From the NCBI GenBank assembly GCA_027371775.1, contig DAHXLG010000006.1, positions 1 to 37,062 on the forward strand: a stretch of 37,062 bases of DNA, in the 5' to 3' direction. This DNA comes from a bacterium (GTDB lineage Bacteria; Pseudomonadota; Alphaproteobacteria; CAJXXZ01; DAHXLG01). A program made the translations under genes and the position numbers. Positions 1 through 37,062 of the stretch are shown in pieces. The notes below the pieces were generated by a model. The model ran no database searches, was not told where the DNA came from, and saw only the letters and a list, made by a program, of their open reading frames with translations. Each line of letters begins with the position of its first letter. Position 1 is the stretch's first letter.

Positions 1-584
1 CTTTGATGTAAATTTGATTCTAAATAATGGTGTTTTATAGTAAGCTTTATCACCCTTTGTACTATCAATAAATTGGAGCTTCCATGTGCCGCTAGATGTG
101 AAATTTTATGCACAGATTTGTTAGAAATTGAACTTGTTGTATCAGCCGTGATTCTGCTTGCTGCAACTAACTTATTTGTAACATGCGCTAAATTTATCGA
201 TAAGGATGCTGCGGCAACACCTAAAACTTCTAGAGAATATCCATCGTAACTTAAAACCTGAATTGTCAGCTGAATTTCATTCGAAAATTCCGCTGGAATT
301 AATGATCTTATAGAACGATCTATTGCTCTAGTAATCAAAATTTCACCGTCAGACAAAGCTCCTTCGCGCTTCCTATATCCACCTGGCATCTTGTTCACTG
401 CGCTAAATTTCTCTATGTAATGAACTGATAGAGGAACAAAATCTGAATATATTTTGCCGCCTACTACAGTTGTACATAAAACAGAAGTGCCACCACAGGA
501 TGCAATAACACCATGTGCTTGCTTTGCAACAGATTCTATATCAAATGTAATCGTTTTTCGCTTATCATCATTGTCCGAAGACAT
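1..584 (-). CDS. pnp: Polyribonucleotide nucleotidyltransferase (PNPase), N-terminal part
   Basis: This is a 3'-5' phosphorolytic exoribonuclease of RNA turnover. The frame is open from an ATG at 582-584 to the left edge, giving 194 codons of the first RNase PH-like domain; the rest of the gene lies outside the window. My own translation shows the family landmarks FVPLSVHY, KMPGGYRKREG and ITRAIDRSIRSLIP, matching the PNPase segments FFPLTVNY, RIPGSFFRREG and IARLIDRPIRPLFP of E. coli. An AGAGG ribosome site precedes the start. The usual order rpsO then pnp holds. After about residue 130 the sequence drifts from the family, but SNLLIVQ still aligns with the AVLMVES stretch of E. coli. The identity is secure; only the N-terminal quarter is visible. 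Confidence 0.9.
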   Translation of the reverse strand, partial: MSSDNDDKRKTITFDIESVAKQAHGVIASCGGTSVLCTTVVGGKIYSDFVPLSVHYIEKFSAVNKMPGGYRKREGALSDGEILITRAIDRSIRSLIPAEFSNEIQLTIQVLSYDGYSLEVLGVAAASLSINLAHVTNKLVAASRITADTTSSISNKSVHKISHLAAHGSSNLLIVQRVIKLTIKHHYLESNLHQ

Positions 585-619
585 AATTTTATACCTCTAA
601 AGTTAATATTCAAGCAATC

Positions 620-874
620 TTACTTGCGCAAACCTAATTGCGCAATAACATCTTGGTACTTACCAATATCGTGGCTTTTTAAATAAGAAAGAAGCTTTTT
701 ACGCTCAGAAACAGCCATGGTTAACCCGCGCTTGGAGTGATTATCTTTTTTGTGTTTCTTCATGTGCTCAGATAAGTGCTGAATTTTCGATGTCACTAAA
801 GCTACTTGTACTGCTGTAGAACCCGTATCTTTATCATTGATTCTAAACTTCTCAATAATTTCTTTTTTCGTCAT
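620..874 (-). CDS. rpsO: 30S ribosomal protein S15
   Basis: S15 is a primary 16S rRNA-binding protein of the small-subunit platform. The 84-residue product is slightly shorter than the usual 88-89. It carries the diagnostic core DTGSTAVQVALVTSKIQHLSEHM followed by HKKDNHSKRGL and the C-terminal LKSHDIGKYQDVIAQLGLRK, here given in two pieces. It begins one base after the truB stop codon and lies 35 bases upstream of pnp, the classical truB-rpsO-pnp order, so co-transcription and coupled translation are likely. In enteric bacteria S15 represses its own mRNA through a leader structure; with only one base between truB and rpsO, any such operator would have to lie inside truB. Confidence 0.97.
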   Translation of the reverse strand: MTKKEIIEKFRINDKDTGSTAVQVALVTSKIQHLSEHMKKHKKDNHSKRGLTMAVSERKKLLSYLKSHDIGKYQDVIAQLGLRK

Positions 875-875
875 A

Positions 876-2138
876 TTAAGTTTTTACCATACATGAAGGA
901 AAAATAACACCCCCCGCCGATTGGTCTGTTTTTTGAACCATCTGCTCTTCTGCTTCTAGCTTATAGCAACCTACCATGCCATGGAAATTTCCTTTTGAAT
1001 CGATACAAGAATAATAATCTGCGCTATCTTCTGGCAATTTTGTGATTCTAACTCTCTGCCCTAATCTTAATCTTGCTATTTCTTGCTCTTGCAACACAAT
1101 TTGCGGCCAAATACTAGCCAAACAATTTAAATCAATAATTTTATATGGGACAGCTGAAGTAATCTTGCATGGAAAAACTTGGTCTGCAATCATATCTAGA
1201 TTAAAGCCATCAGACTCAATTCGTTGCAAATATGTTACAACACCAACCGTACCAAGCTTTTTTGCAATATCCTCAGCTAGAGTACGCACATACAGACCGC
1301 TTGATGAAGCCACTTCGAAATTTAAAACATAATTAGAAGAATATTCTCGCAAAGATTCTGGCAACACAACATCCAAGTTATCAACAACCTTAAGATAATA
1401 AACTTGAACCTCCCTAGCTGGCATCTCAAATTCCTTGCCAGCACGCGCAAGCTCATATGCACGAATACCGTTAATCTTAATTGCAGAAAACTTAGTTGGC
1501 ACCTGCGTAATTATTCCACTAAATTCGTCCAATACACTATTAAGCTTCTCATTTAATTGTGCTTTATAAAAAGGCTTAATTGTATCACTATCAACATTAA
1601 TAATTTTGCCAGACACATCAGATGTATCAGTTTGCACCCCAAGCAATACTTGAAAACGATAAATTTTAGACCACGCACTAGTTTTGTATCCATTTATAGA
1701 ATAAAAAGATCTTCTGCCATTCTTGTTTACCCCTCTATGCTCTTGGACCAAATTAGACGCAGTTTTTTTACTACGATCTTGGGAATAGCATTGTTGCTGT
1801 TCACTCCACTCTACAGAAACATCGGTTGGCAAATCTACCTGCTTTGAAACTAAATTAGAAGAAGCTATAGCTTCATGATCTTGCATATTATTAGAATCGA
1901 CCACTTTTCGTATGCAACTTGAATTATACTCGCTTGATACCATGTTTATATATCGTAAAAAACGTGTTTGTCCAATTGCTAGAACCAATAAACCATGAGC
2001 AGCAGGATCGAGCGTGCCAGAATGACCTATCTTAATCTTATGACCACAAATTTTAGAATAATAATTTCGAAATTGAATTGTAATATCATGTGAACTTATA
2101 CCAACTGGCTTGTTAATCAAAACAAACTTGCTGAGCAT
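876..2138 (-). CDS. truB: tRNA pseudouridine-55 synthase with an 88-residue insertion
   Basis: TruB converts U55 in the T-loop of tRNAs to pseudouridine. The product is 420 residues against about 300 for the family. The catalytic motif GHSGTLDPAAHGLLVLAIG is present, with Asp44 as nucleophile, followed by TRFLRYI. The expected continuation (RYRV...LGxxTDTxDxxG in E. coli) resumes only at residue 158 as KIYRF and LGVQTDTSDVSGKI. Residues 70-157 are therefore an insertion rich in Ser, Gln, Asn and basic residues. Further conserved blocks are KFSAIKINGIRAYELARAG and SGLYVRTLAEDIAKKLG. The gene sits 17 bases after rplY and one base before rpsO. The enzyme is probably functional, because the insertion falls in the loop after the catalytic helix and all core motifs are intact. 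Confidence 0.95.
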   Translation of the reverse strand: MLSKFVLINKPVGISSHDITIQFRNYYSKICGHKIKIGHSGTLDPAAHGLLVLAIGQTRFLRYINMVSSEYNSSCIRKVVDSNNMQDHEAIASSNLVSKQVDLPTDVSVEWSEQQQCYSQDRSKKTASNLVQEHRGVNKNGRRSFYSINGYKTSAWSKIYRFQVLLGVQTDTSDVSGKIINVDSDTIKPFYKAQLNEKLNSVLDEFSGIITQVPTKFSAIKINGIRAYELARAGKEFEMPAREVQVYYLKVVDNLDVVLPESLREYSSNYVLNFEVASSSGLYVRTLAEDIAKKLGTVGVVTYLQRIESDGFNLDMIADQVFPCKITSAVPYKIIDLNCLASIWPQIVLQEQEIARLRLGQRVRITKLPEDSADYYSCIDSKGNFHGMVGCYKLEAEEQMVQKTDQSAGGVIFPSCMVKT

Positions 2139-2155
2139 AACAATAGCTTAAAAAA

Positions 2156-2767
2156 TTAAGCTGCAGCTTCAACAGCAGCTTCTACTTCTGAGCCCTTCTT
2201 TCTGGCAGCCAATATTGTTGCTATAACTTTATTATCGTATCTTTGATGTACCTTCATATTCGCTGGAACATGTAATGCATCAAGTTTAATGGAAATACCA
2301 ACCTTAGCATGCTGCAAATCGCAATCTAAATAAGCTGGCATTTCTTCAACCTTACCAGTCAACTCAACAAATTGACAAACTACGTTGAGCAATCCACCAA
2401 GCTTAATAGCTTCGCACATTTCTTTGTTCAAGAAACGTACTGGAATTGGCATTGTTACAACTTCACCTTTTTTCACAGCTTGGAAATCAATGTGTAATAT
2501 TTGATCTGTTACAGGATGTAATTGCACTACTTTTGCAAATGCCACTACCTTTTCCTTGCCAAAATGTAAATTCGTAAATTTGTTAAACAAAGCTTTGCTT
2601 GCAAGAGCTTTCTTCAATTCATCGTAATCCATATATGCTGATTTTGCTCCAAAATCAGAGCCATAAATAGCTACCAATGCTTTGTTTTGAGCACGCAATT
2701 TTCTTGCAGCACCAGACCCCAAATCGGTTCTCTCAACTAAATGTAACTCAAACTCGTTCAAGTTCAT
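2156..2767 (-). CDS. rplY: 50S ribosomal protein L25/Ctc, long form
   Basis: L25 binds 5S rRNA in the large subunit. The 203-residue product is the long (TL5/Ctc) form, with the N-terminal L25 domain (ERTDLGSGAARKLR, VAIYG) and the C-terminal beta domain, where DFQAVKKGEVVTMPIPVRF and GGLLNVV are typical. It ends in a low-complexity Glu/Ala tail (SEVEAAVEAAA). The ATG overlaps the prs stop codon by four bases (ATGA at 2764-2767), so the two are translationally coupled. The prs-rplY order is common in Proteobacteria. The usual downstream neighbour pth is absent here and truB follows instead. Confidence 0.93.
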   Translation of the reverse strand: MNLNEFELHLVERTDLGSGAARKLRAQNKALVAIYGSDFGAKSAYMDYDELKKALASKALFNKFTNLHFGKEKVVAFAKVVQLHPVTDQILHIDFQAVKKGEVVTMPIPVRFLNKEMCEAIKLGGLLNVVCQFVELTGKVEEMPAYLDCDLQHAKVGISIKLDALHVPANMKVHQRYDNKVIATILAARKKGSEVEAAVEAAA

Positions 2768-3615
2768 AATATCTCCTTAAGATTAGAAAACGCTTTGGTA
2801 AAATCAAAAACCTGAGCGCAATCAATTTTTTTATCTCCTATCACTGTATCGTAAATATACAAAAAATCCAAGCCCCATTTGAAAAAACACACTTCAACAC
2901 ATGCTCTATCAAATAAATCTTCTGCCAAATAGTGCGTAATACATGCCTTTATTTCCTTAGCCCCTGCTTTCTTAAGTTGCTCAATTGTACGCATGAGTGT
3001 ATAACCTGTATCAACTATATCATCTAAAATCACACAATTGCGACCTTCAATTTTATCTTGCTCAATAAAAGTAATACCAGAGCTGCGGTCTTTAACGGCT
3101 TTCACATAGTCATTTTCACATAGACCAAGATATCGCCTAGCGCCAACATCTGGCAAAACTATCAAATCTGTTGGCTTAATGTGCGCTATAAACTCACTTG
3201 GAGGCAAAGAAATGATATTCTTCCAAGCAACATGCGCATCTAGTGTAATAATCTTTATATCCTCAAAAATAAATGATGAATCCGTTCTAAATTCATGACG
3301 ATGCTCGCGCAAGAATGGCATGAATGGAGTAAGTAATACAACATGACTAAAATGATACTTCAAATAATTAAGAAGGCGTAATAAATTAAAAACGTTCGAA
3401 TCAAAAGGCTTTTTAAAAAAATAATATAAAATTGCACAATCTGTTTCTTCAATTTTTGATTGATCAAAATCTTGAAATTCACATTGATTGCTACCATCGC
3501 GAAACTTATTCTCAATATAATTGATAGTATCAAAAGAATTTGCATCTGCTATTTTTTTAGCTCGAGTTTCATTCTTTTCACATATAAAATAATAATTTGT
3601 GTATCTTTTAGCCAT
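2764..3615 (-). CDS. prs: Divergent ribose-phosphate pyrophosphokinase
   Basis: Prs makes PRPP from ribose 5-phosphate and ATP for nucleotide and histidine synthesis. The 283-residue product is shorter than the usual 310-320. The PRPP-binding loop is visible as ILDDIVDTGYTL (family: DDMIDTGGTL, so one loop Gly is Tyr), preceded by LIVLPDVGARR, which matches VVSPDIGG. The flexible-loop motif usually read as ARQDR is REHR here, and the helix that follows it (ITAKVVADFL in E. coli) appears to be missing. The catalytic DLH segment reads TLDAH. The order prs-rplY supports the call. The enzyme may be active, but several normally conserved residues have changed. A general phosphoribosyltransferase is the alternative. 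Confidence 0.82.
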   Translation of the reverse strand: MAKRYTNYYFICEKNETRAKKIADANSFDTINYIENKFRDGSNQCEFQDFDQSKIEETDCAILYYFFKKPFDSNVFNLLRLLNYLKYHFSHVVLLTPFMPFLREHRHEFRTDSSFIFEDIKIITLDAHVAWKNIISLPPSEFIAHIKPTDLIVLPDVGARRYLGLCENDYVKAVKDRSSGITFIEQDKIEGRNCVILDDIVDTGYTLMRTIEQLKKAGAKEIKACITHYLAEDLFDRACVEVCFFKWGLDFLYIYDTVIGDKKIDCAQVFDFTKAFSNLKEIL

Positions 3616-3626
3616 TTTTTGCTATT

Positions 3627-4073
3627 TTACCCTAAAACTCCAGTAGATCCCCAACCACTTGTTCTTGAACCTTCAGCTTCGTCTTTTAAAAATGTATCTA
3701 CATTTTCAAACTCAACAGATTCAACTTTTGCAAAAATCATCTGTGCAATCCGCATGTGCATTTCAATTTCAAATGAATTGTTACCTAAATTCATAAGCAA
3801 ACATCCAACTTCTTGCCTATAATCTGAATCAATCGTACCAGGCGAATTTAGTACAAACAACTGATTTTTCATTGCCAAGCCACTACGCGAACGAATCTGA
3901 GCTTCATAACCTAATGGAATCTCTATAATAAACCCAAGTTTGATAACTTGCACTTTTCCTGGCTCTAAAACGCATTTCTGCGCTGCAAAAAGATCATATC
4001 CAGAACTTCCACTAGTCTGTTTTTGTGGATGCTTACCATTTTCTAAAAGATGTATATTAACCTTCATTTTCAT
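3627..4073 (-). CDS. dut: dUTP pyrophosphatase (dUTPase)
   Basis: The homotrimeric dUTPase hydrolyses dUTP to dUMP, keeping uracil out of DNA and supplying dTMP synthesis. All five trimeric dUTPase motifs are visible in order: SGYDLFA, RSRSGLA, the substrate-binding hairpin GTIDSDYRQEV, RIAQMIF, and the C-terminal P-loop-like arm GSRTSGWGSTG. Length (148 residues from the chosen ATG) is typical. The start is ambiguous among ATG 4073, ATG 4067 and TTG 4079. The best ribosome site, AAGGA at 4090-4094, instead lies six bases before another ATG at 4083 that opens an eight-codon frame ending over the dut start. The gene is first in the minus-strand cluster and is divergent from yebC. Confidence 0.95.
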   Translation of the reverse strand: MKMKVNIHLLENGKHPQKQTSGSSGYDLFAAQKCVLEPGKVQVIKLGFIIEIPLGYEAQIRSRSGLAMKNQLFVLNSPGTIDSDYRQEVGCLLMNLGNNSFEIEMHMRIAQMIFAKVESVEFENVDTFLKDEAEGSRTSGWGSTGVLG

Positions 4074-4151
4074 TTGCAATCATATTCGTTCCTTAATCGT
4101 TTTGGAAGACTGCAAAAATTTTGTTTTTATTTATCTACTACTTTAATAAGT

Positions 4152-4180
4152 TTGCCAAATATCTTGTTCACGTATATAAT
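4152..4180 (+). promoter_or_regulatory. Sigma-70-type promoter of yebC
   Basis: A -35 box TTGCCA at 4152-4157 and a perfect -10 box TATAAT at 4175-4180 are separated by exactly 17 bases. The expected transcription start is about seven bases downstream, at 4187-4188, which coincides with the yebC ATG at 4188. The transcript would therefore be leaderless or nearly so. No purine-rich ribosome site is present between the -10 box and the ATG. Confidence 0.7.
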
Positions 4181-4187
4181 TCTTGTT

Positions 4188-4913
4188 ATGGCAGGTCATT
4201 CACACGCAAAAAATGTAATGCACAGAAAGGCAGCGCAAAATAACAAACGCTCAAAAGTGATTACAAAAATTTCACACACAATTATAACTGCAATTAAAAC
4301 TGGAGGCGGCAGTGACCCTGAAACAAACTCAAAGCTAAAATTTGCCCTCAAACAAGCACAAGCAGCCTCTGTGCCTAAAGACGTCATTAAACGAGCACTC
4401 GATAACGCATCAAACACAGATGATAAAGATCTAGAAGAAATCATATACGAAGGTTACTGCAATGGAGTTGCAATTTTAGTTGTAACAATCACAAATAATC
4501 GCAATAAAACTGGCCCAGAAATTCGAGCTGCATTCAGCAAGCATGGAGGCTCAATTGGACAACCAAATACAGTAGCATTCATGTTCGATAAGCTAGCCCA
4601 CATCGAATGCGAAATCAAAAAAGAGCAATTTGATGAACTATTTGAAGATGCAATTTCAGCAGAAGCAACAGACGTTACAGAAAACGAATCGGAAAATGAA
4701 GGATATATAGCCGTAAGCTGCTTTTTTGCTGCTGAAAATTTACATAAAGCACAAGAACATCTTGATCAAAAATGGAATATAACAAATTCAGAACTTTGCT
4801 ATGTTCCTCAAACTCAAGTTGAAGTAGAAGATAAGGAAAGTTTTTATAAAATGCTTCACTTACTGGAGGAAAATGAAAGCACAATCGCCTGTTGGCACAA
4901 TCTTAAAGAATGA
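4188..4913 (+). CDS. yebC: YebC/TACO1 family protein
   Basis: YebC/TACO1 proteins assist translation (relief of ribosome stalling has been described) and some members regulate transcription. The 241-residue product starts with the hallmark MAGHSHAKNVMHRKAAQNNK and continues with SKLKFALKQAQAASVPKDVIKRAL (first 20 residues read SKLKFALKQAQAASVPKDVI), EEIIYEGYCNGVAI and NRNKTGPEIRAAFSKHGG, all family signatures. The frame is open further upstream to 4050, but that extension has no homology, and the promoter and the conserved N-terminus both fix the start at 4188. The 3' end overlaps ruvC by 41 bases, and the two form an operon as in many Proteobacteria. Confidence 0.95.
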   Translation: MAGHSHAKNVMHRKAAQNNKRSKVITKISHTIITAIKTGGGSDPETNSKLKFALKQAQAASVPKDVIKRALDNASNTDDKDLEEIIYEGYCNGVAILVVTITNNRNKTGPEIRAAFSKHGGSIGQPNTVAFMFDKLAHIECEIKKEQFDELFEDAISAEATDVTENESENEGYIAVSCFFAAENLHKAQEHLDQKWNITNSELCYVPQTQVEVEDKESFYKMLHLLEENESTIACWHNLKE

Positions 4914-5508
4914 AGTTCTAGAAAAGAACCCAAAAAACAGCATAACCATAATAGGCATAGATCCAGGATTGCAAAATCTTGGAATCGGTATTATCCAGCT
5001 TGCTACAAACAAAAAAATTAAAACACAAGAAATACCAATTACAAAAAAACGCTCAAAAACATATTACACTCCTTCTGAAATTGCAAAATGCATCCATGGA
5101 TATTCGTGCATGACCATAAAATTAAAACAACGAGAACTAGATGAGCGACTATATTATATATATGAGCAAATCTGCATTATATTTGAAGAGCATCAACCAA
5201 CGCTTGTTATAGTTGAAGATTCGTTTGTTGGAATTAACAAAAACTCAGCGCTTAAACTTGGACTAGCAAGAGGATGCATCCTAACTGCACTAGGCAAATA
5301 TAAAATCGCACATGAAACAATTGCAGCAAAACAAATAAAAATGGAGGTAATGAACAAAGGAGACGCTAAAAAGGAAGATATTTACGCACTATTTGAAAAA
5401 ATTTTACCAAAATGGTCAAAAACTTCTCTAGATTCTTCCGACGCTCTAGCAGGAGCAATGTGCGGTATTAAAATTCTACAGATAAGACAAAACAAGGAAA
5501 GCAATTAA
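4873..5508 (+). CDS. ruvC: Holliday junction resolvase RuvC
   Basis: RuvC cuts Holliday junctions in partnership with RuvAB. The 211-residue protein contains all four acidic active-site positions: Asp30 in GIDPGLQNLG, Glu115 in VIVEDSFVGINKNSALKLG, and the two Asp of SLDSSDALAGAM near the C-terminus. It is longer than the usual 160-175 residues. There is an extra N-terminal segment of about 25 residues and an insertion of roughly 20 residues around positions 57-85, before the helix that reads ELDERLYYIYEQI. The start is supported by a strong GGAGG at 4865-4869, which lies inside yebC, so translation is probably coupled. No ruvA or ruvB is in the window. Confidence 0.92.
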   Translation: MKAQSPVGTILKNEVLEKNPKNSITIIGIDPGLQNLGIGIIQLATNKKIKTQEIPITKKRSKTYYTPSEIAKCIHGYSCMTIKLKQRELDERLYYIYEQICIIFEEHQPTLVIVEDSFVGINKNSALKLGLARGCILTALGKYKIAHETIAAKQIKMEVMNKGDAKKEDIYALFEKILPKWSKTSLDSSDALAGAMCGIKILQIRQNKESN

Positions 5509-6116
5509 TGAAAATTTTACAAATGATCATTAGCTTAAATAAAATGAATAAGACTATATGCAGTTTATTCCTTTATTAAATCAAGAGCCAAAAAAACTGA
5601 ATCTATCAGCAACATAACAAGCAAAAGCCAACAAATTGCTTGAAAATATGAGCACATTAGTGCGCACACATCACAAAAAAATCAATTTGATAAACGAAAA
5701 AAATGTAGATGCAAACAGTAGAAAAATCTAATATTGATTTTCAAGCATTGGTTGAAGAAAATATCATAATTATTGAAGAGTTGTTTAAAAATCACTGCCA
5801 AAAACCAACCGCTAGCTTAGCATCAAGCATCGTATGATGCTTATAATGGATCAATAATACAGCTCACAATCTATAGAAGAAAAAATTTCTTATAAACTAT
5901 TTGATTTTTACATGCTTAGCAGCAGATATAGTATCATCTGCCGCTATCATTATGCATAAACTCAGACTGCTTATGGCGAGCATGTGGGTCTGATACAAAT
6001 GTTGAATTTAAATTCATGGATAATGTGATTGCAATATATTAGGCATTACACTATCAACTATCTATAATTTAAACATCTAGCATTATTAAATGAATTTTGT
6101 ATATTAAGTAATTAAG
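5509..6116 (+). pseudogene. Gene-free stretch with probable coding remnants
   Basis: No intact gene is present. Short plus-strand frames follow each other in different registers: 26 codons from an ATG at 5649, then a 42-codon frame at 5709-5837 containing DFQALVEENIIIIEELF. Further on is a hydrophobic stretch around 5905-5990 reading LAADIVSSAAIIMHKL in one frame. Overlapping frames of this kind fit a gene broken by frameshifts, but no family is recognisable and chance frames in AT-rich DNA are a real alternative. No terminator or promoter is obvious. Confidence 0.3.
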
Positions 6117-6356
6117 ATGAAAAAGATTTTTTTAATGCTATGTGTTTTCTCAGCAAGCGCTACCGAAACTCAATCGAATTTGATAGCTTACAATGAAAGA
6201 CTCGCGCAACATGAACAATTACATTACCACAGTTATATGCTAAATTTGTTTTCAGCAAATGAAGAATTAAAAAGTTTGCCAATCATAAGAACAATGTACC
6301 ACTTTATAAAACTAATAACTGATTTTGATTATATAACCACCTATTATCACTATTAA
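6117..6356 (+). CDS. Small putative secreted protein, unknown
   Basis: I do not recognise a family. The 79-residue product begins with a plausible signal peptide: Lys-Lys, then the hydrophobic IFLMLCVFSASA, with possible cleavage before TETQ. The remainder (NLIAYNERLAQHEQLHYHSYMLN in two halves, then helical sequence ending in a Tyr-rich YITTYYHY) is polar with no motif. It lies directly after decayed sequence and 47 bases before comEC, so it could be the surviving or truncated end of a larger gene. The signal-like N-terminus argues for a real small exported protein, but codon evidence alone is weak. Confidence 0.4.
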   Translation: MKKIFLMLCVFSASATETQSNLIAYNERLAQHEQLHYHSYMLNLFSANEELKSLPIIRTMYHFIKLITDFDYITTYYHY

Positions 6357-6403
6357 GAACTAGCCAAAATAATATAAACTAACAGAAGAAATTGCTGTTT
6401 AAT

Positions 6404-8413
6404 ATGTTTAATATATTTCGTTTACAACTATTAGCTCCATTGGTTTTAATAGGTTTTGTATATACTCATCTAAGTTGGCATACGATATTGCTTGCAACTG
6501 GTGGATCAATTTTGTTCGCATCAATTAGCAACAATTTTGGCAACGGTATAATAAGCAAGCTTTGTCTTTTTGCAATACTTGGAATGATCAGAGGACATTA
6601 TGTTGAAAATAATACAGATTTTTATACATATAAACGCACAAGCTTTAGCGCGCAAGTTATAGACATGAAAATTAAAGAACATGGAATATATGTTGAATTA
6701 GAAAATTTCAAATATGAAACTCCAAATAAAGAACTAACCTACAATATAGATCATTCTCCGATATTTCCAAAAACTGCACAAATGCGCATTGCAAAAATTG
6801 AAAAACAAGATGACGAAGATACTAAGAATAAGGCACGTAAATGCAATAGTAAAAAACAAAATTTTGACTTTCAGAAATTTAAAATCATTGCCCCAAAACT
6901 ACTACCAGGAGCAAAAATACATGCAATCGGACGATTTTTATTACCAACGCCAGATCCAATTGCAGAAACAACTCATATCAAATTGCCGTCTGGCCTAATC
7001 GATGAATTTTATATAGAACAATCGCATATAAAATCTAATTTCAAATCACATCTGCGCTCTCGTTACGAAAACAATTTATCCAAACAATCAACGCAATTAG
7101 CAAAAGCAATTTTATTAGGCGATACATTCGCAATTGACCAATCAATACGTACAAAATTCCAAGAAGCTGGAATTGCACATTTACTTGGAGTATCGGTTTT
7201 GAATATCGCAATTCTGGGTCTTATTTTTTACTTCATAATTCGATTGCTAATTGGAATGTTATTTTATAAACTCGCTTACATAATTCCGCTTGATATAATC
7301 GGAAAAATTGGAGCACTTTTTGTAACAGGAATATATTGTTATCTAGTAGGATTTGAATACCCACTATTGCGCTCACTTCTAATGGCAAGCTTCTCGATTA
7401 TAGCGCTTTATTTTGGCAGAAATCGCAATAAAGAAGTGCTAATGTGGTCTGCAGCTTGTATCTTATTCATCAATCCCACAGCTATATATAACATAGGATT
7501 CGAATTATCATTTGGAGCAGTTTTAGGCTTATGTTGCGCACCTAATTTATCGCTTGCAAAAATGATTTCTTTATTCAAAAGCTCAAGCAACAATAGAATT
7601 TTACTTTATATTATTTCTGGAATAAAAAAATTTCTAAACATTTTAATCAAATCTCTTTATAGCACATTTTTTGCATCATCTATCATTCTGCCAATTTCTA
7701 TATATCAATTTCATACAACTAGTATGCAACCTTTCCTTGCTAATATTATCGCAATTCCTTTTGTAACGCTCATTATAACGCCAATCAGCTTTCTTGCAAG
7801 CATTTTCTCATTTGGAACCACAACAACTTCAGCCAATTTTATTTTGGTTTGGATAGAACATTTCTTGATGCAACTGCTTGATAAATGTTTTCAAATATTT
7901 ATCAATCTTGCATCATTTTTTGCTCCGCTTGGAATGAATATTCACATAGATCCCATTGCAAGTTTTGGATGTTTATTTTTCACTCTCTCAATTGCACTTT
8001 TTGCTTGTTTAAATGGAATAATACGCTATGTTGCACTTATTTTTGGCGCTGGCGCACTAATTTTGAGCATAACAACCAGACTAAAGCCTCCTATTTTATT
8101 AGTACATCCTTATGCAATTGGATTAATACTTGAAGACAAAATTATCGCGTATCCAAAATGCAATTTCATTACAAATATCTGGGAACAAGCTTACGCACGC
8201 AAATGCATGCCAGGCAAAAACATTTCATATAAAAACGATGTTTTATATTTTAGAAAAGAAAAATGCGGCAAAATTGTTGTACTTGGCAAAATTGGGTTAA
8301 TCTTTCAAGAACTAAAAGGCACTTGTTCAATAAATACAAAAGATTATATCATTCCATATGCTCAACAAATGCAAAAAATGACACTAATAAAACTAGATAA
8401 AAATATACTCTAA
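6404..8413 (+). CDS. comEC: ComEC/Rec2-family membrane protein
   Basis: ComEC forms the inner-membrane channel that imports single-stranded DNA in natural transformation. The 669-residue product has an N-terminal soluble OB-like region (DUF4131 type), then the competence domain opening with LLGDTFAIDQSIRTKFQEAG and HLLGVSVLNIAILG, followed by about ten hydrophobic segments. Landmarks such as YPLLRSLLMAS and NPTAIYNIGFELSFGAVLG fit the family. The C-terminal metallo-beta-lactamase-like domain is absent, as in many alphaproteobacterial members. The family motif HLLAISGLH reads HLLGVSVLN here, so the usual Gly and His are lost. The start could be ATG 6404 or TTG 6392. Whether DNA uptake exists in this organism cannot be judged from this gene alone. 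Confidence 0.88.
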   Translation: MFNIFRLQLLAPLVLIGFVYTHLSWHTILLATGGSILFASISNNFGNGIISKLCLFAILGMIRGHYVENNTDFYTYKRTSFSAQVIDMKIKEHGIYVELENFKYETPNKELTYNIDHSPIFPKTAQMRIAKIEKQDDEDTKNKARKCNSKKQNFDFQKFKIIAPKLLPGAKIHAIGRFLLPTPDPIAETTHIKLPSGLIDEFYIEQSHIKSNFKSHLRSRYENNLSKQSTQLAKAILLGDTFAIDQSIRTKFQEAGIAHLLGVSVLNIAILGLIFYFIIRLLIGMLFYKLAYIIPLDIIGKIGALFVTGIYCYLVGFEYPLLRSLLMASFSIIALYFGRNRNKEVLMWSAACILFINPTAIYNIGFELSFGAVLGLCCAPNLSLAKMISLFKSSSNNRILLYIISGIKKFLNILIKSLYSTFFASSIILPISIYQFHTTSMQPFLANIIAIPFVTLIITPISFLASIFSFGTTTTSANFILVWIEHFLMQLLDKCFQIFINLASFFAPLGMNIHIDPIASFGCLFFTLSIALFACLNGIIRYVALIFGAGALILSITTRLKPPILLVHPYAIGLILEDKIIAYPKCNFITNIWEQAYARKCMPGKNISYKNDVLYFRKEKCGKIVVLGKIGLIFQELKGTCSINTKDYIIPYAQQMQKMTLIKLDKNIL

Positions 8414-8475
8414 AATATCATGAAAAATATTTTCAATAAAAAAACAAATTGTAACAAACAAAAAAAATTTTATGA

Positions 8476-8481
8476 TATACT
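8476..8481 (+). promoter_or_regulatory. Possible -10 box upstream of the cydA-like gene
   Basis: TATACT at 8476-8481 lies 38 bases before the cydA-like ATG, in the 106-base gap after comEC. The only -35-like element (TTGTAA at 8449-8454) is 21 bases away, too far for a good sigma-70 promoter. An AT-only inverted repeat, AAAATAT with ATATTTT, lies in the same gap just after the comEC stop and could weakly end its transcript. Confidence 0.3.
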
Positions 8482-8519
8482 AAATAAATCGAAAAAGAGT
8501 ACAAGTAGCAAAGCTGATT

Positions 8520-10049
8520 ATGAACGAATTTATTGAATTTTCAAAAAATCAATTTTTCCTAACTGCAGGATTCAATCTCATTTTTGTAGAATTTAATGCT
8601 GGCATATCATTAATCACAGCAATCATGTATTCAATGCGCAAAACAATATGGCAACGCTGCGCAAAATTTTGGCTAAAAACAATCTTAGCAAGTTATTCTA
8701 TAACAGTTATCACAACATTACTTCTTGTATTCCAACTTGCTACAAATTGGTCTAAACTTGGTGGCATTTGTGGCAATATATTTGGTCCATTTTTAATCCT
8801 CATAGCGCTAATCATGTTCTTTTGTGAATTCTTGATGTTCTTGATCAAATTACGAGCAGAAAAAACAAAAACATTGTGGATTCTAACCATATTAATGCAT
8901 CTGCATCTATGGATAATAATTGCAATACAAACGACAATGCATCAGCCAAATAGTTCTATCGAATTTGATTACATGAATAATTGTGCACACATCGTTTCAT
9001 TTTTTGATATATCTTTTAATTTCAACACAGCTATACAATTTACTAAATCATTATGGAAAAGCTACTCAATTGCAAGCATATTCTGCATTGGAATTTGTGC
9101 AAGATATATCCTGCAAAACAAACATATTGCATTTTCAATTAGCTCAATTAAAACTGCTGTACTAATTGGAGGAAGTGCTTGTATATCATTAACTCCACTG
9201 ATTTATAAAGCAAGCTCTTTTCAAATGCCAAACATAAAAAACATACAAACAATTAATGTTATACACATCAAAAATGGCATGCTAGGATTACAAGCAATGC
9301 GCAACCTTAAAAAAGAATATACGCTGGCTGAAAAAGAAATATTTTTAATGCATAAACATGATATTGCTTATGCAAATTTGATTCCAGAACTGCAGCCTAC
9401 TGAACGATTGATAGGAACTTCATTTGAAACTGTACTACCTTCTATTAGCGAAATAAATCAAGAACAAATTACACAAATTGCAAACGAAATTATTCCAAAT
9501 TTTAAACTAGCATTTTATTCAAATCTAATCACAATTTTTATAAATATCTTGCTGACTATAATATTTTTTATGTTTGCATATAAACTTTTTAGAAAAAAAA
9601 TCACTTCGGCAAATTTCACTTTGAAATGCGCAATTGTTGTAATGCCTTTGCCATTTTTATCAGCAATAAGTCAGTATGCAAATATAGAAGCTACTCGTGG
9701 ACCATGGTTGATAAACAATATGTTGCCAATATATTTGGCCGCATCAAATTTAACAGCAATTTCTGCAATGATTTCACTAATATCTATGTGTATTTTTCTA
9801 TTTATTTGCATCTTACTTTTTGCATTTCGCATAATTAATATTGCGCAAGATGGACCAGAAAATCATCCAATTAGCACACACAATGAACCAAAACCAATAC
9901 TTAAAAATAAATTAAGTAAAATATTAAATAAAAAACATTTGGCAAAAAAAATTAACATGAAATCTTCTTATAAAGCTCAGGTTCCATCGCGCATGGATTT
10001 CAAAAAACTTAAGAAAAAAACAAACAAATGGAAAAGGAAAAACAAATGA
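8520..10049 (+). CDS. Cytochrome bd subunit I (CydA)-like protein lacking heme ligands
   Basis: CydA carries the hemes b558, b595 and d of the bd quinol oxidase. This 509-residue membrane protein aligns with E. coli CydA almost without gaps at the start: FSKNQFFLTAGFNLIFVEF versus LSRLQFALTAMYHFLFVPL, later FQLATNWS versus FQFGTNWS, and EATRGPW versus EYGRQPW. The heme-binding positions are changed: His19 is Asn19, His186 is Lys176, Met393 falls in a YSN stretch with no Met, and Glu99 is Ile95. Glu107 is kept as Glu103. The C-terminus ends in a Lys-rich tail of about 60 residues. About eight membrane segments are visible. The frame is intact and overlaps cydB by four bases. Ordinary oxidase activity is doubtful; a repurposed role or early decay are both possible. 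Confidence 0.85.
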   Translation: MNEFIEFSKNQFFLTAGFNLIFVEFNAGISLITAIMYSMRKTIWQRCAKFWLKTILASYSITVITTLLLVFQLATNWSKLGGICGNIFGPFLILIALIMFFCEFLMFLIKLRAEKTKTLWILTILMHLHLWIIIAIQTTMHQPNSSIEFDYMNNCAHIVSFFDISFNFNTAIQFTKSLWKSYSIASIFCIGICARYILQNKHIAFSISSIKTAVLIGGSACISLTPLIYKASSFQMPNIKNIQTINVIHIKNGMLGLQAMRNLKKEYTLAEKEIFLMHKHDIAYANLIPELQPTERLIGTSFETVLPSISEINQEQITQIANEIIPNFKLAFYSNLITIFINILLTIIFFMFAYKLFRKKITSANFTLKCAIVVMPLPFLSAISQYANIEATRGPWLINNMLPIYLAASNLTAISAMISLISMCIFLFICILLFAFRIINIAQDGPENHPISTHNEPKPILKNKLSKILNKKHLAKKINMKSSYKAQVPSRMDFKKLKKKTNKWKRKNK

Positions 10050-11134
10050 TAGATATTGTAAATCTGCCAAAATTATGGATCCTCCCACTTGCCTGGACTT
10101 GGAACATTACATTACTTGGATTAACATTCGATATAGGATGCGCATTGATTTATAGATTTATGAATAAAAATAATCCATACAAAACACAAATTTTTAATTT
10201 CATAAAGCAAATTGCATTGTTCAATTTAATATGGCTTTGCATTTCTATCTTAATATTTTTCACAATTTTTGGACCAGCTTTTTCTGGCTTATCAATGCTC
10301 TTTTCCCCTATAATCACGCTGCTTATGTTCGCATTAGCAATACGCACTTTAGCAATCAAATTTTATGATGTGCATTTTTTTGGTAACAAATCAAATTATG
10401 CTTATCTAAACTCATCTACCAAAAAATTCACAAATTGGATCATAACCGATACCTCAATTGTCATATTGTGCATTTTTAGCGCAATATTTGGAACTATATT
10501 AAATGGAATTCCATTTTATCTAAACAATAGCAAACAATTAATATCGTTGTTTAGAATAGAAGATTGTCTTAACCCAACTTCACTTCTCATCTTTTTGCTG
10601 CTTATAATTTTTTCTATTACACAAGCAAGCGTTTTTTGCTATATCAAAACACAATTGCACAAAATGAAAATAATTGCATTAATAAGCACTATTTTATTGT
10701 TTACCATAATTTCATGCAGCATTTTTCCAATCGAAAACCTAATTGAAGAGTTTCATTATACATATTTTTCTAAAAATATTATTAGAAGCGTTTTTATTAC
10801 TCTTCCAATTAGCGCACTTATTCTAATTGCCGCAATTATAAATAAAAGATATACTCTAGCACTGATTACAAGCTCTGGAATTATAAAAATTTTCATGATA
10901 ATTTTCGATTTGATATTATTCCCATTTATTGTACCTTCTAGTATCGATACCTCACAAAGTCTGATATGTATAAATTCTTTTTCAAATATTCAAACATTAG
11001 TTGTTTCTTTAATTTTTGTTATACCAATGCTAATTGCAGCACTATGCACAGTATGGATATATAATAAATTAATCAACTCAAAAACACTAGCAACTAGCGC
11101 AAAGACTAAAAATTCTGTTATAACAAAACTATGA
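10046..11134 (+). CDS. Cytochrome bd subunit II (CydB)-like protein
   Basis: CydB pairs with CydA in the bd oxidase. The start is taken at ATG 10046, which overlaps the upstream stop as ATGA and gives MIDIVNLPKLW, aligning with MIDYEVLRFIW of E. coli. The frame is open six codons further upstream. Clear matches to CydB are FGTILNGIPFYLN (FGNLLQGVPFNVD), LNPTSLLIFLLLIIFSITQA (LNPFGLLAGVVSVGMIITQG) and LFPFIVPSS (MFPFVMPSS). The conserved N-terminal block with TDGFD and HWDGNQVW is replaced by FDIGCALIYRF and IALFNLIW, so the most conserved family positions are lost, in parallel with the cydA-like partner. The protein has 362 residues and about eight membrane helices. The 3' end overlaps rpe by four bases, so the whole run is translationally coupled. 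Confidence 0.83.
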   Translation: MIDIVNLPKLWILPLAWTWNITLLGLTFDIGCALIYRFMNKNNPYKTQIFNFIKQIALFNLIWLCISILIFFTIFGPAFSGLSMLFSPIITLLMFALAIRTLAIKFYDVHFFGNKSNYAYLNSSTKKFTNWIITDTSIVILCIFSAIFGTILNGIPFYLNNSKQLISLFRIEDCLNPTSLLIFLLLIIFSITQASVFCYIKTQLHKMKIIALISTILLFTIISCSIFPIENLIEEFHYTYFSKNIIRSVFITLPISALILIAAIINKRYTLALITSSGIIKIFMIIFDLILFPFIVPSSIDTSQSLICINSFSNIQTLVVSLIFVIPMLIAALCTVWIYNKLINSKTLATSAKTKNSVITKL

Positions 11135-11718
11135 AAATACACGCATCTATGCTTGCTGCGAATATCTTCGATCAAGCTAATTGGATTAGTAAATTATCTT
11201 CTAAAGTAGATGCGTTCCATATCGATATCATAGATCCATCTGTTGCAAATTATGTTGGCCTAGACTATCGAATAATACCTAAAATGCATGAACTTGGATA
11301 TGAATTCTATATACATTACATGGCCAAATGGAATGACGAATTAATCATACAAATGGCCGAACAAAAACCAGCTGGAATATTTTTTCATCAAAAACATATT
11401 CAAAATCGCAGCTTGTTTGAGGAATTGAAAAAATCAATAAATGTTGGTATCGCGCTTGAAATTGGAGACTTTATGGAAATTGATGTACAACAATATATCC
11501 TAATGAACGTACAGCTTGGATACTGCGGACAAAAGTTTGATAATAGAAATATTAAACTAAGTCATCAATTAAAAGCACAAGGCAAAACAATAATTTCAGA
11601 TGGCGGAATTACTTTAGACAACATAACTGAACTAAAACATTTTGATGCACTTGTAATTGGCAACACTCTCAATAAAGCATCGGTTGAAGAAATAAATGAA
11701 AGACTGATGAGGAAATAA
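11131..11718 (+). CDS. rpe: Ribulose-phosphate 3-epimerase
   Basis: Rpe interconverts ribulose 5-phosphate and xylulose 5-phosphate in the pentose phosphate pathway. The product is 195 residues, shorter than the usual 215-225. The metal and catalytic residues are visible: Ser6 in HASMLAAN, His30 and Asp32 in FHIDIIDPS, His62 in IHYMA, and Asp157 in ISDGGIT. The phosphate-binding region appears as LGYCGQKF (family NPGFGGQKF) and ALVIGNTL. The usual DGHFVPN after the HxD motif is reduced to DPSVANY. Its ATG overlaps the cydB-like stop codon. Together with the transaldolase-like enzyme at 35808 and prs it suggests a retained non-oxidative pentose phosphate route to PRPP. Confidence 0.9.
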   Translation: MKIHASMLAANIFDQANWISKLSSKVDAFHIDIIDPSVANYVGLDYRIIPKMHELGYEFYIHYMAKWNDELIIQMAEQKPAGIFFHQKHIQNRSLFEELKKSINVGIALEIGDFMEIDVQQYILMNVQLGYCGQKFDNRNIKLSHQLKAQGKTIISDGGITLDNITELKHFDALVIGNTLNKASVEEINERLMRK

Positions 11719-11720
11719 TA

Positions 11721-12077
11721 ATGAAAACAAATTATCAAAAAGGCATTGAAGCAGAAAATCTTGCATGCGAATATATATCGCGCAACAAATTTACGATAAT
11801 CGGACAACGCATAAAAAACAAAGCAGGTGAAATCGATATATTAGCCAAACGTATGCTTCAAAATGAAGAAAATGATTATTATATATTTGAAGTAAAAACA
11901 CGCAAAAATATTGATAGCGCAAAAGAGGCAGTTGGAATTCATCAAATAAATAGATCAATTAATGCATTCTTTCTATATGCTCAAGAAAATAATATCCATT
12001 TTGAACAAATTTATCTTAGAGCAGTGCTTGTTATTGGCAAAACTGTACAAGTTGTTGATATCGATACACTAGATTGA
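11721..12077 (+). CDS. yraN: UPF0102 family endonuclease-like protein YraN
   Basis: YraN proteins have a restriction-endonuclease-like fold; their physiological role is not established. The 118-residue product shows the family pattern: an N-terminal KGIEAENLACEYI helix, then GEIDILA with the acidic pair, and FEVKTRK, forming a typical D/E-x-K nuclease site, and a C-terminal LRAVLVIG. It starts two bases after rpe and is the last gene of the plus-strand run. The following 211 bases, between it and the convergent hisS, hold no gene and no obvious GC-rich terminator. Confidence 0.9.
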   Translation: MKTNYQKGIEAENLACEYISRNKFTIIGQRIKNKAGEIDILAKRMLQNEENDYYIFEVKTRKNIDSAKEAVGIHQINRSINAFFLYAQENNIHFEQIYLRAVLVIGKTVQVVDIDTLD

Positions 12078-12288
12078 ATCTTCAAATTATATATAGTATA
12101 AACCAGACGATGATAAATCTAATAGCATTTTTAAAAATAGAAAAAAGAACTGCACGAATATTATTCATACATAAATGCTCAATAACATTAAATACAAGAT
12201 TTTGATGCAACTTAAAAAAGCAATCTCATCATTTATCCTCATTCATGCTCGTAACTTTGATTTACTGATATATACTAAATTTTTACTT

Positions 12289-13473
12289 CTAAAATCTGCA
12301 TAAATATTCTTTGCGCTCAACTAAATCTTTTAATATAAATTGCTGCGTACTGCGCTCAAATTCTCCTGCAATAACAACATATCGATACCCTTGTTTATCC
12401 GCCTCTTGCAACGCTTTTTTCAAGCTCATTCCCCAGAAAATAACACAACCAGATTCTTGATAATTTGATGAAAAAGATGAACTTGCAAACTCTTTATCCT
12501 CACACTGCAAACTAGCGCGCGCACGTAATCTGGAAGTTAAATGCATTACATATTCATCCTCTGCAACAGATACTATTGCTATGTTTTTATTCTTATGTTC
12601 ATATGCAATGTTTTCTATAATTCTCTCGATACCTGCTGCAAAACCTATCGCTGGCAAATGCGCGCCTCCAATTTGCTCCATTAGACCATCATATCTTCCG
12701 CCTCCTGCAACTGTTGTTCCATTTATTTTAATTTCAAAAACAGTAGAATTATAATAATCTAATCCACGAACCAAATATGGGTTATGAGTAAACTTAATGT
12801 TATTGGCAGATAACATTGCACACAATTTTTCAAACTCACGAGCATCTTCTAAATTAATAGACATTTGTGGAATATCTTCTCCAATAGTTTCTGCTTTATC
12901 CAACACTTTCAAAGGATCTGTTCCTTCTTCAAGCTGCATCATTTTTGCTAATAATTTACGATACTCGCACCTATCTTTAGCAGATCCAATTGAATTGACC
13001 TCAACAATATAGTCTAAATTGCATGCAGATAAAAACTCGCACGCACCTACAATCATTTCGCAATCTATTTGCGCACCTGAAATACCAATCAACTCCCATC
13101 CAGCGTGCAAAAATTGACGATAGCGCCCTTTTTGGGGACGATTATACCGAAACATTGGCGCAAAATAAGCAAAGCGTCCAAAACGCTGCTTTTGCATAAA
13201 ACTTGCTTCTTTTATCGCGCGCATGCAACTTGCAGTACCTTCCGGACGCAACACCCAATCTTCAAACTCACCCTTGTATTTGCGCACTTCAAATAATTCT
13301 TTATTGCAAACATCAGAAGACTCTCCGCTTGTACGAAAATACAACTGCGCCTGCTCAACTAAAGGCATATCAATAAAATCACATCCATATAATTTTGATA
13401 TTTTTTCAAAAACGCTGCGTACATGCTCTATTGCATAACTTACTGGCGGTATGTTATCTTTGAATCCGCGCAT
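12289..13473 (-). CDS. hisS: Histidyl-tRNA synthetase
   Basis: This class II synthetase charges tRNA-His. Motif 2 is clear as MFRYNRPQKGRYRQFLHAGWE, read here as FRYNRPQKGRYRQF then LHAGWELIG. The histidine-specific motif LVRGLDYYNSTVFEI and motif 3 region VAGGGRYDGL, with GFAAGIERI, follow. The C-terminal anticodon domain is recognisable (IAIVSVAEDEYV, VIFWGMSLKKAL, YVVIAG) but short; the total is 394 residues against about 420. ATG 13473 is preferred because GAGAGG lies just upstream and the remaining N-terminus is compact; a TTG at 13485 is also in frame. It is 42 bases downstream of gatC and likely co-transcribed with it. Confidence 0.96.
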   Translation of the reverse strand: MRGFKDNIPPVSYAIEHVRSVFEKISKLYGCDFIDMPLVEQAQLYFRTSGESSDVCNKELFEVRKYKGEFEDWVLRPEGTASCMRAIKEASFMQKQRFGRFAYFAPMFRYNRPQKGRYRQFLHAGWELIGISGAQIDCEMIVGACEFLSACNLDYIVEVNSIGSAKDRCEYRKLLAKMMQLEEGTDPLKVLDKAETIGEDIPQMSINLEDAREFEKLCAMLSANNIKFTHNPYLVRGLDYYNSTVFEIKINGTTVAGGGRYDGLMEQIGGAHLPAIGFAAGIERIIENIAYEHKNKNIAIVSVAEDEYVMHLTSRLRARASLQCEDKEFASSSFSSNYQESGCVIFWGMSLKKALQEADKQGYRYVVIAGEFERSTQQFILKDLVERKEYLCRF

Positions 13474-13515
13474 AAAACCTCTCAATTCGTTTTTTGTAAC
13501 TTTTGTCTGATTAAT

Positions 13516-13770
13516 TTAGCCAATTTTAAACATATCATTGTTAACAGATTTTGCATTTTTCAAAATATCATAAATCGTTGCTTCATTAAATAACTCATCT
13601 TTAGACAAATGTGCATGATGATGTATATTGATAGATTTTTCTTCAGATGCATCTGGCTCTGGTAGCTGTTCAATCATTGCTAAAATATTTTCTAAATCTT
13701 TTTCTAATACTTCCACTTCTGCAAGATTAGCTTTTAAACCAGAACGGCGTAATAAAACATTGATATCCAT
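13516..13770 (-). CDS. gatC: Asp-tRNA(Asn)/Glu-tRNA(Gln) amidotransferase subunit C
   Basis: GatC is the small subunit wrapping GatA and GatB in the GatCAB complex, which converts misacylated Glu-tRNA(Gln) and Asp-tRNA(Asn). The 84-residue product has the family architecture: a start helix (VLLRRSGLKANLAEVEVLEK), then DLENILAMIEQLPEPD, and a C-terminal EATIYDILKNAKSVNNDMFKIG that corresponds to the helix-turn ending normally in F.VPKV. The usual Arg-Glu-Asp triad before that helix is LSKDEL here. gatA and gatB are not adjacent, which is common in reduced genomes. A TATTAT box lies 11 bases before the ATG, so the leader would be very short. Confidence 0.75.
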   Translation of the reverse strand: MDINVLLRRSGLKANLAEVEVLEKDLENILAMIEQLPEPDASEEKSINIHHHAHLSKDELFNEATIYDILKNAKSVNNDMFKIG

Positions 13771-14386
13771 GCATAAAGTGTATAATACATACTAATCGAA
13801 TACAAGATGGAAAAAACTGCAGCTTTAAAAATAACACGTATCGAACTTATAAGTTAAAAAATGTATTTAATTCACACTCAAAAATTTTTCTAACATAAAT
13901 AAGTAAAGGCATTTCATTTATCAACAAATTAAATTTTAGTAATATTTTCTTAATTGAACAAACTTATTGAATCTCATAATTAATGCATACATTTCATTTT
14001 ATATTTGCTTAAAAAGATTAAAGACCTATATAATCTAATGTTGCAAAATTATAAAATATCTAACAAACTTATGAAACAATGTGCACAGAAGGTCTTGCTG
14101 GTTATACCTTGAATAATCAATTAGAAATTGTGCATATATCCCGGGCAACAACGGAAATTCGATTAGACCGCGTTATAACTTTATTGAATAATAAATTACT
14201 ACACAAATCTTCAAAAATAGATCAAACAACGAAAAACACAATTAGACCTTGCGCCTTTCTTGAAGAATCATGCTCATATCTTCAAAAATAGATAGCACAA
14301 AAAAACAAACACGATTATTTGATCTATATTATTTTCATCTTCTTGAATAATTAACTCAAAGTTCACAGATATTTTTGTAAAAAGGT
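13771..14386. repeat. Gene-free stretch with degenerate ~75-80-base tandem repeat
   Basis: No recognisable gene. The motif CTTGAATAAT recurs with small changes at 14108, 14183, 14259 and 14342, at spacings of 75, 76 and 83 bases. Neighbouring pieces repeat with it: GTTATA upstream of the motif at 14101 and 14172, ATTAGACC at 14162 and 14241, and the identical 16-mer ATCTTCAAAAATAGAT at 14207 and 14278. This indicates about four decayed units from roughly 14090 to 14370. A promoter-like pair, TTGCTT at 14005-14010 and TATAAT at 14029-14034 (18-base spacer), faces the array. A 70-codon plus frame (14079-14291) crosses it but has no family similarity, and I do not call it a gene. Confidence 0.5.
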
Positions 14387-14463
14387 TGGCGGAAGCAACG
14401 GGGCTCGAACCCGCGACCTTTGGCGTGACAAGCCAACGCTCTAACCAGCTGAGCTATGCCTCC
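14387..14463 (-). tRNA. tRNA-Asp (GTC)
   Basis: The minus strand folds as a complete cloverleaf. The acceptor arm GGAGGCA pairs with TGCTTCC, and the discriminator is G. The D arm is GCTC...GAGC. The anticodon stem TTGGC/GCCAA encloses the loop TTGTCAC with anticodon GTC, and the T arm contains GGTTCGAGCCC. The 3' CCA is encoded. It is the only tRNA in the window and stands alone behind its own strong promoter. Confidence 0.97.
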
Positions 14464-14475
14464 AACCTATTGGCC

Positions 14476-14505
14476 ATTATATAACGTATTTAGAACTCTT
14501 GTCAA
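14476..14505 (-). promoter_or_regulatory. Sigma-70 promoter of the tRNA-Asp gene
   Basis: On the minus strand a perfect -35 box TTGACA (14500-14505) and a perfect -10 box TATAAT (14476-14481) are separated by 18 bases. The -10 box ends 12 bases before the first base of the mature tRNA, so the primary transcript would have a leader of only about five bases. It is the best consensus promoter I see in the window. Confidence 0.85.
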
Positions 14506-14770
14506 CAAAGCTCAACCATAAATCACAAACCATGAACTTAAAAACCAAAGCCAGATAAGCAAATAGCAGTTTGTATAAGAAACAATATTTAAACCTTTCT
14601 ACTTCAATAAAATGTAATCTTATGCTATAAAAAATTAGGATTTTTGTTAAATGCTGCACGTTTTTTAAAAAGCCCAAACTGAATAAAAAAATCTAGAGCT
14701 CCTGTTTATTCTGCTCTCAAACCTCCATTAAAAAAGATTTAATAAATAATATAGTAAAAATAATTACTTT
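14506..14770. other. Gene-free stretch between tRNA-Asp promoter and topA
   Basis: No gene, repeat or structured RNA is recognised. A TATAGT close to 14750 could be the -10 box of topA but lacks a convincing -35 partner. A 66-codon minus frame (14477-14677) overlaps the tRNA promoter and looks like chance. Confidence 0.5.
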
Positions 14771-17104
14771 ATGTTAAAAATACCTGGTATGATATTAATT
14801 GTTGTAGAGGCACCTACAAAAGCTAAGGCTATTAGCGAGTATCTCAAAAGTGAAAAAGAAAAATATGTAGTACTTGCTACATATGGTCATATCCGTAATC
14901 TTGTAACAAAATCTGGATCAATTGAAACAAATGCAGAATATAAATATCACTGGAAAACTACACTACAATGGGAAAAACATAAAAAAGATGTTTTGATCAA
15001 TGCGCGCGCAGCTGATAAAATTATTATAGCCACCGACTTGGACCGTGAAGGCGAAGGTATAGCATGGCATCTTTTAGAAATGCTAAAAGAAAATAAAATT
15101 AACAAGCCGACAGAACGCATCGTGTTTCACTCGGTTGAAAAATCTGCAATTCTTGATGCACTTAAACATGGCAATGACTTGCGTCTTGGCTTAGTTGAAT
15201 CTTATCTAGCTCGCATTGGTCTTGATTATCTATTCGGTTTTTCTATATCGCCGTTATTATGGCATAAGGTACCTTGCTGTAAATCTGCTGGCAGAGTACA
15301 GTCTGTTGCATTGCGTCTTATTGTAGAGCGCGAAGCTGAAATAAAAGACTTTAAAAGCGAACGTTATATCACAATCCACGCAAAGTTTAAAGAAAGCCCT
15401 GAAGATGCAATTATGATGGAACTTGATGGCAAAAAATTTGAAAACGGCAACATCTTCAATCAAGAAATCGATATTAAAAAATTAGATGGCAAGTTTATCG
15501 TACGAGATATTAAAACTACTCAATCTCGTAAAAATGCGCCCGCTCCACTCATCACCTCAACCTTGCTACAATCTGCCTCAAGCAAGCTTAACTTTTCTCC
15601 TGCAATGACAATGCAGTTAGCACAAAAGCTCTACGAAGGTTTTAAAATTAATGGCAAGCACACAGGTTTGATTACGTATATGCGTACAGATAGCGTAAAT
15701 ATCGAACCTGCAATCATTGATAAAATTCGCGATGTTATAAAGAAAAAATTTGGAAATGAATATCTTCCAGATACAATTAATACATACAAATCTACTACAA
15801 AAAATGCGCAGGAAGCCCATGAAGCTATTCGACCAGTTGATTTAGACCTACATCCATCTTCAGTTAATTTAGGCGATAAAAAACTTGAAGCTTTGTATCA
15901 ATTGGTTTGGGAGCGCACCATAGCATCTCAGATGAAACCAGCTGTTTTAGAAACAAAAACAGCAATTATAGATGGAATTCATACAACATGCCGCAGCGTT
16001 TTTGAGCTAAAGGCAACAGCAATTTTGTTCCAAGGATTTAAAGCAGTTTTCAATGATGGCGAAGAAGAAAAATTTGCAAGCATCGATTTTTCAAAAATTA
16101 AAGAAAAGACAGATTTAAGCTGTAAAGATATTTTCCAAAAAGAACATCAAACGCAGCCACCTCACCGTTTTTCAGAAGCCACTTTAATTCAGCAACTTGA
16201 AAAACGTGGAATTGGCCGACCTAGCACTTATCCAAAAATTATCCAGGTTTTGTATGATCGTGAATATGCTGCTAAAGATAAAAAAATTATTTCGCCAACT
16301 CAAAAAGGTTGGATTGTAACTGCATTTTTGAAAGGATTCTTCCCTCAAGAAGTTGCATACGAATTTACTGCTAACCTAGAGGAGGATCTTGATAACTTGG
16401 CACAAACCAATGGTAAGCATGAAGTGATTCTTGATCAGTTCTGGAAAAATTTAGAAAGCAGAATTTTCAATGTGAAAGATCAACCTCCTGCTATTATTTC
16501 GCAAAAAGTACAAGAAGAATTTGCAAATTATTTCTTGAAGGATAAACAAAAATGTACTAAATGCGATGGAAAATTAGTGCTGAAAATTGGTAAGTTTGGA
16601 GCAATCGTTGGTTGCGAAAATTATCCAAATTGCAAAGAGATTTTGAACATTGATCAAACTGATGTACCTTCTGAAAAACAAGAATTGGGCACGCTTGATG
16701 GAGCTCAAATCATTTTGAAAAAAGGACCTTATGGGCCATATATCGAACACACAGTAGCAGAAAAAGTTAAGCGCGTACCAGTACCAAAAATTTGGCAAGG
16801 ACAAGATTTATCAGATGAACAAGCACAATTTTTAGCAAGCTTGCCAAAAGAACTAGGCGCATATGAAGGACAAAAAGTTAGCGTTTCAATTGGACGTTTT
16901 GGTCCATTCATTAAACATGGAACAACATTTGTCTCAATTAAAGACCCACTAAATATGGATATAGAACAAGCGATTGCATTCATACAACGTAAATTAAAAA
17001 AAGTTGCAAGCGATGATGACAATGGCACAAAAAAAGGCTTTATTAAAGCTGCACCAAAAATTACAAAACCAGCAGTAAAAAAAACAGCCGCTAAAAAGAA
17101 ATAA
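14771..17104 (+). CDS. topA: DNA topoisomerase I (type IA)
   Basis: TopA relaxes negative supercoils through a transient 5'-phosphotyrosine link. The 777-residue product has the TOPRIM domain (VVEAPTKAKAI near residue 12; acidic ATDLDREGEGIAWH at 88-100), the strand-cutting Tyr at about 303 in GLITYMRTDSVNI, then AQEAHEAIRP and GRPSTYPKIIQVL. One zinc ribbon survives at about 595-624 (CTKCDGKL...GCENYPNCK), followed by two topoisomerase C-terminal repeats (KKGPYGPYIEH, IGRFGPFIKHG) and a basic Lys-rich tail, an arrangement typical of alphaproteobacterial TopA. Family members usually start near MILIVVEAP, which points to ATG 14789; ATG 14771 adds six residues. No good ribosome site distinguishes the two. 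Confidence 0.96.
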   Translation: MLKIPGMILIVVEAPTKAKAISEYLKSEKEKYVVLATYGHIRNLVTKSGSIETNAEYKYHWKTTLQWEKHKKDVLINARAADKIIIATDLDREGEGIAWHLLEMLKENKINKPTERIVFHSVEKSAILDALKHGNDLRLGLVESYLARIGLDYLFGFSISPLLWHKVPCCKSAGRVQSVALRLIVEREAEIKDFKSERYITIHAKFKESPEDAIMMELDGKKFENGNIFNQEIDIKKLDGKFIVRDIKTTQSRKNAPAPLITSTLLQSASSKLNFSPAMTMQLAQKLYEGFKINGKHTGLITYMRTDSVNIEPAIIDKIRDVIKKKFGNEYLPDTINTYKSTTKNAQEAHEAIRPVDLDLHPSSVNLGDKKLEALYQLVWERTIASQMKPAVLETKTAIIDGIHTTCRSVFELKATAILFQGFKAVFNDGEEEKFASIDFSKIKEKTDLSCKDIFQKEHQTQPPHRFSEATLIQQLEKRGIGRPSTYPKIIQVLYDREYAAKDKKIISPTQKGWIVTAFLKGFFPQEVAYEFTANLEEDLDNLAQTNGKHEVILDQFWKNLESRIFNVKDQPPAIISQKVQEEFANYFLKDKQKCTKCDGKLVLKIGKFGAIVGCENYPNCKEILNIDQTDVPSEKQELGTLDGAQIILKKGPYGPYIEHTVAEKVKRVPVPKIWQGQDLSDEQAQFLASLPKELGAYEGQKVSVSIGRFGPFIKHGTTFVSIKDPLNMDIEQAIAFIQRKLKKVASDDDNGTKKGFIKAAPKITKPAVKKTAAKKK

Positions 17105-17977
17105 AAATATCAGCAAAACAAAATACGTGAAAACAAATTCACACAAAATTTAAAAGTTTGAAAACATACGTTTTTCTGTTTTCGTTGTTTTTTAATTGAG
17201 CATTTTCTTTCAATAAAATTCAAACCCACTCAAGATTTTCAATCTTGCTTTTCTAACTAAACTCCATTTATTTTATAACCATTAAACTACTAACAAGCTC
17301 TAAATTAAACTAACTCACATTCATATTTATCTATAAACAGAAACTTAAAAAAGAATTCCAAAATGCTATCTTTAGACCAACAATCTTCTTAGTAAGGGCA
17401 TAAGACAATCAAAAATTTGCCAACCATAATTGTTTTTTGAAACGCAACAAATTGTCGTAATCTTTTCTAAAATGCATAAAAGTTATATTATAATATGCAA
17501 AGTGCATAAAGGCTAAATACAACACATGAGTACTAGAGTTGTTCTAACATTATTACGTTCCAAACTATCCTAGTTTTCAGAATATTCGTCATTCAAATCT
17601 AATTGCAATCGCTTTTTTAAATCATAACCAAGTTGTTAAAAACTGTAAATTGCACATATTCTGTAAAATCTAAATTAGCAAGCTTTGCCATCAATTTAGA
17701 ATGGAGTATCAAAAGAAATTTCTTTAAACCTCTCAAGAAACATGTTTATTCAAATACAATGCTTAGCAAATATAAATATTCAAGCACAATAAATTTTTAA
17801 ACTTGCCAAAACTTGCAAGCGTTATAACTTAAAAATAATAATTTTCTAGCATATCACTTGTGTAATCTACAAAATCAGGAAAATATCTGCAAATACACAA
17901 GCAATTGATGAACTGTTGAATATACACAACAACGTTATCGTAAAATTTTCAACATATTTCATTTTCATAACTAAAAC
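17105..17977. other. Gene-free stretch after topA
   Basis: Apart from the possible terminator I find no gene in these 873 bases. The longest frames are short and have no family resemblance. A TATAAT near 17490 precedes a 15-codon frame (ATG at 17526), which may be the tip of a lost gene. A small inverted repeat GTGAA/TTCAC lies at 17127-17142. The stretch reads as decayed DNA. Confidence 0.5.
17162..17194 (+). terminator. Possible AT-rich terminator after topA
   Basis: AAAACATACG (17162-17171) can pair with CGTTGTTTT (17184-17192) with one bulged base. The 12-base loop and a following run of T give an intrinsic-terminator shape 58 bases after the topA stop. The stem contains only three G-C pairs, so the call is weak. 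Confidence 0.3.
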
Positions 17978-19204
17978 TTACTTAAAACACCAACAAGACC
18001 GAGCACTAGTCACTGGCAACCAGCTGCAATCTGTATTAAAATACATACGCAAATCTTTTACTAAAAGATTTTGATTGTTTTCATCTTTTAACCAATTTGG
18101 AACACTATTTTTCATAATACGAAACATACCATAGTATAAACCTTTATTAAATTTAAAACGTTCTGTGTTTTTCATGTTAATTTTTAAATAAATATGATTA
18201 TATTGGTTATGATAATACTCTTCAACAAACTTATATAAATATGGCAATAATGCAGCGGCAAATTGATTCTGTGGAACACCATGTCTGGCAAATGACTCTA
18301 TCTTTATTCTGATCCATTTAAACTCTATTTCATAAGCCAACAAATCCTTTGGCCTAATTTCGATAGGCAGCTTTTTCATATCATCAATGGTTTGTAAAAC
18401 AATCAATAAATTTCTTTCAAAAACAGCTAATGAGTTGCTTTCATCAACTTGCAAAAGTGAATAACCTGAACTATCAACTTTTGGCATATTAGCAAAAACC
18501 GCAGCATAATCAAATTTTCTTTTCCCTTGATATCTGATACTTAAATCTAAAGCACTAATTATCCTATCTACAGCAACCTTAGTAGGATCTAATTTTACAA
18601 ATTTATCTAGTAAAGCATAAACATGCTTATAATCTGGCAAACCTATAAACTCTATTTTGGATGAAGTTTGATCATCAGCATGCTGCACTTGATTTCTGGA
18701 TTTATCGCGAATACTAGAAGAACTTTCAAATGAATCATCTGGCTCTTGAGATATAAAATCAGATAATTGCGAAAACACTTTTTTATTCTGCGTATACTGC
18801 TTTAATGCATCATCACGCATTGCATTCACTTGCTGATTAAAGTGAACATACAATCTAAAAATTGCATTTGAAATATTATCATGCGCGCTAGAATAAGAAA
18901 GATTAGACATAATTTGATTATATTTACTCTTAACCTTATCAAACGTTTCTCTCATATCACAAACATATTGCAAAAATTTACCGCCAGATAATCGCTCTAA
19001 ATTAGATAAATTCTCAAATGCTTTTTCATACTCTGCTTGAAATATTTCAAATGCAACGACTGCATCTGCTGATAATGCACATGCCAAAAATAGGATATAA
19101 TATCTAAATTTTTTTCCTTTTTCCTTAGCAATATTTATGTGCTTGTTAGTATGTTTCTTATAGTTTTCCCTTGTAAAATTTATCATGATTAGCATTATGT
19201 GCAT
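17978..19204 (-). CDS. Putative secreted or periplasmic protein, unknown
   Basis: I do not recognise a family. From the ATG at 19204 the product is 408 residues; TTG 19222 and ATGs at 19195 and 19186 are also in frame. A hydrophobic segment YYILFLACALSADAVVA preceded by KEKGKKFR looks like a signal peptide with cleavage before FEIF, but it lies about 40 residues from the start, an unusually long n-region, so the true start may be a non-standard codon further in. The rest is soluble, mostly helical and rich in Tyr, Asn and Lys, with a low-complexity polar stretch (DDSFESSSSIRDKSRNQ) near the middle, and ends in SARSCWCFK. It follows holC by 32 bases on the same strand. An exported, lineage-specific protein is the best description. 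Confidence 0.6.
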   Translation of the reverse strand: MHIMLIMINFTRENYKKHTNKHINIAKEKGKKFRYYILFLACALSADAVVAFEIFQAEYEKAFENLSNLERLSGGKFLQYVCDMRETFDKVKSKYNQIMSNLSYSSAHDNISNAIFRLYVHFNQQVNAMRDDALKQYTQNKKVFSQLSDFISQEPDDSFESSSSIRDKSRNQVQHADDQTSSKIEFIGLPDYKHVYALLDKFVKLDPTKVAVDRIISALDLSIRYQGKRKFDYAAVFANMPKVDSSGYSLLQVDESNSLAVFERNLLIVLQTIDDMKKLPIEIRPKDLLAYEIEFKWIRIKIESFARHGVPQNQFAAALLPYLYKFVEEYYHNQYNHIYLKINMKNTERFKFNKGLYYGMFRIMKNSVPNWLKDENNQNLLVKDLRMYFNTDCSWLPVTSARSCWCFK

Positions 19205-19254
19205 AAATAATTTTAATTGCAACCCTAAAAAAAACGGCTTTAAATAATATCAAA

Positions 19255-19689
19255 TTACAAAATGCTCTCTATTTTCTGCCAATGAGAATTTTGAAAACTC
19301 CAGTTCTGCACATGAGCACCATTATATTTGGAAACAATTTTCTTTAAAATTTCATTAGAAATATTTATGTAGCAAATCTTTTCCCATGATTTGGCTTCAT
19401 GATCAACTTGAACAAAAATTGCACAATCTTTTTGCACCCCAACATGTTGTTTACAAAGCAAATACTGTTCATGTGTCAACACTAAAATTGGTTGCATTTC
19501 ATAGAAACCATCTGAAAAAAGACCATGTGGCAATGCACTGCTAGAATTCCAAAATGCACGAGAAAAATCTTCACATTCAAACTCTGTACTAAAAAATACA
19601 TTGAATTTTGTACCTTGTTTCAATCCTTTTTCTAATATTAAAAATAACATGCCATGCAAATTATCTGTAGAATAAAAAATAATTCTCAT
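19255..19689 (-). CDS. holC: DNA polymerase III chi subunit
   Basis: HolC links the clamp loader to single-stranded DNA-binding protein. The 144-residue product matches the chi family in architecture: a start strand IIFYST, then MLFLILEKGLKQGTKFNVFFST (two pieces), AFWNSSSALPHGLFSDG corresponding to the family LWTF...FLPHG, and the strand QPILVLT. The middle and C-terminal parts are divergent, including the final helix with NSHWQKI. It is divergent from rnd across 62 bases. In other alphaproteobacteria holC often follows pepA; pepA is not present here. Confidence 0.82.
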   Translation of the reverse strand: MRIIFYSTDNLHGMLFLILEKGLKQGTKFNVFFSTEFECEDFSRAFWNSSSALPHGLFSDGFYEMQPILVLTHEQYLLCKQHVGVQKDCAIFVQVDHEAKSWEKICYINISNEILKKIVSKYNGAHVQNWSFQNSHWQKIESIL

Positions 19690-19751
19690 ATATTTATTAT
19701 GCTAGTATATTTGAAGTAAAAACGATATAATCAGACAAGAAGAAGCTTTTT

Positions 19752-20399
19752 ATGAAAAAATACTTACAACGTCCGGATAAAATTTGGTCGCACGAAAACG
19801 ATTTGCCAACTTGGGTGTTAGATGATAACAAATATGACTCAGTAGCAATTGATACAGAAGCAATGGGATTATGCGTAACACGCGATAGACTTTGTTTAGT
19901 ACAATTATCTTTTGATTCAAAGGTATGTCACTTAATTAAATTTAACGCCGACTCTAATTATGATTCGCCAAACTTAATTGCATTACTTGAAAATCCAAAA
20001 ATCACAAAAATTTTTCATTTTGCTCGTTTTGATATTGCGTTATTATTTCAGACATTTGGCATTGCGGTTCAAAATATTTATTGCACTAAAATTGCTTCGA
20101 AACTAGCACGCACTTATACTGAAAGACATGGATTAAAAACTATTTGCTCAGAGCTACTTGGAATTGAAATTTCTAAAAAGGAGCAATCATCAGACTGGGG
20201 CAAAAACGCTCTAACAGAAGAGCAAAAATTGTACGCGGCAAGCGATGTATTACATTTGCAGTTTCTTAAAGAAAAACTTGACGAAATGCTTGCTAGAGAA
20301 TCCAGGATGGAACTTGCTATCGAGTGCTTCAAGTTCTTACCGTATTTAGCTCAATTGGATTGTTTGGGATGGTCAGAATCAATTTTCGCGCATCTTTAA
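19752..20399 (+). CDS. rnd: Ribonuclease D, exonuclease domain only
   Basis: RNase D is a 3'-5' exonuclease in tRNA and small-RNA 3' processing. The 215-residue product is the short alphaproteobacterial form without HRDC domains. The DEDDy residues are visible: Asp34 and Glu36 in VAIDTEAMGL, Asp94 in FHFARFDIALL, and Tyr161 and Asp165 in LYAASDVLHLQFL. The segment HGLKTICSELLGI is also typical. A TATAAT box at 19726-19731 sits 20 bases before the ATG, with an AGAAGAAG ribosome site between. The 3' end overlaps the next gene by 31 bases, as expected for the rnd-lptC-lptA-lptB order of alphaproteobacteria. Confidence 0.92.
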   Translation: MKKYLQRPDKIWSHENDLPTWVLDDNKYDSVAIDTEAMGLCVTRDRLCLVQLSFDSKVCHLIKFNADSNYDSPNLIALLENPKITKIFHFARFDIALLFQTFGIAVQNIYCTKIASKLARTYTERHGLKTICSELLGIEISKKEQSSDWGKNALTEEQKLYAASDVLHLQFLKEKLDEMLARESRMELAIECFKFLPYLAQLDCLGWSESIFAHL

Positions 20400-21418
20400 A
20401 AACAATTTTATGTTTTTTTTCACTCTCACTGCTTTCTGCAGAAACTAGAAAAGACACAAAAAAACGAATAGTTAGTCAAGAAAAACCGCTATTAATTAAT
20501 AACAGCGATGTTGCCAAAACTTCGCTTGAAGAAATTGTTTTAGAAGCTGATGGCAAGCTAGATAAATCTGGAAAAAAACTGTATCAATATAAAGCTCATA
20601 TTAAAAAACTTGAAATAAATGCTAATCAAGAGGCGCTAGGCAAAGAAATTTCTCTTTCTGGAACAATCAATCAAATAAATCTCTCAGCTACCATAAGCAG
20701 CATTTTTATAAGATCATACTTTAATGCAAACGAAACCTATTACCTTTTCGATGCAACTCAATCACAAATAACATTTGCTGGCATTATAATTGCATCACAA
20801 TCTATTATAGCAGATACTGGAACCAAAGTAATCTTTTTGCATCAATGCACTGGAAGTTATGATAGTAAAAACGAAATGTTTGGCATATTACAATTCTATA
20901 CATCACAACCAATAATAATAAAAAATATGAGTTTGTATTCGAGCAATTTACAAATAACCAACGAAAAAGTACAAATTGATATAGCACAAATTATTCTCAA
21001 TCAAGAACAAGGAAAAGCAAAAAAAATTCTAGCTAAAATCGATGATTTTATCATTTCAATTGAGGAAATGAATATGCGCTCAAAAATAAATTTGCAATCA
21101 AAATTTATAAATAAAATCATTGCAAAAAATATAAAATGTTTGCGCAAATCAGATAAAACTGAAATAAGTTCAGGCCTAGCCGAGTTTGAAAATGATAAAT
21201 TAACTTTGCCGCAAGCGATATCAATTAAGACAAAAAACTTTACTTTAACCGCAGCAAATGGCTATCAAGAAGGCAAAAAAATATTCTTAAAAAAGATAAA
21301 TTTTAAAACGAAAAATGCCAATGGCTTTTCTCAATCTGGTTACTTTGATATAAAACATAAGAAACTGATATTAGAAAATGGAAAAATAGAATGGCAATCT
21401 TCACAGGCAAAAATTTAA
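20369..21418 (+). CDS. Putative periplasmic LPS-export protein in the lptC/lptA position
   Basis: Context indicates a role in moving lipopolysaccharide from the inner membrane to the outer membrane with LptB. The start at 20369, inside rnd, gives 349 residues with a signal peptide (RASLKTILCFFSLSLLSA). The rest is almost entirely beta-strand-like sequence with alternating hydrophobic residues, such as ITFAGIIIASQSIIAD and KVIFLHQCTGSYDSKNEMFG, resembling the OstA/LptC jelly-roll pattern of 'a strand, a modified residue, a new strand'. Its length is close to LptC (about 190) plus LptA (about 170), and only one gene lies between rnd and lptB, so it may be a fusion or one greatly diverged member. 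I see no single diagnostic motif, so the assignment rests on neighbours and pattern. The 3' end overlaps lptB by 28 bases. Confidence 0.6.
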   Translation: MVRINFRASLKTILCFFSLSLLSAETRKDTKKRIVSQEKPLLINNSDVAKTSLEEIVLEADGKLDKSGKKLYQYKAHIKKLEINANQEALGKEISLSGTINQINLSATISSIFIRSYFNANETYYLFDATQSQITFAGIIIASQSIIADTGTKVIFLHQCTGSYDSKNEMFGILQFYTSQPIIIKNMSLYSSNLQITNEKVQIDIAQIILNQEQGKAKKILAKIDDFIISIEEMNMRSKINLQSKFINKIIAKNIKCLRKSDKTEISSGLAEFENDKLTLPQAISIKTKNFTLTAANGYQEGKKIFLKKINFKTKNANGFSQSGYFDIKHKKLILENGKIEWQSSQAKI

Positions 21419-22068
21419 ACATACTAAACAAAGCGCAGAAATTAATTTTTGATAATTTCTCGTTTGAAATTAACAAGGGCGAAATATGGATCGCAATGGG
21501 TCCAAATGGTATTGGCAAATCGTCTTTCTGGGAGGCACTCATAGGCATTGGTCCAATAAAAAGCGGAAAAATCTTTTTAAACAATGTTGATATTACAAAC
21601 AAACTGCCAGCAGAACGTGTTAGACTTGGTATGCGATATATTGCACAAAACAATGCACTGTTTGATGATATTTCTGTTGAAGAAAATCTTAAAATTGTTG
21701 CTGAATCATTGCTACGATCAAAAGAACGCAAAGCGGCAATTGAAAACGCTGTGAAAACTTTTTGGCTTGAACCACTTTTGAAAAAAAAACCTGGAAAACT
21801 ATCTGGCGGACAACGTAGACGTGTTGAACTTTCTAAAATTATGATTGGTCCTTCAACGCTCATTTTAATGGATGAACCTTTTGCCGCCGTAGACGAAGAA
21901 TTCACTCAAAAAATCAATCAAATTTTTATACAAATGAAGAAAAATGGCACGAGCTTCTTGATCAATGACCATAACAGCTTTGCTATGCGATCAATTGCAG
22001 ATTATTGCATCCATCTTGGGCTATCAGACCAAAAAAATCCTACAAGTATTGAAAAAATCAAACACTAA
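21391..22068 (+). CDS. lptB: LPS export ABC transporter ATP-binding protein
   Basis: LptB powers extraction of LPS from the inner membrane by LptFG. The 225-residue ATPase shows Walker A GPNGIGKSS (37-45), the signature LSGGQRRRVELS (137-148), where RRRVE after the signature is typical of LptB, Walker B LILMDEPFAAVD (Asp161, Glu162), and the H-loop LINDHN (His194). The family reads GPNGAGKTT and LLDEPFAGVDP, so Ser replaces the first Thr after the Walker Lys. The C-terminus is slightly shorter than usual. It overlaps the upstream putative LptC/A gene. lptF and lptG are not in the window. Confidence 0.92.
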   Translation: MAIFTGKNLNILNKAQKLIFDNFSFEINKGEIWIAMGPNGIGKSSFWEALIGIGPIKSGKIFLNNVDITNKLPAERVRLGMRYIAQNNALFDDISVEENLKIVAESLLRSKERKAAIENAVKTFWLEPLLKKKPGKLSGGQRRRVELSKIMIGPSTLILMDEPFAAVDEEFTQKINQIFIQMKKNGTSFLINDHNSFAMRSIADYCIHLGLSDQKNPTSIEKIKH

Positions 22069-22084
22069 TAATATTATTAATCTA

Positions 22085-23140
22085 ATGAATATTGATAAAA
22101 ATAATCTAAATATCGAACACGTTAACAATATGCTTCTAGAGATTTCAAATATCGAAAATCTCGAAGCTTTACGAGTAGAAATACTAGGCAAAAATGGCAT
22201 ACTCACAAATATGCTAAAAGAGCTTGGTTCGGCTAGCATGGAAGTTCGCCAAACAAAGGGAAAAGAACTCAATGAATTGAAGCATGCAATTGCGCAAAAA
22301 TTCACTCAAAAGAAGGAAGAAATTGAATCAATTCCACAACCTGATACACACGATTATTCATTTCCGTTTAATAAATCGATCATCAGTGAAAATGTCAGCA
22401 AAAATATTAACTTAGGAAAGAGACATCCAATTCCTACAACAATTACACGTCTGCACGAAATCTTTAAAGCAAGCGGCTTTCAATCAGTTAACGGACCAGA
22501 TATTGAAGATACATATTACAACTTCGAAGCATTAAATATTCCACAAGAACATCCTGCGCGAGATAATAACGATACATTTTATATGCATGAGGAAAATAAA
22601 TTATTACGCACACATACAACCGCTGTTCAAATACGTTTGCTTGAACAGATGAAAGATGAGCCTAAAGATATACGCTCGTATTCAATTGGAAACGTCTATC
22701 GCAACGATGCTCACGATGCAACACACGCATGCTCATTTCATCAAATTGAAGGAATCATAATCGAAGACGGAGTCACTATGCAACATCTTAAAGGATTTTT
22801 GGAACACTTGTTTGCAGAATTCTTTGAGAAAAAATGTCATATTAGATTTCGTCCTTCATATTTCCCGTTTACCGAGCCATCTTGCGAAGCTGATATCTTC
22901 GTAAAAAATATTGAAGGAAAATTAGAGGTTACAACGCAAGACGAAGGCAAACCAATGGAGCTAGGCGGCTGCGGAATAATTCATCCATCAATTTTGGAAA
23001 GGTTTAATATGAATGGCAAACAAGCATTCGCATTCGGATTCGGACTTGAAAGAATTATTATGATAAAACACGGCATAGCAAATTTGCACGATTTATATAA
23101 TAACAACATTCCTATGCTAAACTACATTACACAAAGTTGA
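22085..23140 (+). CDS. pheS: Phenylalanyl-tRNA synthetase alpha subunit
   Basis: PheS is the catalytic subunit of the heterotetrameric class II PheRS. The 351-residue product has the N-terminal coiled coil (residues 1-90), then GKRHPIPTTITRLHEIFKASGF, motif 2 IGNVYRNDAHDATHACSFHQ, EGIIIEDGVTM, and the motif 3 region FAFGFGLERIIMIKHGI. The product-binding segment reads MELGGCGIIHP where most have LGCGMVHP, so one Gly is added. The frame runs upstream to 21965 inside lptB, but homology starts at MNIDKNN and fixes 22085. The lptB-pheS neighbourhood is not conserved generally. pheT is not present in the window. Confidence 0.95.
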   Translation: MNIDKNNLNIEHVNNMLLEISNIENLEALRVEILGKNGILTNMLKELGSASMEVRQTKGKELNELKHAIAQKFTQKKEEIESIPQPDTHDYSFPFNKSIISENVSKNINLGKRHPIPTTITRLHEIFKASGFQSVNGPDIEDTYYNFEALNIPQEHPARDNNDTFYMHEENKLLRTHTTAVQIRLLEQMKDEPKDIRSYSIGNVYRNDAHDATHACSFHQIEGIIIEDGVTMQHLKGFLEHLFAEFFEKKCHIRFRPSYFPFTEPSCEADIFVKNIEGKLEVTTQDEGKPMELGGCGIIHPSILERFNMNGKQAFAFGFGLERIIMIKHGIANLHDLYNNNIPMLNYITQS

Positions 23141-23158
23141 ATAAGATAAAATCGAGTT

Positions 23159-23830
23159 ATGCTAATTCTCAACGTTGTACTAATTTTCTCAGCAATTTTT
23201 GCAATGATGCATATTGAAACAAATACATTTTTTTTCGAACCACAATATAAAGATTTATTAAAATCAATTGCAATGTACGCACGCGTATTTGGCCATATGC
23301 CTGAAGCAAAAAAAAACAAAATTCCGTTTGAAAAAATTGGCATCGCGTCTGCATTTTTTTCCAACACAAATATGAAATATGAAACACCAGAAGCAATGTG
23401 CGATCAATCCATGCTTCCAATGGATATCAAGCTCACTGAAATAATAAGAGCAAAAGAACAAGATGGATATGGTCAAGAAACCACAATCAACAAAACAACT
23501 ACACGCACTCTACCATTCGATGCGTACACTCAATTCATGACATCTAACATGCCACCAAACGAACCGCAAATACTTGCACTAGATGAAATGAAAAGAAATA
23601 GCATAGCATATATGAAAGGAACAATATTCACACTAACATCAACAAACAAGAATATAGCACAAAATGAAGTGCAAGCAACAAATATCAAATTCACTATAGA
23701 TGCAGAAACATTATGCGAAATGGCAAACTACCCGATATATATCGCACAATTAGATGCTCACATTTTTGGAATACCGCTATACTCATGCGATCATGAATAT
23801 TTCGTACTTAACCTGCTGCAATACTATTAA
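23159..23830 (+). CDS. Putative secreted protein, unknown
   Basis: No family is recognised. The 223-residue product has an N-terminal hydrophobic segment, MLILNVVLIFSAIFAMMH, which may be a signal peptide or a membrane anchor. The rest is polar, with a Thr/Asn-rich middle (ETTINKTTTRTLPFDAYTQF) and a C-terminus containing isolated Cys residues (CDQSMLP, TLCEMANY, YSCDHEYF). It follows pheS by 18 bases on the same strand and is probably transcribed with it. Its codon pattern and length support a real gene. Exported proteins without family links are typical of host-associated lineages, but the function is unknown. Confidence 0.6.
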   Translation: MLILNVVLIFSAIFAMMHIETNTFFFEPQYKDLLKSIAMYARVFGHMPEAKKNKIPFEKIGIASAFFSNTNMKYETPEAMCDQSMLPMDIKLTEIIRAKEQDGYGQETTINKTTTRTLPFDAYTQFMTSNMPPNEPQILALDEMKRNSIAYMKGTIFTLTSTNKNIAQNEVQATNIKFTIDAETLCEMANYPIYIAQLDAHIFGIPLYSCDHEYFVLNLLQYY

Positions 23831-24012
23831 AATAGATTCAAATCATGCCCTTTCTGGCAAAATTAAACATATTGGATAATATATAGCAAAATTTTCTTTG
23901 ATATGGCATATAAATTTAAAGTCATATTCGGATATTTATTATCATTTGAGTAATATAAACCAATCTATATAAATAAAAACTAGATTAACCTAGATGAGAG
24001 GAGTAATTTAGA

Positions 24013-24085
24013 CTATGCAAGGCTTTTAATAAAACAATAAAATTCGATAGACTAAGCTTGCTATGCAAGGCTTTTAATAAAACAA
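24013..24085. repeat. Direct repeat, two 25-base copies
   Basis: The identical 25-mer beginning CTATGCAAGG occurs at 24013-24037 and 24061-24085, 48 bases apart. The stretch between pheS-side gene end 23830 and hscA (23831-24194) otherwise holds no gene. The perfect match in otherwise decaying sequence suggests a recent local duplication. Confidence 0.85.
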
Positions 24086-24194
24086 CAGCAAATTTAAATG
24101 AAATTGTGAATAATAATATTTTGACCCCAAACTTATTAAAATTCTGAAATTTTTCAGCTGCTCTTTTCAAAAAATATTGCAAATATGGAAACTG

Positions 24195-25697
24195 CTAAAA
24201 TAATTTCTTATGCTGCTCTATTAACCATTCTAGCGCTGCGCTACTTAATTCAATTTTCCTTGCTTGCTTTAGATACTCAATATATTGCTTTTGCTCATGC
24301 GTAATATCAGAAAAATAATTTGATGAATCTTCAATATTTTTTAACTTGCAATATTCTGATATATTCTGCAACAACTGCTCAAGCACATGATTTTTTTTAA
24401 CATTTTCACTAGTTTGCATTCCAAACTTTGCAGAAACTATATGAACAATATCATTAATTTTGATAGACAAAATTCCATCACAATCAATCATAAAAACAAC
24501 TTCAAATGGATCAATAGCCTGTATCTCAAACTTTGCTAAACTAGTAGCTTCACTTGCTTTACAATCTACACCTTGCAATATATGTACCAACACTTTTGAA
24601 CCATGTACTGGCTGAAAATATTGGCTATACATAGCCGGCAATGGAGAATTTTTTGCAATTAAAACCTCCATTTGATCTCCCAATGTTTCAATACCTAAAT
24701 CAAATGGAATAACATCAATTAATAAATGATTTGCACTAGACAAATTTCCAGATAAATTATCTGCAAGCATTTTTCCATGCACAGCAGCACCAGCAGCTAC
24801 AACTAAATCCGCACGCAAATCAGTTTGCAAAACTAAATACATTTTGGATAAAGTCTCATATATCATTTGCAATTTAGAAGAACCTCCTGCTAAAATCAAT
24901 CCATTTATATCTAATTTATTCAAACCATTCTCTGCTAACATGGAATCAATAATTTCATATGTAGGCGCTAGCATATCATTAATTAGATGCTCTTCTTGAT
25001 TTGTAAAATTACCTTGCTCTTTATATTCTACTGCTTGGTTTATTGAAATATTTTTTTTGTCTGATAACATTCTATCAATATCCAAACCACCAAAATCTGG
25101 AATACCACTAATTGCCAAAATCTGAAATACACCATCATGCAATTTTAATAATGTTGCATCGAATGTACCTCCTCCAAGATCGTACACAATATAATATCCA
25201 TTATTATTTAATCCTTTTTTACTTTTAGTATTTCTATCTGGTATTGTGACTTCATGACCAAGCGCATAAATTGCCGCAGCAACCGGCTCAGCTAATAATT
25301 TCAACACATGAAATCCAGCAGAAACAGCCGCAGCTTTAATTGCATTACGCGCAAGATCATCAAACCTAGCTGGCACTGTCAAAACGCATTCCTTAATTCC
25401 ATAAATCTGAAACTTTTCTTCAATTTGCTTCTTTATATTAATAAAAAATTGAAGCACATCTTTATAAATAGCAGAATCTTGATTGATATAGTCCTTTGTG
25501 CTATTTGCTAATAATCTTTTTAAATGTATCTTTCGATTAATTTTTGTTGGATATAAAAATTCGCCATCTAATCCATTCTCTAATCCATTCCATTCTAAAA
25601 AATTTACACTAAATTTTTGTGAACCTTCATTTTGTATAGATAAATCCATCCAAGCGACTACTGTGAATGTAGTACCAAAATCAATACCAAAAACCAT
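24195..25697 (-). CDS. hscA: Shortened Hsp70 chaperone, HscA type
   Basis: HscA is the specialised Hsp70 that releases Fe-S clusters from IscU. From ATG 25697 (AAGG upstream) the product is 500 residues against about 600-620. The ATPase signatures are present: GIDFGTTFTVVAW, LTVPARFDDLARNA, LAEPVAAAIYALG and VYDLGGGTFD (171-180). The substrate domain resembles HscA rather than DnaK: LLIDVIPFDLGIETLGDQ and HILQGVDCKASEATSLAKFE. After GGLDIDRM (203-210) the sequence jumps to LSDKKNISI, so roughly 40 residues of subdomain IIB present in E. coli HscA are missing, with another smaller gap near residue 55. The gene is downstream of tatD. hscB, iscU and fdx are not adjacent, so the partner assignment rests on sequence type. 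Confidence 0.83.
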   Translation of the reverse strand: MVFGIDFGTTFTVVAWMDLSIQNEGSQKFSVNFLEWNGLENGLDGEFLYPTKINRKIHLKRLLANSTKDYINQDSAIYKDVLQFFINIKKQIEEKFQIYGIKECVLTVPARFDDLARNAIKAAAVSAGFHVLKLLAEPVAAAIYALGHEVTIPDRNTKSKKGLNNNGYYIVYDLGGGTFDATLLKLHDGVFQILAISGIPDFGGLDIDRMLSDKKNISINQAVEYKEQGNFTNQEEHLINDMLAPTYEIIDSMLAENGLNKLDINGLILAGGSSKLQMIYETLSKMYLVLQTDLRADLVVAAGAAVHGKMLADNLSGNLSSANHLLIDVIPFDLGIETLGDQMEVLIAKNSPLPAMYSQYFQPVHGSKVLVHILQGVDCKASEATSLAKFEIQAIDPFEVVFMIDCDGILSIKINDIVHIVSAKFGMQTSENVKKNHVLEQLLQNISEYCKLKNIEDSSNYFSDITHEQKQYIEYLKQARKIELSSAALEWLIEQHKKLF

Positions 25698-25713
25698 AAA
25701 AATAAATATCCTT

Positions 25714-26508
25714 TTATAAACGAGCTTTAAACAAAGAATCGTAATTTTTCTCAATTTGCTTAGCAAATGCTGCTCTATCTTGCTCAAGCAAATCTGCAAG
25801 AAATTCACCAACATATTTAACATAACTTGGGCAATTTACTTTTCCACGCATAGGAAAAGGCGCTAAATAAGGAGAATCAGTTTCAATCAAAATCTTATCT
25901 AAGCAACCATTGTTTGCAAGATGCTGTGCAACTTCACGCAAATTATTAGCATTTTTAAATGTAATAATTCCAGAAAAGGAAATATACCATCCATTTTCAA
26001 TTGCAAACTCAGCTAATGCAATAGAGCCTGTAAAACAATGAAAAACGCCATAGGTTCCAGATGCATTTTTAATAGCAGCTTGTGTTGCTGCTTCTATTTT
26101 ACCATCTCCTGAATCACGTGTGTGCAAAATTATTGGAAGATTATGCTCAAGTGCCACATGAGCTTGAGCTTCAAAAGAATTGTGCTGTATATTCAAATCA
26201 CGATTAAAATCAAAACCTATCTCACCAACTGCAACAATATTTTTATCTGCCGCAACCAAACTTTCCAATTTTCCCCAATCTACATTTTCATATTCGTGTA
26301 ATGGGTGTTGCCCCAATGAGAATGAAACATAATATGGATGCAGTTTTTTATATTCTGCAAGCTTTTGGTAATCGCCAATCTCAACGGAAACACATAACAT
26401 ACGAATTCCATGTTTTACCGCCTCATCCAACGCAAGTTTATCGCCATCTAATGCATCAACAATTAAATGAGGATGACAATGTGAATCAATCCAACGAATT
26501 TGCTCCAT
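25714..26508 (-). CDS. tatD: TatD family metal-dependent hydrolase
   Basis: TatD proteins are Mg-dependent DNases/hydrolases with a TIM-barrel fold. The 264-residue product shows the metal-binding set: DSHCHPH near the N-terminus (His10, His12), AVGEIGFDFNR, LPIILHTRDSGDG, VFHCFTGS and the final ETDSPYLAPFPMRGKVN. The usual GEIGLDY is GEIGFDF. ATG 26508 is preferred because GGAG lies nine bases upstream and the family starts close to this residue; an ATG at 26523 is in frame. It follows the HIT gene by 25 bases and precedes hscA by 16 bases in one run. Confidence 0.93.
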   Translation of the reverse strand: MEQIRWIDSHCHPHLIVDALDGDKLALDEAVKHGIRMLCVSVEIGDYQKLAEYKKLHPYYVSFSLGQHPLHEYENVDWGKLESLVAADKNIVAVGEIGFDFNRDLNIQHNSFEAQAHVALEHNLPIILHTRDSGDGKIEAATQAAIKNASGTYGVFHCFTGSIALAEFAIENGWYISFSGIITFKNANNLREVAQHLANNGCLDKILIETDSPYLAPFPMRGKVNCPSYVKYVGEFLADLLEQDRAAFAKQIEKNYDSLFKARL

Positions 26509-26533
26509 AAGCAATAACTCCATTTATTTTTTT

Positions 26534-26872
26534 CTATTTTTTATCAAAGCCCAAGATATGTGCATGCAAATGAAAAATCACTTGACCACCAGTTTTTTCA
26601 ACATTCATGATAACACGAGCTCCGCCTTCAAAACTATTGAGCTCTTGTTTGATTGCTTCTAAAAAATCAAGTTTTTCAGCTGCACTTGCGTTGTTCAAAA
26701 AATCGCGCATATCAATGTATTCACCTTTACATAAAACCAAATTGTGAATTGGCGCATCTGGATATTTATCTTTAATTACAAAAGAATGCTCTGTTTCTCT
26801 AACGTGCTCTGCCTCTAATTCTTTACGCAAAATTTTTGCAAAAATATTTTCCTTATCATATATCTGTGACAT
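26534..26872 (-). CDS. HIT domain protein (HinT-like)
   Basis: HIT proteins hydrolyse nucleoside phosphoramidates and related adenylates as dimers. The 112-residue product carries the histidine triad HLHAHILG (residues 102-109) preceded by GGQVIF, where the family reads GQxVxHxHxHxL. N-terminal features are typical: NIFAKILRKELEAE and FVIKDKYPDAPIHNLVL. One position normally Pro or Tyr before the triad is Phe. It sits 38 bases after clpX and 10 bases before tatD, forming part of the same minus-strand run. Which substrate it uses is unknown; a diadenosine tetraphosphate hydrolase is the main alternative. Confidence 0.88.
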   Translation of the reverse strand: MSQIYDKENIFAKILRKELEAEHVRETEHSFVIKDKYPDAPIHNLVLCKGEYIDMRDFLNNASAAEKLDFLEAIKQELNSFEGGARVIMNVEKTGGQVIFHLHAHILGFDKK

Positions 26873-26910
26873 AGTTACAAAATAACATATGCACTATATA
26901 AAAACCATCT

Positions 26911-28146
26911 CTACATTTTAACAGCTTCAGCTATTTTGCTTTTTCTAATAATTGGCTTGTTGTTTAGCACAGCATCGCGATCCACAATCACCTCACAAGG
27001 CACATGATCTTCAAGATCAAACATCGTATCTTGTAAAATATTCTCAATAACACCAGCTAATCCACGCGCACTGATCTGTTTCTTCAAAGCAATAGCTGCA
27101 ATTTCATGCAACGCATCATCTGTAATGATTAACTTTGCATCGTTGATACTAAACAAGTTTTCATATTGCTTGATCAAAGCATTTTTTGGCGTACGCAACA
27201 CATCTACCAACTGCGATTGAGTTAACTCATCTAATGTAACTACAACTGGCAATCGACCAGTGAATTCCGGAATCATACCAAATTTGATTAAATCTTCAGT
27301 TTCAACATGCTTAAATGATTTCTTCTCATGAATAGTACGATTATCAGCAACTTGATGGAATCCGACCACCTCAACATGATTGCGCTCATCAATAATCGCA
27401 TTTAATCCACAAAACGCACCTGCACAAATAAATAAGATTTCTGATGTATCAACCGCAATTTGCTCTTGAGCTGGATGACGACGTCCGCCTTGAGGCGAAA
27501 CCAATGTAACCTTGCCCTGCAACATACCCAATAATGCCTGCTGAACACCCTCGCCAGAAACATCTCTACTCATAGAACCACCGCCAGCTTTGAGTGCAAT
27601 CTTATCGATTTCGTCGATAAACACTATACCTTTCTGTGCTTTTTCAACATTGAAATCTGATTCTTGCAATAAACGCAAGATGATGCTTTCCACATCCTCA
27701 CCAACGTATCCAGCTTCTGTAAGACTTGTCGCATCAGCAAATGCAACAGGTATATTATTCTTGGACATAAGTTTCTGCAAAACCTTAATAAGTAAAGTTT
27801 TACCAGAGCTAGTAGGACCAATCATCAACAAATTTGTCTTACCACCCTTAATCTCAGAATTGTTCTGAAACATCAAACGCTTATAATGATTGTTAACAAC
27901 AACAGAAAGAACTTTTTTTGCACGTTCCTGTCCAACAACATATTTATCAAACTCAGCCTTAATCTTTTTTGGCGAAAGCATTGCAATATCATTAGTTAAA
28001 AATTCATCATGCTTTTCATGCGAAAGCACTTCGTTTGAGAGCTGCACACATTCATCGCAAATAAAAGCCTCAGGTCCAGCAATTAACTTTCGGACCATCA
28101 AACGATTTTTTCCGCAGAACGAACAGTGATGTGTATTGTTTTCCAT
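26911..28146 (-). CDS. clpX: ATP-dependent protease ATPase subunit ClpX
   Basis: ClpX unfolds substrates for ClpP. From ATG 28146 the product is 411 residues. It has the N-terminal zinc-binding domain (CSFC, FICDEC; Cys8, Cys11, Cys30, Cys33), Walker A GPTSSGKTLL, the signature TSLTEAGYVGEDVESIILRL (pore loop GYVG), Walker B IVFIDEIDKI, and the late ISARGLAGVIEN that carries the sensor-2 Arg. The family has GPTGSGKTLL, so one Gly of the P-loop is Ser. The frame continues seven codons upstream, but homology starts at MENNTHHC. clpP, usually next to clpX, is not in the window; clpX leads a run with HIT, tatD and hscA, which looks like protein quality control. Confidence 0.97.
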   Translation of the reverse strand: MENNTHHCSFCGKNRLMVRKLIAGPEAFICDECVQLSNEVLSHEKHDEFLTNDIAMLSPKKIKAEFDKYVVGQERAKKVLSVVVNNHYKRLMFQNNSEIKGGKTNLLMIGPTSSGKTLLIKVLQKLMSKNNIPVAFADATSLTEAGYVGEDVESIILRLLQESDFNVEKAQKGIVFIDEIDKIALKAGGGSMSRDVSGEGVQQALLGMLQGKVTLVSPQGGRRHPAQEQIAVDTSEILFICAGAFCGLNAIIDERNHVEVVGFHQVADNRTIHEKKSFKHVETEDLIKFGMIPEFTGRLPVVVTLDELTQSQLVDVLRTPKNALIKQYENLFSINDAKLIITDDALHEIAAIALKKQISARGLAGVIENILQDTMFDLEDHVPCEVIVDRDAVLNNKPIIRKSKIAEAVKM

Positions 28147-29327
28147 GATACAAGTATAGTAAATCAAAGCGAGAGATTAGTTAATAGCCTAAAATACTTG
28201 ATAGTAACTTTTATTACTTCTAGTTAAAAATATGACTATTGTTGGTTTAATTATGAAAAACATGATAAATAGAACTTTACAAAAACAACGCGATAGTTGA
28301 ATTTTATAAATTTGACTAAGTTTGATAAAACCAAGCAAAATTCAATATTGTATTTTTCAACTTCTTGCATTTATTATTCGAAAATATTTTCTAAGCTATT
28401 TAAATAATACTCAAATCATAATATATAACAACTCAAGAAGCTGATGATCATTATTGATTAACCTACCTGAAACAAAAAAACTTGTAGCAATTTATAAAAA
28501 ACATCAAACTCACATTTTCAAATTTTGCTGATTATGAAAAATGCACAAGAAATATCAAGCATTTTCGAAACATATACGCAAATTTAAATCATATGAATAG
28601 ATGAGAAAATTTTATCTAATAAATAGCATCATCAACTACCTTATAAATTGCATAGCAACATATTGAACAAAAAAATAATCAAAACTACGAAACTGAATCT
28701 ACAAATAAAATCAAAACTACGTTTTATATATAACAATACTTCGTTGCAATTTCAAATAAAATCACTAATATTTCATGCGCCCATATCTAACAGATATTCT
28801 ATTTTTTTATTTTTGAGCATTTTTATCTTTTACCAGAACTATAAGAAAAAATCTGGAACTAAAACAAACCTCAAAAAAGACAAAATCATATAAACAGAGC
28901 AATCAAACTAATCACCTAGCAATTACGTTATCTTGATAAAAAATTTAACAAGAATCAGATAACCAAAAACTGAAACAATACCACATAAAGCAATCAATTG
29001 CGCTTTCATTATATAAAACATTTGCTATGTATTATTAAAAAGCCAAATTTCAAAAACACACAACCCATTTTTCTATGGTAATTGTTTCAAAGACCGCAGC
29101 TTATATTAATTTTTGTATCAAGCAAACCGTACAAGTTATGATAATTTTTTGAGTCATAACTGGGTATATTGAAAATAAAAATCAAGCATAACTTTTTGCC
29201 ATAACTTTTATACCGCATTTCAATTAGTTTAAACTATCAATAAATTGAACATGTTTTTTTCCAATCGTCAAACATAGGTATTGCTGAACGCATAACAATC
29301 TGTGTAGCTATTATAGAATTCAATTCA

Positions 29328-29435
29328 TTACAAGCCGTGTACAAAACTGACACAATATGTACAAAAACATCCTGCAGAAGACTTCTCTAATTTCACGTCA
29401 CTCCTGTGACAAACAATACAATATTCACAATCCAT
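29328..29435 (-). CDS. Possible small Cys-rich peptide
   Basis: The 35-codon frame begins MDCEYCIVCHRSDVK and later reads GCFCTYCVSF, with six Cys and one His arranged as two CxxC-like groups, the kind of spacing used by zinc ribbons. There is no ribosome site, no family match and no neighbour to support it. It may be the remnant of a zinc-binding protein or a chance frame. Confidence 0.2.
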   Translation of the reverse strand: MDCEYCIVCHRSDVKLEKSSAGCFCTYCVSFVHGL

Positions 29436-29614
29436 AATTAATATTATAAAAAAACACGAATTAAAATTTAATTAATATGTCAAATAATATGCAAAATTTT
29501 GCTAAAGATCAAAACTTGCCAGCAAGTTAAAGATAAATAAAAAATGATTTATATCACAATGAAATCAATTTATAACAAATAACGCAAAAGAAATGAGCAT
29601 GCATCCAAGTTATA

Positions 29615-29678
29615 TGACCATTTTTTGTCATCAACAACACATCATCTCTTCAATCGATATCGCTTGCACTATGCTCCA
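29615..29678 (-). pseudogene. Duplicated fragment of gyrA
   Basis: These 64 bases match 31732-31800 inside gyrA, except for a four-base deletion, a one-base deletion and one substitution. The corresponding GyrA residues are about 761-782 (C-terminal beta-propeller, around [13 protein letters not shown]). The fragment ends abruptly on both sides. The deletions break the reading frame, so it is non-coding debris of a duplication. Confidence 0.85.
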
Positions 29679-29770
29679 ACATCACAATACAAATAGCTAC
29701 AATATTGTTCTAAATTTTTCCATTCTTCTGCTATTATTTTCCATTCTTCTTCCATACCGCGCTCAGTACG

Positions 29771-29790
29771 CCACATGAGCTAGATCTGTT
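29771..29790. repeat. Copy 1 of a repeat shared with the gyrA downstream region
   Basis: CCACATGAGCTAGATCTGTT here is identical to 31470-31489. Around it a weaker similarity continues: TTCTAAATTTTT occurs upstream in both places, and roughly 80 bases downstream align with many changes. This copy lies just before rodA. Together with the gyrA fragment next to it, it points to an old duplication of the gyrA 3' region. Confidence 0.75.
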
Positions 29791-29915
29791 TCAAGAATGC
29801 TTGCACATAGGAACTTTTTCATACAAACATTTCTTGATTAAACTTCCACATAATCACCATTTAAAAATTGCACTCGCTAATTTTTATTTTATTATTTACA
29901 ATCTTGAGTATATAT

Positions 29916-30965
29916 ATGAACATTATATCGAAATTTCAATCTACTATTGAAGCAAGATTGATCAGAAACGTACTTGCTGTTGCTTTATGCAGCTTAATTA
30001 TCCTGTTATCAATCAATATCTCGTTATTTGCTAGCCAAACTATAAAACTTATTGCAAGCCTTGGAATCTTGTACGTGATTTCCAAAATTTCCCCTGAAAC
30101 ATGGTTTATCTTCGCAGAAATGATATATTTATGCACTTTATTTTTGCTAGTTATTAACTTATTGGGCATGGGCACAATCAAACGCTGGTCTAGTGTCGGC
30201 GGACTATTTTTACAAGTTAGCGAGTTTGCAAAAATTTCAATGATTTTAATGCTATCAAAATTTCTTGCAATCAATAAGCTAAACTGGTTTAGTTTGTCCA
30301 AAGCATCTTTAATAATTCTGATCCCAGCATTTCTAATTTTCAAACAACCAAACTTAGGAACAACATTGATATTTTTAGCCACAGGGTTTACAATGATTTG
30401 GATAAAAGGAATCAACAAAAAAGTACTAATCTGCGCAATCGCTCTTGCTGGATGCGCCGCCCCAGTTGTATGGTCTAAAATGTTGCCTTATCAAAAAACT
30501 AGAATCACTTCTTTCATGCATAAAAATGCTGATCCAAGAGGTAGCTCATATCAAACTATTCAATCAATTATAGCAATAGGAGCAGGCGGTTTTTTCGGAT
30601 CAAAAGCTTTGCACAACAAGCTTGGATTTGTTCCAGAAAATCACACAGACTTCTTGTTTTCTTGTTTTGCAGAACACTTTGGTTTTATAGCAAGCTTAAT
30701 ATTAATTTGCCTATTATTTGCTCTATTAATTAAGTTATTTGATGCAAGCAGCTTAATAAGCGATCAACGAAAACGATTCTTTTGCATAGGCTTCATGCTG
30801 CTACTTTTTGTGCAAATTTTTATGAACATAGGAATGAACATAGGCATTCTGCCTGTTACAGGCGTTGTATTGCCTTTTTTTTCATACGGTGGAAACTCAA
30901 TGCTATCTTTATTTTTTGGCCTAGCAATTACAATAAATTTTATCAAATATCATAAAGCAAATTAA
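29916..30965 (+). CDS. rodA: Rod-shape-determining glycosyltransferase RodA (SEDS family)
   Basis: RodA polymerises peptidoglycan glycan strands in the elongasome with PBP2. The product is 349 residues from ATG 29916, which leaves about 20 residues before the first membrane helix, as in known RodA; a TTG at 29868 is in frame. SEDS landmarks align with E. coli: GTIKRWSSVGGLFLQVSEFAKI (given in parts: IKRWSSVG, LQVSEFAKI), FKQPNLGTTLIF, SSYQTIQSIIAIGAGGFFG, LGFVPENHTDFLFSCFAEHF, and NIGMNIGILPVTGVVLPFFSYGG. The putative catalytic Asp of the extracellular loop (PENHTDF) is present. About ten membrane segments are visible. Presence of rodA implies some peptidoglycan synthesis. It stands alone between two decayed gaps; mrdA is not adjacent. 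Confidence 0.95.
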   Translation: MNIISKFQSTIEARLIRNVLAVALCSLIILLSINISLFASQTIKLIASLGILYVISKISPETWFIFAEMIYLCTLFLLVINLLGMGTIKRWSSVGGLFLQVSEFAKISMILMLSKFLAINKLNWFSLSKASLIILIPAFLIFKQPNLGTTLIFLATGFTMIWIKGINKKVLICAIALAGCAAPVVWSKMLPYQKTRITSFMHKNADPRGSSYQTIQSIIAIGAGGFFGSKALHNKLGFVPENHTDFLFSCFAEHFGFIASLILICLLFALLIKLFDASSLISDQRKRFFCIGFMLLLFVQIFMNIGMNIGILPVTGVVLPFFSYGGNSMLSLFFGLAITINFIKYHKAN

Positions 30966-31061
30966 TATCTGAACTGTAAACACAATCGAGCACTGAAATA
31001 ATATGGATAAGTTTTGTTTAAGAACAATAAGTTATATAAAGCTTTGTCGTCATAAAATAAC

Positions 31062-31410
31062 TCAGCTTAAACAAACGTACATCTGATTGATCCTCATAAA
31101 ATATTTTTCCATTAATCTTGTGCAAAACACTCCATCGCGCGTTCTATCGAAGCTAACCCAAAAGCTTTCTGGCGATGCATGTACCGTACACTCAATCATA
31201 TTTTAATCCAAATCTATTTCGCAAGATATTTTTCAAGATATTTCGCAAGAGCATATTTAAATCTTTCCTCCTTTGGCTAATATATAACATACAGCCACAC
31301 GGCATCTGCTTATAATTTCGATCTAAAAACTGCATCATAATAGGTTTTTACTTCTCTCGAATCATCTACCAAATAATGCTGTACCAAATGCGAAAAAACT
31401 TGCTATCAAA
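31062..31410 (-). pseudogene. Probable frameshifted coding remnant
   Basis: Within the 630-base gap between rodA and gyrA, the minus strand shows successive protein-like frames in different registers. The first reads LVDDSREVKTYYDAVFRSKL up to a stop near 31330. It overlaps a 48-codon frame at 31192-31338 containing QMPCGCMLYISQRRKDLNML. Finally a 22-codon frame at 31112-31180 reads MHRQKAFGLASIERAMECF and ends in FAQD. A strong AAAGGAGG lies internally near 31265. The composition looks like one gene of about 110 codons broken by frameshifts. I cannot name the family. Chance frames cannot be excluded. Confidence 0.4.
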
Positions 31411-31469
31411 ACAAAAATTATTCTAAATTTTTACTTCATATAATCTCTCGACTATCTTCAGTCAGCCAA

Positions 31470-31489
31470 CCACATGAGCTAGATCTGTT
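31470..31489. repeat. Copy 2 of the repeat shared with 29771-29790
   Basis: Identical 20-mer to the copy upstream of rodA, here about 106 bases beyond the gyrA stop codon. The rest of the gap (30966-31595) holds the coding remnant described above, a short internal repetition TTTCGCAAGATATTT near 31218 and 31241, and nothing else I can identify. Confidence 0.75.
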
Positions 31490-31595
31490 CCAAAAATGCT
31501 ATCACATCTCACATTAGCATTTCAAAATTTTTTTCATCAAACTCCGCCACAATAGCCATTCATAGCGAATATATCGCCAATAGTTTCACAAAAAA

Positions 31596-34079
31596 TTACG
31601 CATCACTTTCATCTTGTACGCTGATGCGTAGAGCTTGTGTAATTTTATCCCCTGCCGGCAGCTTCATTACAATAACTCCGCTTGTCACACGTCCTGTTTT
31701 GCGAATAGTGCCAATGTTTGTTCTGATTGTCTGACCATTTTTTGTCATCAACAACACATCATCTGTATCTTCAATCGATATCGCTTGCACGATGCGTCCA
31801 GTTTTAGAGTTGATATTCATGCTCTTTGTACCTTTGCCACCACGCTTAATCTTACGATATTCCGAAAGATCAGATCGCTTGCCATAACCATTTTCTGTAA
31901 TACATAAGATCTCGGCGCTAGCCTCTTGTGCCACCTGAGTTGCACCTATAATATAGTCATCGTCGTTCAAAGACATAGCACGAACGCCTTGTGAAGCGCG
32001 GCTTTCAAAAACACGAATATCAGCAACATCGAAACGAATTGAGTTACCATTTGAGCTTGTCAAAAGCAATTGATCAGTTTCATTTACCAACAGCACGCTG
32101 TGCAATACATTTCCATCTTCCAACTTCATTGCAATCTTACCATTTGCTCTGATATTCATGAAATCTGCAATATCATTTCTTCTAATCGTGCCCTTTTGAG
32201 TGATGAACATCAAAAATCCTTTGCTATCTTCTTCTAATGGCAAAATTGTTGTAATTTTTTCACCATCTTCTAGCTTGAATAAGTTTACTGCCGCACGTCC
32301 GCGCGAAGATGAAGAACCTTCTGGAATTTCGTAAGCTTTCATTGCAAATACTTTTCCGTTTGACGTGAAGAACAACATTTGTGCTAATGTGTTTGTCATG
32401 AATATATTCAAAATTGGATCATCAGTTTTCTTGTGTCCGATTTTACCTTTACCTCCACGATTTTGGACCTTGTATTCTTCAAGATTGATACGCTTGATAT
32501 AACCATTTGCTGTTATCATTACAACTATATCTTCAAGCTCAATCAATGATTCTTCTGTCATATCAGCAAGACTTTCCAAAACCTTAGTTCTGCGAGGCAC
32601 AGCAAATTTTTCTTTCAAGAAAGTAAATTCATTTTTCATAATTTGCTTGCGATATTCTCTGTCTAATACAATGCGTTTCTGCTCTGCAATAATTGCGCTC
32701 AATTCCTTAAGATCTTCAAGCAATTGTGAGAGTTCCAACTTCGTCAATTTTTGTAGACGCAAATCTAAAATACCCTTAACCTGCTCTGGTGAAAAATGGT
32801 ATGGATATGCAATGTTATAATCTTTATCAAGAATTTCTAAAATCGGACCAAACTGCTCTTGATTCCAACTAATAGCCATCAATTTTGCCTGCGCATCTTG
32901 CACATCCTCAGACGATCTAATTGTAGCAATAATCAGATCCATCATATCAGTTGCAAGCGCAAGACCCCACACAACATGCGCTCTGTTAGCAGTCTTATTA
33001 AGTATATACTCTGCTCGTTTTTGCACAACTTCTTCACGAAAACGCAAAAACACATGCAAAATTTCCATAAGACCAAACGTACCAGGCTTATCATTATGAA
33101 TCGCAACCATGTTAAGGCTAATTGATGTACGCATTTGTGTAAGCGCAAACAAACGTTGTTTCACAATATCCGGGCTCGCATCACGCTTGAGTTCTAGCAC
33201 CAAACGAATATTCTTTCCAGATTCATCACGAATATCAGCAATATCTTCAAGTGGACCTTCTTCAATAAGCTGCGTAATACGCTCAATCAATCTTGGTTTA
33301 ATAATTTGATATGGAATTGAATCAATAATCAATGCAACACGGCCTTTAATTTCTTCCTGGAAACATGTACCTTGCAAAATAACTTTACCACGTCCAGTTT
33401 CATAACCTGTACGCAACGTTTGTCCGCCGAAAAATTCGCCACCTGTAGGAAAATCTGGACCTTTAATATATTGAGTGACCTGGTCTAAAGTAATGTTCTC
33501 ATTATCCAAAATTGCAATCAAAGCATCTAGAACTTCTCCAAGATTATGCGCAGGAATGCTTGTAGCCATACCAACTGCAATACCACTTGAACCATTTACC
33601 AACAAGTTTGGAAACTGTGCTGGCAACACTACTGGAATCTGACAACTTTCATCGTAGTTATAGCGCAATGGCACGGTGTCTTTTTCATAATCTTGCAATA
33701 GGTATTCGGAAACTTGTTGCAATCTAGATTCAGTGTAACGCACAGACGCCGCGCGATCGCCATCAATCGAACCAAAATTACCTTGTCCTTCAATCAAAGG
33801 AAGCGACATGCCAAAATCTTGCGCCAAATGCACAAGAGCTTCATAAACAGAAGATTCGCCATGTGGATGATATTTACCAAGAACATCACCGACTACTCTA
33901 GCACACTTCTTAAATGGCTTGTTGTAACGAAATCCAGATTCGTACATAGAGTACAAAATTCTGCGCTGCACAGGCTTGAGACCATCTTTAATATCAGGTA
34001 AAGCACGTCCTTTGATAACGCTCATTGCATACAAACCGTACGCTTTGGCAACACCTTCTTTTAATAAAAATTCTGACAT
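31596..34079 (-). CDS. gyrA: DNA gyrase subunit A
   Basis: GyrA cuts and rejoins DNA in the A2B2 gyrase that introduces negative supercoils. The 827-residue product has the quinolone-region block [21 protein letters not shown] (read [17 protein letters not shown]), where Ser76 matches E. coli Ser83 and Glu75 replaces Asp82. The active Tyr115 lies in [10 protein letters not shown]. The GyrA box of the C-terminal propeller is present as QNRGGKGK near residue 545 (family QRRGGKG), which separates it from ParC. Propeller repeats such as [12 protein letters not shown] and [10 protein letters not shown] follow. An AAGGA site precedes the ATG. It is convergent with rodA across a decayed gap and divergent from an unknown gene at 34200. 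Length is slightly below the usual 870-900. Confidence 0.97.
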
Positions 34080-34199
34080 TATTTCTTCCTTATATTATTT
34101 TGGTTTTTTATGCTATAATTCTAGTGCAAAACGCAAAAATTGTCTAGATAAAGGGCAAAAAAACTATCATCAAATGAAAAGCTAGTGTAAAATCAGAAA

Positions 34200-34793
34200 A
34201 TGATCGAGAAATTTCTAACTCCAAATTTGCTATCAAAATATGATTTCATAATATTACCTGATGATCTTGAAACAAATTTCAACCATGAAAAAATAATCCA
34301 AGTTAGCGCAATAGAAGTGGCAAAACATTGGTTTGAAACAACACAATATTCAGGAAATGGATATATCATCGCAGATCTTGCAAAAGGTAAACAAGTTGTT
34401 AAAAACATTGCATTATCACCAGATGATGCCGATTTTCTTCTAGTAACAGACGATACATACGAAATTGATATAGAGAATTTATCTCATAAACCTATGTTTT
34501 TATGCTGTAAAGAAATGTTGTGCTGCAAAAAAGAGGCAAACTCATTAGAGCATAAAAATCTATATATGTATCCACCTCTTGAAGAAACAATCAAAAATTC
34601 ACTTTCAGCCAAACATTTAGCACACGGCGGTAATGTACAATTTTTTGATAAACCATGGCCATTTTTCTATGCATACTTAAAACATAAATTTGGAGAAAAT
34701 ATTTTGATTTTAGAAACAAACAAATATTACCTAGATGCTGCAAAAAGAAATAACATAGATAGCATTATAATCAATCAACTAATCATTATTTAA
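34200..34793 (+). CDS. Unknown cytoplasmic protein
   Basis: I recognise no family. The 197-residue product has no signal peptide or membrane segment. It begins MIEKFLTPNLLSKYDFIILPDD and contains an alternating strand-helix pattern (YDFIILPDDLE, SGNGYIIADLAKGKQ, ENILILETNKYYLDAA), which suggests an alpha/beta fold. A conspicuous Cys-rich stretch, MFLCCKEMLCCKK, lies at about residues 99-111. A TATAAT box at 34114-34119 without a good -35 box may drive it. It is divergent from gyrA and convergent with the secreted protein at 34843. It was kept intact while neighbouring gaps decayed, so it is probably functional, but its role is unknown. Confidence 0.6.
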   Translation: MIEKFLTPNLLSKYDFIILPDDLETNFNHEKIIQVSAIEVAKHWFETTQYSGNGYIIADLAKGKQVVKNIALSPDDADFLLVTDDTYEIDIENLSHKPMFLCCKEMLCCKKEANSLEHKNLYMYPPLEETIKNSLSAKHLAHGGNVQFFDKPWPFFYAYLKHKFGENILILETNKYYLDAAKRNNIDSIIINQLIII

Positions 34794-34842
34794 TCCAACG
34801 ATTTCTCAAATAATAATATCCAACTTTCACTGAAGCTCTTTC

Positions 34843-35682
34843 TTATTCATCTTCTTGACTAAAAGACAAATCGTTTGAGCTTGCATCATCAAAATCATCA
34901 TCACTCATACAAGATTCAACTGCAAGAATATTCTTATTAGCATTCACAAAAGATTCAACTGCAAGAATATTCTTATTAGCATTCACAAAAGATTCAATTT
35001 CAACGATATCTTCAAGGATATCTTTATGAGCATTCAAGAAAGATTCCATTTCAAATATATCTTTAACAATACCAGATATGTTTTTTGAACCAATCATTCT
35101 GCCACTTTCGAGCTCTTGAGAAGCACGTAAAAACAATATGAGCTTAGGCATACTTTGATAATCCACAAATTGCGATAACCAAATTGTATGCTCTTCAATT
35201 AAATTCTCTAGATTTTCAACGTCTGGCATGCAAAGTTCTAACATATTATTACGATGAGATTTCCAATAGTCAAGTTCTAGTATATCCGATATAGCCTCTA
35301 TTTCCAAACCTAAAAAACAAGCATAATCAACAGTTTTTGATTCTTCAAACAAACTATTCACTCCATTAACATAAAACACAACTAAAAGATCATATGTTTT
35401 TTTATGTAGCAAAGATAACTCTTCCAAATCAGTGTAGCCATAATGCTTTCTTAACACATCATTTACTACTTTGCTAATATTTCCTAAAACATGGTCTTTC
35501 ACAAGATTGATATGCACAATCAAAGCATTATCATCACTTAGCTGCAAAATATCTGAATTTCGAAGCAACTCACCTAACTCTGCTTCTTTTATCGAAGCAT
35601 GTGTAAACGTTGTTGTCACAAAATGTGCTATCAATGACATAAATATAATAAGTGAATTTTTTCTAGATAATATGGACTTCAT
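34843..35682 (-). CDS. Putative secreted protein with 13-residue repeats
   Basis: No family is recognised. The frame opens at 35763, but ATG 35682 gives a classical signal peptide: MKSILSRKNSL, then IIFMSLIAHFVTTTFTHA, with cleavage expected before SIKEA. The mature protein is acidic and mainly helical (EELSLLHKKTYDLLVVFYVNG, CMPDVENLENLIEEH). Near the C-terminus it carries repeats of ESFVNANKNILAV, at least two perfect and two diverged copies, followed by an acidic tail (SDDDFDDASS). It lies downstream of the transaldolase-like gene on the same strand. Repeat number may vary between strains, as seen in surface or effector proteins of host-associated bacteria, but its location and role are inference. 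Confidence 0.6.
   Translation of the reverse strand: MKSILSRKNSLIIFMSLIAHFVTTTFTHASIKEAELGELLRNSDILQLSDDNALIVHINLVKDHVLGNISKVVNDVLRKHYGYTDLEELSLLHKKTYDLLVVFYVNGVNSLFEESKTVDYACFLGLEIEAISDILELDYWKSHRNNMLELCMPDVENLENLIEEHTIWLSQFVDYQSMPKLILFLRASQELESGRMIGSKNISGIVKDIFEMESFLNAHKDILEDIVEIESFVNANKNILAVESFVNANKNILAVESCMSDDDFDDASSNDLSFSQEDE
34912..35049. repeat. 39-base tandem repeat inside the secreted-protein gene
   Basis: Units starting AGATTCAAC recur at 34912, 34951 and 34990 with a period of exactly 39 bases (13 codons), the first two nearly identical. A fourth, diverged unit starts near 35041 after a 51-base step, that is, one unit plus 12 bases. All lie in frame, so copy-number changes would not break the protein. 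Confidence 0.85.
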
Positions 35683-35807
35683 ACTATTAGTGTAACTTAG
35701 AGTTTTTACCAATTTATCAATTTTTAAATCATAATTTAGCAACAAGAGTACCACAAACGGCAAAAATTTTTACAAATAAAAATTGAAAATAAATTACAAT
35801 GTAATTT

Positions 35808-36446
35808 TTATAAATAAGAAATTTTATTCAAAGCATCAAACATCGCCTGACCTTTTTGCAAAAGTGATTGAGAAAAAATGCTATCAAAAACTTGTTCATT
35901 AATCGTAATTGCATCACATCCAACAGCTACGGCTAACTCAACATGCTCAACGTTACGTAACGATGCAGCTAAAATTTTTGAACTTACTACAACTTTACGC
36001 AATTTATAAACAAATTCTGCTATATCGTGACCTGCATCTTGCATGCGGCCTAAAAATGGAGATATATATGTTGCCCCAAGATCTTGCGCCATCTTGGCTT
36101 GCACAAACGAAAAGCATAACGTAGCATTTGTTTTCAACCCAAGTTTTCCAATTTCCTTGAGAGCCTTAAGCCCCTCAAATGTACATGGAACTTTCACTAT
36201 AAAGTTCTCTCCGTATTCACTAATCTTAGAAGCTTCTTGCACCATCTGATCAGCCTTTGCACTAGAAACTTGTAAATTAATTAATAAACCAGGAAACTGC
36301 TGCAGCATCTGCTGCAACTGCTTGTGCAAATCATCCATGGTATTAATATTTTGCGCCAATATTGTAGGATTTGTTGTAATTCCAACTATATAATCTCTAT
36401 ATTTTGTAATACCTGTAACATCAAACGAATCTAAAAAAATTTCCAT
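35808..36446 (-). CDS. Transaldolase / fructose-6-phosphate aldolase-like enzyme
   Basis: Short transaldolases move a dihydroxyacetone unit between sugar phosphates in the non-oxidative pentose phosphate pathway; close relatives cleave fructose 6-phosphate. The start is ATG 36446, with AGAGGA seven bases upstream. The 212-residue product matches the small TalB-type family: MEIFLDSFDVTGITKY, GITTNPTILAQN, the Schiff-base Lys85 in FIVKVPCTFEGLKAL, LKTNATLCFSFVQAKMA, and ATYISPFLGRMQDAGHDI. The C-terminal region with ILAASLRNVEHVELA is also typical. Whether it acts as transaldolase or aldolase cannot be told from sequence. It sits between RNase J and the repeat protein; rpe and prs elsewhere in the window fit the same pathway. 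Confidence 0.9.
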   Translation of the reverse strand: MEIFLDSFDVTGITKYRDYIVGITTNPTILAQNINTMDDLHKQLQQMLQQFPGLLINLQVSSAKADQMVQEASKISEYGENFIVKVPCTFEGLKALKEIGKLGLKTNATLCFSFVQAKMAQDLGATYISPFLGRMQDAGHDIAEFVYKLRKVVVSSKILAASLRNVEHVELAVAVGCDAITINEQVFDSIFSQSLLQKGQAMFDALNKISYL

Positions 36447-36497
36447 ATTATTTCCTCTTAACATTTTATAAGTTGCAATAAAAGCATAGCAGTAAAA

Positions 36498-37062
36498 CTA
36501 CGAAATTATATGACAACCAATCATAGGATTCTTCTTAATCTGATTCCATACAGTGTTGCGCGCGATATCAAAGATACGTCCTTTAATCGAACTTTCCTTC
36601 TGAACAAATTCAGCATAAGCAAATTGACCCAATGCACGCTCAATATCAAACTTCAACTGCTTGCTATAAGTAATTTTTCTTTTATCATTTATGTCAATTG
36701 TTTTATCATAAACACCATATGTTGTAATCATGCATGTTGGCTTCTTGTTTTTAAAACCAATGCTGATAATCACAACACCATTATCGTTCATTTCCTTACG
36801 CTGCTTGAAAACTTCGCTAGTTGCAGAAAGTAAACGATTACCATCATAAGCTAATTTACCATGCTTGATCGTTTGATGCTTTACTATCTCATCAAGAGTA
36901 ATCTCAATTACAACTCCATTATGCAAGTTGAAAGTCTTGAAGCCTTTTGATTGCGCGAATGCAATATGCGAAATACGGTGCTCAGCTTCCGAGTGCACTG
37001 GAATAACATACTTTGGTTTTGACCATTCAAGCAATTTTGCAATGTCTGGTTTTGCAGGGTGA
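36498..37062 (-). CDS. rnj: Ribonuclease J, C-terminal part
   Basis: RNase J is a metallo-beta-lactamase/beta-CASP ribonuclease with endo- and 5'-3' exonuclease activity. The frame is open to the right edge (188 codons visible); the N-terminal catalytic domain lies outside. The edge reads HPAKPDIAKLLEWSKPKYVI followed by PVHSEAEH, matching the family block GHP...L..P.YFIPVHGE, with Ser in place of Gly. After it come the domain joining MNDNGVVIISIGF and the C-terminal domain with EFVQKESSIKGRIFDIARNTVWNQIKKNPM in parts. An apparent TTG start at 37034 is not real because homology continues beyond it. It is upstream of the transaldolase-like gene, with 52 bases between. Confidence 0.9.
   Translation of the reverse strand, partial: HPAKPDIAKLLEWSKPKYVIPVHSEAEHRISHIAFAQSKGFKTFNLHNGVVIEITLDEIVKHQTIKHGKLAYDGNRLLSATSEVFKQRKEMNDNGVVIISIGFKNKKPTCMITTYGVYDKTIDINDKRKITYSKQLKFDIERALGQFAYAEFVQKESSIKGRIFDIARNTVWNQIKKNPMIGCHIIS

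Follow-up and report, generated by a model that had tools for sequence, protein, structure and literature searches.

The rnd-lptB locus and its usual gene content

The window, meaning the whole stretch of 37,062 nucleotides that was analysed, is one contig (C135) of a draft genome of 840,024 bases in 168 contigs with 83.8% completeness. Between rnd and lptB it carries a single frame of 349 codons, here called gene X, which overlaps rnd by 31 nt and lptB by 28 nt, just as an earlier note on this DNA had described (Table 1). The frame starts with the ATG at 20369, and an in-frame GTG is also present 45 nt upstream. At the base composition of X, an open run of this length has a chance of approximately 5e-14. 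The GC content at the 3 codon positions is 0.35/0.30/0.21, and the same falling trend is observed in rnd and lptB. The neighbour identities proposed in that note were confirmed by family models. The rnd product scores above the cut-off of PF01612, with ribonuclease D (TIGR01388, 5.2e-26, below its curated cut-off) as the best NCBIfam model, and an rnd match was found in all 8 genomes of the order. The lptB product scores above the cut-off of PF00005, and its best NCBIfam model, TIGR04406 (LptB), falls below the curated cut-off. Its translation contains the Walker A motif GPNGIGKS, together with LSGGQ, DEPFAAVD, and INDHN. Since the listed pheS frame overlaps the end of lptB, the true start of pheS is probably located further downstream.

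Table 1. Window positions of gene X, its putative parts, and neighbouring genes
Feature	Positions	Strand	Length	Basis
rnd, ribonuclease D-like 3'-5' exonuclease, upstream neighbour	19752..20399	+	215 aa	PF01612 1.6e-39
Gene X, candidate single-chain periplasmic bridge protein of the Lpt type, in the place of lptC and lptA	20369..21418	+	349 aa	open reading frame
Weakly hydrophobic signal peptide or anchor at the N terminus of X	20369..20440	+	residues 1-24	hydropathy; helix at residues 10-22 in a low-confidence model
N-terminal region of X, putative first jellyroll	20471..21073	+	residues 35-235	beta-type periodicity
C-terminal domain of X, probable Lpt-type beta-taco	21074..21415	+	residues 236-349	hhalign, AlphaFold2, Foldseek, VIA-align
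lptB, Lpt ATPase	21391..22068	+	225 aa	PF00005 1.2e-26; best NCBIfam TIGR04406 2e-41
pheS, downstream neighbour, outside the system	21965..23140	+		PF01409 1.6e-83

No Pfam or NCBIfam family matched X above its cut-off, and no credible homologue was found in 40 other genomes or by a peptide-pattern scan of the genome_contigs collection. Two other matches in the 40-genome search (E 0.018, with two internal stops, and E 0.25) were short and judged to be chance. Matches to focal-adhesion targeting domains (Pfam E 0.022, PDB E 0.0022), which are helical and rich in I, K, and N, were likewise attributed to chance. The DNA repeat search at the locus returned nothing beyond one 19-nt pair, and matches to promoter and terminator patterns were no more than expected by chance. 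Elsewhere in the window, two long frames on the minus strand (17978-19222 and 34843-35763) carry stretches that resemble secretion signals close to the N terminus, and by eye they belong to no obvious family; they possibly encode secreted symbiont proteins.

The normal state of this locus was assessed by a scan with 8 aligned rnd proteins, which yielded 80 named alphaproteobacterial rnd loci. LptC and LptA were recognised in 72 of them, as separate genes in 71 and as a fused gene in one, and neither was recognised in the remaining 8. Among the 71 loci with separate genes, the gap between lptC and lptA is at most 150 nt in 68, and the longest-ORF frames overlap further in 3. Under the search criteria, lptB was not detected in every one of the 72 loci. 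For lptC and lptA, the order rnd-lptC-lptA-lptB, which the earlier note had called typical, is borne out by their adjacency in 71 of the 72 recognisable loci. Three of the named loci (L030, L034, and L072) each contain two separate LptA-like frames.

The length of X was said to be about that of LptC and LptA combined. This is fair for reduced genomes, in four of which, all small and with a single-domain LptA, the two proteins add up to 304, 360, 375, and 420 aa (longest-ORF starts), but X is short against the 71 named loci, where the sum has a minimum of 386 and a median of 484 aa. We also searched 15 small alphaproteobacterial genomes outside the order and found an LptA gene in 11. Of the other four, two matched only in frames as long as LptD and two had no match at all. 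The LptA of 7 of these 11 genomes is a double-repeat protein of 267-339 aa, and that of the other 4 is a single one of 162-213 aa. The double-repeat loci (L120, L121, L123, L124, L127, L128, and L129) represent pre-joined double bridge units.

Sequence profiles and predicted structure of X

X had been credited with one signal peptide or anchor and with beta-rich sequence throughout. A single N-terminal stretch is indeed present, and its hydrophobic run is weak, with a maximum 17-residue Kyte-Doolittle hydropathy of 1.61 (residues 8-24) compared with 2.77 for E. coli LptC and 2.11 for E. coli LptA. The beta character held for periodicity and not for composition. Beta-type hydrophobic periodicity was unusual in both parts of the chain, being reached by only 7 of 138 decoys for the N part (residues 40-235) and 3 of 138 for the C part, and in both parts it equalled or exceeded that of E. 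coli LptA and LptC. The Chou-Fasman beta composition, in contrast, was unremarkable, as 88 of 138 decoys scored as high. The periodicity of the N part would fit a second beta-taco. An internal repeat between the two halves of X was not found (344 of 500 shuffles as high).

X gave no match to the LptC model PF06835 at E<=1 and no Pfam match to the LptA model PF03968; as both models fail, X is not classed as a member of either family. We then compared X with alphaproteobacterial profiles, using decoy sets of 138 proteins for single profiles and 46 for joined profiles. Residues 285-338 align to the core of the LptC profile (hhalign E 0.017), and whole X scored 20.9; one shuffle in 100 did as well, and none of the 138 decoys, the best of which came to 20.7. 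Residues 235-349 alone aligned over 81 columns with an E value of 0.0067, and none of 100 shuffles scored as high. The alignment stops before the last part of the profile, where the chain ends. A broader LptC profile reduced the alignment to 16 columns (E 0.021). The LptA profile performed no better on whole X than on shuffles (65 of 100 as high), and 12 of 100 shuffles were as high for the C-terminal piece. For the N-terminal half, shuffles scored as high in 27 of 100 cases with the LptC profile and in 25 of 100 with the LptA profile. LptA/LptC-like motifs placed by eye on residues 50-240 were discarded, since no placement rose above shuffles in the profile tests.

Semi-global comparison with a joined LptC+LptA profile gave X a score of 13.5, against a shuffle mean of 1.9 (sd 1.3). 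None of 60 shuffles and none of 46 decoys (best 6.2) reached this score, and only the LptC part was aligned. Other arrangements gave 7.0 for LptA+LptC (2 of 46 decoys as high), 7.1 for LptA+LptA (1 of 46), and 13.2 for LptC+LptC, where no decoy of 46 was as high and the margin was small (best decoy 12.8). As controls, E. coli LptA matched the alphaproteobacterial LptA profile at E 8.6e-28, and on the LptC profile E. coli LptC reached E 0.0018 and E. coli LptA E 0.0005. A weak score is therefore what would be expected of a distant true LptC, and the LptC profile separates LptC from LptA poorly.

The fold of X was predicted with AlphaFold2 without an alignment. The mean pLDDT was 39, with ten-residue blocks of 58-70 over residues 281-340. 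When the whole-X model was searched with Foldseek against 350,542 PDB chains, the top three matches were LptC chains (4b54 twice and 6mit), and Lpt proteins accounted for 14 of the best 50 rows; the best E value was 0.36 and none was <=0.001. VIA-align, which is a second look at Foldseek's own list, placed the Lpt similarity in residues 235-349, with Lpt proteins in 18 of the best 50 rows. The Z scores of these rows, 3.7-6.6, are tied with those of unrelated folds (best 4akr_C, Z 6.7, rmsd 4.1, 92 aligned). Residues 35-239 alone gave a mean pLDDT of 36 and no usable fold, and Foldseek with that model returned Lpt proteins in 0 of the best 50 rows. Because this model is equally poor and yet attracts no Lpt protein, the Lpt enrichment cannot be put down to poor modelling of X in general. 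This list of 50 rows may still be compatible with a beta-taco in the modelled N-terminal half. No score of X is significant by itself (hhalign E 0.007-0.02; Foldseek best E 0.36). Judged from the profile alignments and the models, the C-terminal third of X is probably a beta-taco/jellyroll of the Lpt type. Of the jellyrolls that the earlier note had proposed to look for, one is suggested for this third, in a low-confidence model, and the N-terminal half came out without a fold.

Lpt, Bam, and lipid A genes in the source genome

The source organism is most likely a fast-evolving Holosporaceae-type endosymbiont. Seven other genomes of the order were available, including four single-contig genomes of 622,257, 627,924, 615,988, and 589,967 bases. 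Since these four score 84-88% complete, the 83.8% of the source genome may be near the score of a complete genome in this group.

Separate lptA and lptC genes, the search for which the earlier note had proposed, were not detected elsewhere in the draft genome, with profiles of limited sensitivity. Across the genome, neither the Pfam LptC model (PF06835) nor the LptA/LptD_N model gave a match at E<=10, nor did 24 aligned alphaproteobacterial LptA proteins at E<=1. PF03968 is insensitive here, as it does not find this genome's own LptD. The LptA profile moreover returned no LptA gene in 4 of the 15 other small genomes, where the gene is absent or was missed, so a divergent lptA could escape detection. 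The other partners of the Lpt machine are present. LptF (TIGR04407, 2.3e-8), LptG (TIGR04408, 7.6e-4), and LptD (NF002997, 2e-7) are encoded by consecutive overlapping frames on one contig (C78). Each of the three, like LptB, is below its NCBIfam curated cut-off, and all four are consecutive or in place. BamA was found on another contig (C11), above the cut-off for PF01103 (2.1e-17) and below that for TIGR03303 (2.2e-62), and PF01103 identified BamA in 5 of the order's 8 genomes. LptF and LptG were not detected at E<=0.1 in any of the seven besides the source genome, and no credible match to X or LptB was found there in the 12-16 kb around rnd.

We then searched for the enzymes of lipid A synthesis. 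None of the order's 8 genomes yielded LpxC at E<=0.1 or LpxB at E<=1, while the E. coli and Caulobacter controls were positive in both searches. The source genome contains 7 hexapeptide-repeat matches, all in three proteins (DapD, GlmU, and a Vat-like acetyltransferase); LpxA and LpxD were accordingly not seen in the draft genome. Gene order was also compared. In E. coli, bamA is followed by skp-lpxD-fabZ-lpxA-lpxB. In the source genome, bamA is followed by a ClpB-like gene with no lpx genes (contig C11, L152:8024-12761), and fabZ stands alone between atpB-like and groEL-like genes (contig C102, L110:127-579). Here, fabZ and bamA were confirmed by family models, and the ClpB-like, atpB-like, and groEL-like genes were named from their translations. 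The bamA-lpxD-fabZ-lpxA-lpxB cluster is thus dismantled in the source genome (G000:C11, G000:C102). Given the changed neighbourhood of bamA and the isolated fabZ, loss of lipid A synthesis is more likely than its concealment in a gap of this draft assembly.

Two further observations were made on contig C81 of the same genome (G000:C81). A gene on the minus strand (L119:5269-5952) encodes a Vat/CatB-like xenobiotic acetyltransferase (NF000311, 1e-71, below the curated cut-off). A repeat-rich region (L119:325-750) has repetitive frames on both strands with units like LLHLMFLFKEM / GPLLEKHHHFLEQEHQMQQI.

Candidate roles of X and comparison with known Lpt systems

X is likely to be a bridge protein in the place of lptC and lptA. 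The locus and the partner genes are supported by sequence and synteny, and the C-terminal beta-taco is supported by sequence and model with weak scores. In the mechanism we propose, a reduced Lpt machine would be made of LptB, LptF, LptG, X, and LptD, with X as its periplasmic bridge subunit. X would be exported via its weak N-terminal signal or anchor, dock on the beta-taco of LptF, and pass lipid to the N-terminal domain of LptD. An Lpt beta-taco would occupy the C-terminal third of X, with a second one most likely formed by the 200 residues before it, so that the single chain would span the LptC and LptA positions. We give even chances to X being such a one-piece subunit of an LptB-LptF-LptG-X-LptD machine. 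That it is a true two-domain fusion of LptC and LptA is plausible, with the case about evenly balanced. Such a fusion, as a pre-assembled piece of the LPS bridge, had been put forward in the earlier note. The place of the gene, the lack of a detected separate lptA or lptC, and the C-terminal beta-taco speak for it; for the presumed second jellyroll, neither a fold nor a profile match above shuffles was obtained. The only profile that X clearly resembles, through its C terminus, is that of LptC and not that of LptA, which is at odds with a simple order of LptC then LptA. As Lpt beta-tacos share their strand pattern, the order of domains is not read from this similarity. What points to a second Lpt domain is the length of X, its periodicity, and its place.

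Two other arrangements of the bridge have to be weighed, and we consider both of them unlikely, to a similar degree. X could be a double-domain bridge of the LptA type that docks directly on LptF after the loss of LptC. Two-repeat LptA proteins of comparable size (267-339 aa) are encoded in 7 of the 11 small alphaproteobacterial genomes with LptA, the N terminus of X resembles a weak signal peptide rather than a strong LptC anchor, and the LptC profile also catches LptA, as its E. coli control shows (E 0.0005). LptC can moreover be bypassed in E. coli by changes of LptF R212, giving a six-protein bridge that works without LptC, according to PMC9972910 and PMC4986956. X nevertheless scores on the LptC profile and not on the LptA profile, and a double-LptA profile gave 14.0 against 20.8 for the LptC profile (both without shuffle control). 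Conversely, X could correspond to LptC by itself, lengthened at its N terminus, and a very divergent lptA could lie elsewhere or in an assembly gap. LptC is the sole clear profile match of X, the assembly consists of 168 contigs at 83.8% completeness, and, as described above, the LptA profile finds no LptA gene in 4 of 15 small genomes and PF03968 misses the LptD of this genome. Against this, lptA adjoins lptC in the 71 separate-gene loci, X directly overlaps lptB, and residues 40-235 of X have a beta-type periodicity of their own.

Explanations that deny X a working role in the bridge fare much worse. It is very improbable that the Lpt genes are relics being lost after LPS, with X drifting and of little function. 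In its favour, searches for lipid A genes came back negative, LptF and LptG went undetected in the order's seven other genomes, which also show no credible X or LptB near rnd, and X is very AT-rich with no homologues found. Yet five genes at two loci (lptB, X, lptF, lptG, and lptD) are all open and tightly overlapping. We give hardly any credence to the idea that X is unrelated to Lpt and precedes lptB by chance. Its lack of a family match above cut-off and its very low sequence similarity to anything would agree with this, but its position, the partner genes, the LptC-like C terminus, and the Lpt-enriched fold matches argue against it.

On the preferred reading of X as a one-piece bridge subunit, the cargo deserves attention. 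Since lipid A enzymes were not detected, the reduced bridge probably carries a lipoprotein or some lipid that is not LPS, and the piece of the LPS bridge envisaged earlier may serve something other than LPS. We tentatively suggest, at less than even confidence, that an endosymbiont without lipid A synthesis keeps a five-protein Lpt bridge, in which one chain stands for LptC and LptA, and exports another amphiphile. At a similarly tentative level, this could be a phospholipid or glycolipid, a host-derived lipid, or a lipoprotein, delivered to the cell surface. The more interesting part of the case is this Lpt machine in a genome where the searches detected no lipid A enzymes.

The retention of a reduced Lpt bridge without lipid A synthesis looks like the situation in Borrelia and Treponema. 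Like the source genome, these LPS-less spirochaetes have Lpt proteins without LPS. For Borrelia burgdorferi, passages of PMC10353723 propose a glycolipid cargo and argue against lipoproteins, whereas work reported in PMC13317210 points to surface lipoproteins. A glycolipid cargo is also proposed for Treponema pallidum in passages of PMC8407342. Unlike in the source genome, lptC and lptA are separate genes in Borrelia, and in Treponema every Lpt component except LptE is said to be present. The source genome in turn differs from the spirochaetes as that of an alphaproteobacterial symbiont with a candidate one-piece bridge. Within the alphaproteobacteria, some Holosporales differ from Hepatincolaceae with complex, robust peptidoglycan and lipopolysaccharide surfaces, as described in a passage of PMC11724238.

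Compared with the alphaproteobacterial operons for LptC (PF06835) and LptA (PF03968), X shares the gene position, an export signal, and a probable C-terminal beta-taco, and its genome shares the partners LptB, LptF, LptG, and LptD. It differs in that those operons encode two chains that match the family models, with a strong LptC anchor, while X is one chain with one probable domain. The six-protein bridge of E. coli resembles the proposed machine in having one periplasmic protein fewer; it is a laboratory suppressor with an ordinary LptA (PMC9972910).

It is an open question how small an Lpt bridge can be and what it transports once LPS is gone, and the LPS-less Lpt cases recognised in the open-licence literature are spirochaetes. 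If our reading is true, a naturally reduced alphaproteobacterial bridge with one candidate protein for two roles would offer a minimal Lpt system for reconstitution. It would moreover represent a midway stage in the loss of LPS export within the order, whose other seven genomes gave no detected LptF/LptG or LpxB/LpxC.

A natural LptC-LptA fusion was found in the rnd survey. It is the sole fused gene among the 72 recognisable loci and belongs to a Hyphomicrobium sp. MAG (NZ_JAIELN010000006, L035:6682-8628, plus strand), where it follows rnd and encodes 648 aa. The protein scores 127 bits for LptC and 237 bits for LptA, and two LptA-like stretches are visible by eye. No report of a natural LptC-LptA fusion was recognised in the open-licence literature searched. 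Like X, the Hyphomicrobium gene is a single gene after rnd in place of lptC and lptA; unlike X, it has clear LptC and LptA matches and nearly twice the length, in a genome examined at this locus. It shows that lptC and lptA can merge, whatever X turns out to be.
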